Source: Hephaestia caeni | GTDB lineage: Bacteria; Pseudomonadota; Alphaproteobacteria; Sphingomonadales; Sphingomonadaceae | DNA: 64,000 nucleotides | Reading direction: 5' to 3' | Assembly: GCF_003550065.1 (NCBI RefSeq) | Contig: NZ_QXDC01000004.1 | Coordinates: forward strand, 558,001-622,000 | Shown: positions 1 to 64,000 of the stretch, one piece after another | Layout: every line of letters starts with the position of its first letter | Numbering within the stretch: the stretch's first letter is position 1 | Translations under genes and position numbers: made by a program | The notes under the pieces: generated by a model | Seen by the model: the letters and a program-made list of their open reading frames with translations, nothing else | Databases searched by the model: none | Told to the model about the DNA's origin: nothing

Positions 1-156
1 CCCGCGGCGCTCGGCTTCTACCGCGCGAGCGGCTTCACGCCCGTCCGTCGCACGATCGAGACCTTCACCGATCCGCGCGCGCTGGGCGTGCTGCCCCCCG
101 ACGCCGCGCCGCAAATCCCTTATTTGGCGGCCGGCCCGGCCGACAGGCGCCGGTAG
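1..156 (+). CDS. GNAT N-acetyltransferase, C-terminal part only
   Basis: This is the end of a reading frame that enters from the left edge of the window and stops at TAG 154-156. The visible 51 residues contain GFYRASGF followed by a short strand. That is the typical last part of a GNAT acetyltransferase, where the Tyr helps acetyl-CoA chemistry and the Gly-Phe pair closes the fold. The substrate cannot be told. Its 3' end overlaps the convergent membrane-protein gene by 37 bases. Confidence 0.6.
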   Translation, partial: PAALGFYRASGFTPVRRTIETFTDPRALGVLPPDAAPQIPYLAAGPADRRR

Positions 157-902
157 AATTCGACCTGGATCAGCACGAGCAGCACCGCGGCGCCCGACTG
201 GACGGCGGCCGCGAGCCCGTCGACCACCGCCATCGCGATCGGGTTGACCGCGTTCGCCGAGGTCATCAGCGTGCCCGCGCCGACGAATATCTGCGCGACC
301 AGTTCGGCGGCGAAGGTGACGAGCGCGATCAGCGCCGCCAGTACGAGCCCGTTCCCCCGCGTCAGCGCGACGCTGCGCTTCACCGCGCGCACCGCGCCTA
401 GCGGCCGTTCGGCGACGATCGCGGCGCCGGTCAGCATCGTCCGCACGATCCAGTAGAAGGCGGGGACGAGCAGGATGACGATCGCGCCGCCCAACAGCGG
501 CCCCAGCAGCCCGATGCCGGCCACCACCGGCAGCCCGATCAGCACCGCCGACAGCAGGTATCGCGGCAGCAGCCGCAGCGCCTGGCCGAGCGCGGTCTTG
601 AGATCGGGCCGGCGCCGGTCGAGATAGAGCGACAGGATCACGAGCACGCCGTAAAACGCACACAGATAGGCGGCGAGATACCAGCCGCTGTTGCGCACCA
701 TCCAGTCGAGCAGCGCCTGCGTCTGCGCGGTGGTCGCCGCCGTCGAGCCGTCGCCCTTTTCCAGCACCGGCGCATCGAGCAGCAGCAGCAGCGCAAGCTG
801 CGGCAGGAACAGCGTCAGCCCCGCCACCGGCAACAGCACGGCGTGATCGGCGCGCAGCCGCGCCCAGGCGCTGCGCAGGGTTCCAACGAGATCGAGTTTC
901 AT
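120..902 (-). CDS. Polytopic membrane protein, paralogue of the next gene
   Basis: A 260-residue hydrophobic protein with about six membrane segments. The start at 902 (MKLDLVGTL) forms an ATGA overlap with the stop of the upstream gene, so the two are translationally coupled. Near residue 180 it carries a conserved stretch, RPLGAVRAVKRSVALTRGN, also recognisable in the neighbour (GVGAIRRAFGLTRG). This pattern occurs in membrane proteins related to the glycerophosphodiesterase membrane domain. No catalytic residues are visible and the function is unknown. Longer upstream extensions of the frame overlap the neighbour and are not credible starts. Confidence 0.75.
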   Translation of the reverse strand: MKLDLVGTLRSAWARLRADHAVLLPVAGLTLFLPQLALLLLLDAPVLEKGDGSTAATTAQTQALLDWMVRNSGWYLAAYLCAFYGVLVILSLYLDRRRPDLKTALGQALRLLPRYLLSAVLIGLPVVAGIGLLGPLLGGAIVILLVPAFYWIVRTMLTGAAIVAERPLGAVRAVKRSVALTRGNGLVLAALIALVTFAAELVAQIFVGAGTLMTSANAVNPIAMAVVDGLAAAVQSGAAVLLVLIQVEFYRRLSAGPAAK

Positions 903-1729
903 TCGGCCTCTGCGGGAAGATCCCGTGCCGCACGCGTGGCGAGATACAGTTCGGCTGCGAACGCCGCGGCGAGCACGGTGAACACCGTCGTCACCGCGCC
1001 GCCCACGATCGCGGTAAGCACGGTCGCGAGCGTGATCGCGCCCTCGCCGCCGAAGGCAAGCTGGAAGATCGACCCCAGCACCGTCGTCGCCGCCATCGCG
1101 CTGACGCCCCAGACGACGAAGAACAGGATGACGACGCCGACGATCCTGAGCGCCAGCCCGCGGGTGAGCCCGAAGGCGCGCCGGATCGCGCCGACGCCGC
1201 GCCGCTCGGCGACGACCACCGAATTGAGCGGCAGCAGCCGCGCCATGCCCCACAGCACCACGATCACCAGCGCGAGCGAATAGAGCCCGACGAACAGCTT
1301 GAGCCCCGCCGGCAGCGGCCCCGCCGGGTGCCACTGCCCGGGCACGGTCGACACCCAATCCACGCCCGAGGCGAGGAACGCGATGCCCAGCGGCGCTCCA
1401 AGCAAGGCGACGATCAGCGCGACGAGCAGGCCAATGCCGATCGCGGGCAGCAACCGCCGCGCCCCGGTGCGCATCGCCGCCGGCGCGACCGCGCCGGGCT
1501 CGACCGCGAGCGCGACCACCGAAAGCTGGCCCCACGCCATCACCACGGCGAGCACGATCGCGACCAGCCCGAAGACCGCGCCTGTCCCCGTGCCCGTCAT
1601 CGCCGGCCGCAGAATTTCCTGAAAGCAGGTGGGCAGGAAGATCAGCAGCCCCGCAATCGGCAGCACCGCCGCCGAGCGGTCGCCGAGAAACGCCGTCGTC
1701 CGGTCCCAGACCGTGCCCATCCTGACCAT
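899..1729 (-). CDS. Polytopic membrane protein, paralogue of the downstream gene
   Basis: A 276-residue protein with about six hydrophobic segments, the first at residues 19-33. It is transcribed leftward as first gene of a two-gene unit and overlaps the second by four bases. It shares the RRAFGLTRG-type motif and overall topology with that gene, so the pair probably arose by duplication. It is divergent from lipB, with about 75 bases between them. Met4 is an equally possible start. No function can be assigned. Confidence 0.72.
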   Translation of the reverse strand: MVRMGTVWDRTTAFLGDRSAAVLPIAGLLIFLPTCFQEILRPAMTGTGTGAVFGLVAIVLAVVMAWGQLSVVALAVEPGAVAPAAMRTGARRLLPAIGIGLLVALIVALLGAPLGIAFLASGVDWVSTVPGQWHPAGPLPAGLKLFVGLYSLALVIVVLWGMARLLPLNSVVVAERRGVGAIRRAFGLTRGLALRIVGVVILFFVVWGVSAMAATTVLGSIFQLAFGGEGAITLATVLTAIVGGAVTTVFTVLAAAFAAELYLATRAARDLPAEAE

Positions 1730-1806
1730 GATCGCCGCTCCCGTGTCGTGCCGCCTCGATGCTCTAGCGGTTGATCCATTCCTGTGGAAGCGGCAAGGAG
1801 CAGCGC

Positions 1807-2460
1807 GTGGACTCGCCCCTTCCCGACATCGAATGGCGGATCGCCGACGCGCCGGTGCCTTACGAGGAAGCCGTCGCGACGATGGAGGCGCGCGCCGCCG
1901 CGGTGCTCGCGGGCGAGGCGCACGAGCTGGTCTGGCTGCTCGAACACCCGCCGATCTACACCGCGGGCACCAGTGCCGACCCCGCCGACCTGCTCGATCC
2001 GCGCTTTCCGGTGCACAAGACGGGGCGCGGCGGCAAATACACCTATCACGGCCCCGGCCAGCGGATCGGCTATGTCGTGCTCGATCTGGGACGAAGGGGG
2101 CGCGACGTGCGCACCTACGTCCATGCGCTGGAAAACTGGGTGATCGCCGCTTTGTCCCGGATCGGGATCGCGGCCTATCCGGTGCCCGATCGGATCGGCA
2201 TCTGGACGCGCGACGGCGGCGAAGAGGCCAAGATCGGCGCGATCGGCGTGCGCGTGCGCAAATGGGTGACGCTGCACGGCTTTTCGGTGAATATCGCCCC
2301 GGATCTGGCGCATTTCGGCGGCATCGTGCCGTGCGGATTGCCCGATTATCCGGTCACCAGCGTCGCGAAACTCGGGAAAACGGCCGATTTTGCAACTTTC
2401 GACGCCGCTCTGGCGTTGCACACCGGCCCGTTCATCGAGTCCCTCGGACAAGCGCGATAA
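1807..2460 (+). CDS. lipB: Octanoyl-[acyl-carrier-protein] transferase LipB
   Basis: Moves the octanoyl group from octanoyl-ACP to lipoyl-domain lysines, the first step of lipoic acid assembly in the cytoplasm. The 217 residues show the family signature [12 protein letters not shown] (about 74-85), the catalytic lysine in AKIGAIGVR (about 142) and the catalytic cysteine in [12 protein letters not shown] (about 176). The GTG start at 1807 is preferred because AAGGAG lies six bases upstream. An in-frame ATG at 1771 would add 12 unrelated residues. The gene stands alone and divergent from the membrane-protein pair. Confidence 0.92.
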
Positions 2461-2561
2461 AACGAGACTTGAGGGGCGCCCCATATCCGACTAATGTCCA
2501 CGCCGGTTTGGGTATTAAGGGCCGCCACGGCCGTCCAAATCCACCAATTAGGGAGCTACAA

Positions 2562-2843
2562 ATGCGTGCAATCCTTTCCAAGCTGGTTATCGGTACGATG
2601 GTCGCCGGTGCCGCTCTCGCGGTGTCGGCCTGCGGCGACAAGACCGAGACGACCACCGACAACACCCTCGTCACCGACATGAACATGACGGACGACATGG
2701 GCACCATGACCGACAACATGACCGCGGTTGACGGCACGTTGGGCAACGACACCGCGCTCGCCAACGACGCGGCCCTCGTCAACGAAGCGGCGGCCACCGA
2801 CGCAGCGGCGAATGCGGCCGACGCCACCGCCAACGCGATGTAA
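2562..2843 (+). CDS. Small Asp/Asn/Thr/Ala-rich lipoprotein
   Basis: A 93-residue exported lipoprotein. Residues 1-24 form a signal peptide ending in the lipobox VSAC, with Cys24 as the lipidated residue. The rest is low-complexity, rich in Thr, Asp, Asn, Met and Ala, with no folded domain visible; small surface lipoproteins of this make-up are common in sphingomonads. A GGGAG site lies six bases before the ATG. A strong hairpin terminator follows the gene, so it is probably monocistronic. Function unknown. Confidence 0.8.
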   Translation: MRAILSKLVIGTMVAGAALAVSACGDKTETTTDNTLVTDMNMTDDMGTMTDNMTAVDGTLGNDTALANDAALVNEAAATDAAANAADATANAM

Positions 2844-2891
2844 TCATCGCGATCGCACCGGCCGCTGCCACGGCAGCGCCACGCGATTGAG

Positions 2892-2920
2892 GGGCCGTCC
2901 GAGCGATCGGGCGGCCCTTT
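2892..2920 (+). terminator. Rho-independent terminator of the small lipoprotein gene
   Basis: An 11-base stem (GGGCCGTCCGA pairing with TCGGGCGGCCC, one imperfect pair) with a GCGA loop and TTT after it. It lies about 50 bases after the lipoprotein stop. Confidence 0.7.
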
Positions 2921-3048
2921 CGATTCGGATGCGAAAGAAGGCACGGCGCGCCGCCGGATGCGATCGCCGTTTCGAATTGGGGCAGAAAGAGCTTGGGCCG
3001 CGTGCCCGATTCTTCTAGATTCGGCCGCAACGGCCAGGACGAGGAACG

Positions 3049-3750
3049 ATGAGCATGTTACGGATACTGACCGCGGCGGCTGCGGCGATCATGATCTTTT
3101 CGGCCACGCCGGCTTCGGCGCAGTTCTTCTTCCAGTCGCGCGACCTGAGCGGCCCGCGCGTGGTGGGCGACGAGCCGGGGATCGGCCAGGCATTGCCGGG
3201 CGCGACGCCGGCCGAATTGCGCGCCGAAATGGTGTGGACGTTGCGCGCGGCGATGAACGTCGCAGCGCTCCAGTGCGAGTTCGAACCGACGCTGCTGACG
3301 CGAACGAACTACAATGCGATGCTCAAGGATCACAAGGCCGAGCTGGCGGCGTCGCTCGATACGCTGCTCGCCTATTTCGTCCGCACCAACGGCAAGAACA
3401 AGCGCCAGGGGCAATTGGCGCTCGATCATTTCAGCACCGTCATCTATTCGAGCTTCTCGACCGTCTCGGCGCAATATATCTTCTGCCAGACGATGTCGTC
3501 GATCGGCCGCGACGTGATCTATGCGCCGCGCGGGGCGATGGGCGACGTCGCGCTCGATCGCATGCGGGAACTGCACAACAGCCTCGTGCCCTGGGGCGAG
3601 CAACGCTTCCCCAGCCGGATTTTCGTCGGCCCGCCGCGACTGCCGCGCTTCGACGAGAATTGCTGGACCAAGAAGGATCTGTGGAACACCAAACGATGCG
3701 GGCTCCCCTATCCCGCCCCCGGCGCCAGAACCTCGCTGGCGCAGCGGTAG
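3049..3750 (+). CDS. Exported protein of unknown function
   Basis: A 233-residue protein with a clear signal peptide (residues 1-25, cut after ASA). The mature part is mostly alpha-helical in appearance and has cysteines near residues 68, 147, 205 and 214 that could form disulfides in the periplasm. A GAGGAA ribosome site precedes the ATG at 3049. No family was recognised. It converges on queE, with a perfect 11-base inverted repeat in between. Confidence 0.72.
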   Translation: MSMLRILTAAAAAIMIFSATPASAQFFFQSRDLSGPRVVGDEPGIGQALPGATPAELRAEMVWTLRAAMNVAALQCEFEPTLLTRTNYNAMLKDHKAELAASLDTLLAYFVRTNGKNKRQGQLALDHFSTVIYSSFSTVSAQYIFCQTMSSIGRDVIYAPRGAMGDVALDRMRELHNSLVPWGEQRFPSRIFVGPPRLPRFDENCWTKKDLWNTKRCGLPYPAPGARTSLAQR

Positions 3751-3764
3751 ACCACTCCGATGCC

Positions 3765-3794
3765 GTCACCCCGGACTTGTTCCGGGGTGACGGT
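3765..3794. repeat. Palindrome B1 (short family-B element), possible terminator
   Basis: Perfect 11-base arms GTCACCCCGGA and TCCGGGGTGAC around CTTGT, followed by GGTTTT on the plus strand. It lies between two convergent genes and could end transcription of the upstream exported-protein gene. The same arm sequence recurs in the longer family-B elements. Confidence 0.75.
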
Positions 3795-3799
3795 TTTCG

Positions 3800-4432
3800 C
3801 TATCGCAGCCCCAGCACCTTGTGCGTCTGCGTCGACAGCCGCCAGCGTGGGCGATCGAGCACCAGCGCGATCGCCGCCTGGCGATTGGCGACGGCGTGGG
3901 GATCGTCCTTGGGCTGGATCAGGAAATGGCGGAAATCCCATCCCTCCAGCGCAGCCGGATCGATCCCGTCCTGCGGCCAGACCAGCTTCAATTCGTCGCC
4001 CACGCGCTGAACGACGTCGCTGCCCGCCTTGGGGCTGACGCACACCCAGTCGATCGCGGGATGCACGGGCAGCGTGCCGTTGGTCTCGATCGCGATCGCG
4101 AAACCGCGCGCGTGGAGCGCCGCGACCAGCGCGTCGTCGACCTGCAACATCGGCTCGCCCCCGGTGAGCACGACGAAACGATGCGCGTCCGCCGCGCCCC
4201 AGAAACCCTCGACGGCGGCAGCGAGGCCGGCCGCCTCAGCGAATTTGCCGCCACCCGCGCCGTCCGTCCCCACGAAATCGGTGTCGCAGAAGCGGCACAC
4301 CGCGGTCGCGCGGTCCTGTTCGCGCCCTGACCACAAATTGCACCCGGCGAAGCGCACGAACACCGCCCGACGCCCGCACTGCACGCCCTCACCCTGGAGC
4401 GTCAGGAACATTTCCTTGACGGCATAGGTCAT
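3800..4432 (-). CDS. queE: 7-carboxy-7-deazaguanine synthase QueE
   Basis: Radical-SAM enzyme that ring-contracts 6-carboxy-tetrahydropterin to 7-carboxy-7-deazaguanine in queuosine synthesis. The 210-residue protein begins with the family motif MFLTLQGEG. It has the iron-sulfur cluster cysteines at C31, C46 and C49, with the longer spacing between the first two seen in proteobacterial QueE. The glycine-rich SAM segment LTGGEPMLQ follows near residue 90. It lies 11 bases after queC on the same strand, forming a queC-queE unit for the same pathway. Confidence 0.93.
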   Translation of the reverse strand: MTYAVKEMFLTLQGEGVQCGRRAVFVRFAGCNLWSGREQDRATAVCRFCDTDFVGTDGAGGGKFAEAAGLAAAVEGFWGAADAHRFVVLTGGEPMLQVDDALVAALHARGFAIAIETNGTLPVHPAIDWVCVSPKAGSDVVQRVGDELKLVWPQDGIDPAALEGWDFRHFLIQPKDDPHAVANRQAAIALVLDRPRWRLSTQTHKVLGLR

Positions 4433-4443
4433 CGGCCGTCGCC

Positions 4444-5133
4444 TCAGGGCACGGCCGCGTAGACGGTCGGATCGGGCAATCCGGCCTCCGCGAAGCCCTT
4501 GGCGCGCAGCCGGCAGCTATCACACAGCCCGCAGTGCCGGTTCCCCAGCGCCGGATCGTAGCACGACCAGCTCAGCCCCGCGTCGAGCCCCAGCCGCGCG
4601 GCCTCGCGGACGATATCCGCCTTGCTCAGGTGCTGAAGCGGGGTGTGGACCACGAAGCGATCGCCCTCGACCCCCGCCTTGGTCGCCAGCGCCGCCATCT
4701 CCTCGAACGCGGTGATGAATTCGGCCCGGCAATCGGGATAGCCCGAATAATCGAGCGCGTTGACGCCGATATAGAGGTCGCGCGCACCCGCCGCCTCGGC
4801 CCAGCCGAGCGCGAGGCTGAGGAAGATCGTGTTGCGCGCGGGCACGTAAGTGATCGGGATGTCGGCGCCCACGCCCCCCTTGGGCACCGCGATGTCGGCG
4901 GTGAGCGCCGACCCGCCGAACGCCGACAGGTCGAGCGTCAGCACGACGTGCCGTTCGGCCCCGAGCATCCCCGCGATCCGGTGCGCCGCGGCAAGCTCGA
5001 CCTGGTGGCGCTGGTTATAGTCGATCGACAGCGCGAGCAGGCGATACCCGTCCTCTTTGGCGCGGGCGGCGGCGACCATCGAATCGAGCCCGCCCGAGAC
5101 GAGCGCGACGGCAAATGGGGAATCTGTTGGCAT
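4444..5133 (-). CDS. queC: 7-cyano-7-deazaguanine synthase QueC
   Basis: Converts 7-carboxy-7-deazaguanine to preQ0 with ATP and ammonia. The 229 residues carry the ATP pyrophosphatase loop SGGLDS (13-18) and the C-terminal zinc-site cysteines in [20 protein letters not shown]. The start at 5133 ([15 protein letters not shown]) was chosen because it matches family length. A longer frame to 5223 would run into repeat element A1 and is not credible. First gene of the queC-queE unit. Confidence 0.93.
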
Positions 5134-5185
5134 GGTCCGTTTCGCTAAAGCCTTGTGCCGACAATCGGCCTCACCACCCACAACC

Positions 5186-5283
5186 CGTTCGTCCCCGGAC
5201 TTGATCCGGGGTTGTCGAAGCACCGTTCTTCTTTGCCCCAGTGCGGAAGCAAGAACGGCCCTTCGACAAGCTCAGGGCGAACG
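5186..5283. repeat. Palindromic element A1
   Basis: About 98 bases with inverted ends CGTTCG...CGAACG. The right inner arm contains CTTCGACAAGCTCAGGG. The left arm also holds a smaller palindrome, CCCCGGACTTGATCCGGGG. It is upstream of queC and fills much of the gene-free stretch 5134-5497. Apart from this element and the hslO terminator nothing else is seen in that stretch. Confidence 0.85.
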
Positions 5284-5365
5284 GGTCAGGTTGAACGCTC
5301 CGTGCCCTAGGAGCCGGACGCGCGAAGCGCAATCTCGATGCGGTGCGCCCTCGCGCCACCCCATA

Positions 5366-5395
5366 CAAAAAGAGGGCCGCCTTTGAGAGCGGCCC
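5366..5395 (-). terminator. Rho-independent terminator of hslO
   Basis: Read on the minus strand, GGGCCGC and GCGGCCC form a 7-base stem with an 8-base loop, followed by CTCTTTTTG. It is about 100 bases past the hslO stop. Confidence 0.78.
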
Positions 5396-5497
5396 AGTCC
5401 AGTCCTCGCGGACCATCTAGGGAGAAAAGCGTGCCCACAAATGACACGCGAACACCTCTAGCACCACCAGGGTAAACCCACGGTTAACAAGCCCGGC

Positions 5498-6403
5498 TCA
5501 GGCGGCGGCCGCCGCAACCGGGAAACTCCGCGCGCAGAACGCGCAATCGACGCTGATGACGCCGTTCTCATCGGCCATCTCGCGCTGTTCCGCGGGCGGG
5601 AATTTGGCGAGCACCTGCGCGATATAGTCGGGCGTGCAGCGGCACCCGCGCACCAGCGGCGTCGCGCCGAGCAGGCGCACCTCGTCCTCCTCGTTGAACA
5701 GCCGCCACACCAGCGTCTCCAGCGGCACGCCCGCATCGGCAAGCTCGTCGATCCCCATCGTCTGCGCCAGCACCGCGACATGCTCCCATTCGGGATGGTC
5801 GAGCCGGGTATGGAGCCGCTCGCGCCCTTCCTCACCCTCGGGCAGATGCTGGAGGAATAGCCCGCCCGCGCGGCACCCGCCAGCCCCGCGCTCCATGCCG
5901 AGGCGCACCAGCGTCGGGATCTGTTCGGACTGGATGAAATAGCGCTCGACGGCATCGGCCAGCGTGTCGCCGTCGAGCGGCACGATCCCCTGATAGCGCT
6001 CGCCGGTCAGCGCCTGATCGAACGTGACGGCGAGATAGCCCGTGCCGAACAGCGCGAACAGCGTCGGATCGGCCGGCATCTCGGCCAGCCGCTCGGCATC
6101 GAACTGGACATAGCCGCGCACCTCGCCGCCGCGATAGTCGCACACCAGCAATTGCACCGGGCCGCTGTCGGACTGCGCCTGCATCGTCAATTGCCCGCCC
6201 GCATCCTTGAGCGTCGAGCCGATCAGCGCGGCCAGCGTCAACGCCTCAGCGAGTAGCGCCTCGATCGCCGGCGGATAGGCGTGCGCCGCCAGTACCTCGT
6301 CGAGCACCGGCCCGAGCCGCACCAGCCGCCCGCGCGCATGCTTGCCCGGAATCGCGAAGCCGAGCGCGCGGTCGAGATCGGGAGTTGTCGTGCTCTCATA
6401 CAT
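5498..6403 (-). CDS. hslO: Redox-regulated chaperone Hsp33
   Basis: Cytoplasmic holdase chaperone switched on by oxidation. The 301-residue protein has the Hsp33 N-terminal fold and the zinc-binding switch cysteines as CxC (C254, C256) and CxxC (C287, C290). It is last in the order argD-argF-hslO, an arrangement also known from other alphaproteobacteria. There is no good ribosome site before the ATG, and element A2 ends only ten bases upstream. Expression therefore likely depends on readthrough from argF. A terminator follows. Confidence 0.93.
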   Translation of the reverse strand: MYESTTTPDLDRALGFAIPGKHARGRLVRLGPVLDEVLAAHAYPPAIEALLAEALTLAALIGSTLKDAGGQLTMQAQSDSGPVQLLVCDYRGGEVRGYVQFDAERLAEMPADPTLFALFGTGYLAVTFDQALTGERYQGIVPLDGDTLADAVERYFIQSEQIPTLVRLGMERGAGGCRAGGLFLQHLPEGEEGRERLHTRLDHPEWEHVAVLAQTMGIDELADAGVPLETLVWRLFNEEDEVRLLGATPLVRGCRCTPDYIAQVLAKFPPAEQREMADENGVISVDCAFCARSFPVAAAAA

Positions 6404-6413
6404 CAGGAAACAC

Positions 6414-6496
6414 CGTTCGGGCTGAGCTTGTCGAAGCCCCGCTCTGTCTTCGCCGGCCGGAAGAAGAACGGCCCTTCGACAAGCTCAGGGCGAACG
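6414..6496. repeat. Palindromic element A2, in the argF-hslO gap
   Basis: About 83 bases with inverted ends CGTTCGGGCTGAGCTTGTCG and CGACAAGCTCAGGGCGAACG. It lies between argF and hslO and could form a long hairpin in the shared mRNA. Confidence 0.87.
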
Positions 6497-6546
6497 GGGT
6501 TATGGGGCAAGGCCGGGAGATAGGAGCGCGCGTCTCGCGCCGCAAC

Positions 6547-7464
6547 TCACCCCAATTGCCCGAAGCACCAGCGCAGCACCGATTTCTGCGCGTGGAGCCG
6601 GTTCTCTGCCTCTCTCCAGATCAGCGATCGCGGCCCGTCGATCACCTCGGCGGTCACTTCCTCGCCGCGATGCGCGGGCAGGCAATGGAGGAACGCCGCG
6701 TCCTGCTTCGCTCCCGCCATCAGGTCCGCCGTCACCTGAAACGGCATCATCGCCGCAAGCTTGGTGTCGGCGTGATCCTGCCCCATCGAGATCCAGGTAT
6801 CGGTGACGATCACATCGGCGCCATCCACCGCCTCGCGCGCATTGCCGACGCAGCGCGCGCGGCCCTGCCCCAGCGCGAGATCGGCCTCGGACGGCTGATA
6901 GCCTTGCGGGCACGCCGCGACGACGTCGAACTGCATCAGGCCCGCCGCTTCCATGATCGAGGCGAGCACGTTGTTGCCGTCGCCCAGCCACGCGACCTTG
7001 AGGCCGGGAAGCTGCTTGCCGCTTTCGATGATCGTCAGCAGATCGGCCATGATCTGGCACGGATGCGATGCGTCGGTCAGGCCGTTGATCACCGGCACCG
7101 AGGCGTATTCGGCCATTTCCTCGATCTTCGCGTGATCGTCGGTGCGCACCATGATCGCGTCGCAATAGCCCGAGAGCACGCGCGCGGTATCGGCCACGGT
7201 CTCGCCGCGCCCGAGCTGGCTGGTCGCGGCGTCGAGCACCAGCGCCGAGCCGCCCAATTGGCGCATCGCCATGTCGAAGCTGACACGGGTGCGCGTCGAA
7301 TTCTTCTCGAACACCATCGCGAGCACATGCCCGGCAAGCGGCGCATCCGCATCGGCCTTGCCCTTGGGCCAGGCGACTCGCGCCGCCTTGCGATCGATCG
7401 CATCGGCCAGCATCGCGGCGACACCATCCGGCCCGGCATCCGAAAGCGAGAGGAAATGGCGCAT
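6547..7464 (-). CDS. argF: Ornithine carbamoyltransferase
   Basis: Makes citrulline from ornithine and carbamoyl phosphate in arginine synthesis. The 305 residues contain the carbamoyl-phosphate loop STRTR (56-60), HPCQ (about 132-135) and the ornithine-site motif [11 protein letters not shown] (about 263-273). Full length for the family. It follows argD on the same strand after a gap of 144 bases filled by element C1, and precedes hslO. Confidence 0.95.
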
Positions 7465-7469
7465 CAGTT

Positions 7470-7597
7470 CCTCCCCAAGCTCGCCTCGGGGAGGGGGACC
7501 GACGGCCGCAGGCCGTTGGTGGAGGGGCGAGCGCGCCCTCTGTCAAACCCCTCCACCAGCTTCGCTGGTCCCCCTCCCCGAGCAAGCTCGGGGAGGA
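7470..7597. repeat. Palindromic element C1, in the argD-argF gap
   Basis: About 128 bases with outer arms CCTCCCC...GGGGAGG, nested smaller palindromes (CTCGGGGAGGGGGACC against GGTCCCCCTCCCCGAG) and an inner GACGGCCGCAGGCCGTTGG stem. It occupies nearly the whole gap. Confidence 0.82.
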
Positions 7598-7608
7598 TCA
7601 GGTTGGCC

Positions 7609-8799
7609 TCAATCATCGCTGGGCGGCACATAGGTCCGTGCCCCTTCCGACAGCTTCTCGATCGCCTCGGCGATATGCGCTTCCTCGATCACGTAGGGCG
7701 GCAGCAGCCGTACCGTGTTGTCACCCGCCGCGACCGTCAGCAGCCCGTGATGATCGCGCAAATGGGCCACGAAATCGCGGCTCGGGTGCTTGAGCTTCAA
7801 TCCCTGCATCAGCCCGCGCCCGCGCACGCTCTCGAACAGCGCGTCGTGATTGGGGATGAGCTGTTCCAGGCTCGCGCGCAGCCGCTCGCCCATCGCCGCG
7901 ACATGATCGAGGAAACCGGGTTCGAGGATCACGTCGAGCACCGCCTCGCCCGCCGCCATCGCCAGCGGATTGCCGCCATAGGTCGAGCCGTGCGTGCCGA
8001 ACACCATGCCCTTGGCCGCATCCTCGGTCGCAAGGCACGCGCCGAGCGGAAAGCCGCCGCCGATCCCCTTGGCGACCGCCATGATATCGGGGGTGATCCC
8101 GTAGAGTTCGTGCGCGAAGAACTTGCCGGTGCGGCCATAGCCGCATTGCACCTCGTCGAGCACCAGCAGCAGCCCGTGGTCGTCGCACGCCTTGCGCAAG
8201 CCTTTCAGGAAGGCGTCAGTCGCGGGGCGGATCCCGCCCTCGCCCTGTATCGGCTCGACGAGGAAACCGGCGGTATGCTCGTCGATCAGCGCCAGCGCGC
8301 CCTCAAGATCGTTGAACTCGGCATATTTGAAGCCCGGCAGCAGCGGATCGAAACCGTCGCGCAGCTTGGCCTGATTGGTCGCCGAGATCGTCCCGATCGT
8401 GCGGCCGTGGAACGCCATGTTGAAGGTGATCAGGTCGTGCCGCTCGGGATTGCCGTTGGCATAGTGATACCGCCGCGCGGTCTTGATCGCGCATTCGACC
8501 GCCTCGGCCCCCGAATTGGTGAAGAACACCGTATCGGCAAACGTGGTGTCGACGAGCCGCTGCGCCAGATGCTCGCCTTGTGGGCTGCCGTACATGTTCG
8601 AGACGTGCATCAGCGTCTCGGCCTGTTTCTGGATCGCGCCGATCAGATGCGGATGGCTGTGGCCGAGCGCGTTGACCGCGATCCCGCTCGCGAAATCGAG
8701 AAAGCGGCGGCCGTCGTCGGCAATCAGATAGACACCCTCGCCTCGCACCGGCCGCACGTCGCACCGCGGGTAGACGGGCATGAGCGGCGTGATGGTCAT
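7609..8799 (-). CDS. argD: Acetylornithine/succinyldiaminopimelate aminotransferase
   Basis: PLP enzyme of arginine synthesis that may also serve lysine synthesis. The 396 residues contain the class III aminotransferase features NSGAEAVECAIKTAR, the Asp in LVLDEVQCGYGRTG and the PLP lysine in VAKGIGGGFPLGA (about residue 244). The start at 8799 is chosen because AGGAGG lies eight bases upstream. The longer frame adds only seven residues. First gene of argD-argF-hslO. Confidence 0.94.
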   Translation of the reverse strand: MTITPLMPVYPRCDVRPVRGEGVYLIADDGRRFLDFASGIAVNALGHSHPHLIGAIQKQAETLMHVSNMYGSPQGEHLAQRLVDTTFADTVFFTNSGAEAVECAIKTARRYHYANGNPERHDLITFNMAFHGRTIGTISATNQAKLRDGFDPLLPGFKYAEFNDLEGALALIDEHTAGFLVEPIQGEGGIRPATDAFLKGLRKACDDHGLLLVLDEVQCGYGRTGKFFAHELYGITPDIMAVAKGIGGGFPLGACLATEDAAKGMVFGTHGSTYGGNPLAMAAGEAVLDVILEPGFLDHVAAMGERLRASLEQLIPNHDALFESVRGRGLMQGLKLKHPSRDFVAHLRDHHGLLTVAAGDNTVRLLPPYVIEEAHIAEAIEKLSEGARTYVPPSDD

Positions 8800-8901
8800 C
8801 GCAAGGGCCTCCTGATTCAAAAAGCAAAGGACGGCCCGGACGGCCGCCCTGCCGCGCTTCTAGGACTGGCGAGAGGACGGCGCAACACCATCAAAGAACC
8901 C

Positions 8902-8987
8902 GTCACCCCGGACCTGTTCCGGGGTCCAACCCTCCGCGAACGCTATCGCTCGAGGCTCGTTGGATGCCGGAACCAGCCCGGCATGAC
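8902..8987. repeat. Palindromic element B2
   Basis: 86 bases starting GTCACCCCGGACCTGTTCC and ending GCCCGGCATGAC. A closely similar 86-base element (B3) lies at 16825. It sits between argD and the ABC permease stop codon. Confidence 0.83.
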
Positions 8988-8995
8988 GATCGGGT

Positions 8996-9841
8996 TCAGC
9001 TCTTGAGCTTCCAGCCCCTTCTCAGCAGCATGTAGCACAGCAAACCGAGCGCGACGTTGATCGCGAGCACGAGCGCCGATCCGATCGCGATCGGCGAATC
9101 CGCCACCCCCAGGAAGCCATACCGGAAGCCCGAGATGATGTAGAAGAACGGATTGAGATGGCTGATCGCGCGGAAGGCGGGCGCCAGCCGATCGACCGAA
9201 TAGAAGGTGCCCGACAGCAAGGCGAGCGGCGCGACAACGAAATTGGTCACCGCGGCGGCATGATCGAACTTCTCCGCCCAGATCGAGGTCAGCACCCCGA
9301 GGAACGACAGGAACAGCGACCCGAGGAAGCCGAACCACAGGATCGCCCACAGATGATGCGGCGTCACGTCGATGCCCGGCCACAGCGCCATCGCCAGCCA
9401 CACCGCGCCGCCGACGCAGAACGCGCGCGTCACCGCGCCGCCCGCGATTCCCGCCAGCAATTCCGATGTCGACAGCGGCGGCTGGAGGTAATCGACGATC
9501 GTCCCCTGGATCTTGCCGACCAGCAGCGAGAAGCTCGCATTGGCGAATGCGTTCTGGAGCATCCCCATCACGATCAGCCCCGGCGCGATGAAGTCGCCGA
9601 ACGGCACGCCCATCACCTGCGCCCGCCCGCGTCCGCCCAAAGCGACGGTAAAAATGATGAGATAAAGGAGCGTCGTGATCGCCGGCGCCCAGATCGTCTG
9701 GAGCTGGACCTTGAAGAACCGCCGCACCTCCTTCACATAGAGCGTGCGAAGCCCGCCCCAATTGACGTTCCTGATCACGGGCACGCCGGGGGCATTCGCC
9801 ACCGCCGACTGGATTTCGCCGAAAGGGGGCTGGCTGCTCAT
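8996..9841 (-). CDS. ABC-2 type transporter permease
   Basis: Inner-membrane subunit of an ABC exporter, 281 residues from MSSQPPFGE, with six hydrophobic segments. The ABC-2 signature region SGTFYSVDRLAPAFRAISHLNP sits in the second half and PLSTSELLAG in the first. Substrate unknown; proteins of this type pair with a separate ATPase in drug, polysaccharide or lipid export. No ATPase gene is adjacent in this window. It is divergent from gcrA, with 64 bases between starts. A start 15 codons further upstream is less likely. Confidence 0.85.
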   Translation of the reverse strand: MSSQPPFGEIQSAVANAPGVPVIRNVNWGGLRTLYVKEVRRFFKVQLQTIWAPAITTLLYLIIFTVALGGRGRAQVMGVPFGDFIAPGLIVMGMLQNAFANASFSLLVGKIQGTIVDYLQPPLSTSELLAGIAGGAVTRAFCVGGAVWLAMALWPGIDVTPHHLWAILWFGFLGSLFLSFLGVLTSIWAEKFDHAAAVTNFVVAPLALLSGTFYSVDRLAPAFRAISHLNPFFYIISGFRYGFLGVADSPIAIGSALVLAINVALGLLCYMLLRRGWKLKS

Positions 9842-9905
9842 GCTGCGATCGCGTAATCGCTGCCGCCGCCGCCCGCAACCCGGCAAAGGATTTTAAAGGA
9901 CCGAC

Positions 9906-10565
9906 ATGGCCTGGACCGACGAACGCATCGATACGCTCAAGGCGATGTGGGAAAAGGGAATGACCGCGAGCCAGATCGCCGAGGCGCTCGGCGGGGTCAG
10001 CCGCAACGCCGTCATCGGCAAGGCGCACCGGCTGGGGCTTCAATCGCGCCCGTCGCCGGTCAAGCCCAATGACGACGATACCCCCAAGGCGGCGCCGAAG
10101 CCCGCGCCCAGGCCGCCGGTCGAATCGAAACCCGTCAAGGCAGCGCCTCCCCCCCCACCTGCGCCTGCCCCGGCACCCAGCCCTGCGCCTGCCGCCGCCC
10201 CCGCGCCGGCCGCGACCGCCGAGCTCAGGGTCGTGCTGCGCTCGATCGGTCCCGGCGGCTTCGTCCGCCAGTCGCCGGGCGAGCAGCAGCCCCCCGCCAC
10301 GCCCGCGCCGCCGCGCCGGCTGGTGCCCGCGCGCCCGAGCCCCGAGATCGCGGGCAAGACGACTCTGCTCGATCTGAACGACCGCATCTGCAAATGGCCG
10401 ATCGGCCATCCCGGCGAGCCCGATTTCCACTTTTGCGGCCAGCCGGTGAACCCGGGCTTCCCGTATTGCGTCGCGCATTGCGGCCACGCCTATCAGGCGC
10501 AGCTCCCGCGCCGCGATCGCCGTCCGCCGCCCCCGCTCCCCTTCGGCGGCCCGCGCTCGCGCTGA
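9906..10565 (+). CDS. gcrA: Cell cycle regulator GcrA
   Basis: GcrA is an alphaproteobacterial sigma70-associated activator acting at GANTC-methylated promoters. The N-terminus WTDERIDTLKAMWEKG with ASQIAEALGGVSRNAVIGKA (residues 3-40) is the conserved DNA-binding domain. A long Pro/Ala-rich linker follows (about 55-140). The C-terminal part has the family's four cysteines (CKWPIG...FCGQP...YCVAHC). At 219 residues it is longer than the Caulobacter protein because of the linker. An AAAGGA site lies just before the ATG. Confidence 0.93.
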   Translation: MAWTDERIDTLKAMWEKGMTASQIAEALGGVSRNAVIGKAHRLGLQSRPSPVKPNDDDTPKAAPKPAPRPPVESKPVKAAPPPPPAPAPAPSPAPAAAPAPAATAELRVVLRSIGPGGFVRQSPGEQQPPATPAPPRRLVPARPSPEIAGKTTLLDLNDRICKWPIGHPGEPDFHFCGQPVNPGFPYCVAHCGHAYQAQLPRRDRRPPPPLPFGGPRSR

Positions 10566-10719
10566 ACCACGCAAATTGCGCGGGACGGCCCCGCCCGGCG
10601 GCAATCCGGCCGGCGGCGGCGCGATAACGACCGCGCACATTACGTAATTCGGCGATTCGCCGGCTTCGCGCGGCCCTAAGCGCGCGCTTGCGATGATGTG
10701 ATCCCTCGGGAGGCATGTC

Positions 10720-11403
10720 ATGCACCACCACAAGCGATCGCCGGCGTTTGAGCCACTGACGTGGCGACCTCACCCGCTGCCCGTTCGTCCCCGGACCGGA
10801 TCCGGGGCTGTCGAGACCCCGCTCTTTCTGCGGCGTCGATCGACTCTGGCAAATCGGGATCGCTCCCGCCCCGTTCGTGCTGAGCCTGTCGAAGCACCGT
10901 TTTTCTTCGACCCGGCTCGAAAGGCAGAACGGCCCTTCGACAAGCTCAGAGCCTGCCCCGGACATGATCCGGGGGCGAACGGTTCATGTTCAACACCCGT
11001 CGTCCTGAAAACCGACAGCCGCGGCGCGGTGATCGTCGAGATGGCGCTGGTGCTGCCGCTGCTCGTCACATTGCTGCTCGGGCTGGTCTGCTACGGCCAG
11101 TATTTCCTCATCGCGCACAGCGTTCAGCAGATCGCCAACGACGCCGCGCGCGCGACGATCGGCGGGCTGACCTCCGACGAACGCAGCCGGCTCGCGGTTG
11201 ACGCCGCGGATGCCGCCGCCGCGATCAATCCCGAGATCGATGTCGAGGCGATGCAGGTCGCCGTCCACGAACAGGGCGCGACGATCGCGGTCAGCGTCAC
11301 CGTCGATGCCGGGGCGCGGCTGATCCGGTTTCCGCTGGTGCCGATGCCGTCGTCGCAGATCGCGCGCACCGCCGCGGTGCTGGCGCCGGGGGCCGGGGCA
11401 TGA
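10720..11403 (+). CDS. TadE-like pseudopilin with an in-frame palindromic-element insertion
   Basis: The TadE-like core begins at RGAVIVEMALVLP (residues 101-113), with a membrane helix to about 128 and a small extracytoplasmic domain. These proteins are minor pseudopilins of Tad/Flp pili. The only well-placed start is ATG 10720, with CGGGAGG six bases upstream. Between it and the core the frame stays open through a 200-base composite palindrome (A3, residues about 21-88). No other ATG with a ribosome site lies closer to the core; GTG at 11029 is possible but lacks the usual basic leader. The stop overlaps the next start (ATGA). Confidence 0.75.
   Translation: MHHHKRSPAFEPLTWRPHPLPVRPRTGSGAVETPLFLRRRSTLANRDRSRPVRAEPVEAPFFFDPARKAERPFDKLRACPGHDPGANGSCSTPVVLKTDSRGAVIVEMALVLPLLVTLLLGLVCYGQYFLIAHSVQQIANDAARATIGGLTSDERSRLAVDAADAAAAINPEIDVEAMQVAVHEQGATIAVSVTVDAGARLIRFPLVPMPSSQIARTAAVLAPGAGA
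10782..10981. repeat. Composite palindromic element A3 inside the TadE-like reading frame
   Basis: About 200 bases. The outer ends CGTTCGTCCCCGGA and CCGGGGGCGAACG enclose a second family-A element that begins CGTTCGTGCTGAGCCTGTCG near 10882. It looks like one element placed within another. In the gene's frame the inner copy encodes PVRAEPVEAPFF and RPFDKLR, the same peptides as in element A4. Confidence 0.83.
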
Positions 11404-13037
11404 CGCGGGTGCTTGTCCGGGATACGCGCGCCGGGGTCGGCATGATCGTCGCGCTGGCGATGCCGGTCGCGATCGGCGCCGCCGCGCTTGCCGTCGATGT
11501 CGGCAGCGCCACGCTCGCGACGCGCAAGCTGCAAGGGGTGGCGGACGCCGCCGCGCTCGCCGCCGCCACCGATCCCGCGCACGCCCATGCTGCCGCCGAG
11601 CGCGCGGTCGCCGCCGCCGGGCTCGCCGTCACGGTCGATATCGCCGCCGTCCCCGGCCGCTATCGTGCCGATGCGACGGTGCCCGTGGCCGAACGCTACA
11701 CCGCCGGGGCGATGCCCGCCGACGCTGCCCGGGTGACACTCACCGCCGCCACACCGACCTATTTCGGCAGGATCTTCGGTGCCCACGCGATCACGATCCG
11801 ACGTTCGGCAACCGCCGCACAGACGCGCATGGCGAGCTTCGCGATCGGCAGCCGGCTGGCGTCGATCGACGGCGGCGTGCTCAACGCGCTGCTCTCGGGA
11901 CTCACCGGATCGAGCATCTCGCTCAAGGTGCTCGATTATCGCGCGCTCGCCGACGCCGATGTCGATCTGTTCGCCTGGCTCGATGCGCTGCGCACGCAGG
12001 CGCATGTCTCGGCGGGCAGCTATGACGAACTGCTCGGCACTTCGGTCTCGGTTGGCGACGCGCTTGCCGCCGCCGCGAGCGTGACTCGCGATTCGGCCGC
12101 CGCCGAGGCGCTGCGCACGCTCGCGACACAGGTCGGCGATGCGACGATGCCGCTCGATCGCCTGATCGATCTCGGTCCGCTCGGCGGCGCGAATGCGGGG
12201 CCGGAGGGCTTCGCGCGCATCAACGCGCTGTCCCTCATCTCGACGCTGCTCGAACGGTCGAGCGCCGAGCGCCGCATCCGGCTCGATCTCGGCGGCGCGG
12301 TCGCGGGGCTCGCGACCACCCGCGTGACGATCGCGCTCGGCGAGCCCGAGAAGCAATCGCCGTGGATCGCGATCGGCGATACCGGCGCCCCGGTCGTGCG
12401 CACCGCCCAAGCGCGCCTCTATGTCGAGGCAGCCGCGGGCACTGCCGCGCTGCCCGGTCTCGGCGGCCTCGCCAGCATCCGCCTGCCGCTGTTCGTCGAA
12501 CTGGCGAGCGCCGAGGCGCGGCTCGACGCGATCGATTGCCCCGCGCCCGACGCACGCACCGTCACGCTGGGCGCGCGCACCAACCCCGGCCACGCCGCGA
12601 TCGCGCAGATCGATCCTGCGCAGCTCGACGATTTCACCACGCCCGTCGCGCTCCATCCGGCGAAGGTGCTCGATACGCTGCTGCTCGACATCGAGGCACG
12701 CGCCGACATCGATCTCGGCGCCGCCGAGCAATGGCAATCGGTGCGCTTCGAGGAAGCCGACATCGCCGGCGGCACGCCCAAATCGGTCGAAAGCGGCAGC
12801 GCGGTCGGCGGCGTCGCGCAATCGCTCGCGCATAACGTGACGCTGACGCCGGTATTGGCCGGCCTCCCGCTGCCGGTGGGGCCGGTGCTCGGCGCGGTCG
12901 GGGGGCAGCTCAACCTGCTCGCCCCGACGGTCGACGGCCTCGTCAACCTCGTCACCGGCGCGGCGGGCGTGCACTACGGCGAAGCCGACCTGCGCGTGAC
13001 CGGCGCAAAATGCGGCATCGCACGCCTGGTGGCGTGA
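11400..13037 (+). CDS. TadG-like Flp pilus assembly protein
   Basis: A 545-residue protein whose first 60 residues match the TadE/TadG-like N-terminal segment: a basic start, a membrane helix at about 13-34 (MIVALAMPVAIGAAALAVDV), then TRKLQGVADAAALAAA. The large remainder should be extracytoplasmic; I recognise no von Willebrand domain in it. Two cysteines occur late (in IDCPAPD and AKCGIARL). It overlaps the TadE-like gene by four bases and is probably co-translated. No other tad genes are in the window. Confidence 0.78.
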   Translation: MTRVLVRDTRAGVGMIVALAMPVAIGAAALAVDVGSATLATRKLQGVADAAALAAATDPAHAHAAAERAVAAAGLAVTVDIAAVPGRYRADATVPVAERYTAGAMPADAARVTLTAATPTYFGRIFGAHAITIRRSATAAQTRMASFAIGSRLASIDGGVLNALLSGLTGSSISLKVLDYRALADADVDLFAWLDALRTQAHVSAGSYDELLGTSVSVGDALAAAASVTRDSAAAEALRTLATQVGDATMPLDRLIDLGPLGGANAGPEGFARINALSLISTLLERSSAERRIRLDLGGAVAGLATTRVTIALGEPEKQSPWIAIGDTGAPVVRTAQARLYVEAAAGTAALPGLGGLASIRLPLFVELASAEARLDAIDCPAPDARTVTLGARTNPGHAAIAQIDPAQLDDFTTPVALHPAKVLDTLLLDIEARADIDLGAAEQWQSVRFEEADIAGGTPKSVESGSAVGGVAQSLAHNVTLTPVLAGLPLPVGPVLGAVGGQLNLLAPTVDGLVNLVTGAAGVHYGEADLRVTGAKCGIARLVA

Positions 13038-13043
13038 GACCGC

Positions 13044-15330
<2,287 letters not shown>

Positions 15331-15363
15331 TTAGCGGGGCGCGGTGCACAGAAGGAGGAGAGG

Positions 15364-16821
15364 ATGCGCCGGATAACGCGCGGTCACCACCCACACCCCG
15401 TTCGTGCTGAGCCTGTCGAAGCACCGTTCTTCCTTGCTCCGGCACGGAAGCAAGGGCGGCCCTTCGACAAGCTCAGGGTGAACGGCTCTCCTTTAAGGCG
15501 CGTCGTTCTGGCAGCCACCCTCGCCGCCATGCTCATGCCCGTCGCCGCGACCGCGCAACAGGCCGCACAGCCGCCCGCCGCCGCCGCCGAAGACACCGCC
15601 ACCCTCGACCAGCGCGCCGCCGATCTCATCCCGCTGCTCAACGGCGGCGGCGACGTGCCCGCGGCGTTCGCGCCCGAATTTCTGGCGCAGGTGAGCGAGC
15701 CGCAATTGCGCGCAACGCTCGCGCAGGTGACGCAGATGCTCGGCCGCGCGGAAAAGGTCGCGACGCTGAGCCCGATCGCCGCGCACGCCGCCGATGCCAC
15801 GGTCGCCTACGAAAAAGGCACGCTCACGCTCAAGTTCGCGGTTCAGCCCGAGGCGCCGCACCGCTTTATCGGCCTGCGCCTCACGGGCACGCAGACCGGC
15901 GAACAATCGATCGACGAGGTCGCGGCCGCGATCCGCGCGCTGCCGGGCAAGACCGGCTTCATCCTCACCCGGCTCGACACCCCCGATGCGCCCCCGATCG
16001 CCGCGATCGAGCCCGATCGGCCGCTCGCGATCGGCTCGGCGTTCAAGCTCGTGATCCTTGCCGAACTGGTGCGCGAGATCGCAGGCGGAAAGCGCCATTG
16101 GGACGATCCGATCACGCTCGACGGCGGCGATCTGCCCGGCGGCTTCTACGCCGACAAGGCCAAGGGCACGATCGCCACGCTGCGCGATCTCGCGACGAAG
16201 ATGATCTCGGTCAGCGACAACAGCGCCACCGATATCCTCCTCCACACGCTCGGGCGCGACAAGGTGGAGGCGATGCTGCCCGTGGTCGGGATCAAGGACC
16301 AGTCGGGGATGCGCCCGTTCCTCTCGACGCTCGATATGTTCAAACTGAAGGGCGTCGACGGCGGCAAACTCGGCGACCAATGGCTGACGCTCGACGACAA
16401 GGGCCGCCGCAAACTGCTCGCGGAGAAAGTCGCCCCGGCGCCGATCGCGGCGATCCCCGCCGGCCTGTTCCAGGACAACAAGCCCAATCGGCTGGGTATC
16501 GAATGGTACGCCAGCCCCGCCGATCTCGCGCGCGTGATGGATTGGCTGCGGCGCCACACCGAAACCGGCCCGGCGGCCGAGGCGCGCCGCATCCTTGGGC
16601 TCAACCCCGGCATCCCCGCCGACACCGCTGCGCATTGGGCCTATGTCGGTTACAAGGGCGGTTCGGAGCCCGGCGTGCTCGACATGACGCTCTTGCTCCA
16701 CGCCAAAAGCGGCGGCTGGTACGCCCTCAGCGGCACGTGGAACAACCCCGACGCCGCGCTCGCCGAAGGCCGCCTGATCGGTCTCATATCGCGCGCGGCG
16801 ATGCTGGCGGCGGAACGGTAA
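15364..16821 (+). CDS. Class A beta-lactamase-like serine hydrolase with in-frame element insertion
   Basis: A 485-residue exported protein. The catalytic motifs of the class A fold are present: SAFK (S225, K228), SDN (284-286) and KGG (431-433). An N-terminal domain (about 75-185) precedes the hydrolase fold, as in ORF12-type esterase/beta-lactamase relatives, so beta-lactam resistance is not implied. The start is ATG 15364 behind AAGGAGG. Residues 12-41 are encoded by palindromic element A4. Only after it comes the signal peptide RRVVLAATLAAMLMPVAATA. The gene lies 33 bases after parE. Confidence 0.85.
   Translation: MRRITRGHHPHPVRAEPVEAPFFLAPARKQGRPFDKLRVNGSPLRRVVLAATLAAMLMPVAATAQQAAQPPAAAAEDTATLDQRAADLIPLLNGGGDVPAAFAPEFLAQVSEPQLRATLAQVTQMLGRAEKVATLSPIAAHAADATVAYEKGTLTLKFAVQPEAPHRFIGLRLTGTQTGEQSIDEVAAAIRALPGKTGFILTRLDTPDAPPIAAIEPDRPLAIGSAFKLVILAELVREIAGGKRHWDDPITLDGGDLPGGFYADKAKGTIATLRDLATKMISVSDNSATDILLHTLGRDKVEAMLPVVGIKDQSGMRPFLSTLDMFKLKGVDGGKLGDQWLTLDDKGRRKLLAEKVAPAPIAAIPAGLFQDNKPNRLGIEWYASPADLARVMDWLRRHTETGPAAEARRILGLNPGIPADTAAHWAYVGYKGGSEPGVLDMTLLLHAKSGGWYALSGTWNNPDAALAEGRLIGLISRAAMLAAER
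15399..15484. repeat. Palindromic element A4 inside the beta-lactamase-like frame
   Basis: 86 bases with ends CGTTCGTGCTGAGCCTGTCG and CGACAAGCTCAGGGTGAACG. It encodes about 30 extra residues between the start codon and the signal peptide of the host gene, without breaking the frame. Confidence 0.87.
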
Positions 16822-16824
16822 TCC

Positions 16825-16910
16825 GTCATGCCGGACTTGTTCCGGCATCCAACCCTCCACGAGCGGTAGCGTTTGAGGCACGTTGGACCCCGGAACAAGT
16901 CCGGGGTGAC
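16825..16910. repeat. Palindromic element B3
   Basis: 86 bases beginning GTCATGCCGGACTTGTTCC and ending GTCCGGGGTGAC, with the same internal CCAACCCTCC block as B2. It lies between the convergent beta-lactamase-like gene and tamB. Confidence 0.83.
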
Positions 16911-16937
16911 GGAAGAAAATTGGCGCACCCCCCGCCC

Positions 16938-19900
16938 TCAATAATCCTTCGACACCCGCACGTTGGCACTCTGCCGCCCCAGCGTCGAGATGCTCGACAA
17001 GAGCGACAGCCAGCGCGTCACCTGGAACTCGACCTGCGTCGCCGAATAGCCCTGCCCGTCGGTGATGATCTCGGCGAACAGCCGCCGGGTGATATATTTG
17101 CCCGCCGCGATCGAGGTGCCCTGACCGGTCTGCGGGTCGGCGGGCAGGATGCGCAGCCGGTCGAGCCCCACCGCACGGCGGAAGGCGTTGATCGGGTTGA
17201 TCCCGCTGCCGCCGTCCTGCAACGCCGCCACCGCGGCGGCGAGCTGGAGCGCCTCGGGCGCCGACAGATTGGTGATCGAGGTGCCGAACAGCAATCGTGA
17301 CATCAATTCGTCCTCGGGCAGCGCCGGAATCGAGGTGAACGAGATTTCGGGCTTCTGCGCGTTGCCGGTGACGTGGATCGTCGCGTTGAGCCCGGTCTCG
17401 CTGGCGTTGGCGGAGATATCGAGCGCCGGGTTGGCGGGCGCTTCGCCGGCAAAGCGGATGATCCCGCGATCCAGCTCGAACTCGCGGCCCGCGAATTCGT
17501 AATCGCCGCGGATCAGGTCGGCCCGGCCCGTGATCGCGGGATTGTCGGGGGCGCCGCCGATCTGGAGGTCGGCGGACCATTCGCTGTCGAGCCCCAGCCC
17601 CGTCACCATCAGGCGGTTCTTCATTTTCGCATGGACATCGAGCGTCCACGGTTTGGTCGGCGCTTCGTCCTCCTCGCCACCGCCGGGCAGGTTGATCTCC
17701 TTGATGTTGAGCTGCGGCACCGCGGTCGCCGCGGTCGCGCGGCCGAGCCGATAGCGGCTCTCATTGACCGCGACATCGCCCGAGATCGTCCCGCCCGATC
17801 CGTTCGAGACGAAGCGCAGCGGCCCGGTGACGGTGGCGCCGATATCGTCACGGTCGATCAGCACCGCATGGTCCGCCGCCAGCTTGACGTCGATGCCGAA
17901 GCCGTTGGCGGCGGCGAAATCGAACGCGCCCGAGCCTGAGACGCTGCCCTTGCCCGCCGTCCCCGTGAACTGGTTCAGCACCAGCCGCGAGCCGTTGAAC
18001 GCGCCGTGCGCGCGCAGATTGGTGACGACGGTGCCGGTGGTGCCGCTTTCGAGCCGCGCGCCATTGGCATCGACCACGCCCTGGATGCGCGGATCGGCGA
18101 GCCGCCCGGTCGCGTCGGCGGCGATCGAGACCGGGCCGGAAAGATCGAACAGTTCCACCCCCGTCAGCCGCCACAAGGTATCGGCCGGCCCGGCATAGCG
18201 AAGCTGCGCGAACAGCGGCGCATTCATCAGCCGATCGGCCAGCCCCCCGCTCGCCAGCGGCGACAGCCGCATCTGCGCGCGCCCGATCGTCCGCCCGCCG
18301 CTTGCCACCACCGCGCGCGCGGCGGCCTTGTCGGCGTCGAGCACGGCGGCGATGCCGAGATCGACCGGCCGCGAGGTGAGCACCAGCCCCGATCGGCTCA
18401 GTCCGCGCACCGTCAGGTCCATCTTGCCCGTCGGTGCCCCGCCGCCGCGCACCGCGTAGCTCACCGTGCCCGAGGCGCTGCCGCCGAGCCCGAGCCCGGG
18501 GAACCCGATGTCGAGGATCGACAGCGGCAACCGTGCGAGCTTGGCGTCGATCGCCACCGCATCGCCGCCGACATGCCCGCCGACCTCCGCCTCGCCGCCC
18601 GCGAACGAAAGCCGCGTCTTCGCCAGCCGCCAGCCCTCGCCCTCGCGCGTCACCACCGCCGGCGTCAGCAGCGTGAGATCGCGCCGATCGACCGTCCCCT
18701 CGGCGCGGATCGTGTAGCGATCGGGGGTCACCTGCGTCACCGTCTGGATCGCGAACGCGCGGCCTCGCGATCCAGAGATCGACGCGCGCACCTCGCCGGT
18801 GCCGCCCTTGAGCGACGCCTTTGCGGCGAATCGCCCGATCGTCAGCGGCCCCTGCCGCAGCCCGATCCCGGTCGCATTCGCCTGGATCGTGGTGCCGGCC
18901 GGATCGAGCACGGTCACGAAATCGAGCTTGCCGCGCCTGAGCGTCGCCGCGCCGAGCCGCGCGCGCGCGAAATCGAGATGCCCCTCGATCCGCTGGTCGT
19001 CGCCCTCGGGCCGGAAACGCAGCGCGCCGGTGAAGCCCCCGCCCGCCACGTCGAGCGCGCCGGCGAACCCGCCCGTCACGATATCGAGCGCGCCCGACGC
19101 GTGCGTGCCGCTGACGTCGAGCGCGGCGATCGCGATCCGGCCCTGCCCGCCCGGCGGCAGCAGGATCGCGCCGTGGCTCGTGAACGGCCCCAGTCGCGAT
19201 TGCCCCCTGGCGGTATAATCGAACCCCTGCGCGGTGGGGTCGAGATGCGCGGTCACGTCCTTCAGCCCCAGCGTCGCGTTGGGTGCGTCGAAATGGAGGT
19301 CGAGCGTCGGGTGATCGATCTGCCCGTCGAGCACAATCGTGAACGGCCCATAGGTGCGCTGCACCCCGCGTCCCTCGAAATGGAAACTGCCGTCGCGCCG
19401 CCGGATACCGCTCCCGGTAATACGGATATCGGGCGCGGTCAGCACCAGATCGGTGAAATGGAGCACCAGATCCGGCCCACGTTCGAGCCGCGTGACGATC
19501 TTCGGCAGCCCGCCGGCGAGGCTCGCGAAGAACGCATTGTCGAGCCGCACCATCTGCGCGGTCCCCGTCCCTACCAGCCGCGTCCCGTGCCCGCCCGGCC
19601 CCGGCACCGCCTGCAACCGCGACGTCACATCGACCACGCCCAGTCCGGGGATCAGGTATCGCCGCATACCGCCGTTGAGATTGACCTGATACCGCCCGGT
19701 CCTGAGATCGAGCAGCAGATCGATCCGCCCGTTGAGCTTGTCCGAGGCGAGCTTGAGGTCGTTTCCGGTCAAAAAGGCGCTCGTCACCTTGAGCGCGCCC
19801 GACAGCGACAGGTTGCGCAGGATGCCGCCCGCGACATCGCCCACCCCCGTCACCCGCGCGGCGCTGAACGCCACCGGCACCGTGATCGGCGCCTTGGAAA

Positions 19901-21104
19901 GCCGCCCCTTGCCCGCCGCGCGCGCGCCTTCGAACCCGGTATTGTCGAACGCGAAGCGATCGGCGGTCAGGCGATAGTCGAAGCTCGCGGTGCCGAACGC
20001 GCCGTCGAGGATCGCGCGAAGCTCCATGTTGCGCGCGGTCATGTTGGGAAACAGCGCCGGCGGCTTGAGCAGCCGCGCGCGGATGCGCACGTTGCGATAC
20101 GCGCTGCGGGCGAGGTCGATCACGCCGGTCGTATCCACCGCCAGCGCCGACGAGCGCAGCGACAGCGCGCCTTCCACCCGGCGGTTGGCGTAGGTCGCGT
20201 CGCCATTCACCTCGACGCGCGGATCGGTGAGCCGTTGCAGCTTGCCGTGGGTGATCAGATGCGGCGCAAGCGTGCCCGACAGCGTATAATGCCCGCTGCG
20301 GTTGGTGAGCGCGAGATCGATCACGCGCGTATCGCTCGCGGTCGCCACCGCGCTGCCGCGCCACATCGCCCAGCGCCCGTCGCCCGCCACCGTCAGCGCG
20401 AGCGGATGCCGGATGCCACTCAGCCGCGCGAGCACGCCGTCCTTGCTCCCTCTCGCCTGCACGTCGAGATCGAAACGGTCGCGGCTGGGCTCAGCGTCGA
20501 GCGTCATGCGCAAGTGATCGCTGCCCTCGATCACCGCGGCGAGCGCCACGCGTGCGCGGCCCGAGGCGATGTCGGCGCGCGCCTCCACTCGCCCCGATCG
20601 CGCGATCCCGGTCACCGCCGGCGCCACCGCCAGCCGGTCGATCCGCAATTCGCCGATATGCACGTCGAACCCCGGCAGGATCGGCTTGTTCTCGCCCGAG
20701 GGCCGCGTCTTGGGCAATTTGGCGAGCGTCGCCCTCGGCACGACCAGCCGGTTGATGACCAGCTTGTTCGAAAACCACGCGAACGGCCGCCAGTCGAGCT
20801 CAGCGCGCGGCGCCGCGAACACCAGCCCTTCCGGGTCGTAGACGCGCACGTCGACCAATGTCGCCTTGGTATAGATCGATCCGTCGATCCGCCCGATCGT
20901 GAACCTCAGCCCGCTCTTGGGCCGCAATTCGCCCACCTTGTCGGTGATCAGCCGGTGCCCGACATCGGTGTCGATCATCCAGGCGACCGCGCCGACGAGC
21001 ACCAGCAGCGCCGCGAACGCCGCCGCCAGCCACCGCCCCCAGCGCCGCCGCGGCCGCGCGGTCGGCGCCTCCTGTTCGGGCGCAAGATCGTCGTCGTCGC
21101 TCAA
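16938..21104 (-). CDS. tamB: Translocation and assembly module subunit TamB
   Basis: A very large (1388 residues) inner-membrane-anchored periplasmic protein of the TamB/AsmA-like family, thought to bridge the envelope for outer-membrane protein insertion or lipid transport with TamA. There is a cytoplasmic acidic/basic N-terminus, one membrane helix (about 27-46, LAAAFAALLVLVGAVAWMI), then a long beta-repeat region. The conserved DUF490 C-terminus holds the KPEISFTSIPALPEDELMSR block and a terminal aromatic residue (VSKDY). Its start overlaps the stop of tamA in an ATGA. Confidence 0.92.
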   Translation of the reverse strand: MSDDDDLAPEQEAPTARPRRRWGRWLAAAFAALLVLVGAVAWMIDTDVGHRLITDKVGELRPKSGLRFTIGRIDGSIYTKATLVDVRVYDPEGLVFAAPRAELDWRPFAWFSNKLVINRLVVPRATLAKLPKTRPSGENKPILPGFDVHIGELRIDRLAVAPAVTGIARSGRVEARADIASGRARVALAAVIEGSDHLRMTLDAEPSRDRFDLDVQARGSKDGVLARLSGIRHPLALTVAGDGRWAMWRGSAVATASDTRVIDLALTNRSGHYTLSGTLAPHLITHGKLQRLTDPRVEVNGDATYANRRVEGALSLRSSALAVDTTGVIDLARSAYRNVRIRARLLKPPALFPNMTARNMELRAILDGAFGTASFDYRLTADRFAFDNTGFEGARAAGKGRLSKAPITVPVAFSAARVTGVGDVAGGILRNLSLSGALKVTSAFLTGNDLKLASDKLNGRIDLLLDLRTGRYQVNLNGGMRRYLIPGLGVVDVTSRLQAVPGPGGHGTRLVGTGTAQMVRLDNAFFASLAGGLPKIVTRLERGPDLVLHFTDLVLTAPDIRITGSGIRRRDGSFHFEGRGVQRTYGPFTIVLDGQIDHPTLDLHFDAPNATLGLKDVTAHLDPTAQGFDYTARGQSRLGPFTSHGAILLPPGGQGRIAIAALDVSGTHASGALDIVTGGFAGALDVAGGGFTGALRFRPEGDDQRIEGHLDFARARLGAATLRRGKLDFVTVLDPAGTTIQANATGIGLRQGPLTIGRFAAKASLKGGTGEVRASISGSRGRAFAIQTVTQVTPDRYTIRAEGTVDRRDLTLLTPAVVTREGEGWRLAKTRLSFAGGEAEVGGHVGGDAVAIDAKLARLPLSILDIGFPGLGLGGSASGTVSYAVRGGGAPTGKMDLTVRGLSRSGLVLTSRPVDLGIAAVLDADKAAARAVVASGGRTIGRAQMRLSPLASGGLADRLMNAPLFAQLRYAGPADTLWRLTGVELFDLSGPVSIAADATGRLADPRIQGVVDANGARLESGTTGTVVTNLRAHGAFNGSRLVLNQFTGTAGKGSVSGSGAFDFAAANGFGIDVKLAADHAVLIDRDDIGATVTGPLRFVSNGSGGTISGDVAVNESRYRLGRATAATAVPQLNIKEINLPGGGEEDEAPTKPWTLDVHAKMKNRLMVTGLGLDSEWSADLQIGGAPDNPAITGRADLIRGDYEFAGREFELDRGIIRFAGEAPANPALDISANASETGLNATIHVTGNAQKPEISFTSIPALPEDELMSRLLFGTSITNLSAPEALQLAAAVAALQDGGSGINPINAFRRAVGLDRLRILPADPQTGQGTSIAAGKYITRRLFAEIITDGQGYSATQVEFQVTRWLSLLSSISTLGRQSANVRVSKDY

Positions 21105-23089
21105 AACGCCTGCCCCAGCGAGACGTAGACGGCGATGCGCGGATCGCCTTTCTGCGGGTTGATCGGCGTCCCGACATCGACGCGGATCGGCCCGAAGCTC
21201 GAATAATAGCGCACGCCCAGTCCGGTGCCGAAGCGCAGATGCGAGAATTTGGGCAGCGGCGAGGTGTAGATATTGCCCGCGTCGAGGAACGGCACCACGC
21301 CGAAATTGCCGAACGCCTTCACCCGCGCCTCGATCGAGAATTCGGTCAGGCTGCGCCCGCCGATCGGATCGTTATTGGGGTCGCGCGGGCCGATGTCCTG
21401 ATAGCCGTAGCCGCGTACCGATCCGCCGCCACCGGCATAGAAGCGCCGCGACGGCGCGATCGCGTCGCGCGGCGCGCCCACGATCGTCCCCAGCCGCACC
21501 CGTCCGGCGAGCACCACGCCGTCCGAAACCGGCTGATACGCGCTCGCGTCCACCTGCGTGCGCGCATAGCCGAACGCCTGCCCCGACAGCGACAGTTCGG
21601 GCGACAGCCGCCCCGAAACGCGAAAGCCCCGCGTCGGATTGAGCAGGTCGTCCGACCCGTCATAGCCCAGCGTCCCCGGCAGCGCGCCGATGAAATAGGT
21701 CCGCCGCCGCGGCGCGCCGGTCGAGAGGATCACGTCGCGCTCGTCGGTCGCGACCAGTTCGGCACCGACCGACCAGGTCCATGCCTTCTGGTAGAAGATC
21801 GTGCTCTGCCGCTCGAGCGTGCCCGACAGCGAGAAGGTGCGCGCGTCGTAGGCATTGCGCTCGGTATGCGCGAGCGCGACCTGCGCGGTGAGCACGCGGT
21901 CGCGCGCGTGGAAATTGTTGCGGCGCAAGACGATATTGCCGAGCTGTTCGCGCGTGCCGAGCACCCCGCGCAGCGTCAGCGCGCCCTCGGGCGGGAACAG
22001 GTTGCGGTGCGTCCAGCTCGCCTCTGCGCGCACGCCTTCGCCGGTGCCGTAGCCCAGCTCGCCCGCGATCGTGCGCGGCGGCGCGGGCGCCATCGTGATC
22101 GCGAGATCGACCGTGTCGGGCGTGCTCCCCTGCACGGGCTTGATATCGGCCGACGACACCAGCCCGGTCTGGATCAGCGCGCGGTGGAGGTCGTCGACGT
22201 CGGTCGCGTCATAGCGATCGCCGGGGTCGAAGCGCGCGATATCCTGGATATGCCGGCCGTCGAAGATACTGCCCTCGGGCGTGGTGATGACGCCGAAGCG
22301 CCGCGCGCCGCCGGGGATGACCGACAGGTCGAGCGTCGCCGTCCGTGTCGCGTGATCGACGACGATTGCGGGTTCGTCGACCTGCGCGAAGGGAAAGCCT
22401 TCATGCCCGATCGCGGTGCGCAAGTCCGCGGTGCCGGTCGCGATCGCGTCGGCATCGACCGCATCGCCCGTTTTCACCCCGAAGGCATAACGCAGCGCGT
22501 CGGCCTTGCCGCCGGCCGCGAGCACGCCGTCGAGCGTCACGTCCGCGAAATGATAGAGCGCGCCCGGATCGGCGGTGAGCGTGACGAGCAGCTTGCCGTC
22601 GCGGCGGCCGATTCCCGTCGTCACCTGCGCATCATAATAGCCCTGCCCGCGCAGCAGCGTGGTGAGCAATTCGGCATCCTCGCGCGCGCGCCGGTCGAGC
22701 TGCGCGGCGTTGGCGGGATCGCCGTCATGCGCCTTCAGCGTCGAGAGTTCGTCGAAGCGCTGGCGCAGCAGCGGCGTTGCGGCAGCGTCGAGCCCCTCGA
22801 TCGCGAAGCCGTAGCGCATCTCGCTGGCGATCTCGCTGGTCTGGCCGGTGTCGGCAGTCACTTCCTCGGGCGCGAGCGAGAGGTCGGGCCAGTCGACGCC
22901 GAGCCCCGGCAACGGCGCGAGCGGCGCGTCGGGATCGAGCGGCACCGGTTGCGGCGCCCCGCTGCCGGGAGGGATTGCCGTTTCGGCCTGCGGCTCGGGC
23001 GTGCTCTGGGCGCGCGCCGGCGACGCCAGGACGACGCACAAGGAAGCGGCGCCCAACACCGCGCCGTGTCGCCCGAACCCGCACTTCAT
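21101..23089 (-). CDS. tamA: Outer-membrane Omp85-family protein TamA
   Basis: A 662-residue outer-membrane protein partnering TamB. It has a signal peptide (1-28, cut after ARA), a proline-rich linker, POTRA-type domains (about 95-330) and a C-terminal beta-barrel ending in a phenylalanine (SLGQAF). The Omp85 motif appears as GGGGSVRGYGYQ near residue 555. It is followed directly by tamB on the same strand, the conserved order. Confidence 0.92.
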   Translation of the reverse strand: MKCGFGRHGAVLGAASLCVVLASPARAQSTPEPQAETAIPPGSGAPQPVPLDPDAPLAPLPGLGVDWPDLSLAPEEVTADTGQTSEIASEMRYGFAIEGLDAAATPLLRQRFDELSTLKAHDGDPANAAQLDRRAREDAELLTTLLRGQGYYDAQVTTGIGRRDGKLLVTLTADPGALYHFADVTLDGVLAAGGKADALRYAFGVKTGDAVDADAIATGTADLRTAIGHEGFPFAQVDEPAIVVDHATRTATLDLSVIPGGARRFGVITTPEGSIFDGRHIQDIARFDPGDRYDATDVDDLHRALIQTGLVSSADIKPVQGSTPDTVDLAITMAPAPPRTIAGELGYGTGEGVRAEASWTHRNLFPPEGALTLRGVLGTREQLGNIVLRRNNFHARDRVLTAQVALAHTERNAYDARTFSLSGTLERQSTIFYQKAWTWSVGAELVATDERDVILSTGAPRRRTYFIGALPGTLGYDGSDDLLNPTRGFRVSGRLSPELSLSGQAFGYARTQVDASAYQPVSDGVVLAGRVRLGTIVGAPRDAIAPSRRFYAGGGGSVRGYGYQDIGPRDPNNDPIGGRSLTEFSIEARVKAFGNFGVVPFLDAGNIYTSPLPKFSHLRFGTGLGVRYYSSFGPIRVDVGTPINPQKGDPRIAVYVSLGQAF

Positions 23090-23167
23090 TGGCGGTTCCT
23101 AGCCCGGCGTCGCGCCGAGTGACAGGGCTTTGGGCGCCGCGCGCGCAACTTCCGGCGCGGCGTTGCC

Positions 23168-23374
23168 TCAATGCACCGTGCCGACCGCCTCCTCGACGCC
23201 CATCAGCGCGATCAGCCGCCCGATCTGCCGCCAGCGGCAGAAATGGATCGCGTTGCCCAGCGTCCGGCTCCGGTCGGCACGCAACGCCGCCTCGCTCGCG
23301 GCGGTGGCGCCGAACCGGGTGACAAGCTCGACGGCATCGTCCACGTCGGCGGGGCTGGTGAGATAGACCGGCAT
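23168..23374 (-). CDS. Small conserved protein of unknown function
   Basis: A 68-residue protein starting MPVYLTSPADVDDAV. It is mostly helical in appearance and has one cysteine (HFCRWRQ). I recognise the type as a small sphingomonad hypothetical but know no role. It is upstream of tamA on the same strand with 78 bases between. The start at 23374 is preferred because an upstream extension looks random. Confidence 0.6.
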   Translation of the reverse strand: MPVYLTSPADVDDAVELVTRFGATAASEAALRADRSRTLGNAIHFCRWRQIGRLIALMGVEEAVGTVH

Positions 23375-23552
23375 CGAAACTCCATCCACGGATCGACCGG
23401 CGGGGTACAAGCCCCGTGCCAGCCCACGCGCTTTGCCCGCCCGCCGCGCCGCGCGGTGGTCAATGCGCGTTCACCATCCCCCCGATCGCTGTCCCCAGCA
23501 TCCCGCAACGGAACGCTGGCGTACCGCTGCGGGACATGGCAGGGCGGAACGC

Positions 23553-23726
23553 ATGGCAGGTTCCTCCAAATCCCCCGTCGCCGGCGGCGCCCTGATCGCG
23601 CTCGCCGTCATCATCGGCGTCACCGTCGGCCTCGTCGTCGGCCAGCCGACGCAGGGCTTCCTGGTCGGCACCGCCATCGGCATCGGCATGGCGGTCGCCG
23701 TCTGGCTCATCGACCGCCGGCGGTGA
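23553..23726 (+). CDS. Small membrane protein
   Basis: A 57-residue protein (MAGSSKSPVAGGALIA) with two hydrophobic helices separated by GQPTQGF, and a basic C-terminus (IDRRR), so both ends should be cytoplasmic. Glycine-rich helices suggest oligomerisation. No family recognised. It is a single gene followed by palindromic element B7. Confidence 0.6.
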   Translation: MAGSSKSPVAGGALIALAVIIGVTVGLVVGQPTQGFLVGTAIGIGMAVAVWLIDRRR

Positions 23727-23744
23727 TTCTCCCACCCTTCATCC

Positions 23745-23831
23745 GTCATCCCCGCGAAAGCGGGGACCCATCTCCTCCGTTCTCCTCTTGGATAGCGTTG
23801 GGTGATGGGTTCCCGCTTCCGCGGGAATGAC
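23745..23831. repeat. Palindromic element B7
   Basis: About 87 bases: GTCATCCCCGCGAAAGCGGGGACCC at the left contains its own hairpin, and CCCGCTTCCGCGGGAATGAC forms the right end. It is a variant of family B with GCGAAAGC cores. Confidence 0.78.
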
Positions 23832-23887
23832 GGGAGGGAAGCAGCGCTCTCCTTGTGTCCCCCTCCCTCTCAGGGAAAGGAGGGTTT

Positions 23888-24517
23888 TCACCGCAGCGCC
23901 CGCCCCAGCCACACCACCCGCCCGATCACCTCGGCGCCGCGCGCCGCCTCGCCTTCGATTCCTGGCCAGGCCGGGTTGTCGCTGCGGATCGAAAGCCCCA
24001 GCCCGGCACGCGCGACGCGCTTGACCATCAGCGCGCCGTCGACCCGCACGACGAAGATGCCCCCGCGCGAGGTCACTCGCCGGTCACCGGTATCGACCAT
24101 GATCTCGTCGCCGTCGGCGATCGTCGGCAGCATCGATTCGCCCTGCGCGCGGATCAGCGACAGCCGCGCCGCATCGACGCCGAGCGCCCGGATCAGCGCC
24201 GGATCGAAGCGTGTCCCCGCCAGCGCCCGTTCGTCGTCGACGATCCCGCCCGGCCCCGCCGAGGCGGCGACGTCGAGCCGCGGCACCATCACCGTCGCCG
24301 CCGCGCGCTCGGGTGCGCCCAGCACCGCCTCGTCGACGCGGAACCACGCGGCAAGCGTCGCCCGGTCGCGTTCGGCCAGCGCGCGCGGCGATCCGCGCGT
24401 TACATATTGCTGGAGATAGGCCGGGTTGCGCCCGAGCCGCTGCGACAGCGCCGCATAGCTCTCGCCGTGCAGCGCCACCAGCCGCGCTAGCGCAGCGCGC
24501 GGATCGCCCCGTTCCAT
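23888..24517 (-). CDS. S24-family (LexA/CI-type) transcriptional repressor
   Basis: A 209-residue protein with an N-terminal helix-turn-helix (about 15-60, ALSQRLGRNPAYLQQYV) and a C-terminal S24 peptidase domain. The catalytic serine is S128 in GESMLPTIADGDEIMVD and the lysine is K166 in LMVKRV. An Ala-Gly pair at 87-88 in the linker is a plausible self-cleavage site at about the right distance from S128. This suggests a repressor inactivated by a RecA-type signal, like phage CI. Its own promoter contains a perfect dyad, and the transcript may start at the ATG itself. Confidence 0.87.
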   Translation of the reverse strand: MERGDPRAALARLVALHGESYAALSQRLGRNPAYLQQYVTRGSPRALAERDRATLAAWFRVDEAVLGAPERAAATVMVPRLDVAASAGPGGIVDDERALAGTRFDPALIRALGVDAARLSLIRAQGESMLPTIADGDEIMVDTGDRRVTSRGGIFVVRVDGALMVKRVARAGLGLSIRSDNPAWPGIEGEAARGAEVIGRVVWLGRALR

Positions 24518-24552
24518 GCCGCCATCATAGCAATAGGATTTTTCCTAGACAA
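24517..24552 (-). promoter_or_regulatory. Sigma70-like promoter of the S24 repressor, with internal dyad
   Basis: On the minus strand, TTGTCT (24552-24547), a 17-base spacer, then TATGAT (24529-24524). The start codon ATG begins seven bases after the -10 box, so the mRNA should be leaderless. The dyad TAGGA-TTTT-TCCTA (24534-24547) lies between the two boxes, where a repressor would block the promoter. Confidence 0.68.
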
Positions 24553-24608
24553 GTTGGAAATTGAGGAACATTTAAAGAACATCAACCGAGTCGAAACGGG
24601 GTTTGGAG

Positions 24609-24794
24609 ATGACGGTGCTGGGCAAGATCGAACGGTTTCTGCGGCAATCGGACATGCCGCCCACCAAGTTCGGGCGGATCGCGGTCAACGATCCCCGGCT
24701 GGTCGGCGATCTGCGGCGCGGCCGCGAGCCCGGCACACGCACCGTCGCCCGCATCGAAGCCGCGCTCGAAGCGCTCGTGGGGGGCGACCGATGA
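24609..24794 (+). CDS. Small conserved protein, probable DNA-binding
   Basis: A 61-residue protein (MTVLGKIERFLRQSDMPPTK) with the conserved core KFGRIAVNDPRLVGDLRRGR, a short helix-turn-helix-like basic segment. Such proteins are frequent in sphingomonads, but I know of no studied function. It is divergent from the S24 repressor across a 91-base region, and its stop overlaps the next start (ATGA). The ATG at 24609 has GGAG directly adjacent; a TTG six bases upstream is an alternative start. Confidence 0.65.
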   Translation: MTVLGKIERFLRQSDMPPTKFGRIAVNDPRLVGDLRRGREPGTRTVARIEAALEALVGGDR

Positions 24795-25105
24795 GCCGCG
24801 GCCCCGATGCGGGAACGCTGCTCACCCGCGCGCTGGTCGCGGCGGCCGCCGCCGACGGCGTCGCTTGCGCGATCACCGATGCGGACTGGATCCGCTGGGC
24901 AAGCGCGACCTTCACCGGCGCGCAGCATCGCCTGACGCTGTCGGGCGCCTTCACGCCCGCGCTCGACGACTGGCTGACCGCGCTGCCCGACCGCGAGTTC
25001 GCGCTGCCCGGCCATCTCGTCGCCGATCTCACGATCCTGGCGATGCGCGCTTCCCCCGATCGGATCGAGGCCGAGCTTCAGGCGCTCACGGTCGAGGATC
25101 GGTGA
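24791..25105 (+). CDS. Protein of unknown function coupled to the small DNA-binding gene
   Basis: A 104-residue protein starting MSRGPDAGTLLTR. It contains DADWIRWASATFTGAQHRL and a C-terminal helix. No family recognised. It overlaps the preceding small gene by four bases, so both are probably made together. Its place divergent from the S24 repressor suggests it belongs to the regulated module. Downstream lie palindromes C2 and A5. Confidence 0.65.
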   Translation: MSRGPDAGTLLTRALVAAAAADGVACAITDADWIRWASATFTGAQHRLTLSGAFTPALDDWLTALPDREFALPGHLVADLTILAMRASPDRIEAELQALTVEDR

Positions 25106-25184
25106 GTCTGTGGCATCGTTTTGGCCTCACCTTCGCCTAACCTTTCGCGTCCCAGCCACCCTGCGGAACCCTCAATCTTCTGGC

Positions 25185-25255
25185 ACCTCCCCGGCGCAGG
25201 CCGGGGCCCAGCATCGGGCCGCTCGTAACTGAACCCCGGCCTTCGCTGGGGAGGT
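25185..25255. repeat. Palindromic element C2
   Basis: About 71 bases, CACCTCCCCGGCGCAGGCCG at the left and CCTTCGCTGGGGAGGTAC at the right. Related to C1 and C3 by the CTCCCCGGCG and GGGGAGG arms. Confidence 0.78.
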
Positions 25256-25276
25256 ACGCGAGCATTGAACTTCAAC

Positions 25277-25330
25277 CGTTCGCCCTGAGCTTGTCGAAGC
25301 GCCGTTCTTCTTTCAGCACCAACAGAGGAT
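25277..25330. repeat. Half element A5
   Basis: Only the left arm of a family-A element (CGTTCGCCCTGAGCTTGTCG, then CCGTTCTTCTTT) is present. The matching right arm is missing, so this looks like a decayed or truncated copy. Confidence 0.65.
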
Positions 25331-25359
25331 TAGGCGATCCCGATTGAACGCAACCAGCC

Positions 25360-26121
25360 CTAACGCGCCGCGAGGCTGCGCAGCGCGCCGAGCGCCTCGT
25401 CGACGCGATTACCCGTCGTGGCGGCACACAGCACGGGCAGCGGCTGGTCGCGTCGCGCCACGCGTTGTTCGAGCCGGTCGAGCAGCGCGTGGATCGTCGC
25501 CTCGGGGCGACGCGCGGGCGGCTCGGGCGCGACGATCGGCGCGAGCGCGAACGTCTCCAGCCGGTCACCGGGGTCGAACACCTGCGGGCGCTCGATCCGC
25601 GCGAGCGCGGTCACCGGGCGCACCGGCTCGGCGGGCACCGGCAGGATCGCGCCGGGGTCGAATGCCGCGAGCGGCTGGTCGAGATCGTCGGGAAGGTCGC
25701 GTTCGACGGGGTCGAGGTCGATCACCGGCTCGCCCAGATCGCGTGCGGCCGAGATCGGCCGGCGCGCGGGCGCATCGGGATGCGCGTCGGCACGGCGGAG
25801 CACCGGGACGGCGTCGGGCTCGGCGCGATCGCCGCCGAAGGTCAGCGCCAGCGCGCGCGTGCCGACGGCGAGGTACAACCCCGCCCACAGCAGCGCGGTG
25901 ACGCCCGCGCCGCCGGCGAGGATCAGCCCCATCCGCGCGGTGATGCCGAGCGGCGGCGCCGCGGCGGGCAGCACGCCGGCCAGCCCGCTCGCCACCGCCG
26001 CCTGCTCGATTCCCGCGATCGGCAGCAGCGCGAAAGCGAGCGCGGTGAGGAGGCCCACGGCCCCCGACACCACCGGCGCGATCGGCAGGATCAGGCGTTG
26101 ACGACGGAAGGTGGCGACCAT
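25360..26121 (-). CDS. Membrane protein of unknown function beside the exosortase-type glycosyltransferase
   Basis: 253 residues with membrane segments near 10-35, 42-60 and 63-88, then a proline/aspartate-rich cytoplasmic tail of about 165 residues. A short helical end reads ATIHALLDRLEQRVARR. No family recognised. Its start overlaps the end of the glycosyltransferase gene by 31 bases, so the two form one unit, and a role in the same surface-glycan process is an inference from position only. Confidence 0.65.
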   Translation of the reverse strand: MVATFRRQRLILPIAPVVSGAVGLLTALAFALLPIAGIEQAAVASGLAGVLPAAAPPLGITARMGLILAGGAGVTALLWAGLYLAVGTRALALTFGGDRAEPDAVPVLRRADAHPDAPARRPISAARDLGEPVIDLDPVERDLPDDLDQPLAAFDPGAILPVPAEPVRPVTALARIERPQVFDPGDRLETFALAPIVAPEPPARRPEATIHALLDRLEQRVARRDQPLPVLCAATTGNRVDEALGALRSLAAR

Positions 26122-27332
26122 GTTCTACTCGGGGCTGCGGCTTCGACGAGCCTTCGGTACACCGGCTCGTACCGGCAAATGTTTGACGACCAGTTACGCT
26201 CGCGCTCGACGAAGCCGCGCGCGCGCGCCTTGCGGTCGTCCCAGCCAGCACGATCGCCGAACAGCCCCGCCAGCGCGGCGGCGATCGCCGGCGGCGAATC
26301 GGCGGCGAACAGCGTCCCGGTCTCGCCGTCGCGGATCAGTTCGCGGTGCCCGCCGACGTCGGAGGCCGCGACCAGCTTGCCCTGCGCCATCGCCTCGAGC
26401 GGCTTCAGCGGCGTCACGAGATCGGTGAGCCGCATCGCCTTGCGCGGATAGGCGAGCACGTCGACGAGGCTGTAATAGCGCTCGACCTCGGTATGCGGCA
26501 CGCGGCCCACGAAGCTGATCGCCCCGGCCACCGGCGAGGCCGCGGCCTGCGCGCGCAACGCCGTCTCCATCGGCCCGCCGCCGACCAGCAGCAGCCGCGC
26601 CTTGGGCCGTGCCGCGACCAGCGCAGGCATCGCCGCGATCAGATCGTCGAGCCCTTCATAATCGTAGAAGCTGCCGATGAAGCCGATCACCTCCGCCCCA
26701 TCGAGCCCCAGGTCGGCCGCAAGCGCGGCGTCGCGCGGCGGCGGATCGCCGAACAGCGTCAGGTCGACGCCGTTGGGGGACACCAGGATCTTGCCCGGAT
26801 CGATCCCGCGCCCGATCAGGTCGTCGCGCAAGCCGTCGCAGATCACCGCGACCGCATCGGCGCGCCGCACCGCCCAGGTCTCGAGCGCCTTGGTCGCCCG
26901 ATAGCGCAGCGAGCCTTCGCGGCCGGTGCCGTTGCCCACCGCCGCATCCTCCCAAAAGGCGCGGATCTCATAGAGCAAGGGCAGCCCTCGCCGCCGCGCC
27001 ACGCGGAGCGCGGCCAACGCATCGAGCACCGGCGAATGGGCGTGGAGCAGATCGGGCTTGAAGTCGTCGATCGCCGCGTCGATCCGCGCCGCAAAGGCGC
27101 CGATCTCGCGCAGCTCGCCGATCGGGCTCATCGTTCTGGGCGGCGGCACGGTGCGGAAGAAATCGAGCCCGTCGACGGTCTCGCGCGGCGCCGGCGCGGC
27201 GCCGTGGCGAGGCCCCGTGACGGCCGCGACCGTCCAGCCCTTGGCTTCTTCAGCCTTCAGGATCGCGCGGGTGCGAAAGGTGTAGCCGCTCTGGAGCGGC
27301 AGGCCGTGGTCGAGGACGTGGAGGATGCGCAT
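26091..27332 (-). CDS. Glycosyltransferase family 4, exosortase-A-associated type
   Basis: A GT-B glycosyltransferase of 413 residues. The start MRILHVLDHGLPLQSGYTFR is the hallmark of the PEP-CTERM/exosortase-A-associated GT4 family (TIGR04063). The later motifs VSPNGVDLTLF and KPLEAMAQGKLVAASDVGGH are the donor-site features of GT4. It transfers a sugar to a lipid-linked or surface glycan in the cytoplasm; donor and acceptor are unknown. Starts seven codons (27353) or four codons upstream are possible. The gene is divergent from a small membrane peptide and the O-ligase. Confidence 0.87.
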   Translation of the reverse strand: MRILHVLDHGLPLQSGYTFRTRAILKAEEAKGWTVAAVTGPRHGAAPAPRETVDGLDFFRTVPPPRTMSPIGELREIGAFAARIDAAIDDFKPDLLHAHSPVLDALAALRVARRRGLPLLYEIRAFWEDAAVGNGTGREGSLRYRATKALETWAVRRADAVAVICDGLRDDLIGRGIDPGKILVSPNGVDLTLFGDPPPRDAALAADLGLDGAEVIGFIGSFYDYEGLDDLIAAMPALVAARPKARLLLVGGGPMETALRAQAAASPVAGAISFVGRVPHTEVERYYSLVDVLAYPRKAMRLTDLVTPLKPLEAMAQGKLVAASDVGGHRELIRDGETGTLFAADSPPAIAAALAGLFGDRAGWDDRKARARGFVERERNWSSNICRYEPVYRRLVEAAAPSRTWSPPSVVNA

Positions 27333-27429
27333 CCCCGCCTTCATGCCCGCCAAGGTTTAACGGCGCGTCAACCCCGTCACGCTAGACCGTCTCGCGTTCG
27401 CCTTTTCGAGCTTGGAACCTGCACGGCCG

Positions 27430-27558
27430 ATGATCGACAATTTCGCGCTCGCCGTGTCGCACGGGCTGATGATCCTCATCTTCTGGCGCCTGCTCAAGCG
27501 TCCCGATCTCGATCGCGAGGACGCGGCCCCCAAGCCGCCGCGGCGCCGCGATGCATGA
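27430..27558 (+). CDS. 42-residue single-helix membrane peptide upstream of the O-ligase
   Basis: The frame MIDNFALAVSHGLMILIFWR followed by LLKRPDLDRE and a Pro/Arg-rich tail gives 42 residues. It has one hydrophobic helix (about 4-22) and a charged cytoplasmic end. Its stop lies eight bases inside the O-ligase gene, a spacing typical of translational coupling, and codon use matches the neighbours. No strong ribosome site is seen. Possibly a small subunit of the ligase machinery; this is inference. Confidence 0.55.
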   Translation: MIDNFALAVSHGLMILIFWRLLKRPDLDREDAAPKPPRRRDA

Positions 27559-28945
27559 TCTCGCCTTTGTCGGCTTCCTCGTCGCGCTGATCGCGGCGGG
27601 CTTCCGCAAGCCGTTCCTGTTCATTCTCGTCTATGTCTATATCGACGTCGTCTCGCCCCAGCGGCTGAGCTATTTCCTGCTCAACGCGGTGCCGATCTCG
27701 TTGATCGCGGTGGTGCTCGCGGTCGCCGGCTGGGCGATCGCCGACGACAAACGGGACGTCCGCGTGGCGCCGCGCCAGTTCCTGATCCTGTTGCTGCTCA
27801 TCTATTGCTGGCTGACCACGCTCGGCGCCGACTTCCCCAAGGAAGCGCTCGATAAATGGGATTGGGTGTGGAAGGCGCTGGCGTTCGCGATCTTCCTGCC
27901 GCTCACCTTGCGCACCAAACTCAGGATCGAGGCGCTGCTCGCCTTCATGATCGTGGCGGCATCGACGATCATCATCGTCGGCGGAATCAAAACGCTGGCC
28001 TCGGGCGGCGGCTACGGCGAACTCAACCTGATGGTGACCAACAACAGCGGCCTTTACGAAGGCAGCACGATCTCCGCGGTCGCGATCGCGATCATCCCGA
28101 TCATCCTGTGGTTTCCGCGATTCGGCACGATCTTCGCGCCCGACTGGCGCGTGAAGACCTTCTGCTACGCACTCGCCTTCGCGTGCCTGCTGATCCCGAT
28201 CGGCACCTCGACGCGCACCGGCCTGCTGTGCATCGCCCTGCTCGCGCTTCTGACGCTGCGCGACGTCAAGCGCCGCCTGCTCTACGTGACCGCACTCGGC
28301 GTCATCGGCCTCGCCGCCGTGCCACTCTTGCCGAACACCTTCACCGACCGGATGAGCACGATCAAAACCTATCAGGCCGACGAATCGGCCTCGACCCGTC
28401 TTGCAGTGTGGAAGTGGACGATCGATTTCGCGAAGCAGAACCCCTTCGGCGGTGGGTTCGAGGCGTACCGCCAGAACCACATCCGCTACGACACCGTGAA
28501 GATCGAGGGCCAGGGCCCGCAGCAGACCGTCGACAAGACGCTCGAGGTCGATTCGGCGCGCGCCTATCACAGTGCCTATTTCGAGATGCTCGGCGAACAG
28601 GGCTATCCCGGCCTCGCGCTCTGGCTGGCGATCAACCTGATCGGCATCTTCCGCATGGAGGTGCTACGCCGCCGCTACGGTCGCGCCGAGGGCGACGAGG
28701 CATGGATCGCCCCGCTCGCCAGCGCGCTCCAGCACGGCCATATCATCTACCTGCTCGGCGCCGCGTTCATCGCGATCGCGTTCCAGCCGTTCGTCTACAT
28801 GCTGATCGGCGCGCAGATCGGGCTCGACACCTATCTCGCGAGGAAGCGCCGCGAATCGGCCTGGCGCCCGATCACGCCCCGTCTTAAATCAGGCCGTCTC
28901 AAATCGGGCCGGCTCAAGTCGGGCAAACCGGCGGCGGCGGCATGA
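27551..28945 (+). CDS. Exosortase-A-associated O-glycosylation ligase (Wzy/O-antigen-ligase family)
   Basis: A 464-residue polytopic inner-membrane protein with about ten helices. It matches the O-antigen ligase/polymerase type, here the putative exosortase-A-associated ligase (TIGR03097): N-terminal FRKPFLFILVYVYIDVVSPQ, GTSTRTG and a large periplasmic loop around NPFGGGFEAYRQNH. The family is thought to polymerise or attach glycans at the outer face of the membrane. The C-terminus carries three tandem RLKSG/K units. It overlaps the acyltransferase gene by four bases. Confidence 0.85.
   Translation: MHDLAFVGFLVALIAAGFRKPFLFILVYVYIDVVSPQRLSYFLLNAVPISLIAVVLAVAGWAIADDKRDVRVAPRQFLILLLLIYCWLTTLGADFPKEALDKWDWVWKALAFAIFLPLTLRTKLRIEALLAFMIVAASTIIIVGGIKTLASGGGYGELNLMVTNNSGLYEGSTISAVAIAIIPIILWFPRFGTIFAPDWRVKTFCYALAFACLLIPIGTSTRTGLLCIALLALLTLRDVKRRLLYVTALGVIGLAAVPLLPNTFTDRMSTIKTYQADESASTRLAVWKWTIDFAKQNPFGGGFEAYRQNHIRYDTVKIEGQGPQQTVDKTLEVDSARAYHSAYFEMLGEQGYPGLALWLAINLIGIFRMEVLRRRYGRAEGDEAWIAPLASALQHGHIIYLLGAAFIAIAFQPFVYMLIGAQIGLDTYLARKRRESAWRPITPRLKSGRLKSGRLKSGKPAAAA
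28880..28924 (+). repeat. Three tandem 15-base units at the O-ligase 3' end
   Basis: Units CGTCTTAAATCAGGC, CGTCTCAAATCGGGC and CGGCTCAAGTCGGGC each encode RLKSG. They differ mostly at third positions, so the duplication is not recent or is kept for the peptide. Confidence 0.85.
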
Positions 28946-30090
28946 CCGCGCGGCCGGAGCTTCGCGCGCTCACCAGCGTGCGCGGCCTCGCCGCGTGGAT
29001 GGTGGTGCTCTACCATATCCGCCTGTCGATCGCCGGGCTGCCGCAGGCGTGGGTGGACGTGTTCGCCAAGGGCTATCTTGCGGTCGATTTCTTCTTCCTG
29101 CTCTCGGGCTTCGTCATCTGGCTGACCTATGGCGCGCGGTTGCGCGAGCGCAACGCGAGCGTGGTCGCCTTCTGGCAGCGGCGGATCGCGCGCATCTATC
29201 CGCTCCACCTGGTCATGCTCGCCTCGGCGACCCTGCTTGCACTCGCGCTGGCAGCGACCGGACGGCACGATCCGGCCGAATTCCCCTTCGCCGCGCTGCC
29301 GCTCCACCTGCTGCTCGTGCAGGATTGGGGGCTCACCGACGCACTCGCCTGGAACGACCCCGCCTGGTCGATCAGCGCCGAATTCGCCGCCTATCTGCTG
29401 TTCCCGCTGCTCGCGCGCGCGATCGACTGGCGCCGCGTGCCGACGCTTGCGCTGATCGCGGCGATCGCAGCCTTCCTCGCGATCCTCGGCGGCGTGATGG
29501 CGCGCGCCGACGCGCCGGGGCTCGGTTGGGAAATCTCGACCTTCGGTGTGCTCAGGTGCCTCACCGAATTCAGCGCGGGCACCGCCTTGTGTGCGCTCTG
29601 GCTGCGCTGGGCCGAGCGGCCGCTGCTGCCCGCGGTCGGCGCCGCGATCGTCGCGACGGCGCTACTCGGCGGCTGGGCGGCAGGGGTGCTGCCCGAATTG
29701 TTCGCCGTGCCCATCGGGATGGCGGCGCTGCTGCTGCTCCTCGCGCTCACCGCCGGTCGCGCGCGCAATCCGCTCGAATGGGGGCCGCTGCATCGCCTCG
29801 GCGAGATCAGCTACGCGACCTACCTCTCGCATTTCCTGCTGTTCGTGGTCTTCAAGCTGCTGATGGTCAGCGACGCGAGCGCGATCCCGCCGGTGCTGAT
29901 CGCGCTCTACCTTCTGCTCGTGCTCGCCGCCTCGATCGCGCTCTACCATCTCGTCGAGCGTCCGGCGCAGAAATGGGTCAACGCGATCAGGCTTTCCGGC
30001 CGGCTCCCCGGAACGAAGCAATCGACTGCGCATTGGAAGAAGCCACAGCCACGAGAGGAACCCCTTGGCGAGGATCGTCTATTCCGATGA
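28942..30090 (+). CDS. Acyltransferase family 3 membrane protein
   Basis: A 382-residue inner-membrane protein with about ten helices. The acyltransferase-3 signature is present: ELRALTSVRGLAAWMVVLYH with its conserved Arg and His, then the LAVDFFFLLSGFVI helix and RRIARIYPLH. Members add acetyl or other acyl groups to extracytoplasmic sugars such as exopolysaccharide or O-antigen. It follows the O-ligase with an ATGA overlap, which fits decoration of the same glycan. Confidence 0.88.
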   Translation: MTARPELRALTSVRGLAAWMVVLYHIRLSIAGLPQAWVDVFAKGYLAVDFFFLLSGFVIWLTYGARLRERNASVVAFWQRRIARIYPLHLVMLASATLLALALAATGRHDPAEFPFAALPLHLLLVQDWGLTDALAWNDPAWSISAEFAAYLLFPLLARAIDWRRVPTLALIAAIAAFLAILGGVMARADAPGLGWEISTFGVLRCLTEFSAGTALCALWLRWAERPLLPAVGAAIVATALLGGWAAGVLPELFAVPIGMAALLLLLALTAGRARNPLEWGPLHRLGEISYATYLSHFLLFVVFKLLMVSDASAIPPVLIALYLLLVLAASIALYHLVERPAQKWVNAIRLSGRLPGTKQSTAHWKKPQPREEPLGEDRLFR

Positions 30091-31066
30091 CAGCGCCCCC
30101 GGCATCACCCGCGCGAAGGGGCGCCACGGCTGGGCCTATCGGGATGCGGACGGCGCGCGCATCACCGATCGCGACGAGATCGACCGGCTGAACGCGATCG
30201 CCTTGCCGCCCGCTTATACCGACGCCTGGTTCTGCCCCAGGCCCAACGGCCACATCCAGGCGGTCGGCCGGGACGAAAAGGGCCGCAAGCAATATCGCTA
30301 TCACCCCGATTTCCGCGAGGCGCGCGAGGCCGAAAAGTACGAATTGTGCGCCGAATTCGGCGCCGCCCTGCCCCGACTGCGAAAGCGTGTCACGCAGGAT
30401 CTCCGCCACCGCGGGATGGATAAGGCGCGCGCCGTCGCCGCGGTGGTGCGGCTGCTCGATCTCGGCTTCGTGCGCGTTGGCAGCGAATGCTATGTCACCG
30501 CGAACAAGAGCTATGGCGCGACCACGCTCAGGAAGCGCCACGCCGACGTGGACGGGCGCGTGCTCAAGCTCGAATACAAGGCCAAATCGGGCAAGACGCG
30601 GCAGCTCGCGATCGCCGACGGCTCGCTGATCCGCTTCGTGCGCAACTGCGACGATCTGCCGGGCCAGCACCTGTTCGCCTGGCTCGACAAGGCGAGCGAG
30701 GCGCATCCGGTCAGCTCGTCCGACGTCAACGATTATATCCGCGACGCGACGGGCCGGGATTTCACCGCCAAGCATTTCCGCACCTGGGGCGCGAGCGTGC
30801 TCGCGTTCGACGCGCTTGCCTCGGCCGGGCACGACATCAGCCTCAAAACGATGCTCGAACCCGTCACGCGAGCGCTCGGCAACACACCGGCGATCGCGCG
30901 CCAATCCTACGTTCACCCTCGGCTGGTCGATCTTGTCAGGGAAGGGCAGGCGACATTCCGCGCGGGGCTTCGCCTGCCGCGCAAGACCCGATATCTATCG
31001 CGTGCCGAACGCGGGCTGATCGCCTTCCTGACCGACGAGTCGGCCGCCCGGCCCAAAGCAGCCTGA
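30065..31066 (+). CDS. DNA topoisomerase IB
   Basis: A poxvirus/bacterial-type IB topoisomerase of 333 residues that relaxes supercoils through a 3'-phosphotyrosine. The N-terminal domain reads GHIQAVGRDEKGRKQYRYHP. The catalytic set is in the C-terminal half: R and K around VRVGSECYVTANKSYG, KHFRTWGAS, and the tyrosine Y282 in ARQSYVHPRLVD. The start appears to be TTG 30065 behind GAGAGGA. It overlaps the end of the acyltransferase gene by 26 bases. Confidence 0.9.
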   Translation: MARIVYSDDSAPGITRAKGRHGWAYRDADGARITDRDEIDRLNAIALPPAYTDAWFCPRPNGHIQAVGRDEKGRKQYRYHPDFREAREAEKYELCAEFGAALPRLRKRVTQDLRHRGMDKARAVAAVVRLLDLGFVRVGSECYVTANKSYGATTLRKRHADVDGRVLKLEYKAKSGKTRQLAIADGSLIRFVRNCDDLPGQHLFAWLDKASEAHPVSSSDVNDYIRDATGRDFTAKHFRTWGASVLAFDALASAGHDISLKTMLEPVTRALGNTPAIARQSYVHPRLVDLVREGQATFRAGLRLPRKTRYLSRAERGLIAFLTDESAARPKAA

Positions 31067-31075
31067 GAGGGATCG

Positions 31076-32272
31076 ATGATCGCCCAGAACGCCACCGCCA
31101 TTTCGGTCCCGATTCCCGATATCCGCACGCGAACGCATGAATTCATGGGCTATACGGTGGACTGGATTCAGACGAACTGGTTCCAGATCCTGATCGCGGC
31201 GGGCGTCGCCGCCGCCATCGTCGCCGCGCTCTATGCGCTACGCGGGCTCGGCGGCAAATTGTGCAATCCCGATCGCCCCACCGGAAGCTGGATCTCGATC
31301 ATCGGCAAGGCGGTTTCGAGGACGACCGGCTTCTTTATCGTCATGGCCGCGGTACGGCTGGTCGACGGTTATGCGCGGACGCCGCCGATGCTCGATCAGC
31401 TCGTCGTCTTCCTGTTCACGATCGCCGCCGTTTTCCAGGGCGCGATCTGGGCGCGCGAGATCATCCTCGGCTTCATCGAGCACCGCACCTCGGCCGAGCA
31501 TTATCGCGGCGAGGCGATCGTCAACGCGATGGGGCTGATCCGCCTGCTGGTCAGCGTGGTCGTGTTCGCGATCGCGATCGTCGTGCTGCTCGACAATCTC
31601 GGCGTCAACGTAACCGGCCTCGTCGCCGGGCTCGGCGTCGGCGGCATCGCGATCGGCCTCGCCGCGCAAGGCATCTTCGCCGATCTGTTCGCCGCATTGG
31701 CGATCATCTTCGATCGGCCGTTCAGCAAGGGCGATCAGGTCAGCTACGGCGACAGTTCGGGGACGATCGAATCGATCGGCCTCAAATCGACCCGCATCCG
31801 CGCCTATACCGGCGAGCTTCGGATCATCGCCAACAAGAACCTGCTCGACAAGGAAATCCTCAACGTCTCCGGGCGCGATCATATCCGCCTGCCGTTCACG
31901 ATCGGCGTCGCCTACGAAACTCCGCCCGAAACGCTCGCCCGCCTGCCCGCGATCCTGACCGAACTGGTCGAAGCGGAAGGTGCCAAGGCGGCGCGGGCGG
32001 GGTTCGAATCGTTCGGGGCGAGTTCGCTCGATTTCGCGCTGCTGGTCGATGTGCCGGGACGCGACTGGTCGGTCGCGCATCCGATCCGCGATCGCCTGCT
32101 GGTCGCGATCATCAAGCGCTTCGCCGCCGAGGGCATCGCGATTCCCTATCCGACGCAGACGGCCTTCACGGCGGCGCCCGACGGCACGATGATCATGCCC
32201 TATCCCGAGGTGCAGCCGGTCAAGCGGGTCGATCTCAAGGACGACGAGCGCCCGGCCAAGCCGGCGGGCTGA
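31076..32272 (+). CDS. MscS-family mechanosensitive ion channel
   Basis: A 398-residue inner-membrane channel that opens on membrane tension and releases osmolytes. It has about four to five N-terminal helices; the pore-lining helix contains GLGVGGIAIGLAAQG, followed by IIFDRPFSKGDQV of the beta domain and GTIESIGLKSTRIR. The C-terminal domain is soluble. An AGAGGG site precedes the ATG. It follows topoisomerase IB by nine bases. Confidence 0.91.
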   Translation: MIAQNATAISVPIPDIRTRTHEFMGYTVDWIQTNWFQILIAAGVAAAIVAALYALRGLGGKLCNPDRPTGSWISIIGKAVSRTTGFFIVMAAVRLVDGYARTPPMLDQLVVFLFTIAAVFQGAIWAREIILGFIEHRTSAEHYRGEAIVNAMGLIRLLVSVVVFAIAIVVLLDNLGVNVTGLVAGLGVGGIAIGLAAQGIFADLFAALAIIFDRPFSKGDQVSYGDSSGTIESIGLKSTRIRAYTGELRIIANKNLLDKEILNVSGRDHIRLPFTIGVAYETPPETLARLPAILTELVEAEGAKAARAGFESFGASSLDFALLVDVPGRDWSVAHPIRDRLLVAIIKRFAAEGIAIPYPTQTAFTAAPDGTMIMPYPEVQPVKRVDLKDDERPAKPAG

Positions 32273-32314
32273 GGCGGGCGGCTTGCTGGACGGCAACGCC
32301 ATGCCCACATTCGC

Positions 32315-33094
32315 GTGATGGCCGTTGCCGAGCCCAGTACGCGCACCCGGCTGTCGTCCGCGGGCCTTTCCGCCGCGATCGTGGCGTTGGCGGGTTATGC
32401 GCTGGTCACCGGGCTGAACGTCCCCTTTCCCCGCGTCGTCGATTCGACGCTCAAGGTGTTCGGCGTGGCGCCACCACCACCTCCTCCACCGCCGCCGCCG
32501 CCCGAGAAAGTAACAATTCAGCCCAGGCTCAGCCCCAAGGCGGAGGGCAAGGCCGCGCCGCCCAACATCACCTCGCGCGCAACGCCGGTGGCAGCCCCCA
32601 CGCCGATCATCCCGCTACCGGTCCCGCCGGTGGTCGTCACCTCGATCAAGCCGTTCGAAGGGCCCGATCCGACGCAGGGCAATGCCGACATCCGCGGCCC
32701 CGGCACCGGTGCGGGCGGGATCGGCGACGGCACCGGCAGCGGCGGGCGCGGCGACGGCGGCGGTGCGGGCGGCAATTCGCCTCCGCGCCACACCGGCGGG
32801 CGCATCCGCAATTCGGATTACCCCGCCTCGGCGGGTGCCGCCGGCGCGGGCGGCGTGGTCTCGGTCGAATATTACGTCCTGCCCAGCGGCCGCGTCTCGA
32901 ATTGCCACATCACGCACTCGAGCGGCAATCAGGCGCTCGACGAGACGACGTGCCGGCTGATCACCGAACGCTATCGCTACGAGCCGTCGCGCACCGCCGA
33001 CGGCACCCCCGTCCGCTCGATCATCGTCGCCGACCACGAATGGATCATCGACGATTCGATGCTCAAGGCGCTGCGCAAGGAGGCAGATCGCTAG
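32315..33094 (+). CDS. TonB-family energy transducer
   Basis: A 259-residue protein anchored by one N-terminal helix (about 15-33). It then has a polyproline stretch (about 52-63), a Gly-rich flexible region (about 125-160), and a C-terminal TonB domain (about 165-250) with AAGAGGVVSVEYYVLPSGRV and ITERYRYEPSR. Two cysteines (SNCHITH, TTCRLI) may form a disulfide. It passes proton-motive energy to outer-membrane receptors; no ExbB/ExbD or receptor gene is nearby. GTG 32315 or ATG 32318 could be the start. Confidence 0.83.
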   Translation: MMAVAEPSTRTRLSSAGLSAAIVALAGYALVTGLNVPFPRVVDSTLKVFGVAPPPPPPPPPPPEKVTIQPRLSPKAEGKAAPPNITSRATPVAAPTPIIPLPVPPVVVTSIKPFEGPDPTQGNADIRGPGTGAGGIGDGTGSGGRGDGGGAGGNSPPRHTGGRIRNSDYPASAGAAGAGGVVSVEYYVLPSGRVSNCHITHSSGNQALDETTCRLITERYRYEPSRTADGTPVRSIIVADHEWIIDDSMLKALRKEADR

Positions 33095-33107
33095 AGCAAA
33101 GCACGGC

Positions 33108-36092
33108 TCAGATCCCGCCCTCGTCGAGGCTGAGCAGGCTCGCATTGCCCCCCGCGCTGGTGGTGTCGATCGAGACCGCGCGTTCGGCGACGAAGCGGAA
33201 CAGGTAATGCGGTCCGCCCGCCTTCGGCCCCGTTCCCGACAGCCGCTCGCCGCCGAAGGGTTGCGATCCCACTACCGCGCCGATCATCGCGCGGTTGACG
33301 TAGAGGTTGCCGATATGCGCGTGCGCCTCGGTCACCTCGGCGGCGCGCGCGATGCGGCTGTGGAGCCCCATCGTCAGGCCGAAGCCCTTCTCGTTGACGC
33401 GCCCGATCGTCTCGATCAGCTTGCCCGACGGCCAGGTGGCGTAATGGAGGATCGGGCCGAACCATTCCTGTTTCAGCTCCTCGATCGCGTCGATTTCGAT
33501 CAGCGTCGGCGGCACAAACAGCCCTTCGTCGGGCACTGGCACCGTCTTGAGCCATTTGTCGTGCACCGCATCGCGATACGACATCAATTTGTCGTACGCC
33601 GCCCGATCGATTACCGGCCCCACATCGGTCGCGGGATCGCCGGGATCGCCCACCGTGAGCAAATCCATCGCGCCCTTGAGCATCTCGATCATGCCCGGTG
33701 CGACATCTTCCTGGATCAGCAGCAACCGCAGCGCCGAGCACCGCTGCCCGGCTGAGCGGAACGCAGAGGTGATGACGTCCTGCACCACTTGTTCGGGCAG
33801 CGCGGTCGAATCGACGATCATCGCATTGATCCCGCCCGTCTCGGCGATCAGCGGCAGGATCGCGCGCTCCTCGTCGGCGAGCAGCGATTGCGCGATGCGC
33901 CGCGCCGTGCCGGTCGAACCGGTGAACGCGACCCCCTGAATGCGCAGGTCGGCCGTGATCGCCGCGCCCACTTCAGGGCCGCCGGGCACCAAGATCAGCA
34001 CATCCTCGGGTACGCCCGCCTGGTGCGCCAGCTCGACCGCGCGCGCGGCGATGCGCGGCGTCTGCGGCGCGGGCTTGGCGATCACCGTATTGCCCGTGAC
34101 GAGCGCCGCCACCGTCTGCCCGAGGAAGATCGCAAGTGGGAAATTCCACGGCGCGATCGTCGCCCACACCCCGCGCCCGTCGAGGTGCATCATGTTCCTC
34201 TCGCCGGTCGGGCCGGGCAGCTCGACCGATTGCAGATCGGCACGCGCACGGGCGGCATAATAACGGCAGAAATCGACCGCCTCGCGTACCTCGGCGATTG
34301 CGTCGGGGATCGATTTGAAGGCTTCCTGGATGCACAGCGCCATCAGCTCGTCGCGATGCTCCTCGAGGCTGTCGCCCAGCCTTTCGAGCATTCCCGCGCG
34401 CTCGTCGACCTCGCGCGCGGTCCAGGCCGGGAACGCCGCGTGCGCGCGGTCGATCGCCTCCACAACGCTGACCGCATCGTACGCCGCCATCGCGCCCTCG
34501 GCCATCAGCGGATGCGGCGTGTTGACCGCCGCCTGCACGGCCTCCAGCACCACCCGATTACCGAGATCGAGCCCCGCGCTGTTGATCCGCTCGGGCTGGT
34601 AGAGATCGCGCGGCAACGCGATCGACGGATGCCGCGTGCCGCCCACCGCCTTCACCTTCTCGACCGGATCGGCGAGCAGTTCCTCGTCCGATTTATGCTC
34701 GTCGGCGAGTTGGTGGACGAAGCTCGAATTGGCGCCGTTCTCGAGCAGCCGCCGCACGAGATAGGCAAGCAGATCCTTGTGCCCGCCCACCGGCGCGTAG
34801 ATACGGCAACGGTAATCGTGCTCGCGAACCAACCGTTCGTACAGCCCGTCACCCATGCCGTGCAGGCGCTGGAACTCGAACTCGCGCGTGTTGCCCGCCC
34901 ATTCGACGATCGTCGCGACCGTCAGCGCGTTGTGGCTGGCGAAGGCGGGGCGGATGTTCTCGGCGTCGAGCATGTCACGCGCGCAGGCGAGATAGCAGAC
35001 GTCGGTCGCCGCCTTGCGCGTGAAAAGCGAATAATTCTCCAGCCCTTCCACCTGATCGCGCTTGATCTCGGTATCCCAATAGGCGCCCTTCACGAGCCGC
35101 ACGTTCATTACCCGATCGAGCGCGTTTGCCCAGGCGATCACCGGCCGCGCGCGCTTGCCGTATGCCTGCACCGCCATGCCGAACCCGTCCCATCCATCGA
35201 GCGCGGGCAGCCCCGCGATCGCGCCGATGATGTCGAGGCTCATGTCGAGCCGGTCCTGCTCTTCAGCATCGACGGTGAGCGCGATGCCGCGCCCCGCCGC
35301 CTGCACCGCGAGCGCTTCCAGCATCTCGGTCAGCGCCGGCACGCATCGATCGTATTGCGCGACCTCGTAGCGCGGATGCAGTGCCGACAATTTGACCGAG
35401 ATCGAATGCCCCGCCCCCGCCACGCGGCCCACGGCATCGATCGCCTTGGTATAGGCCGCGAAATAGCGGGCGGCGTCCGCTTGCGTGCGCGCCGCTTCAC
35501 CGAGCATGTCGAAGCTTGCGGTGAAGCCTTGATGCTCGGGCTTCTTCATCCGCTTAAGGGCTTCGTCAATGGTGCGGCCCATCACGAAGATCTCGCCCAT
35601 CATCCGCATCGCGGCGCCCACCGCCTGTCGCACGAAGGGTTCGCCCGCGCGCGCGATCAGGCGACGCAGCGGCCCTGCCTGCCCCTCGCCCACCAGCGCG
35701 CGGCCGACGACCAGCCCCCAGGTCGCCGAATTGACGAGCCGCGAGTTCGATTTGCCGGTATGCGCGCGCCAGTCGGCATCGCCCAGTTTGTCGGCGATCA
35801 GGAAATCGGCGGTCGCGGGATCGGGGACGCGCAGGAACGCTTCGGCAAGGCTTAGAAGCGCGAGACCTTCGGACGAATTGAGCTGATATTGCTGGAGGAA
35901 CTGGTTCACCCAGCCCTTGTTCTGCGCCGCGCGCAGATCGGCGAGCAGTCCGCTCGCCTCGCCCATGATCTTGTAGCGCGTCGCCGAATCACTGTCGGCG
36001 CGCTGGATCAGCGGTTTTAGAATGTCGGGTTCGGGCGCGCGGCGCAACTTTGCCATGCTTTTGCGGGCAGCGGACATAGCGTCAGCGGTCAT
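33108..36092 (-). CDS. putA: Bifunctional proline dehydrogenase / P5C dehydrogenase PutA
   Basis: Oxidises proline to glutamate in two steps. Residues about 60-450 form the FAD-binding proline dehydrogenase barrel, with motifs ALHPRYEVAQ, KGAYWD and YAPVGGHKDLLAYLVRRLLE. The aldehyde dehydrogenase domain follows, with the glutamate in ETGGINAMIVD and the catalytic cysteine in SAGQRCSALR. At 994 residues it lacks the N-terminal ribbon-helix-helix repressor domain of trifunctional PutA. The start at 36092 is preferred since GGAG lies about ten bases upstream. Confidence 0.94.
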   Translation of the reverse strand: MTADAMSAARKSMAKLRRAPEPDILKPLIQRADSDSATRYKIMGEASGLLADLRAAQNKGWVNQFLQQYQLNSSEGLALLSLAEAFLRVPDPATADFLIADKLGDADWRAHTGKSNSRLVNSATWGLVVGRALVGEGQAGPLRRLIARAGEPFVRQAVGAAMRMMGEIFVMGRTIDEALKRMKKPEHQGFTASFDMLGEAARTQADAARYFAAYTKAIDAVGRVAGAGHSISVKLSALHPRYEVAQYDRCVPALTEMLEALAVQAAGRGIALTVDAEEQDRLDMSLDIIGAIAGLPALDGWDGFGMAVQAYGKRARPVIAWANALDRVMNVRLVKGAYWDTEIKRDQVEGLENYSLFTRKAATDVCYLACARDMLDAENIRPAFASHNALTVATIVEWAGNTREFEFQRLHGMGDGLYERLVREHDYRCRIYAPVGGHKDLLAYLVRRLLENGANSSFVHQLADEHKSDEELLADPVEKVKAVGGTRHPSIALPRDLYQPERINSAGLDLGNRVVLEAVQAAVNTPHPLMAEGAMAAYDAVSVVEAIDRAHAAFPAWTAREVDERAGMLERLGDSLEEHRDELMALCIQEAFKSIPDAIAEVREAVDFCRYYAARARADLQSVELPGPTGERNMMHLDGRGVWATIAPWNFPLAIFLGQTVAALVTGNTVIAKPAPQTPRIAARAVELAHQAGVPEDVLILVPGGPEVGAAITADLRIQGVAFTGSTGTARRIAQSLLADEERAILPLIAETGGINAMIVDSTALPEQVVQDVITSAFRSAGQRCSALRLLLIQEDVAPGMIEMLKGAMDLLTVGDPGDPATDVGPVIDRAAYDKLMSYRDAVHDKWLKTVPVPDEGLFVPPTLIEIDAIEELKQEWFGPILHYATWPSGKLIETIGRVNEKGFGLTMGLHSRIARAAEVTEAHAHIGNLYVNRAMIGAVVGSQPFGGERLSGTGPKAGGPHYLFRFVAERAVSIDTTSAGGNASLLSLDEGGI

Positions 36093-36187
36093 CTTCGTGG
36101 CTCCGGTTCGGGAACACTTGCCCATTGCGGGGGTCTGAGACTATCTCTCGGCCCGCGCTACGACGAAGTGAGCCCGAAAGGAAAGCC

Positions 36188-36646
36188 GTGCCGGAAGTTT
36201 CGCCGCAGGAAATGGCCCGGAGGGTGGGAACAACGACCCTTTCGGAATGGGTCGAGGTCTCCCAGAAGATGATCGACACGTTCGCCGACGCGACCGGCGA
36301 TCACCAGTTTATCCATGTCGACCCCGAACGCGCGAAGCTGACCCCGTTCGGCGGCACGATCGCGCATGGGTTCCTCACGCTCTCGCTGATGCCGATGCTC
36401 GCCGCGAAGGTGCCCGACGCGCCTAGGGTCGCGGGCACGAAGATGGGCGTCAATTACGGTGGCAACCGGGTGCGCTTCCTCCAGCCCGTCCGCTCGGGCA
36501 AGCGCGTGCGCGGCCGCTTCACGCTACTCGCGTTCGAGGAAAAGCGCCCCGGCCAATGGCAGCAGACCACCGAATTCACCGTCGAGATCGAGGGCGAAGA
36601 CAAGCCCGCGATGATCGCCGAATGGATCAGCCAGATATTCGTTTGA
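36188..36646 (+). CDS. MaoC-like (R)-specific enoyl-CoA hydratase
   Basis: A 152-residue single hot-dog fold. The hydratase-2 motif is intact: ATGDHQFIHVDPERA with catalytic Asp and His, followed by FGGTIAHGFLTLSLMPML. It hydrates trans-2-enoyl-CoA in fatty-acid turnover. The GTG at 36188 is chosen because AAAGGA lies just upstream. The longer frame to 36125 gives an atypical basic extension. It is divergent from putA and is followed by a thiolase after element B6, consistent with fatty-acyl metabolism. Confidence 0.88.
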   Translation: MPEVSPQEMARRVGTTTLSEWVEVSQKMIDTFADATGDHQFIHVDPERAKLTPFGGTIAHGFLTLSLMPMLAAKVPDAPRVAGTKMGVNYGGNRVRFLQPVRSGKRVRGRFTLLAFEEKRPGQWQQTTEFTVEIEGEDKPAMIAEWISQIFV

Positions 36647-36656
36647 ACCAGTAACC

Positions 36657-36717
36657 GTCATGCCGGCGAAGGCTGGCATCTCATGCCGCTTGAGACCCCG
36701 GCTGTCGCTGGGGTGAC
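36657..36717. repeat. Palindromic element B6
   Basis: About 61 bases, GTCATGCCGGCGAAGGCTGG at the left and CCCCGGCTGTCGCTGGGGTGAC at the right (arms imperfect). It lies between the MaoC-like hydratase and thiolase genes. Confidence 0.72.
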
Positions 36718-36738
36718 GATCCGCAGAAAGGAAAAGCC

Positions 36739-37917
36739 ATGCGTTCCGCCGTCATCGTCTCCACCGCCCGCACCCCCATCGGCCGCGCCTATCGGGGCGC
36801 GTTCAACGCTCTGCCGTCGCCGACGCTCGCCGCCAGATCGATCGAGGCCGCGGTGCAGCGCGCCGGGATCGACGGCGCCGAGGTGCAGGACGTCGTGTTC
36901 GGTGCCGCGCTCCAGCAGGGCTATCAGGCGACCAACATCGCCCGCCAGTCGCTACTGCGCGCGGGGTTACCAGTGACAGTCGCGGGCATGTCGGTCGATC
37001 GCCAGTGCGCGTCGGGGCTGATGGCGATCGCCACCGCCGCCAAGGAGATCATCGACGATCGCATGGACGTGACGATCGGCGGCGGCGTCGAATCGATCAG
37101 CCTCGTCCAAACCCCGCAGATGCGCGTCGCACCCGATCCCGAGCTGCTGGCGATGCACGACGATATCTACATGCCGATGCTGCAAACCGCCGAGGTCGTC
37201 GCCAAGCGCTACAATATCAGTCGCGAGGCGATGGACGAATACGCCCTCCAGTCGCAGCAGCGCACCGCCGCCGCGCAGGCCGCGGGCAAGTTCGACGGCG
37301 AGATCGTCCCCGTCACCGCGACGATGAACGTGACCAACAAGGAGACCAAGGAGGTCTCCCAAAAGCAGGTCACGCTCAGCAAGGACGAGGGCAATCGCCC
37401 CGAGACCAATATCGAGGGACTGCGCGCGCTCCAGCCGGTGCTCGGCCCCGACATGACGATCACCGCGGGCAACGCCAGCCAATTGTCCGACGGCTCATCG
37501 GCAGCGGTGCTGATGGAAGAAAAGCTCGCCGAAAAGCGCGGCCTCCAGCCGCTCGGCCGCTATGTCGGCATCGCGGTCGCGGGCACCAAGCCCGACGAGA
37601 TGGGGATCGGCCCGGTGTTCGCGATTCCCAAATTGCTCGAACGCTTCGATCTCAAGATGGACGATATCGGGCTGTGGGAGCTAAACGAGGCGTTCGCGGT
37701 GCAGGTGCTCTATTGCCGCGACAAGCTCGGCATCCCCAACGATCTGCTCAACGTCAACGGCGGTGCAATCTCGATCGGCCATCCGTACGGCATGTCGGGC
37801 GCCCGGATGACGGGCCACGCGCTGATCGAGGGCAAGAGGCGCGGCGCAAAATACGTCGTCGTCACGATGTGCATCGGCGGCGGCCAGGGCGCGGCGGGAT
37901 TGTTCGAGGTATTGTAG
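36739..37917 (+). CDS. Acetyl-CoA acyltransferase (thiolase)
   Basis: A 392-residue thiolase that cleaves or forms 3-ketoacyl-CoA. The catalytic residues are all visible: nucleophile C90 in [11 protein letters not shown], the histidine in [13 protein letters not shown] (about 349) and the second cysteine in [11 protein letters not shown] (about 379). Sequence style is closer to degradative acyl-CoA thiolases than to PhaA, but the specificity is uncertain. An AAAGGAAAAG site precedes the ATG. Confidence 0.92.
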
Positions 37918-37926
37918 GCCGATCCT

Positions 37927-37950
37927 GCCCCTCCCTCGCGCGGGAGGGGC
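37927..37950 (+). terminator. Hairpin after the thiolase gene
   Basis: A perfect stem GCCCCTCCC / GGGAGGGGC with a six-base loop, ten bases after the stop. No T-run follows, so it could equally be a minimal family-C palindrome. Confidence 0.5.
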
Positions 37951-38070
37951 GATCGTTCGGACACGATCTTTCCCAGAACAAAGGGATTTTGTTGTTAACT
38001 TCCGCGTGGTAGCGATCCCTTTCGCGAGAGCCGACGACGACAGGCGGCCTCGAACAAGGAGGGAGGCCGG

Positions 38071-39018
38071 ATGGGGGCCGACGAAACGGGGCTGGTGGCC
38101 GATATCGGCCGCCAATCGGTGCGCTTTGGGCTGAGCGGCGGCAAGCAGGGGCTGGTGCCGCGCGACGTGCACCATTTCAACACCGCCGATCATCCCACCT
38201 TCACCAGCGCGCTCGTCGCCTATCTGCACCGGATGGGGCTGGAGAACCGCACACTGCCGAGCGCGCTGGCAATCGCGGGCGCGGTCCGCGGCGATGTCGT
38301 CAACATGACGGGCAGCCGCTGGTACATCTCGCTCTCCGGCGTAGAGGCGGTGCTGCGGACGCGCCCCACCGCGCTCAACGAATGCGCGGCGGTCGCCCTC
38401 GCGCTCAGCCAGCTTCCCGACAGCGCGTTCATGCCGCTCCCCGGCCCCGCGATGCGGCGCGTGCGACCGGGCGGCACCTTCCTGCTCGTCGGCCCCGGCA
38501 CCGGCCTGGGCGTGTCCGCACTCATCACCGCCGGCGACCGGTTCGTGCCGGTGCAGAGCGAAGCCGCTCACATGACCTTCGCCGCACGCACGCCGGAGGA
38601 AACGCGCGTCGTCGCGCACCTCGCACGCCAGGCGCGGCGGACGAGCAACGAGGCACTGCTCAGCGGCCCCGGCCTCGTCACCGCTTATGCCGCGCTGGGC
38701 GGCACCACTACGCCCGCGCCCGAGGAGATCACGCGCAACGCCGCGCGCGATCCCGTCGCGCAGGCCGCGCTCACGACCTTCATCGGCGCGCTTGGGTCGG
38801 TGATCGGCAACCTCGTGCTCGCGTTCGGCGCGTGGGACGGCGTGTTTCTGACCGGCGCAATCGCCCGCGCGCTCCACCACAAGCTCGCCGATCCCGTCCT
38901 TCGACACCGGATGACCGAGAAGGAAGCGTTCGGGCGGCAGCTCGCCGACGTGCCGATCGCGGTCGTCAACCGCAACGATCTCGAACTCCTCGGCGCCGCC
39001 GCCGCGCTCGGGGGGTAG
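38071..39018 (+). CDS. glk: Glucokinase
   Basis: A 315-residue bacterial Glk-type kinase phosphorylating glucose in the cytoplasm. The phosphate-binding ADIGRQSVRFGL motif begins at about residue 10. LVGPGTGLGVSALI is the adenosine-side glycine loop, and the QSEAAHMTFAA block matches the Glk family. GNLVLAFGAWDGVFLTGAIA follows near 255. AAGGAGG is the ribosome site. Single gene; its end is close to the terminator of the convergent outer-membrane protein gene. Confidence 0.88.
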   Translation: MGADETGLVADIGRQSVRFGLSGGKQGLVPRDVHHFNTADHPTFTSALVAYLHRMGLENRTLPSALAIAGAVRGDVVNMTGSRWYISLSGVEAVLRTRPTALNECAAVALALSQLPDSAFMPLPGPAMRRVRPGGTFLLVGPGTGLGVSALITAGDRFVPVQSEAAHMTFAARTPEETRVVAHLARQARRTSNEALLSGPGLVTAYAALGGTTTPAPEEITRNAARDPVAQAALTTFIGALGSVIGNLVLAFGAWDGVFLTGAIARALHHKLADPVLRHRMTEKEAFGRQLADVPIAVVNRNDLELLGAAAALGG

Positions 39019-39068
39019 GACGGCGGAGTCCGCGGCGCCGACTCGGCGCCGCCGATCGCGCGCCGCAC

Positions 39069-39098
39069 AAAAAAGGCCGGCGACTCGCGCCGCCGGCC
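39069..39098 (-). terminator. Rho-independent terminator of the outer-membrane protein gene
   Basis: On the minus strand GGCCGGCG / CGCCGGCC pair around eight bases and TTTTTTG follows. It lies 24 bases after the stop at 39122. Confidence 0.82.
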
Positions 39099-39121
39099 TC
39101 CCTTGCTCGCGATGGTGGCGA

Positions 39122-39703
39122 TCAGAATTGCGCGATAAGGCCCGCCATCGGGCGGAAGCTGTGCGCGTCACCATAAGTGTCGACTTCGAGCCGGACGCGG
39201 ACGTCGTTCATCTTCTTGCCCGCCGGCGCGAATTCGGTGCCGACGCCGTAGACCATTTCGCCGTAATCGCCGCTGTTCGGGCCGAGAGCGTCGAAATTGA
39301 CCCAGCGATAACCGACCTTGCCGTAGAACAGGCCGGTATCGCCCGCGCGAACACCGAAGCGCCCGGCGGCACCATATTCCCAATCGATGTCGCCGGTGAA
39401 TCCCTTGGCGACGCTGCCCTCGACGCCCGCGAAGACCGGGCCGAGCGGCACGTTCACACCGGCGACGCCCTCGATGAGGCCGCCCTTGTAATTCTGGCCC
39501 GCGGGAACCGGGATGCCCGAATGGGTCACCTCGTCGTCGAACCGCTCATAGCCGCCGATGATGCCGACATAGGGCTCGATGCCGAAGGCCCGCGTGCCGT
39601 CGGCGGTTTCGACCGCACCGGTATCGGTGCTGGCGTCCTGCGCGAACGCGGGGACGGCGACGAAGACGGCCGCGCTGGCGACCGTCCAGAAAAACTTGCG
39701 CAT
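39122..39703 (-). CDS. Opacity/porin-like outer-membrane beta-barrel protein
   Basis: A 193-residue protein with a signal peptide (1-22, cut after AFA). It has alternating strand patterns such as PYVGIIGGYERFDD, GLFYGKVGYRWVNFD and VRVRLEVDTYG, and ends in phenylalanine, as expected of an eight-stranded barrel. The role is unknown; these are abundant surface proteins in sphingomonads. A GAGGAATTCCC site precedes the ATG. It has its own terminator. The 210 bases upstream contain no other gene that I can see. Confidence 0.82.
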   Translation of the reverse strand: MRKFFWTVASAAVFVAVPAFAQDASTDTGAVETADGTRAFGIEPYVGIIGGYERFDDEVTHSGIPVPAGQNYKGGLIEGVAGVNVPLGPVFAGVEGSVAKGFTGDIDWEYGAAGRFGVRAGDTGLFYGKVGYRWVNFDALGPNSGDYGEMVYGVGTEFAPAGKKMNDVRVRLEVDTYGDAHSFRPMAGLIAQF

Positions 39704-39913
39704 GTGGGAATTCCTCTTGCTGTACCTGTTACATCAGCCGGCGCCCGAGAGGGTCGCGGGTCGGTCGCGGCTGCAAGAGATCAAACCACGCGATGCTTGA
39801 ATTGTTGCAATGCGGTGACAAAAGATGCGCCGATTCCGGCGACTGTTGCTATCAGGCCACGCTTTCTTTCGCTGCGATGAACAAATAATGCTGCATCGCA
39901 CATGAGCCCCGGT

Positions 39914-40594
39914 TCAGGGACGGGGCGCGACGTCGCTCTTGACGATGTGCCAGCTTTTGTCCTCAGCCGTGGCGCCGGGAATCTCGGCGGTGCGGTGGAG
40001 CGTCACCGATCCGCGCCTGTTGAAAGGCTGCTCGCCGTCTTTGAGCGTGCCGTAGACCTGCACGGGCACCTCGACATAGCGTTGCCCGGCGCCGGCATCG
40101 ACGCGGCCCGGCGCGCCGATATTGGCGTGATAGTCCTTGTACTTGCCGAATGCCGCCGCGAACGCCTCGGCGCTCATTCCCGAGGCCTTGCCGCCCTCGC
40201 TCCAGAGCTGCCACGCCTCACGATACTTCCCCTGCTCGAGCAGCGCGTAATAGGTCTGGACGACGTTGGCCGCCCCTTGCGCGCTTTCGGGCGTGAACGG
40301 CGCCTCGGATACGGGCGTGCGATCGTCGGGCAGGCCGCCGGGTTCGCCCGGTGCCGGCGGATTGGCGGCGGGGCTCGGTGCCGGCACCGGTGCGGGCGTC
40401 GGCACAGACGTCGGCTGGTTCTCAAGCGCGTTCGCGGCATAGGTATCGATATCACCCTGCGCTTCGGTCGCTGCCACGTTGATGTCGATCGCGTTGAGCG
40501 ATTCGCGTGCGCCGTTGCCCACGGTCGTGGGGTCGCCCCCGCCGCACGCCGCCAGTGCCAACGTCAAGGTCACGATACCCGATCTCAGATGCAC
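39914..40594 (-). CDS. Lipoprotein with proline-rich linker
   Basis: A 226-residue lipoprotein. The GTG start at 40594 is favoured by AGGAATC just upstream. The signal peptide ends in the lipobox LAAC (Cys near residue 17). A Pro/Ala-rich linker (about 60-90) leads to a globular part with VVQTYYALLEQGKYREAWQLW, an NTF2-like first helix, then strands such as RYVEVPVQVYGTLKDGEQ. Such folds often bind small ligands or act as accessory envelope proteins. Precise role unknown. Confidence 0.75.
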   Translation of the reverse strand: MHLRSGIVTLTLALAACGGGDPTTVGNGARESLNAIDINVAATEAQGDIDTYAANALENQPTSVPTPAPVPAPSPAANPPAPGEPGGLPDDRTPVSEAPFTPESAQGAANVVQTYYALLEQGKYREAWQLWSEGGKASGMSAEAFAAAFGKYKDYHANIGAPGRVDAGAGQRYVEVPVQVYGTLKDGEQPFNRRGSVTLHRTAEIPGATAEDKSWHIVKSDVAPRP

Positions 40595-40670
40595 GATTCC
40601 TGTCCCGGTCCATGATGCGAGAGAGAGCCAACGCGGGCATCGCCGCGCACGTTCCACGTCCGCGTGGCGC

Positions 40671-41009
40671 TCAAGGCTCTAGCGCGTCCTCATCGTCGTC
40701 GTCGAGACCGTCCTCGTCGTCGGTTGCGTCATCGACATCGGCCTGGTCGTCGTCCTCATCCATGTCGGCATCGGACTCGCGATAATCGTCGCTTTCCTCG
40801 CCGAGTTCGTCGTCCCCCATCAGCAGGTCGTCTTCCTCGTCGATGTCGTCGTCATCGCCCAGATCGGGATCGAGATCGACCATGATCGTGCCGTCGCTCG
40901 GGCCGGTGCGCGTCGTCTCCAGAATTTCGGCGCGCTGGCTCTCGTCATAGCCTTCCTCGTCATAGCCGTCGTCGCCCGGGCCGTGCCCGGAAACCTGATA
41001 ACCGCCCAT
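40671..41009 (-). CDS. Extremely acidic low-complexity protein
   Basis: A 112-residue protein starting MGGYQVSGHGPGDDGYDEEG. From residue 45 to the end about 60 percent of residues are Asp or Glu, with very few basic residues. The N-terminal part (QRAEILETTRTGPSDGTIMVD) looks more ordered and may be a short conserved motif. Such charge could mimic DNA or bind divalent cations or basic proteins. No family is recognised and the function is unknown. It is downstream of the MFS exporter on the same strand. Confidence 0.68.
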   Translation of the reverse strand: MGGYQVSGHGPGDDGYDEEGYDESQRAEILETTRTGPSDGTIMVDLDPDLGDDDDIDEEDDLLMGDDELGEESDDYRESDADMDEDDDQADVDDATDDEDGLDDDDEDALEP

Positions 41010-41104
41010 CGTCCGTCTCCACCGGCCGCGCCTCGCGGCCATCACCCGAATCGCGAACGGCGCAGACGCCCTGCCGGTTCCCGCGCGGTGCGGTGAAATG
41101 ACGG

Positions 41105-42334
41105 TCAAGTGGGGCGGAACAGCCGTCCGCGTTCGACCAGCGCGACGATCGCCAGCGCGATCAGCCCCGCCACGAAGAAGCCGAGGAACAGCGGCACCGT
41201 CGTCCCGTCGAATGCCTGGCCGATCCCTGCGCCGATCAGCGCGCCGACGGTGACGGTGGTGAAGCCCTGAACGCTCGATGCGGTGCCCGCGATCGCCCCC
41301 ATATTCTCCATCGCCATCGCCGAGAAATTGGAGGTTGCGAGCCCGAAGCACCCCATCGTCAGCGCCTGGATGACCGCGAAGGTGGCAAGCGTCTCCCAGC
41401 CCGCCAACGCGACGACGAGATGCAGCCCCGACAGCAGGATGAGGCCGACCAGCGCCGAATGCGAGATCCGCCGCGTGCCGACCACCATCACGATGCGCGA
41501 GTTGAGGAAATTGGCGACCGCCATCGTCGAGGCGGTGATCGCGAACACAAGGACGAGCAGCTTGGGGGCATCGAACACGTCGAACACGATCTGCTGAACC
41601 GAATTGATGAAGCCGTAGAGCGCCCCCATCAGCGCGGTCGAGGCAAGTGTGTAGCCCAACGACCAGCGGTCGGTGATCGTCATCCGCCAGCCGCCCGCGA
41701 GCCGCCTGAACGAGAGTGGCATCCGGTCGATCGGATGCAGCGTCTCGGGCATCCGCATCCAGAACCACAGCAGCACCCCGGCCGAGATCACGCCGATCAT
41801 CGCGAAGATCAGCCGCCACGATCCGAACAGCAGGATCGTCTGCCCCACGGTCGGCGCGAGCACCGGCGCGGCCATGAAGACGATGAAGGCCAGACTCATC
41901 ACGCGCGCCATCGCCCGGCCCGAATAGCAGTCGCGCACCAACGCCACCGTCACCACGCGCGAGGCGGCGATCGCGGTGCCGCCGATGAAGCGTGCGATCA
42001 GCAGCAACTCGAAGCTCGCCGAGAAGGCCGCAACGAAATTGGCGATCACATAGGCCGCGAGCGCGACCCCGAGCACCGGCTTGCGCCCGAAGCGATCGGC
42101 GAGTGGCCCATGCGCGAGCTGCGCGACGCCGAAGCCGATCAGGAAGGCGGTGATGACGAGTTGGCGCTCATTGGCGGTCTTGACCCCCAACGCGTCGCCG
42201 ATCGCGGGCAGCGCGGGCAACATCGAATCGATCCCGAGCGCGGTCAGCGCCATCAGCGCGGCGACGAGCGCGACGAACTCGCGAAAGCCGAGCGGCGGCG
42301 CGTCGGGCGCGATCCTGGCGGGCTGGGTACTCAT
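41105..42334 (-). CDS. MFS exporter, Bcr/CflA drug-resistance family
   Basis: A 409-residue inner-membrane transporter with 12 hydrophobic segments. The conserved loop between helices 2 and 3 reads GPLADRFGRKPVLG, and RDCYSGRAMARVMS follows helix 4, a mark of the Bcr/CflA subfamily. It exports small toxic compounds with protons; substrate unknown. Start MSTQPARIAP at 42334 preferred (a Met five codons upstream also exists). It is divergent from a lipoprotein gene. Confidence 0.9.
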   Translation of the reverse strand: MSTQPARIAPDAPPLGFREFVALVAALMALTALGIDSMLPALPAIGDALGVKTANERQLVITAFLIGFGVAQLAHGPLADRFGRKPVLGVALAAYVIANFVAAFSASFELLLIARFIGGTAIAASRVVTVALVRDCYSGRAMARVMSLAFIVFMAAPVLAPTVGQTILLFGSWRLIFAMIGVISAGVLLWFWMRMPETLHPIDRMPLSFRRLAGGWRMTITDRWSLGYTLASTALMGALYGFINSVQQIVFDVFDAPKLLVLVFAITASTMAVANFLNSRIVMVVGTRRISHSALVGLILLSGLHLVVALAGWETLATFAVIQALTMGCFGLATSNFSAMAMENMGAIAGTASSVQGFTTVTVGALIGAGIGQAFDGTTVPLFLGFFVAGLIALAIVALVERGRLFRPT

Positions 42335-42404
42335 GTTGCGGTGCGTCATGCCTCAAAGCCGGCCCCGCGTCACCCCGTCTTGACGCACAACGGGCGTGAT
42401 CATA

Positions 42405-42426
42405 GTGTATTGCTATAACAATACAC
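42405..42426. promoter_or_regulatory. Perfect dyad before the lipoprotein gene, probable operator
   Basis: GTGTATTG, six bases (CTATAA), then CAATACAC: 8-base perfect arms, 15 bases before the ATG of the lipoprotein gene. The AT-rich make-up stands out in GC-rich DNA. A GntR-type repressor is a reasonable guess; none is encoded alongside. Confidence 0.68.
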
Positions 42427-42441
42427 GAAAGGAGCCGCGCG

Positions 42442-42939
42442 ATGTGGCGTTCGCTGATCCTTCTCACTGCCGTCGTGCCGGTTGCTGCCTGCGGGTCGAA
42501 CGGCGATTCCGGCACGACGATCACGATCAACAGCACCGACAGCGATGGCAATGTCGTCGCCCGCGCCGACGGTGCATCGGGGAAGGTATCGGTCGATCTG
42601 CCGGGCTTTTCGGGCGAACTGAAGCTGCCCAAAATCCATCTCGATGCCGAGGATTTCGATCTGAACGGGGTCCATCTCTATCCCGGATCGCAGATCGCCA
42701 ACATGGCGGTCGACGCCAAGGGCGATAAGGGTGGCGTGGTCACGGTCGATTTCGACAGCCCTGCCGATCCCGCGACGGTTCGCGACTGGTTCAACGGAAA
42801 ACTCGGTGCGGCCGGCTTTTCGCTGACGACGAAGGGCGACGGCCTGGTCGGCACGACCGACGAAGGCAAACCTTTCCGGCTCGACATCACCCCGGCGGCA
42901 GGCGGCCATGCGACCGGAAAGATCGTCGTCAGCGGCTGA
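42442..42939 (+). CDS. Lipoprotein of unknown function under a dyad operator
   Basis: A 165-residue lipoprotein: signal peptide, lipobox VAAC with Cys17, then a glycine/serine/threonine stretch. A beta-rich domain follows (about 50-165) with VSVDLPGFSGELKLP and FNGKLGAAGFSLTTKGDG. GAAAGGAG is the ribosome site. The dyad at 42405-42426 almost abuts the ribosome site, so expression is probably controlled by a repressor. Function unknown. Confidence 0.78.
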   Translation: MWRSLILLTAVVPVAACGSNGDSGTTITINSTDSDGNVVARADGASGKVSVDLPGFSGELKLPKIHLDAEDFDLNGVHLYPGSQIANMAVDAKGDKGGVVTVDFDSPADPATVRDWFNGKLGAAGFSLTTKGDGLVGTTDEGKPFRLDITPAAGGHATGKIVVSG

Positions 42940-42998
42940 CCGGCTGTTCGCGGCGGCGGCGGCCATCTATAACGATTCGTTTCCCGCACACGGATCCG

Positions 42999-43958
42999 AT
43001 GACCATGCTCGATACCCCCGCCGCTCATGTTCCCACGCTCAGCCTCGCCGATCAGGCGCGCGACCCGGATGGGTTCGCCGCAGCGTTCGGCGGCTCGTTC
43101 GAGCGCTTCGGCTTCGCGATCGTCGCCGATCACGGCATCGATCAACACCTGATCGACCGCGCCTGGGCGCTCACCGAGGCGCTGTTCGCGCTGCCCGAGG
43201 ACGAAAAGCGCGGCTATCATATTGCCGGTGGCGGCGGCGCGCGCGGCTACACGCCGTTCAAGACCGAGATCGCCAAGGGCGCCGAGGCGGTCGATCTCAA
43301 GGAATTCTGGCACGTCGGCCGCGACCTGCCCGAAGGGCACAAATACGCGCGCGACATGGCGCCCAATGTCTGGCCCGATCGGCCCGAAGGTTTCCGCGAC
43401 GCCTTCATCGAATTGTTCGCCGCGTTCGACGCCGCCGGAGATCGATTGCTGTCCGCCATCGCGCGCCATCTGGGATTGGTGCCCGACTGGTTCGACCGCG
43501 CGGTCAAGGACGGCAACAGCGTGCTGCGCCTGCTCCATTATCCGCCCATCCCCGCCGATGCCGAGGGCGTCCGCGCCGGCGCGCACGAAGACATCAACCT
43601 CATCACGCTCCTGCTCGGCGCCGAGGAAGCGGGGCTCGAACTGCTCGACAAGGATGGCCGCTGGCTCGCGATCCGGCCGCCCGAAGGCGCGATGGTCGTC
43701 AATGTGGGCGATATGTTGCAGCGGCTGACCAACCACGTCCTTCCCTCGACCACGCACCGCGTCGTCAACCCACCGCCCGAACGCCGCGGGCATTCGCGCT
43801 ATTCGATGCCCTTCTTCCTGCACCCGGCGCCCGATTTCCTGATCGAGACGCTGCCCGGCTGCGTCAGCGCCGCCAATCCCGATCGCCATCCCGAGCCGAT
43901 CACCGCACACGATTATCTGCACGAGCGGCTGGTCGAGATCGGGCTGGTGAAGAAATAG
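42999..43958 (+). CDS. Isopenicillin-N-synthase-like 2-oxoglutarate/Fe(II) oxygenase
   Basis: A 319-residue non-haem iron oxygenase of the IPNS/flavanone-hydroxylase type. It has the N-terminal DIOX_N region (about 10-130) and the iron ligands H196, D198 (AHEDINLITLL) and H253 (THRVVNP). The 2-oxoglutarate-binding arginine is R267 in SRYSMPFF. Substrate unknown; the group covers many hydroxylations, so antibiotic synthesis should not be assumed. Single gene followed by palindrome B4. Confidence 0.88.
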   Translation: MTMLDTPAAHVPTLSLADQARDPDGFAAAFGGSFERFGFAIVADHGIDQHLIDRAWALTEALFALPEDEKRGYHIAGGGGARGYTPFKTEIAKGAEAVDLKEFWHVGRDLPEGHKYARDMAPNVWPDRPEGFRDAFIELFAAFDAAGDRLLSAIARHLGLVPDWFDRAVKDGNSVLRLLHYPPIPADAEGVRAGAHEDINLITLLLGAEEAGLELLDKDGRWLAIRPPEGAMVVNVGDMLQRLTNHVLPSTTHRVVNPPPERRGHSRYSMPFFLHPAPDFLIETLPGCVSAANPDRHPEPITAHDYLHERLVEIGLVKK

Positions 43959-43978
43959 GCCGCACTCAGGAAATTACC

Positions 43979-44072
43979 GTCACCCTGAACTTGTTTCAGG
44001 GCCCATCCAGCCGCTAGAGAGCCGATCCCGGCGCTTGCCGCCTGATAGATGCTGAAACGAGTTCGGCATGAC
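43979..44072. repeat. Palindromic element B4
   Basis: About 94 bases, left end GTCACCCTGAACTTGTTTCAGG, right end CTGAAACGAGTTCGGCATGAC. It lies immediately before hom and ends 18 bases from its start codon. Confidence 0.8.
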
Positions 44073-44090
44073 GGTTGAAGAGGGACTTGC

Positions 44091-45380
44091 ATGACCGAAC
44101 CGTTGCGTGTTGCGATCGCCGGCCTGGGCACGGTCGGCGCCGGCGTGATCAAGCTGCTCGACGCGAACGGCGCGCTGATCGCACGGCGCGCCGGACGGAA
44201 AATCGAGATCGTCGCGGTATCCGCGCGCGATCGCGCCAAGGATCGCGGCGTCGACATCACGCGCTTCGATTGGGTCGACGACACCGGCGGACTCGCCCGG
44301 CACGAACGTGCCGATGTGGTGGTCGAACTGATCGGCGGATCGGACGGCCCGGCGCTCACGCTGGCGCGCGAGACGCTGAAGCAGGGTCGCCATTTCGTCA
44401 CCGCCAACAAGGCGATGATCGCGCATCACGGGCTCGAACTCGCCCGCGCCGCTGAAACCACCAACGCCGCACTCAAGTTCGAGGCGGCGGTCGCGGGCGG
44501 CATTCCGGTCATCAAGGGCCTGCGCGAAGGCGCCGCCGCCAACGAGATCGGCCGCGTCTACGGCGTGCTCAACGGCACCTGCAATTTCATCCTGTCCAAG
44601 ATGGAAAGCGAAGGCCGCGATTTCGGTGACGTGCTCGCCGAGGCGCAGGCGCTGGGCTATGCCGAGGCTGATCCGGGCTTCGACATCGACGGCGTCGATG
44701 CCGCGCACAAGCTCGCGATCCTCGCCAGTCTCGCGTTCGGCACGCGGCCTGCCTTCGATCAGGTCGCGATCACCGGCATCCGCGAGGTGATCGCCGCCGA
44801 TATCGCCGAGGCCGCGTCGCTCGGCTATCGCCTCCGCCTGGTCGGCGTCGCCGAGGCGAACGGCACGGGCCTGTTCCAGCGCGTCCATCCGCACCTCGTC
44901 CCGCTCGATCATCCGCTCGCGCATGTCGCGGGCTCACTCAATGCGGTCGTCGCCGAGGGCAATTTCGTCGGGCGGCTGTTCTTCGAAGGCGCGGGCGCCG
45001 GCGATGGCCCGACCGCGAGCGCCGTGGTCGCCGACCTGATCGACATCGCGCGCGGCGAATTCGGCCCCGCCTTCGCGATGCCCGCCGACGCGCTCGCCGC
45101 CGAAGCCGGGGCCGACACCGGCGATCGACGCGGTCGGGCCTATCTGCGCTTCGCGGTTGCCGATAAACTGGGCGTGCTCGCCGAAATCGCCGCCGCGATG
45201 CGCGATGCCGGCGTCTCGATCGAAAGCCTGATCCAGCGCGGAGCGATGCCCGACGGCAGCGTGATCGTCGCGATCGTCACCCACGAAGGCCCCGAGCGCA
45301 GCGTTGCCGCGGCGCTCGACAAGCTGCGCGGCTCACCGAGCCTCGCGGGCGAGCCGATGTGGATGCCGATCCTCGGCTAA
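44091..45380 (+). CDS. hom: Homoserine dehydrogenase
   Basis: Reduces aspartate semialdehyde to homoserine for threonine and methionine synthesis. The 429 residues begin with the NAD(P) fold GLGTVGAGV (11-19). The conserved middle VYGVLNGTCNFILSKM, AEADPGFDIDGVDAAHK follows (about 165-215). A C-terminal ACT domain (about 345-425, LRFAVADKLGVLAEIAAAM) indicates feedback control, probably by threonine. Its stop overlaps the stop of the convergent mannosyltransferase-like gene. Confidence 0.94.
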   Translation: MTEPLRVAIAGLGTVGAGVIKLLDANGALIARRAGRKIEIVAVSARDRAKDRGVDITRFDWVDDTGGLARHERADVVVELIGGSDGPALTLARETLKQGRHFVTANKAMIAHHGLELARAAETTNAALKFEAAVAGGIPVIKGLREGAAANEIGRVYGVLNGTCNFILSKMESEGRDFGDVLAEAQALGYAEADPGFDIDGVDAAHKLAILASLAFGTRPAFDQVAITGIREVIAADIAEAASLGYRLRLVGVAEANGTGLFQRVHPHLVPLDHPLAHVAGSLNAVVAEGNFVGRLFFEGAGAGDGPTASAVVADLIDIARGEFGPAFAMPADALAAEAGADTGDRRGRAYLRFAVADKLGVLAEIAAAMRDAGVSIESLIQRGAMPDGSVIVAIVTHEGPERSVAAALDKLRGSPSLAGEPMWMPILG

Positions 45381-46624
45381 ACCCAGCTCGCGAACCACGT
45401 CCAACGGCGGAACGCATCGGGCCCGTCAAGCGGCATCGCGACGATGATCGGGTAGAAATAAACGAACAACGCCGCTGCAAGGATGACGAATGCCGACTGC
45501 GCGCGCTTGCTCACGTAGCGATCGAGCGCCGCCGCAAGCGCGGGGCAGAGAAACAGGCTCGACAGGAAATAATAATAGAAGAAGCCCAGCGATTTCGGGA
45601 TCACGATCCACGGCAGATAGGCGCCGAGCCACAACGCCACGATCGCCAATAGCGCCGCTGATCGGTCGCGCACGCTCGCCCACAGGCTCGCCGCCACCGC
45701 GACCAGCCCGCCCCACAGGATCGCTGGGTTGCCGATCATCAGGATGCCACGCATCGCGCCGTCGGCGCGCTCGTACAGATACCAGATCGGCCGCAGCATC
45801 AGCGGCCAGCTCCACCAACTCGACTGGTAAGTGTGTGGGGCAAGAATCTGCGTCTGCTCGGCGTAGATGGTAAGCTGGAACGGCAGCAGCGTCGCCAGCG
45901 TCAGCGGGTCGTTCGCGTAGAAGAAGGCGGGCAGGAAGGTAAGCAGATACGCCGCCCCTGCGCCGACCACGAGCACCAGCAGCAGTGCGGGCGTCACCAC
46001 GCCCCGCCAATACGCCCGATCGCTCACCTCTCGAAGGCGGAGGACGAGGATCGCGAGCCCGGCATAGCCAAGGAACGGCACCGCCGCCCATTTGCAGCCG
46101 ATCGCGAGCCCGATCAACGCGCCGCCCAGCGCTACCCGCGTCAACGCGCGCGCGCCCGAGGCACGCCGCGACGCCAGCAGCACCGCGACAGCGCTGACCA
46201 CGAACGCCGCCATGAAGCCATCGAGCATCGCGATCCGCGCCTGAACGAACAGTGTCATGCTCAGCATCGCAAACAGCCCCGCGAGCACCGCCGGGCGCAT
46301 CCGGCCGAGCAATTGCCAGGTGATCGCGAACAGCGCGGCGACGGTGACCGCGCCCGCCACCGTCGAGAAGAACCGCCAGCCCAGGCTATTATCGCCGAAC
46401 AGCGCGATTCCAGCGGCGATGATCGCCTTGCCGAGCAGCGGATGTTCGGTGTTCACAGGCGCCGCCAGCGCCAGCATCGTGCGCGCGGCGGGCACGTAAT
46501 GCACTTCGTCGAACACGAGCGTGTGGGGCACGGATACGCGGATCAGGAACAGCGTCTCGGCGACGAGGCCGAGCAGCACCGCCACCAGTATCGGACGAGG
46601 GTGAGACGGCGCCGCGGTCATCAT
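45377..46624 (-). CDS. Dolichyl-phosphate-mannose-protein mannosyltransferase (PMT)-like membrane protein
   Basis: A 415-residue polytopic inner-membrane GT-C protein. The conserved first loop FDEVHYVPAARTMLA supplies the acidic catalytic pair, followed by NTEHPLLGKAIIAAGIALFG typical of PMT. The C-terminal PMT_4TMC-like part shows YQSSWWSWPLMLRPIWYLYE. It probably transfers a mannose or related sugar from a polyprenyl phosphate donor to periplasmic acceptors. The start at 46624 (MMTAAPSHPRP) is chosen; the upstream extension would overlap metZ. Confidence 0.87.
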   Translation of the reverse strand: MMTAAPSHPRPILVAVLLGLVAETLFLIRVSVPHTLVFDEVHYVPAARTMLALAAPVNTEHPLLGKAIIAAGIALFGDNSLGWRFFSTVAGAVTVAALFAITWQLLGRMRPAVLAGLFAMLSMTLFVQARIAMLDGFMAAFVVSAVAVLLASRRASGARALTRVALGGALIGLAIGCKWAAVPFLGYAGLAILVLRLREVSDRAYWRGVVTPALLLVLVVGAGAAYLLTFLPAFFYANDPLTLATLLPFQLTIYAEQTQILAPHTYQSSWWSWPLMLRPIWYLYERADGAMRGILMIGNPAILWGGLVAVAASLWASVRDRSAALLAIVALWLGAYLPWIVIPKSLGFFYYYFLSSLFLCPALAAALDRYVSKRAQSAFVILAAALFVYFYPIIVAMPLDGPDAFRRWTWFASWV

Positions 46625-46704
46625 CGAGCGGCATAGCGCGGCGCCGATCGCGCAGGAAGGCTTGGCAGCCCCCAAAAGGAAAGGACGTTGACGGGCGGGT
46701 ATCG

Positions 46705-46719
46705 TCGCTTGCAAAGCGA
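46705..46719 (+). promoter_or_regulatory. Short hairpin overlapping the metZ ribosome site
   Basis: TCGCTT-GCA-AAGCGA forms a six-base stem ending six bases before the ATG. Its right arm includes part of the GCGAGG ribosome site. It may reduce translation unless opened. No known SAM-sensing fold could be matched here. Confidence 0.35.
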
Positions 46720-46724
46720 GGTTC

Positions 46725-47930
46725 ATGAAGAAAAGCACCGGCCAGAACCGCGAGATCACCCGCAATTGGCGCCCCGCCACCCAGGCGATCCGCGGCGGCA
46801 CCGCGCGTTCCGAATGGGGCGAAACCTCCGAAGCGATCTTCCTCACCTCGGGCTATTCGTACGATTGCGCGGGCGATGCGGCCGCGCGCTTCGCGCGCAC
46901 CCAGGACGGCATGACCTATTCGCGCCTCCAGAATCCGACCGTGCAGATGCTCGAGGAACGGATCGCACTGCTCGAAGGCGCCGAGGCGTGCCGGACGATG
47001 GCGTCGGGGATGGCCGCGATGACGGCGGCGCTGCTGTGCCAGCTCAGCCAGGGCGACCACGTCGTCGCGGGCCGCGCGGCGTTCGGATCGTGCCGTTGGC
47101 TGGTCGATACGCTGTTGCCGCGCTTCGGGATCGAGACGACCACGGTCGATGCCCGCGATCCGCAGACCTTCGCCGACGCGCTCAAGCCCAATACCAAGGT
47201 GTTCTTCTTCGAAACCCCGGCCAACCCGACGATGGACGTCGTCGACCTCGAAGCGGTGTGCGGCATCGCCCGCGCCAACAACGTGGTGTCGGTGGTCGAC
47301 AATGCCTTCGCGACCCCCGCGCTCCAGCGGCCGCTCGATTTCGGCGCCGATGTCGTCGCCTATTCGGCGACCAAGCTGATGGACGGCCAGGGCCGCGTGC
47401 TCGCCGGCGCCGTGACGGGAAGCAAAGCCTTTATCGAGGAGACGCTGCTTTCCTTCACGCGCAACACCGGGCCGACGCTGAGCGCGTTCAACGCCTGGGT
47501 GGTGCTGAAGGGCATGGAAACGCTCGATCTGCGCGCGCATCGCCAGAGCGAGGCCGCGATCGAGGTCGCGCGCTTCCTCGAAGGCCGCGTGCCGCGCGTG
47601 CTCCACCCCGGGCTGCCGAGCCACCCGCAACACGCGCTGGCGATGAAGCAGATGGACGCAGCCGGCCCGATCTTCGCGTTCGAGATCGAGGGTCGCGCGC
47701 AGGCGCACGGGCTGCTCGATGCGCTCACGCTGATCGATATCTCGAACAATATCGGCGACGCGCGCTCGCTGATGACGCACCCCGCGTCGACGACGCACGC
47801 CGGCGTCAGCGAGGACGTTCGCCGCGACATGGGGGTCAGCGAAGGCATGTTGCGGCTCAATGTCGGACTGGAGGACGTCCGCGACCTGATCGACGATCTC
47901 GATCAGGCGCTGCGTCAGGTCGGGCTATGA
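46725..47930 (+). CDS. metZ: O-succinylhomoserine sulfhydrylase MetZ
   Basis: PLP enzyme making homocysteine from an activated homoserine and sulfide in methionine synthesis. The 401 residues carry the Cys/Met-metabolism family features TYSRLQNPTVQMLEERIALLE, the aspartate in VVDNAFATPALQRPL and the PLP lysine K217 in AYSATKLMDGQGR. The RNWRPATQAIRGGTARSEWG start is typical of MetZ. Its stop overlaps the apaG start. Together with hom it serves the same pathway. O-acetyl- versus O-succinyl-homoserine specificity cannot be read. Confidence 0.92.
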   Translation: MKKSTGQNREITRNWRPATQAIRGGTARSEWGETSEAIFLTSGYSYDCAGDAAARFARTQDGMTYSRLQNPTVQMLEERIALLEGAEACRTMASGMAAMTAALLCQLSQGDHVVAGRAAFGSCRWLVDTLLPRFGIETTTVDARDPQTFADALKPNTKVFFFETPANPTMDVVDLEAVCGIARANNVVSVVDNAFATPALQRPLDFGADVVAYSATKLMDGQGRVLAGAVTGSKAFIEETLLSFTRNTGPTLSAFNAWVVLKGMETLDLRAHRQSEAAIEVARFLEGRVPRVLHPGLPSHPQHALAMKQMDAAGPIFAFEIEGRAQAHGLLDALTLIDISNNIGDARSLMTHPASTTHAGVSEDVRRDMGVSEGMLRLNVGLEDVRDLIDDLDQALRQVGL

Positions 47931-48325
47931 GGGCGCTGTTCCCCAATGTCGCCGAGACGCACGGCGTCGTCGTCCGCGTATCGGTGAGCTATCTGCCCGA
48001 GCAATCGGAGCCGGCACGGGGGCGCTGGTTCTGGGCCTATCATGTGCGGATCGAGAATGAGGGCACGCAGACGGTGCAGTTGCTGACGCGGCACTGGATC
48101 ATCACCGACGGCCGCGGCGCGCGCCACTCGGTGGAGGGCGAAGGCGTGGTCGGCGAACAACCCATGATCGAGCCCGGCGGCAGTTTCGATTACGTCTCGG
48201 GCTGCCCGCTCGCGACGCCGACCGGGGCGATGCAGGGCAGTTATCGTATGACCGCCGAAGACGGATCGAGCTTCGATGTCGAGATCCCCCGCTTCGCGCT
48301 GATCGCGCCGGCGGTGGCGCAATGA
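47927..48325 (+). CDS. apaG: ApaG domain protein
   Basis: A 132-residue immunoglobulin-like ApaG protein, linked in enterobacteria to cobalt/magnesium resistance but of unclear biochemistry. The family features VSVSYLPEQSEP, YHVRIENEGTQTVQLLTRHW and the GXG-rich GEGVVGEQPMIEPGGSFDY are present. The ATG lies on the metZ stop (ATGA), so the genes are translationally coupled. Confidence 0.92.
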   Translation: MRALFPNVAETHGVVVRVSVSYLPEQSEPARGRWFWAYHVRIENEGTQTVQLLTRHWIITDGRGARHSVEGEGVVGEQPMIEPGGSFDYVSGCPLATPTGAMQGSYRMTAEDGSSFDVEIPRFALIAPAVAQ

Positions 48326-48335
48326 GGGATTGTCC

Positions 48336-49124
48336 ATGAAGCGCACGCATCTTCCGCTCAACGGGCTGCGCGTGCTCGATGCGGCCGCACGCCATCTTTC
48401 CTTCACGCGCGCCGCCGACGAACTTGCCGTCACGCCCGCCGCGGTCGGCCAGCAGGTCCGCGCGCTCGAGGATACATTGGGCGTCGTGCTGTTCCGCCGC
48501 ACCACGCGCGGGCTCGAACTGACGCCCGAAGGCGCGGCGGGGCTCGACGCGCTGCGGCAGGGCTTCCTCCAGTTCGAGGAAGCGGTGCGCGCGATGCAGG
48601 CGGGGCAATCGTCGCGATCGCTGACGGTCGCGGCGCCGCGCGCGGTGATCGTCAAGTGGCTGATGCCGCGCCTCGCCGAGATCGCGGGCGGCGGCGACCA
48701 GCGGATCGTGCTCGTCACCGCCGACGACGACGTCGATTTCACCGAGGCCAATCTCGATCTCGCGATCCGCTGGGGCACCGGCCCGGGCGAGCATGAAGGC
48801 GAAGCGATCGAATCGGACGGTATGGTGACGATCGAACGGGCCGGCGGCGGCGGCGACGGCGCGATCGCCTGGCCCGGCTGCTGCGCCGAGGACAGCAATG
48901 CGGCGGTGCAGGTCGGCGACGCGGGGCTTGCGATCGATGCCGCCGCGCAGGGGCTGGGCCGCGCGACCGTGCCCGAACTGCTCGCCGCGCGCGATATCGC
49001 CGCGGGGCGGGTCGCGATGGTGGGCGATCCGCAACCCTCGACGCTCGGCTATTGGCTGGTCGCGCCGCTGCCGCAATGGCGCCAGCAGAAGGTGCGCGCG
49101 CTGGTCGACGCGCTCGTCCTATGA
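48336..49124 (+). CDS. LysR-family transcriptional regulator, GcvA-like
   Basis: A 262-residue regulator. The N-terminal winged helix-turn-helix NGLRVLDAAARHLSFTRAADELAVTPAAVGQQVRALE (about 8-48) resembles GcvA-type LysR proteins. A shortened effector domain follows. At 262 residues it is shorter than the usual 290-310, so part of the effector domain is reduced. ATG 48336 with GAGGGA upstream is preferred to a TTG six bases earlier. Its stop overlaps the GNAT start. Confidence 0.87.
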   Translation: MKRTHLPLNGLRVLDAAARHLSFTRAADELAVTPAAVGQQVRALEDTLGVVLFRRTTRGLELTPEGAAGLDALRQGFLQFEEAVRAMQAGQSSRSLTVAAPRAVIVKWLMPRLAEIAGGGDQRIVLVTADDDVDFTEANLDLAIRWGTGPGEHEGEAIESDGMVTIERAGGGGDGAIAWPGCCAEDSNAAVQVGDAGLAIDAAAQGLGRATVPELLAARDIAAGRVAMVGDPQPSTLGYWLVAPLPQWRQQKVRALVDALVL

Positions 49125-49651
49125 CCGCGGTGCCGCCGCTCGCGACGGCACGGTTGCGGATGCGCGCGCTGACGGTCGACGATGCCGAGGCGATGTTCCC
49201 CACGCTGTCGGATTCGGCGCTGATGACGTGGTGGTCGCGAGCGCCTTTCGCCAGCATCGAGGAAGTGCGCGACTATTTCGCGCCGCGCCCCGACATGGAG
49301 GGTTGGCGTTGCTGGGCGATCACGCTGGCCGGCGAGGATCGGGCGATCGGCTGGGTCGCAGCGGGCGAGAAGCGACAGGGCGGCGTTACCGAGATCGGCT
49401 ACATCCTCGCCCGCGATCATTGGGGCGGCGGCATCGCCCGCGAGGCGGTGTCGGCGGTGATCACCCGGCTGTTCGCCGAAGGCCAGCGCCGCGTCTTCGC
49501 CGATACCGATCCCGACAACACCGCCTCGAACGCGCTGCTCGATCGCCTCGGATTCCGGCGCGAAGGACTGTTGCGGGCGGAATGGAACACCCATATCGGC
49601 GTGCGCGACAGCGTGATCTGGGGGCTGCTGGCCGATGAGTGGAAAGGCTGA
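49121..49651 (+). CDS. GNAT acetyltransferase, RimJ/RimL type
   Basis: A 176-residue acetyltransferase starting MTAVPPLATARLRMRALTVD, the typical first strand of RimJ/RimL-like proteins. EIGYILARDHWGGGIAREAV is the acetyl-CoA loop, and NTASNALLDRLGFRREG closes the fold. Substrate unknown. It is coupled to the lysR stop by ATGA and is the fourth gene of the metZ chain. Confidence 0.88.
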   Translation: MTAVPPLATARLRMRALTVDDAEAMFPTLSDSALMTWWSRAPFASIEEVRDYFAPRPDMEGWRCWAITLAGEDRAIGWVAAGEKRQGGVTEIGYILARDHWGGGIAREAVSAVITRLFAEGQRRVFADTDPDNTASNALLDRLGFRREGLLRAEWNTHIGVRDSVIWGLLADEWKG

Positions 49652-49652
49652 C

Positions 49653-49910
49653 ATGACGGCACCCGATCTCCGCGATCCCGCCCAGCGCCGCGCCTATCGC
49701 CGCGAGTTGATGGGGGTCGCCCGCACCGAGCGCTATTGGGGCATCTTCCTGGCGATGATCGGGATCGCTTTGCTGTGGATGCGCCGATCGGGCTGGGCGA
49801 CCGTCCCCGAATGGCTGGCGCCGGTGGCGATCGGCCTCGGCATCGTGCTGATGCTGATCGGCATCATCCATCGGATGCGCCACCACCGCCGCCGGATGCG
49901 CGGCGAATAG
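49653..49910 (+). CDS. Small two-helix membrane protein
   Basis: 85 residues with an amphipathic start (MTAPDLRDPAQRRAYRREL), two membrane helices (about 30-44 and 57-75) and a basic histidine/arginine tail (HRMRHHRRRMRGE). No family recognised. It starts two bases after the GNAT stop, behind AAAGG, and is probably the last gene of the metZ chain. Confidence 0.67.
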   Translation: MTAPDLRDPAQRRAYRRELMGVARTERYWGIFLAMIGIALLWMRRSGWATVPEWLAPVAIGLGIVLMLIGIIHRMRHHRRRMRGE

Positions 49911-49973
49911 GGCCGATCGACATCCAGCCCATGTCGGCCTGCAAATGCCGGTTCCCCGCGCTTCCGGTGCTCA

Positions 49974-49988
49974 CGTACTGAAAGTACG
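49974..49988. other. Hairpin CGTACT-GAA-AGTACG in a 301-base gene-free stretch
   Basis: The stretch 49911-50211 holds no convincing gene. This six-base perfect stem sits inside TTCCGGTGCTCA...CTGCGCTCCGGATCAC. It is followed by AT-richer sequence around 50015-50055 (ACCACCATTTTCGG, CCTAAATGTCGAAC). The block looks like another dispersed element type or a small RNA remnant. The rest of the stretch is the XRE operon control region. Confidence 0.4.
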
Positions 49989-50141
49989 CTGCGCTCCGGA
50001 TCACGAGAAACCACCATTTTCGGCTCGACCTGACCTAAATGTCGAACGGCCCTTAGGGCAATTTCGAGCCGAAGCCTGCCTTCAACATCCCGCCGAAGGT
50101 AAGGCGAAGGTGAGGCCAACGACCCCAGGATTTGCGTGCGT

Positions 50142-50190
50142 GTAAAGCAACCTTGACGTAAAGTACGCTTGTCTGTAAAGCTACCTTTAC
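50142..50190. promoter_or_regulatory. Three tandem GTAAAG-N4-CTTTAC-type operators
   Basis: Copies begin at 50142 (GTAAAG-CAAC-CTTGAC), 50158 (GTAAAG-TACG-CTTGTC) and 50175 (GTAAAG-CTAC-CTTTAC, perfect). Spacing is 16 and 17 bases. A further half site (CTTTAC) at 50207-50212 overlaps the start codon of the membrane-protein gene. Likely target of the XRE regulator encoded downstream. Confidence 0.67.
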
Positions 50191-50211
50191 TGATTCGAAA
50201 GGGAGCTTTAC

Positions 50212-50628
50212 ATGAACAAGCACTCGCAAGCCGGGCGGCGCTATCTGCGGCGCTTTTATCCGACGATGACGGCCTATGTCGTCGCGCTGATCGGCGCGAA
50301 CTGGGCGATCAATGCGTGGCACCCGAGCGGGGCGGCGCTCGTCGCGCTCGCGATCCTGCCCGCGCTGCCGATCATCGCCGTCATCGGGGTGATGGGCCTC
50401 TATCTCGTCGAGGAAACCGACGAATATGTGCGCCAGCGCGCCGTTACCGCGATGATGGTGGGGCTGGCGGTCATGCTGTCGATCGCCACCGCCTGGGGCT
50501 TTCTGGAGGAAGGCGGCGTCTTGCCGCATGTTCCCGCTTACTGGGCGTTCATCGTCTGGTGCGCCGCCTGGGGGCTCGCGCAATGCGTGCGCGGTCTGGT
50601 CGAACGATTCACCCGAGATGCGGCATGA
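50212..50628 (+). CDS. Membrane protein, partner of an XRE regulator
   Basis: A 138-residue protein with four hydrophobic helices (about 20-34, 41-63, 79-97, 108-127) and a conserved-looking VEETDEYVRQRAVTAMM segment between helices 2 and 3. Such proteins are often followed directly by a small XRE regulator, as here (ATGA overlap). The role is unknown; a stress-sensing or envelope function is only inferred from the regulatory pairing. A GGGAG ribosome site is present. Confidence 0.77.
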   Translation: MNKHSQAGRRYLRRFYPTMTAYVVALIGANWAINAWHPSGAALVALAILPALPIIAVIGVMGLYLVEETDEYVRQRAVTAMMVGLAVMLSIATAWGFLEEGGVLPHVPAYWAFIVWCAAWGLAQCVRGLVERFTRDAA

Positions 50629-50834
50629 ACAACCGCCTCAAGGTGCTGCGCGCCGAGCGCGACTGGAGCCAGCAGGATCTGGCCGAGCGGCTCGCGGTGT
50701 CGCGCCAGAGCGTCAACGCGATCGAGACCGGGCGCTACGATCCCTCGCTTCCGCTCGCGTTCAGGATCGCCGACCTGTTCGGGCTGACGATCGAACAGAT
50801 TTTCATCAATCCCGCCAAGGAAACCGACCAATGA
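50625..50834 (+). CDS. Small XRE-family helix-turn-helix regulator
   Basis: A 69-residue protein that is essentially one DNA-binding domain: NNRLKVLRAERDWSQQDLAERLAVSRQSVNAIETGRYDPSLPLAFRIADLF. It matches the YozG/YgzD-like group of XRE regulators. It is coupled at both ends by ATGA overlaps (membrane protein before, hydrolase after). It is the best candidate to bind the triple operator at the head of its operon, giving autoregulation. Confidence 0.89.
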   Translation: MNNRLKVLRAERDWSQQDLAERLAVSRQSVNAIETGRYDPSLPLAFRIADLFGLTIEQIFINPAKETDQ

Positions 50835-51748
50835 TCACGCATTTCAAACTTCGCATCCTCGCGTCCGCCGTCACGATGATGGCGGTGCTGCATCCCGCCG
50901 CCGGCCATAGCGCGCCCGCCGCGGCGGGCGATACGACGCAGGCCGATACGACGCAGATGGACCATATCTCGGTTCAGGCGACCGGCAGCGGCGCGCCGGT
51001 GATCCTGATCCCCGGCCTTGCCAGCCCGCGCGCCGTCTATGACGGCATCGTGCCCGCGATCGACGCGACGCACCGCGTCTATACGGTGCAGGTCAACGGC
51101 TTCGGCGGCGGCGATCCGGGCAAGAACCTCGCGCCCGGAATCCTCGACGGGATCGTCGCCGATCTCGACGCGTTCATGGCGGCGAACAAGCTTTCAGGCG
51201 CGGCGGTGGTCGGCCATTCGATGGGCGGGCTCGTCGGGCTGATGCTCGCCAAGGCGCACCCGGACGACGTCGGCAAGCTGATGGTGGTCGATGCGCTGCC
51301 CTATGTCGGCGACATCTTCGTCCCCGGCGCGACGGTGGCGCAGATCGAGCCGCAGGCGAAGGCGATCCGCGACCGGATGGTGGCGAGCTATCCCACGCCC
51401 GATGCCGCGCAGGCCAAGGCGACCGCCGCCGGCATGGCGCTGACCCCGGCGGCGCAGGCGAAGGTCGCGGCCTGGGTGACGGCGGCCGACGCCCGCGTCT
51501 CGGGCCAGGCGATGTACGAAGACATGACGACCGACCTGCGCCCCGACATGGCCGCGATCGCGACCCCGATCACGCTCGTCTATCCGTTCTCGGCACAATT
51601 GCCCAAGGAGCGCGCGGACGCATTCTATCGGGCGGAATATGCGACAGCGCCGAACGTGACCTTCGTGCCCGTCGCCGACAGCGCGCACTTCGTGATGCTC
51701 GATCAGCCGGCCGCGTTCGCCGAGGCAGTCGAGACGTTTCTGAAGTAG
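50831..51748 (+). CDS. Exported alpha/beta hydrolase
   Basis: A 305-residue hydrolase with a signal peptide (about 1-28, HPAAGHSAPA). The nucleophile is S130 in VVGHSMGGLVG. The oxyanion region is LIPGLASPRAVYDG and the catalytic histidine lies in DSAHFVMLDQP near the C-terminus. The acid is probably an Asp before it. Substrate unknown. It is the third gene of the operon driven from the triple operator, with its start overlapping the XRE stop. Confidence 0.85.
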   Translation: MITHFKLRILASAVTMMAVLHPAAGHSAPAAAGDTTQADTTQMDHISVQATGSGAPVILIPGLASPRAVYDGIVPAIDATHRVYTVQVNGFGGGDPGKNLAPGILDGIVADLDAFMAANKLSGAAVVGHSMGGLVGLMLAKAHPDDVGKLMVVDALPYVGDIFVPGATVAQIEPQAKAIRDRMVASYPTPDAAQAKATAAGMALTPAAQAKVAAWVTAADARVSGQAMYEDMTTDLRPDMAAIATPITLVYPFSAQLPKERADAFYRAEYATAPNVTFVPVADSAHFVMLDQPAAFAEAVETFLK

Positions 51749-51766
51749 AGCCCCAGCAACCCAACC

Positions 51767-51798
51767 GTCATGCCGGACGGGTTCCGATCCGGCATGAC
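51767..51798. repeat. Palindrome B5 (short family-B element)
   Basis: Perfect 11-base arms GTCATGCCGGA and TCCGGCATGAC around ten bases. It lies just after the hydrolase stop and might also act as a transcript end. Confidence 0.77.
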
Positions 51799-51897
51799 GG
51801 ACGAAAGCTCGATAGGGCGGTGCCTGACTGCGCCCGGCTCGGGAGCCGGCGCGGCGCATCGCTTCCAATGCACCCCGCGCGCCCTTAGACATCCCCC

Positions 51898-52632
51898 ATG
51901 TCCGATGCCGATACCAATACCCAGCCCCGCCCTGCCCTCGCTTACCATCTGACCGAGGGCACCGGCCCGACGGTGATCTTCCTGCCCGGCTATGCCTCCG
52001 ACATGGCGGGCAGCAAGGCACTCGCGCTGGAGGCGTGGGCGAAAGCGCGCGGGCAGGCGTATCTGCGCTTCGATTATGCCGGTTGCGGCCGCAGCGAGGG
52101 GGCGTTCGCCGACCAGACGCTGGCCGGCTGGCGCGACGACGCGCTGACGATGATCGACCGGGCGGTGACCGGCCCCGTGGTGCTGGTGGGATCGTCGATG
52201 GGCGGCTGGATCATGCTGCTCGCAGCCCTCGCGCGGCCCGATCGGGTGGCGGGGCTGATCGGCATCGCCGCCGCGCCCGATTTCACCGACTGGGGCTTCA
52301 CGATCGACGAGAAGATGACGATCCTGAATACCGGCAAGCTCGAACAGCCGAGCGCCTATTCGGATCAGCCGACGCTCACGACGCGCGCCTTCTGGTCGTC
52401 GGGCGAGGCCAACCGGCTGATGCACGGCGAGATCGCGATCGACGTGCCGGTGCGGCTGATCCACGGCCAGGCCGATAGCGACGTGCCGTTCGAGATCGCG
52501 CTCCGGCTCGCCAAAAGGCTGCGTTCAGCCGATGTGCAGACGTGGATGATAAAGGACGGCGAACACCGCCTGTCGCGCGACCCCGATATCGCGCTGATCC
52601 TTCGGGCGGTCGAGGATGTGATCGCAACCTGA
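51898..52632 (+). CDS. Cytoplasmic alpha/beta hydrolase
   Basis: A 244-residue hydrolase without signal peptide. The nucleophile is S100 in LVGSSMGGWIML, the oxyanion part is VIFLPGYASDMAGSKA, and FDYAGCGRSEGAF follows strand 4. The acid is likely in IHGQADSDVPF and the histidine in DGEHRLSRD. The pattern resembles ABHD10/acyl-protein-thioesterase-like hydrolases. The stop overlaps the next start (TGATG). Confidence 0.87.
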   Translation: MSDADTNTQPRPALAYHLTEGTGPTVIFLPGYASDMAGSKALALEAWAKARGQAYLRFDYAGCGRSEGAFADQTLAGWRDDALTMIDRAVTGPVVLVGSSMGGWIMLLAALARPDRVAGLIGIAAAPDFTDWGFTIDEKMTILNTGKLEQPSAYSDQPTLTTRAFWSSGEANRLMHGEIAIDVPVRLIHGQADSDVPFEIALRLAKRLRSADVQTWMIKDGEHRLSRDPDIALILRAVEDVIAT

Positions 52633-53384
52633 TGCTGCCGCTTTTCATCGCCGCCGCCGCATTGCAGGCCGTTTCCGGCCCGCCGGTCTCGGCCGCCGAC
52701 CGCTATCATCGCTGCCTCGATGCCGCGACCCGGCGCCCCGCCGAGGGCGAGACCGAGGCGATCCGCTGGAAAGCCGCGGGCGGCGGCGTCCGTGCGCGCC
52801 AATGCCTGGGCGTTGCGCTCGCCAACCAGCAGCGCTGGATCGGCGCCGCCGACGAATTCGAGGGCGCGGCCAAGGATGCGCAGACCGCGCGCGATCCCGA
52901 CGCGGGTAGCTATTGGGCGCAGGCGGGCAATGCGTGGCTCGCCGCGGGCGAAGCGGTGAACGCGCAGCACGCACTCGACGCCGCGATCGCCGGCGGCACG
53001 CTGACCGGGCTGCATCTGGGCGAGGCGCATCTCGATCGCGCGCGCGCGCTGGTCGCGGCCGGGGCGCTGGCCGCGGCGCGTGACGATATCGACGCCGCGC
53101 TCGTCGATGCGGGCGACGATCCGCTCGCCTGGTTGCTGTCGGCGACGCTCGCGCGGCGGATGAACGACTGGGCGCGCGCCAAGAAGGACATCGCCGAGGC
53201 GTTGACGCGCGCGGGAGATGACGCCTCGGTACAACTCGAAGCGGGCAATATCGCCGCAGCGACCGGCGACGAGGAAGCCGCGAAAGCGGCGTGGGACCAG
53301 GCGATGCGGCTTGGCCCCGAAACCGCCGCCGGTCGTGCGGCGGGCATCGCGCTCCAGCAGTTCACGCCGACGCCGGGGCGTTGA
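52632..53384 (+). CDS. Exported TPR-type protein
   Basis: A 250-residue protein with a short signal peptide (about 1-21). Alanine-rich helix pairs of the tetratricopeptide kind follow, for example GSYWAQAGNAWLAAGEAVNAQ, DPLAWLLSATLARRMNDWARA and ASVQLEAGNIAAATGDEEA. It probably serves as a periplasmic protein-protein interaction scaffold. It is translationally coupled to the hydrolase before it. Confidence 0.77.
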   Translation: MLPLFIAAAALQAVSGPPVSAADRYHRCLDAATRRPAEGETEAIRWKAAGGGVRARQCLGVALANQQRWIGAADEFEGAAKDAQTARDPDAGSYWAQAGNAWLAAGEAVNAQHALDAAIAGGTLTGLHLGEAHLDRARALVAAGALAAARDDIDAALVDAGDDPLAWLLSATLARRMNDWARAKKDIAEALTRAGDDASVQLEAGNIAAATGDEEAAKAAWDQAMRLGPETAAGRAAGIALQQFTPTPGR

Positions 53385-53446
53385 GCGGGTAGCGCGGCGG
53401 CGCCCGCGCGCCTATCTCGATCGGCGCCACGCAACGGGAGCCGCCG

Positions 53447-53902
53447 ATGAACTATCTCCACACCATGATCCGCGTCACCGACCCCGACGCGACGATCCGC
53501 TTCTTCGAACTGTTGGGCCTGAAGGAAGTCCGCCGGATGGAAAGCGAGCAAGGGCGCTTCACGCTGATCTTCCTCGCCGCGCCCGGCGATATGAACGCGC
53601 CCGGAGAACGAGCGAACGCCGAGGTCGAGCTGACCTACAACTGGCCTGCTGACGACGGCAGCGCCCCCGAAGCCTATTCGGGCGGGCGCAATTTCGGGCA
53701 TCTCGCCTATCGCGTCGACAATATCTACGCGACCTGCCAGCGGTTGATGGATGGCGGGGTGACGATCAACCGCCCGCCGCGCGACGGCCATATGGCCTTC
53801 GTCAGAACGCCCGACGGCATCTCGATCGAACTGCTCCAAGCTGGGGACATCCTTGCCCCCGCCGAACCCTGGGCGTCGATGCCCAACACCGGCAGTTGGT
53901 GA
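53447..53902 (+). CDS. gloA: Lactoylglutathione lyase (glyoxalase I)
   Basis: A 151-residue enzyme converting the methylglyoxal-glutathione hemithioacetal to lactoylglutathione. It has two beta-alpha-beta-beta-beta units with metal ligands in the expected places: H5 in [12 protein letters not shown], the Glu in EVELTYNW, the His in [11 protein letters not shown] and the Glu in [10 protein letters not shown]. It is followed immediately by gloB, the next enzyme of methylglyoxal removal. Confidence 0.92.
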
Positions 53903-53903
53903 G

Positions 53904-54638
53904 ATGAGCGCGCTGGATATCGTCTGCATCCCCGCGCTCAGCGACAATTATATCTGGCTGGTCCACGACGCGGGCAGCGGCGAGACGATCGTGGTCGATC
54001 CCGCCGAGGCCGAACCGGTGCTCGCCGCTGCCGAGGCGCGCGGGTGGCGCATCGATGCGATCTGGAACACGCACTGGCACCCCGATCACACCGGTGGCAA
54101 CCAGGCGATCAAGGACGCGACCGGCGCCCAGGTCTATGGCCCCGCGGCCGAGGCGGGCAAAATCCCGACGCTCGATCACGGCCTGCGTGAAGGCGATACC
54201 GTGCGGCTCGGCGATCACGTCGCGATCGTGATCGACACCCCTGCGCACACCGCGGGGCACATCAGCTTCCACCTCGCGGGCGACCATATTATCTTCGTCG
54301 GCGACACGTTGTTCGCGATGGGATGCGGCCGGCTGTTCGAGGGCGATGCCGACCAGATGTTCGCCAACATGCAGCGCTTCAAGGCGCTTTCCGACGACAC
54401 GATCGTCTATTGTGCGCACGAATATACGCAATCGAACGGGCGATTTGCGCTCGCGGCGGAACCGGACAACGTTTCGATCGTCGAACGGATGAAACGCGTC
54501 GATGCGGCGCGTGCGCGCGGTGAACCGACCGTGCCGACGACGATCGCGGCGGAGAAGGCCACCAACCCCTTCCTCCGCGCGGCCTCGGCATCGGAATTGA
54601 AGGCCCGTCGCACGGCGAAGGATGGTTTTCGCGGCTGA
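53904..54638 (+). CDS. gloB: Hydroxyacylglutathione hydrolase (glyoxalase II)
   Basis: A 244-residue metallo-beta-lactamase-fold enzyme splitting lactoylglutathione to lactate and glutathione. The binuclear metal motif is THWHPDHTGGN (H57, H59, D61, H62), with further ligands in TPAHTAGHI, FVGDTLFAMGCGRLFEG and CAHEYT. The start at 53904 lies two bases after the gloA stop, so the genes form one unit. Confidence 0.94.
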   Translation: MSALDIVCIPALSDNYIWLVHDAGSGETIVVDPAEAEPVLAAAEARGWRIDAIWNTHWHPDHTGGNQAIKDATGAQVYGPAAEAGKIPTLDHGLREGDTVRLGDHVAIVIDTPAHTAGHISFHLAGDHIIFVGDTLFAMGCGRLFEGDADQMFANMQRFKALSDDTIVYCAHEYTQSNGRFALAAEPDNVSIVERMKRVDAARARGEPTVPTTIAAEKATNPFLRAASASELKARRTAKDGFRG

Positions 54639-54690
54639 CTCCGTCATAGCAATGGAAGCGTTACCGCGAAGGGCCGACATGGAGGTTTTT

Positions 54691-55089
54691 ATGATCCGCA
54701 CTTCCCTGATCGCACTGATGCTGCTCGGCGGGTGCGCCACCGCGCAGAACCAGTCCGCCGAGGCCGACCGCCGCGCCAAGGCCGAAATCCAGATCGCCGA
54801 TGCGCTCAAGGGCCTGACTCCCGGCGAGCCCAAGAGCTGTATCGACCAGACCCGTGTCCAGAACGTCCGCAAGTTCGCGGGCACGATCATCTACGAATAT
54901 TCGCCGCGCGAGAAATATCGCAACAACGTCTCCGACGGCTGCTTCGGGCTGAGCCGGGGCGATATCCTCGTCACCAAGACACCGACCGCGCAGCTCTGCC
55001 GTGGTGAGATCATCACCACCGTATCGCCCGGATCGCGGATTCCGAGCGGAACGTGCGGGCTGGGCGATTTCATCCCCTACAAGAAATGA
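54691..55089 (+). CDS. Cysteine-containing lipoprotein, first of a tandem pair
   Basis: A 132-residue lipoprotein: signal peptide ending in the lipobox LGGC (Cys15), then a globular part with four further cysteines (SCIDQ, DGCFG, QLCRG, GTCGL). It aligns along its whole length with the next gene; shared pieces are QLCR, TVSPGS/TIEPGT, IPS and LG(D/S)F. GGAGG lies just before the ATG at 54691. Unknown function; probably disulfide-bonded in the periplasm. Confidence 0.78.
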   Translation: MIRTSLIALMLLGGCATAQNQSAEADRRAKAEIQIADALKGLTPGEPKSCIDQTRVQNVRKFAGTIIYEYSPREKYRNNVSDGCFGLSRGDILVTKTPTAQLCRGEIITTVSPGSRIPSGTCGLGDFIPYKK

Positions 55090-55097
55090 GGCCCGCG

Positions 55098-55508
55098 ATG
55101 CGCATCACCTTCCCGCTCCTGATCGCCGTGGCCGCGCTGTCGGGCTGCGCCAACGGCCAGTATGAGGAACAGGCCCGCGCCGAGGCGCAGAAGGATCTCG
55201 CCCAGGCACTCGACGGCTATGCCGCGACCGGCAAGACGAGCGACTGCGTCAACCCCCGCAACGTGAGCGGGCCGCAGATCATCGGCAACACCACCTTGCT
55301 CTATCGCGAGACGGGCAGCCGCATCTGGCGCAACGACGTGATCGGCAGTTGCCCGTCGCTGCGCGAGGGCCAGACGGTGATCACCGAGATCAAGAGCGGC
55401 CAATTGTGCCGGAACGACATGTTCCGCACGATCGAGCCGGGCACGAGCATCCCCTCGGCATATTGCCGGCTGGGCAGCTTCACCGAATACAAGCGGGCGA
55501 AGCGTTAG
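55098..55508 (+). CDS. Cysteine-containing lipoprotein, second of a tandem pair
   Basis: A 136-residue lipoprotein with lipobox LSGC (Cys16) and cysteines in DCVNP, GSCPS, QLCRN and AYCRL, at the same relative places as in the preceding gene. It starts eight bases after that gene's stop, so the pair is a tandem duplication in one operon. Divergence is high outside the cysteine positions. Function unknown. Confidence 0.78.
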   Translation: MRITFPLLIAVAALSGCANGQYEEQARAEAQKDLAQALDGYAATGKTSDCVNPRNVSGPQIIGNTTLLYRETGSRIWRNDVIGSCPSLREGQTVITEIKSGQLCRNDMFRTIEPGTSIPSAYCRLGSFTEYKRAKR

Positions 55509-55534
55509 GGGGGCGCTCGAAACGTTCCTAGTGT

Positions 55535-55550
55535 TCCTGCGAAAGCAGGA
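55535..55550. terminator. Small hairpin between convergent lipoprotein and hslU genes
   Basis: TCCTGC-GAAA-GCAGGA with a GNRA-type loop, between two gene ends. It has no T-run, so termination is uncertain; it could be a minimal family-B palindrome. Confidence 0.4.
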
Positions 55551-55553
55551 GCG

Positions 55554-56852
55554 CTACAGCACGAAGCGGCTCAGATCGGTGTTGCGGGCGATGCTCGCGA
55601 GCTGCTTGTCGACATAGGCGGCGTCGATCGTCAGCGTGGTGCCGGCGCGGTTCTCGGCCTCGAAGCTGATTTCCTCGAGCAGCTTTTCGAGCACCGTCTG
55701 GAGACGCCGGGCGCCGATATTTTCGACCTGCGCGTTCACCTCGGCCGCGATCCGCGCGATCGCCTTGATACCGTCCTCGGCGAAATCCACGTCCACGCCC
55801 TCGGTGCCGATCAGCGCCTTGTATTGCTGCGGCAACGACGCCTTGGTGTCCGAGAGGATGGCGACGAAATCGTCCTCGGTCAGCGCGGCCAGCTCGACAC
55901 GGATCGGCAGGCGCCCCTGAAGCTCGGGCAGCAGATCGCTGGGCTTGGCGATGTGGAAAGCGCCCGACGCGATGAACAGGATGTGGTCGGTCTTCATCGG
56001 GCCGTATTTGGTCGAGACGGTGGTGCCCTCGATCAGCGGCAGCAGATCGCGCTGGACGCCCTCGCGGCTGACTGAGCCGCCACGCACGTCGGAGACCGCG
56101 ATCTTGTCGATCTCGTCGAGGAAGACGATGCCGTTCTCCTCGGCGTCGGCCAGCGCGACGCGGCTGACCTCGTCTTGGTCGAGCCGGGCGTCAGCCTCTT
56201 CCTCGACCAGCTTCTCCCACGCCGACGCGACGGTGAGCTTGCGGCGCTTCTTCTGCCCGCCACCGAACGCCTTGCCCATCATATCCGACAGGTTGATCAT
56301 CCCGACCGAGCCGCCGCCGGGGATTTCGAACGGCATCTGCGGCTGGACGTCCAGCTCCAGCTCGATCTCCTTGTCGTTGAGATGACCATCGAAGAAGCGC
56401 TGGCGGAACGCTTCGCGCGTCGCGGCGGAGGCGTCCTTGCCCGTCAGCGCGTCGAGCAGGCGGTTCACCGCCGCATCTTCGGCCTTGTCCTTGACTGCGG
56501 CGCGGCGGCGTTCCTTCTCGAGCCGGATGGCTTCTTCGACCAGATCGCGCGCGATCTGTTCGACGTCGCGGCCGACATAGCCCACCTCGGTGAACTTGGT
56601 CGCCTCGACCTTGACGAAGGGCGCGTCGGCGAGCTTGGCCAGCCGCCGCGAAATCTCGGTCTTGCCGCAGCCGGTGGGGCCGATCATCAGGATGTTCTTG
56701 GGCGTCACCTCGTCGCGCAGATCGGCGTCGAGCTGCTGTCGGCGCCAGCGGTTGCGCAGCGCAACGGCGACCGCGCGCTTGGCGTCCTGCTGGCCGATGA
56801 TATGCTCGTCCAATGCGGCGACGATGGTCTTGGGCGTAAGCTTGTCGTTCAT
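55554..56852 (-). CDS. hslU: ATP-dependent protease ATPase subunit HslU
   Basis: The AAA+ unfoldase of the HslUV protease, 432 residues. Walker A is GPTGCGKT (58-65), Walker B is in [14 protein letters not shown], the pore loop is GYVGRD, and the HslU-type C-terminus ends [11 protein letters not shown]. It works with HslV, whose gene is 1.3 kb upstream on the same strand, separated by a flavin oxidoreductase gene instead of being adjacent. Confidence 0.96.
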
Positions 56853-56906
56853 TCTTCTCTCAAGGGAAAGGGGTTGTCCGGCATATCGGATGCGCGCCGG
56901 CGTGGA

Positions 56907-58076
56907 TCAACCGCAGCGGATACCGGCGGCGATATCGGCGTGGAGCGACAGCAGCGCATCGGTCGTCGCGGGATCGACCTCGGTCGACCAATTGCCATAG
57001 CCGGCGGTGCCGCCGAGGATGATCCCGTCGCTGCGCGAGAACATGTACATGCCCCGGCTGGTCTCGAGCGCGTAATCGACCTCGGGCTGGGGCAGCAGCA
57101 CCGCGAGTTGACCGCGCATCGGCTGCAACTCGGTATCGCCGAACAGCCGGTTCGAGCCCAGGCCGGTGCAGTTGAAGACCAGTGCCTCGGGAAGCGCCAG
57201 GATATCGGCGGGCGTGTGGAAATCGCGCACCACGATGCGTCCGCCCGCCAGCCGGATGTCGCGCAGCAACGCGCGCAGCAGGCGCGGCGGCTCGATCATC
57301 ATGCCGGTGAAGCGGCTGACATAGGGGCTGCTGAAACCATAAGTGCCGGGCGGCAGCAGCGTCGATTCGGGCAGCATCCCGGCGATCAGGCGATCGGTTC
57401 GGCTGGCGCTGGGGGGCGAGGACGAAAGCTGGTAGTTGGTCATCCAGCGCACGCCGTAATCGTCGCCGATCATGATCTGGTAGCGCTGGTAGGCATAGGA
57501 GGCGGCGGCGGTGAGTTGCGCCTCGAACGCGGGGGTGATCGCGTCGCCATCGTAAAGCAGCGACGGATACCATTGCCCGCCGGCGATGTTCGAGGTCGTC
57601 TGCGGCGGCAATTTGGCGGCGTAGATCGTGACGGGAAACCCCGCCTCCTGCACCAGCCGCGCGGTAGTGAGCCCGACCACGCCCGCACCGATCACCGCGA
57701 CCGGGCCGGCATGGCCCTGCAACCCCAGATCGGTGGCGAGGCGTGAGGTGCCCCAGCCCAGCGTGATGCCCGCGCCGCCGTGGCCGTAATTATGGACGAG
57801 GCGCTTGGGCCCAAGCACCTCGGCGCGGACGACGAAGCCCGACGGACGATAGGGGCGCAGGCCCACGAGCGTGCGGATCAGGCGATCGCGGGAAACCTTG
57901 ACGCGCGGCAGGCAGGCGGGGCGCGGCGTGAGCGGTTGGGCGACGGTGGCGGCGCAACCGGGCAGCGCGAGCGTGGCCCCGGCGGCGAGGAGGGTGCGCC
58001 TCTCCCAGATATTCCTTCCCCGGCGCAGGCCGGGGTCCAGATGGGAGACGATTGCCGATCGGGCGGTTCGCTCCAT
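56907..58076 (-). CDS. FAD-dependent D-amino-acid-oxidase-like oxidoreductase, probable lipoprotein
   Basis: A 389-residue flavoprotein with the dinucleotide motif VAVIGAGVVGLTTARL (about 127-142) and the DAO-type C-terminus GIILGGTAGYGNWSTEVD. The N-terminus has an export signal, ERRTLLAAGATLALPGC, with a lipobox at Cys41 and a possible twin-arginine feature, so it is probably envelope-bound. Residues about 8-22 are encoded by the edge of palindrome C3. The best start, ATG 58076 with AAGGCGG upstream, lies inside that element. The gene sits between hslV and hslU. Confidence 0.8.
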   Translation of the reverse strand: MERTARSAIVSHLDPGLRRGRNIWERRTLLAAGATLALPGCAATVAQPLTPRPACLPRVKVSRDRLIRTLVGLRPYRPSGFVVRAEVLGPKRLVHNYGHGGAGITLGWGTSRLATDLGLQGHAGPVAVIGAGVVGLTTARLVQEAGFPVTIYAAKLPPQTTSNIAGGQWYPSLLYDGDAITPAFEAQLTAAASYAYQRYQIMIGDDYGVRWMTNYQLSSSPPSASRTDRLIAGMLPESTLLPPGTYGFSSPYVSRFTGMMIEPPRLLRALLRDIRLAGGRIVVRDFHTPADILALPEALVFNCTGLGSNRLFGDTELQPMRGQLAVLLPQPEVDYALETSRGMYMFSRSDGIILGGTAGYGNWSTEVDPATTDALLSLHADIAAGIRCG

Positions 58077-58120
58077 TATTGCCGCCTTCCCAACGGGGCC
58101 CCGGCCTGCGCCGGGGAGGT
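58015..58120. repeat. Palindromic element C3 overlapping the oxidoreductase start
   Basis: About 106 bases: CCCCGGCGCAGGCCGGGG at the left and CCCCGGCCTGCGCCGGGG at the right, each a small hairpin, forming a larger inverted pair. The start codon of the flavin oxidoreductase lies in its centre. Confidence 0.82.
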
Positions 58121-58148
58121 GGGTTGGGAAGGGGATTGTCGAACACGC

Positions 58149-58703
58149 TCACGCATCGCTGGCGAGCGTCTCGATGGTGAGGTTCTCGTTGGTGTAGACG
58201 CAGATTTCGGCGGCGATCTTCATTGCCCGCCTGGCAAGCGTTTCGGCATCGGGTTCATATTCGGCGAGCGCGCGCGCCGCGGCGAGCGCGTAATTGCCGC
58301 CCGATCCGATCGCGGCGATCCCCGCTTCGGGTTCGAGCACGTCACCGTTGCCGGTGAGGATCAGGGTGGTGTCCTTGTCCGCGACGATCATCAGCGCTTC
58401 CAAATTGCGCAGATATTTGTCGGTGCGCCAATCCTTCGCGAGTTCGACCGCCGCGCGCATCAGATGGCCCTGATGGCGTTCGAGCTTGGTCTCCAGCCGT
58501 TCGAGAAGCGTGAAGGCGTCGGCGGTGGCGCCGGCGAACCCCGCGATCACCTTGCCGTCGCCGAGCTGGCGGACCTTGCGGGCGTTGGGCTTCATCACCG
58601 TCTGCCCCATCGAGACCTGCCCGTCGCCGGCGATCACGACCTTGCCGCCCTTGCGTACCGACACGATCGTCGTACCGTGCCACTTCATGTCATTCGCAGT
58701 CAT
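58149..58703 (-). CDS. hslV: ATP-dependent protease peptidase subunit HslV
   Basis: Proteasome-like threonine peptidase of 184 residues. The short propeptide ends in KWHG and the mature N-terminus is [20 protein letters not shown], with the catalytic Thr exposed after cleavage. [19 protein letters not shown] and [14 protein letters not shown] are family blocks. Start MTANDM at 58703 or MKWHG at 58688; neither has a good ribosome site. A heat-shock-type promoter just upstream would give a leaderless or nearly leaderless transcript. Confidence 0.95.
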
Positions 58704-58710
58704 GGCATGG

Positions 58711-58740
58711 TATATGGGCGAGAGCGCCGCGTGCCGCAAT
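58711..58740 (-). promoter_or_regulatory. Candidate RpoH (heat-shock) promoter of hslV
   Basis: On the minus strand ATTG (58740-58737), 18 bases, then CCCATATA (58718-58711), which fits the CCCCATNTA-type -10 of sigma32. The -35 is weaker. The start codon at 58703 is eight bases past the -10. Confidence 0.5.
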
Positions 58741-58826
58741 CGCGGGGGCGCTGTCGAGTTCGTCCAATCCTCATCCGCCGCAAGCGGGCACGCTGGAGAC
58801 AGCATCGAAACGACGAGAGGGGCATC

Positions 58827-60017
58827 ATGGCGACAAATCCGGAAAATCTGCAACCGATCGGCGACAGCCGGGGCATGGCCGACCGCATCAAGCGCATCCT
58901 GCTGCAACCCAAGGCCGAATGGCCCATCATCGATACCGAGGCGACGACGACGGGCGCGCTGCTCAAGGGCTGGGTGGCACCGCTCGCCGCGATCGGACCG
59001 GTCGCCGGGCTGATCGGCGCGCTGACCTTCGGCTATGGCGGGCTCGGATTCCACTATCGCCCGAGCATCGGCGGCGCGATCACCACCGCGATCATCGCCT
59101 ATATCATGGCGTTCGTCGGCGTGTGGGTGCTCGCGTGGATCATCAACGCGCTCGCCCCCACGTTCGAGGCGACCAAAAACCCCATCCAGGCGATGAAGGT
59201 CGCGGCCTATTCGGCGACCGCGGCATGGGTCGCGGGCGTCTTCCAGATCGTGCCGAACCTCGGCTGGATCGGCGCGATCCTGGGGCTCTACAGCCTCTAC
59301 CTGCTCTACCTCGGCCTGCCGATCCTGATGAAGGCGCCCGCGGCCAAGGCGATGGCGTACACGCTGGCGACGATCGTCGCGGCGATCGTGCTGTTCGTCG
59401 TCATCGGCGCGATCACCGCCGCGCTCACCACGCGGATCATTCCGCCGGCGGTGCCCACCCTGGGGTCGACCGGCGGCACCGTGACCGTGCCCGGGGGCGG
59501 CACGCTCGATCTCGGCAAGCTCGACGCCGCCGCCAAGAAGATGGAGGAGACGACGAAGAAGATGCAATCGGGCGAGGTCAAGCCGATCGCGCCCGACGCG
59601 CTCCAGGCGATGCTGCCCGCCAGCATCGCCGGGTGGACCCGCACCGAAATATCGAGCCGGGGCGGTGCCGCAGGCGGCATCGGCGGCAGCAATGCCGAGG
59701 CGCATTACAGCGCGGGCGACCAGGCGTTCACGCTCTCGATCACCGATGCCGGCGCGCTGGGCGCGTTGGCGACGATGGGCGGCGCGCTTTCCGGCCAATC
59801 GAGCCGCCAGACCGAGACCGGCTACGAAAAGAGTGCGATCGAGAACGGCAATGCAGTGAGCGAGAAATGGGACAATGCCGACAAGAGCGGCAGCTATTCG
59901 ACCGTGATCGCCAGCCGGTTCGCGGTATCGGCCGAGGGCGACGCACCGTCGATCGATACCTTGAAACAGGCGGTGGCGGCGGTCGACGCGGGCAAGCTCG
60001 CCGCGCTGGCGCAATAG
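58827..60017 (+). CDS. Yip1-family membrane protein
   Basis: A 396-residue protein. The first half (about 25-200) is a Yip1-type membrane domain with five helices, beginning [20 protein letters not shown], the usual entry of bacterial Yip1 proteins. The second half is a soluble domain with [20 protein letters not shown] and [15 protein letters not shown]. Function unknown; the soluble part may be periplasmic. GAGAGGGG precedes the ATG. It is divergent from hslV. Confidence 0.83.
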
Positions 60018-60041
60018 GGGCGCGGATATTCATCGTCACGG

Positions 60042-60139
60042 TCGCCCTCACCCTTCCCACTCGGCTGCGCCGAGCGGGCCCCTTCCCTCTCCCGGCGGGA
60101 GAGGGAGGGAGGCGCGAAGCGCCGGAAGGGGGAGGGCGA
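60042..60139. repeat. Palindromic element C4
   Basis: About 98 bases: left end TCGCCCTCACCCTTCCC, right end GGAAGGGGGAGGGCGA, with inner stems GGCTGCGCCGAGC and CCCTCTCCCGGCGGGAGAGGG. It lies between the Yip1 gene and the holin gene (convergent). Confidence 0.78.
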
Positions 60140-60152
60140 ACCCCGGCCGCTA

Positions 60153-60566
60153 TTATTTGTCGATACCCTTCGCCTTACCCCACTGGCGCGCGGCGGTGTA
60201 ACCGAGATAACCGGTGCCGAAGAGCGCGTAGAGCGGTTCCGGGATGCCGGCGAGATAGGCGTTCATACCCTCTGCGATCGCGCGCGCCATTTCCGGCCGG
60301 ACCGCGGCGATCAGCCCCATCGGGATCGACCAGAGCAACAGCGCGTACATGACGTAAAGGAAGCTCGGGCGCGCGCGGCTGGTCCACGGATCGGCCGCCT
60401 GTGCTTCGGCGATGATCGCGGAGAGCTGCGCCTTGACGCCTTCAAGCTCCTGCGCGCCTTGCAGCTCGATCAGCTTGAGCTTGGCCTCGTCGCGCGCCTT
60501 GGGATCGGGGATGATCTTGTCGATGAGCCCTGCGATCGGGCCGATGATGCCGTCCAAAATGCTCAT
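60153..60566 (-). CDS. Holin of the three-helix phage type
   Basis: A 137-residue protein like the 3TM phage/GTA holins: start MSILDGIIGPIAGLIDKIIP, a charged coiled part (KARDEAKLKLIELQ), then membrane segments around YVMYALLLWSIPMGLIA and YALFGTGYLGYTAARQW. Holins make holes that let an endolysin reach the cell wall. It lies 51 bases after the endolysin gene. No head, tail or integrase genes are nearby. Confidence 0.8.
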   Translation of the reverse strand: MSILDGIIGPIAGLIDKIIPDPKARDEAKLKLIELQGAQELEGVKAQLSAIIAEAQAADPWTSRARPSFLYVMYALLLWSIPMGLIAAVRPEMARAIAEGMNAYLAGIPEPLYALFGTGYLGYTAARQWGKAKGIDK

Positions 60567-60617
60567 GATCGTTCCTATGGTTGCAAGTGAAGTGGAGAAA
60601 GTGGAGAGCGTCGCGCG

Positions 60618-61160
60618 CTATGAACCGATCCGGTTCGCGAGCCAGCCGTAGAGGAATACCTCGTTCGCGGGACGGGTTTCGGCGAGATCGAGATAGCGCG
60701 CGCCCTGGAGCGCCTCGACGGCCTTGACGAGCACCGCCTCGCCCGCCGCCCCGCGCCGTGCGAGGAAACCGTCGAGGGCGGCGAGCGTCGCCGGGCCGAT
60801 CGCGCCGTCGCGCGCGATGTCGGGATAATCGCGCGCGCCGCGATTGAGCGCGTTGAGCGCGCGCTGGAGGAAGCCGCCGGCAACCGCAGGCCCCATGTTG
60901 ACGCCGGTATCGAACAATTCCGCCGCAAGCGCAGGTGCACGTGCCGCCACTGCGTCGAAACGCGGCCGCAGCCAATAAAGCCGTCGGTAGATCGCCACCG
61001 CCTCATCGCGCGGGAACGTGCGCATCGCGCCCGCATAACCGCGCTGGCGCGCCACCTTTTCGGTGATGCCCCAGCGCGTTGCACCGCCGCGATCGGCGGG
61101 ATCGTCGACATAGCCGCCTTCACGCGCGATCACCGCCTCGATCAGATCATCGATCGTCAT
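60618..61160 (-). CDS. Endolysin, glycoside hydrolase family 108 (N-acetylmuramidase)
   Basis: A 180-residue muramidase that cuts peptidoglycan. The GH108 motif is complete: REGGYVDDPADRGGATRWGIT, with the catalytic glutamate E14. The C-terminal half has the peptidoglycan-binding-like GAIGPATLAALDGF. There is no signal peptide, so release needs the neighbouring holin. The start at 61160 has GGGGAGA upstream. A perfect hairpin immediately before it could hide this site. The pair resembles lysis cassettes of prophages and gene transfer agents. Confidence 0.87.
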   Translation of the reverse strand: MTIDDLIEAVIAREGGYVDDPADRGGATRWGITEKVARQRGYAGAMRTFPRDEAVAIYRRLYWLRPRFDAVAARAPALAAELFDTGVNMGPAVAGGFLQRALNALNRGARDYPDIARDGAIGPATLAALDGFLARRGAAGEAVLVKAVEALQGARYLDLAETRPANEVFLYGWLANRIGS

Positions 61161-61170
61161 GCCCGTCTCC

Positions 61171-61197
61171 CCAAATAGGCACACATAACCTATTTGG
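61171..61197 (-). promoter_or_regulatory. Perfect 9-base dyad in the endolysin leader
   Basis: CCAAATAGG, nine bases, CCTATTTGG. In the endolysin mRNA the right arm ends in the first bases of the GGGGAG ribosome site, so a hairpin would limit translation. As DNA it could be a repressor site in the divergent region shared with the SDR gene. Confidence 0.62.
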
Positions 61198-61266
61198 TTC
61201 TTGTAGGACAGCGCGATGCCCGCAACCGTCGGCCCATTGGTGCGTTCCCCAATCCAAGGAGACATT

Positions 61267-62037
61267 ATGGGCAACACACGGTGCGTCGTGGTGACCGGCG
61301 CGGAATCGGGGATCGGGGCGGCCTGCGCGGCCGCGTTCGGCGCGGCGGGCGACGATGTCGCCGTCTTTTATTACCGGGACGAGGGCAAGGCGCAGGCGAC
61401 CGCCGACGCGGTGACCGCCGCGGGCGGGCGCGCCAGAACGGTGCAATGCGCGGTCGATGACGAAGCGTCGGTCGAGGCGGCCTTCACCGCGGCCGAGGCG
61501 GCGTTCGGGCCGGCATCGGTCGTGGTCAATTCGGCTGGGGTCAACATGGCGGGCGTGCCGCTCCGCGAGATGACCGCCGACCGCTGGCGGGCAACGATCG
61601 CCACCGACCTGACCGGCGCGTTCCTAGTTTCGCGGCGCTTCCTGAAAGGACGCGGCGAATCGCCCCCGCCGGCAGCGCTGATCCACATCTCATCGATCCA
61701 TGCCGAGGTGGTGCGCGCCGGCGGCGCCGATTATTGCGCGGCTAAGGGTGGGCTCACCAAACTGGTGCAGACGCTGGCGATCGAGGAGGCGGCGCGCGGC
61801 ATCCGCGTCAACGCGATCCGGCCAGGCATGATCCTGACGCCGATGAACGCGCGCGCGGTGGCGGATGCCGACTATCGGGCGAGCCTGGAGAAGAACATCC
61901 CGATGCGGCGCGCCGGGCGCCCCGAGGAGGTGGCGGCGATGGCGCGCTGGCTGGCCTCGGACGAGGCGGCCTATGTGACCGGCGCGTCGTTCACGATCGA
62001 CGGCGGGCTCTCGCTGCTGCTGGGACAGGGCGCATGA
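61267..62037 (+). CDS. Short-chain dehydrogenase/reductase, glucose-dehydrogenase-like
   Basis: A 256-residue SDR with the cofactor loop TGAESGIGAA (about 10-19), NSAGVN in the middle, the catalytic serine in HISSIHAE and the YxxxK pair in DYCAAKGG. It ends GASFTIDGGLSLLL, as in glucose 1-dehydrogenase and 3-oxoacyl-reductase relatives. AAGGAG lies seven bases before ATG 61267. Its stop overlaps the start of the GH130-type gene, suggesting sugar oxidation. Confidence 0.88.
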   Translation: MGNTRCVVVTGAESGIGAACAAAFGAAGDDVAVFYYRDEGKAQATADAVTAAGGRARTVQCAVDDEASVEAAFTAAEAAFGPASVVVNSAGVNMAGVPLREMTADRWRATIATDLTGAFLVSRRFLKGRGESPPPAALIHISSIHAEVVRAGGADYCAAKGGLTKLVQTLAIEEAARGIRVNAIRPGMILTPMNARAVADADYRASLEKNIPMRRAGRPEEVAAMARWLASDEAAYVTGASFTIDGGLSLLLGQGA

Positions 62038-62939
62038 AGCGCACCGGCATCAACTTCGCGGTCGAGGCGCTCGAGCCGGTGACGCTCCACGGGCCGCCGC
62101 TGCTCGCCGAGCGCGACCTGATGAGCCCCTATGTGTGGCAGGAATCGACCGGGCGGCTCGGCATCATGGTGCGCGCGGTGCCGACGTTGCAGGGCGACCG
62201 TAGCGATACCGGGGTGATCTGGGCGGGCTGGAGCGACGACGGCTGCACCTTCGAGATGGACGACGCGCCCGCGATCGTGCCGGGGCCGGACGCGATCGAC
62301 ATTGGCGGGGTCGAGGACCCCACGGTGGTGCGGACCGACGACGGCTATGTCGTCTATTATACCGGCGTCCAGGCGGACTTTGCCCGCGGCAACATGCTCT
62401 ATGCGACGGGGCCGAGCCTCGACGCGCTCGAAAAGCAGGGCGTCGCGCTCGCCTCGTCCAAGACGATGGGCAACACCAAGGAAGCCACCGTCGGGCGGAC
62501 CGCCGACGGGCATTGGCGGCTGTGGTACGAATATGCCGCCGAGAACGCCTCGCGCGTCGGGCTGGCGATCGGGCCGGGGGTCGCGGGGCCGTGGGACGAG
62601 CAGCCGACGCCGTTCCTGCCGCGCCCCAATTCCTGGGACAACTGGCACCTGTCGACCGGGCCGATGCTGATGAACGTCCCCGATTCGCCGGTGATGTTCT
62701 ATAACGGCGCGACGCGCGACGCGCGCTGGCGGATCGGCTGGGTGGCATTCGACCGCGATTGCCGCCGCGTCATCGACCGCGGGATCGAACCGCTGATCAT
62801 CCCGCCCCCGGTCGACGACCGCACCGCGACCGACATCGCCTTCGCCGCTTCGGTGATCGTGCGCGACCGGGCGATCTGGCTGTATTACTCGCTCGAGGAC
62901 CGGCGGCTCGCGCGCGCGGCGATCGTGCGCTATGGGTAA
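62034..62939 (+). CDS. GH130-type glycosidase/phosphorylase-like five-bladed propeller
   Basis: A 301-residue protein with the repeated blades of GH130/GH43-like beta-propellers: IGGVEDPTVVRTDDGYVVYYTG, SKTMGNTKEATVGRTADGHW and PVMFYNGATRDARWRIGW. GH130 members split beta-mannosides by phosphorolysis or hydrolysis; the exact mode cannot be read here. It is coupled by ATGA to the SDR, so both may process one sugar. No signal peptide; cytoplasmic. Confidence 0.78.
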   Translation: MKRTGINFAVEALEPVTLHGPPLLAERDLMSPYVWQESTGRLGIMVRAVPTLQGDRSDTGVIWAGWSDDGCTFEMDDAPAIVPGPDAIDIGGVEDPTVVRTDDGYVVYYTGVQADFARGNMLYATGPSLDALEKQGVALASSKTMGNTKEATVGRTADGHWRLWYEYAAENASRVGLAIGPGVAGPWDEQPTPFLPRPNSWDNWHLSTGPMLMNVPDSPVMFYNGATRDARWRIGWVAFDRDCRRVIDRGIEPLIIPPPVDDRTATDIAFAASVIVRDRAIWLYYSLEDRRLARAAIVRYG

Positions 62940-62963
62940 CGCCTGCCAGCCGGGAGATGCCCG

Positions 62964-63437
62964 ATGCGACTCCGCCTGTTCGCCCTGCCCGTCCTGATCC
63001 TCGCCGCGAGCGCCGCGTCGGCCGCGACCCAGCACCGGCCGCCGCGCTGGAGCTGGGGCAAGGCCGGGGTGGACATGGCGCAGTATCGCGCCGATTCGAT
63101 CGCCTGTGCGCAGCAGACGGTGGCGCACGATATTTCAGGCAGCGACCCCGCGCGGGCGTTCCAGCTCGCGACCCGGCTGACCGACGACGAGACCGATCCG
63201 CTGGAATATCAGCGCGCAGGGCAGATGATCGGCGTCGATCGCCAGATCGCGAAGGTCAAGGACATGCAATATGCGATGCTCGAACACTGCCTGACCGCGC
63301 TCGGCTATCGCCCCTTCAAGCTGACCGACGCGCAGCGCGACCGGCTGAACGACCTTGCGCCGGGTAGCGACGCGCGACGCGAATATCTGCACGGGCTCGC
63401 TGCCGACCCCGAAGTGCTGGCGGCGCAGGGCGACTGA
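62964..63437 (+). CDS. Exported protein of unknown function
   Basis: A 157-residue protein with a signal peptide (1-21, cut after ASA). The mature part has WSWGKAGVDMAQYRADSIAC, a helical middle and a second cysteine in LEHCLTALGYRPF. The two cysteines may form a disulfide. No family recognised. It ends one base from the convergent mutS stop. Confidence 0.7.
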   Translation: MRLRLFALPVLILAASAASAATQHRPPRWSWGKAGVDMAQYRADSIACAQQTVAHDISGSDPARAFQLATRLTDDETDPLEYQRAGQMIGVDRQIAKVKDMQYAMLEHCLTALGYRPFKLTDAQRDRLNDLAPGSDARREYLHGLAADPEVLAAQGD

Positions 63438-63438
63438 G

Positions 63439-64000
63439 CTATTCGCGCGCCAGCGCCTGCAACCGATAGAGCGCGTCGAGCGCGTCACGCGGGGTCATCG
63501 CATCGATATCGAGCGCGATGAGGTCGTCGCGCAGGGCATCGGTGTGCGCTTCCTCGGCCTCGACCGCGGCGGCGAACAGCGGCAGATCGTCGAGACCCGC
63601 CGCGAGACCGCCGGTCTTCGCGCGGCCCGCTTCGAGCTTGTCGAGGACCGCCTTGGCGCGAGCGACGGTGGCGGGCGGCATCCCCGCGAGCCGCGCCACC
63701 GCGATCCCGTAGCTGCGATCGGCGGGGCCGTCGGCGACTTCGTGGAGGAGGACGAGATCGCCCTTCCATTCGCGCGCGCGGACATGGTGGAGCGATAGCG
63801 CGTCGCAGCGTTCGGCGAGCCGGGTCAGCTCGTGATAATGTGTCGCGAACAGGCAGCGGCAGCGATTGTCCTCGTGGATCGCCTCGACCACCGCCCAGGC
63901 GATCGCGAGGCCGTCATAGGTCGAGGTGCCGCGCCCGACCTCGTCGAGGATGACGAACGAGTGCGGCGTCGCTTGCGCGAGGATCGCGGCGGTCTCCACC
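63439..64000 (-). CDS. mutS: DNA mismatch repair protein MutS, C-terminal part
   Basis: The final 187 residues of MutS; the rest lies beyond the right edge. Visible are the Walker B and signature region [20 protein letters not shown] and the conserved [12 protein letters not shown] of the ATPase. Then comes [21 protein letters not shown] of the dimerising helix-turn-helix. The protein recognises mispaired bases. Truncation is due only to the window boundary. Confidence 0.95.

Follow-up and report, generated by a model that had tools for sequence, protein, structure and literature searches.

The window, i.e., the whole stretch of 64,000 nt of Hephaestia caeni DNA analysed here (G000:C3:558001-622000), belongs to a genome with 10 contigs and a total of 4,524,961 bases. 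It contains a gene for a beta-lactamase-like protein with an export signal (Table 1); the upstream neighbour of this gene is a gyrase-B-type gene (13273-15330, Pfam). The product of ORF 15364-16821 matched the Pfam family Beta-lactamase2 (PF13354) with 68.6 bits (cut-off 22) and displays the SAFK, SDN, and KGG motifs. The cut-off of the NCBIfam model bla_class_A was not reached (34.4 bits vs 200), and with a score so far under this cut-off no resistance activity is implied for the protein.

A REP dimer is located in frame between the start codon, ATG 15364, and the export signal of this protein. The hydropathy maximum, VVLAATLAAMLMPV at residue 47, marks the start of the hydrophobic core of the signal, so that a tail of about 46 residues precedes the core. 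The 3' limit of the export-signal region (15555) was placed by eye between ATA and QQ. The segment 15390-15495 folds with -54.7 kcal/mol (z -6.0 relative to mononucleotide shuffles). A comparison of the palindromes with Rfam gave sub-threshold matches to AaHKsRNA41 (19-28 bits; gathering score 97); these were located at 15347-15491 and 10880-10949, on both strands of the palindromes.

What the initial annotation had observed at this locus was confirmed. The AAGGAGG site that it named in front of ATG 15364 is present. Codons 12-41 (15397-15486), which it assigned to the element, agree to within 1 nt with the limits given by the consensus of the repeat family, and the signal peptide, described as beginning directly behind the element, is separated from it by five residues (SPLRR) before the hydrophobic core. 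The peptides PVRAEPVEAPFF and RPFDKLR, said to recur in a TadE-like gene, were indeed found in ORF 10720-11403, in the same frame as in the beta-lactamase-like gene.

Table 1. Coordinates in the window of the two genes with an in-frame REP dimer and of their features.
Feature	Position	Strand	Basis
Beta-lactamase-like (PF13354) protein with export signal, 485 aa	15364..16821	+	ORF from ATG 15364
Shine-Dalgarno (SD) site AAGGAGG of ATG 15364	15352..15358	+	Sequence; duplex -12.2 kcal/mol
REP dimer, 88 nt, two inverted units of ~34 nt, codes for residues 12-41	15398..15485		Consensus of 87 units; repeats D5, D6, I14
REP unit 1, read as PVRAEPVEAPFF	15398..15431	+	Consensus
REP unit 2, inverted, read as GRPFDKLRVNG	15452..15485	-	Consensus
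GTG codon within element, judged not to be a start	15478..15480	+	SD pairing -1.5 kcal/mol; GCG in sister species
Export signal: hydrophobic core and presumed cleavage region, residues 47-64	15502..15555	+	Hydropathy
TadE-like gene, 227 aa, same repeat after start codon	10720..11403	+	PF07811 TadE, 42.1 bits
REP dimer in TadE-like gene, frame as in beta-lactamase-like gene	10871..10957 (right end approximate)		Repeats, frame reading

The anti-SD pairing of ATG 15364 was the strongest among the seven starts computed; 2000 random positions of the window gave a mean of -3.2 kcal/mol (s.d. 2.6). From this ATG to the signal core, GTG 15478 is the only in-frame ATG, GTG, or TTG codon. The tail does not have gene-like codon usage, and the codon-usage caller, which ignores SD sites, starts the beta-lactamase-like gene behind the element (both the caller and the SD scan were custom-made). 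In the consensus reading, stops are absent in two of the three frames of unit 1 and in all three frames of unit 2, and an open frame through such REP elements is therefore not rare. Judged from the start signals, the REP dimer is probably translated as an N-terminal tail in front of the export signal.

The REP family in the genome and in the genus

A search with the 14-nt core TTCGACAAGCTCAG, allowing at most one mismatch, yielded 94 matches in the genome, 41 forward and 53 reverse. The backwards-pattern control gave 0 and 1 by strand, i.e., 1 in all of the 4.52-Mb genome. The 94 matches form 63 clusters, 30 of which are inverted pairs in one arrangement. These numbers identify an element family rather than chance matches. 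The consensus was derived without seven clusters (L049, L050, L055, L056, L060, L063, and L078), each of them a single one-mismatch match; four of the seven lie wholly within called genes. The resulting 87-unit consensus is sharp: CCGTTC-G(CC/TG)CT-GAGC(T/C)TGTCGA-AG(GG/CA)C-CGTTCTT. The stem forms among these units are GCCCT/AGGG (34), GTGCT/AGCA (30), the mixed form GCCCT/AGCC (8), and rarer ones. The two main forms change on both sides together, as expected if the hairpin is maintained.

The family is mostly extragenic, like REPs generally. Relative to the codon-usage gene calls, 52 of the 56 retained clusters are located outside genes and four at a gene edge, with none wholly inside. Dispersed copies, paired stem changes, and a position mostly between genes make the repeat a REP in the wide sense.

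Nineteen open-frame cases were listed for the REP clusters. Eleven of these were set aside because the called gene on that side is oppositely oriented. When the remaining eight were sorted by hand, five had a usual start after the element (L069, L077, L097, L101, and L102), while three had either no later start or a better-supported start in front, namely the beta-lactamase-like gene, the TadE-like gene, and pbpC (L059). An enrichment of REPs before membrane or export segments was considered, and three in-frame cases in the genome are too few to claim it.

A 16-mer of the repeat was present in 175 of the 295 genomes of the genus, with 0 to 138 copies per genome. No match to PF01797 (RAYT/Y1_Tnp transposase) was detected in the window genome; this family was matched in 33 of the 295 genomes, and the two genomes with the highest copy numbers of the 16-mer, G122 (135) and G123 (138), are not among these 33. 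With PF01797 absent from the genome and no evident genus-wide link to copy number, an origin of the repeat from a RAYT was discarded. The accessible text of Di Nocera et al. (2013; PMC3733652) states that CGTC REPs have no dedicated transposase; no Y1_Tnp-type match was obtained in the window genome. On plasmids, the element peptide was encoded in 9 of 72,556 records, all from Sphingobium; the gene table, which is incomplete, lists no gene under the best match in any of the nine.

A second palindrome family (CCGTCA...CTTGT...) was also observed in the window, at 16822-16913 directly 3' of the beta-lactamase-like gene, at 8900-8988, and at 3763-3788. By eye it resembles the CGTC REPs of the literature, and at 5213-5315 as well as within 10783-10975 pieces of it seem to be merged with the first family.

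Orthologues with and without the element

The beta-lactamase-like protein was matched in 157 of the 295 genomes. N-termini were examined for 81 loci (weak or partial matches L046-L048 were excluded; genome G265 was counted twice), and the core was searched for, with up to two mismatches, in the open frame and the 30 nt preceding it. Three loci carried the repeat: those of the window genome, of G248, which appears to be Hephaestia sp. MAHUQ-44, and of genome G010 (L043). No copy was found in the other 78 N-termini, which confirms that orthologues without the segment of residues 12-41 exist. In L043, a distant orthologue on the reverse strand, a REP pair follows a presumed signal peptide (MMGLALAAAVFASS...), precedes the enzyme domain, and is read in another frame (PFVLSLSKH...ASTSSARTE). 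If the enzyme is exported by this presumed signal, the REP pair there is translated.

The closest orthologue found was that of the sister species Hephaestia sp. MAHUQ-44 (locus L131, whose sequence before the gene is identical to that of G248; 85% protein identity). It carries the element at the identical position, where the frame is open and the 105 nt compared show no indel relative to the window. The sister has in-frame ATG codons before the element and no ATG, GTG, or TTG from the element to the signal core; the codon at GTG 15478 is GCG. The SD pairing of its upstream ATGs is weak (-3.8 and -3.3 kcal/mol), and MAFFT does not align them with ATG 15364. A start codon common to both species gained no support, since only 12 of the first 21 bases agree when ATG is set against ATG. 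The strong SD site of the beta-lactamase-like gene is not seen in the sister. A long GC-rich hairpin was noticed there between the gyrase-B-type and the beta-lactamase-like genes (L131, ~2590-2660); it is absent in the window.

Between the two species, omega was 0.20 for the mature part of the beta-lactamase-like protein (402 codons) and 0.66 for the element part (35 codons), where changes were distributed 5/9/6 by codon position. If the element is older than the species split, the value of 0.20 indicates that the gene has been under constraint with the element in place. For this gene, selection on the peptide encoded by the element was rejected, the value of 0.66 being near neutral. The element-coded peptide thus looks like a weakly constrained, tolerated spacer.

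The TadE-like gene provides a presence/absence pair. Its orthologue in the sister (L135) encodes 139 aa vs 227 aa here, and no repeat core occurs near its start, i.e., the site is empty. The SD site and start codon are identical in both species (GGGAGGCATRTC-ATG; -10.3 kcal/mol each), and from this shared ATG the frame runs into the TadE domain in both. A plain global alignment of the start regions gave 140 identical positions in 216 columns. One GTG is present between the element and the membrane core in the window gene, which leaves a small chance of a later start there.

The PBP1C-type gene pbpC (896-3115 of L059, reverse strand; G000:C2 near 986900) was observed to carry the same REP dimer. 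Its product displays the Pfam domains Transgly, Transpeptidase, and BiPBP_C. In the window genome, the REP is located between a GTG overlapping the stop codon of an upstream alpha-2-macroglobulin-type gene and the membrane anchor; pbpC of the sister species also has the element, with a 3-nt gap behind it. At E 1e-60, pbpC was matched in 150 of the 295 genomes. One hundred of these matches were inspected at the junction, and the upstream stop could be placed in 95. The repeat was found between this stop and the membrane anchor in 12 of the 95 orthologues, with the frame open in 10. In six of these 10, including the window genome, no ATG, GTG, or TTG occurs from the repeat to the anchor. The sole in-frame start after the upstream gene is located wholly before the element in three of the six (L187, L189, and L214); in L156 (the window genome), L159, and L167, further starts are found at the start of the element or within its first unit. 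If ATG, GTG, and TTG are the sole start types, the membrane-anchored product of these genes contains most of the element.

A tree of 40 pbpC orthologues, seven of them with the repeat, requires at least three changes. Three changes may correspond to one gain and two losses, which falls short of proof for repeated insertion. Of 83 orthologues searched at the pbpC junction for palindromes of any kind, 36 had one (shuffled control, 1), 17 of them with an open frame; many of these palindromes have a usable start behind them or at their end. As clean coding cases of other palindrome families in the pbpC tail, L147 and L182 were discarded because the palindrome holds a start codon in its last bases, as was L172, in which a start codon lies in the palindrome interior. 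Between the sister species, omega of pbpC was 0.24 for the element (30 codons) vs 0.13 for the body (500 codons). The arms of the repeat are alike everywhere, and the element value is for this reason weak evidence of selection.

Proposed origin and fate of the N-terminal tail

The explanation we prefer, with a probability of about 0.8, is that a REP dimer was inserted behind the start codon, left the frame open, and is read through, the resulting tail being tolerated before the export signal. A dimer of a family dispersed in sphingomonad genomes would have landed a few codons after the start of the beta-lactamase-like gene. Since the element occupies one site in both species, this insertion would most simply have occurred before their split, in the common ancestor of the window strain and Hephaestia sp. 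MAHUQ-44. With the frame left open, ribosomes coming from the SD site and ATG 15364 would read through the element, and the product would gain its tail of ~46 residues ahead of the hydrophobic core. The sequence of the tail would be under little selection, with the enzyme behind it remaining constrained. Such a tail may be tolerated, given that n-regions and N-terminal tails are of variable length. REP dimers would insert mostly between genes, and an insertion in the early codons would be tolerated if the frame stays open; where the N-terminus is a mere tail before an export or membrane segment, ~30 extra residues would do little harm. The element and its family, the open frame, the site shared with the sister, the orthologues lacking the repeat, and the empty TadE site are visible in the sequences themselves; read-through, normal export, and the route of insertion are what we infer. 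The suggestion of the initial annotation that a long N-terminal tail is tolerated at such sites gains support from the empty TadE site of the sister, from pbpC, and from the weak constraint on the element peptide.

The element could also be a 5' untranslated REP, with translation beginning at GTG 15478 or at an atypical codon close to SPLRR, and with the frame in front open by chance. We regard this as unlikely. It would be in line with the position of the retained clusters, none of which is wholly inside a called gene, with the usual start after the element in five of the eight open same-strand cases, with the pattern of changes in the element between the sisters (5/9/6, omega 0.66), and with the weak SD sites at the upstream starts of the sister. 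However, GTG 15478 has an SD pairing of only -1.5 kcal/mol and corresponds to GCG in the sister, where no ATG, GTG, or TTG is found from the element to the core. The SD site of ATG 15364 is the strongest of those computed, and in the TadE-like gene the SD site and ATG known from the element-free orthologue are located in front of the element; both points argue against an untranslated repeat.

That the insertion harmed export and the gene is decaying, its product being cytoplasmic or the gene itself a dying relic, appears improbable. The mature part shows an omega of 0.20 between two element-bearing species, no stop is present, and the signal core and the SAFK, SDN, and KGG motifs are kept in both, although the ~46 residues before the core are by eye much more than in the other orthologues listed and the sister has weak SD sites alone. 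Very improbable, in our estimation, is the opposite fate, in which the element-coded tail was taken into use (for instance in slower export or contact with a partner) and its amino acids are kept by selection. The open frame in 10 of the 12 pbpC orthologues carrying the repeat and the pbpC element omega of 0.24 would agree with such a role, but the arms in pbpC may seem conserved merely because all copies of the repeat are alike, and the element of the beta-lactamase-like gene has an omega of 0.66 without an excess of third-position changes.

Relation to known palindromic elements

Insertion of REPs and other palindromes in ORFs, N-termini included, has already been published, and the gene in the window is a well-supported new example. 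According to the accessible text of Di Nocera et al. (2013; PMC3733652), REPs of the GTAG and CGTC superfamilies occur in ORFs, at the NH2 terminus more than at the end, and dimers or groups of REPs within ORFs add 20-30 residues. The same text notes that many N-terminal REPs in ORFs may be extragenic because translation may start downstream, and that most 5'-end cases in three species are perhaps not coding. It also cites the expression of Rickettsia conorii proteins with an N-terminal RPE-1. The window repeat shares with these REPs the short hairpins, inverted dimers, dispersed and mostly intergenic copies, and the presence of some copies in ORFs and NH2 termini, in sphingomonads. In contrast to both superfamilies, its unit begins with CCGTTC and neither tag is found in the consensus: no GTAG tag occurs at either end of the 87-unit consensus (CCGTTC ... 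CGTTCTT), and, by the definition given in the accessible text of PMC3733652, no CGTC, TGTC, or CCTC tag precedes an AT-starting stem of 8-9 bp, the stem being preceded by GTTC and having the foot G(CC/TG)CT with AG(GG/CA)C. With regard to the 4-5 nt loop, the prevalence of inverted dimers, and the missing dedicated transposase of CGTC REPs, we observed the loop C(T/C)TGT (consensus reading), 30 inverted pairs among 63 clusters, and no Y1_Tnp match; other palindromes have such traits also, which makes them not decisive.

The parallel with Rickettsia palindromic elements (RPE) drawn in the initial annotation holds for the type of event, the element here being a REP dimer of sphingomonads. As described in the accessible parts of PMC3733652 and of the review PMC2229807, which covers RPE as well as fusions of Yersinia palindromes with signal peptides, RPE are likewise palindromes located in frame in protein genes, with N-terminal cases. 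By these descriptions they are set apart as rickettsial elements of 105-146 bp, whereas the window element has 88 nt and belongs to the Sphingomonadaceae. As to the RPE trait of a translated palindrome, the frame is open here and the start-codon evidence is favourable, as far as sequence alone can tell. The Yersinia YPAL/RU-2 fusions, as presented in the accessible part of PMC2229807, also join a mobile palindrome, in frame, to a protein for which a signal peptide is predicted; there, however, the signal peptide of a putative new protein is partly made up of the repeat, while the repeat in the window precedes the signal of a gene with many orthologues.

Unlike in the 5'-end cases described in the accessible text of PMC3733652, coding is favoured here by the start codons and by the genome of the sister, and there is more comparative evidence for predicted coding than is presented for the N-terminal cases in the accessible parts of PMC3733652 and PMC2229807. 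Open-licence PMC full text yielded no recognised description of the window repeat or of palindromes in PBP1C tails beyond the general papers cited, and the accessible part of PMC4741004 held nothing on such repeats.

We suggest, tentatively and with considerable doubt, that in sphingomonads the short tail connecting the start codon with the first membrane or export segment recurrently serves as a niche in which REP dimers land and become coding. PBP1C would be the prime case, with at least six of the examined orthologues, from several lineages, in which the translated repeat would make up the larger part of the cytoplasmic tail; some such tails may have been co-opted.

REP-type repeats are commonly regarded as extragenic, and cases at the N-termini of ORFs are suspected of being start-codon errors. 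With TadE providing an empty site, the beta-lactamase-like gene a site common to two species, and pbpC a site of recurrence, the question of coding becomes testable. These genes offer an example of how a repeat may lengthen the region before an export signal while the gene is retained, and they have a bearing on the annotation of start codons in sphingomonads.
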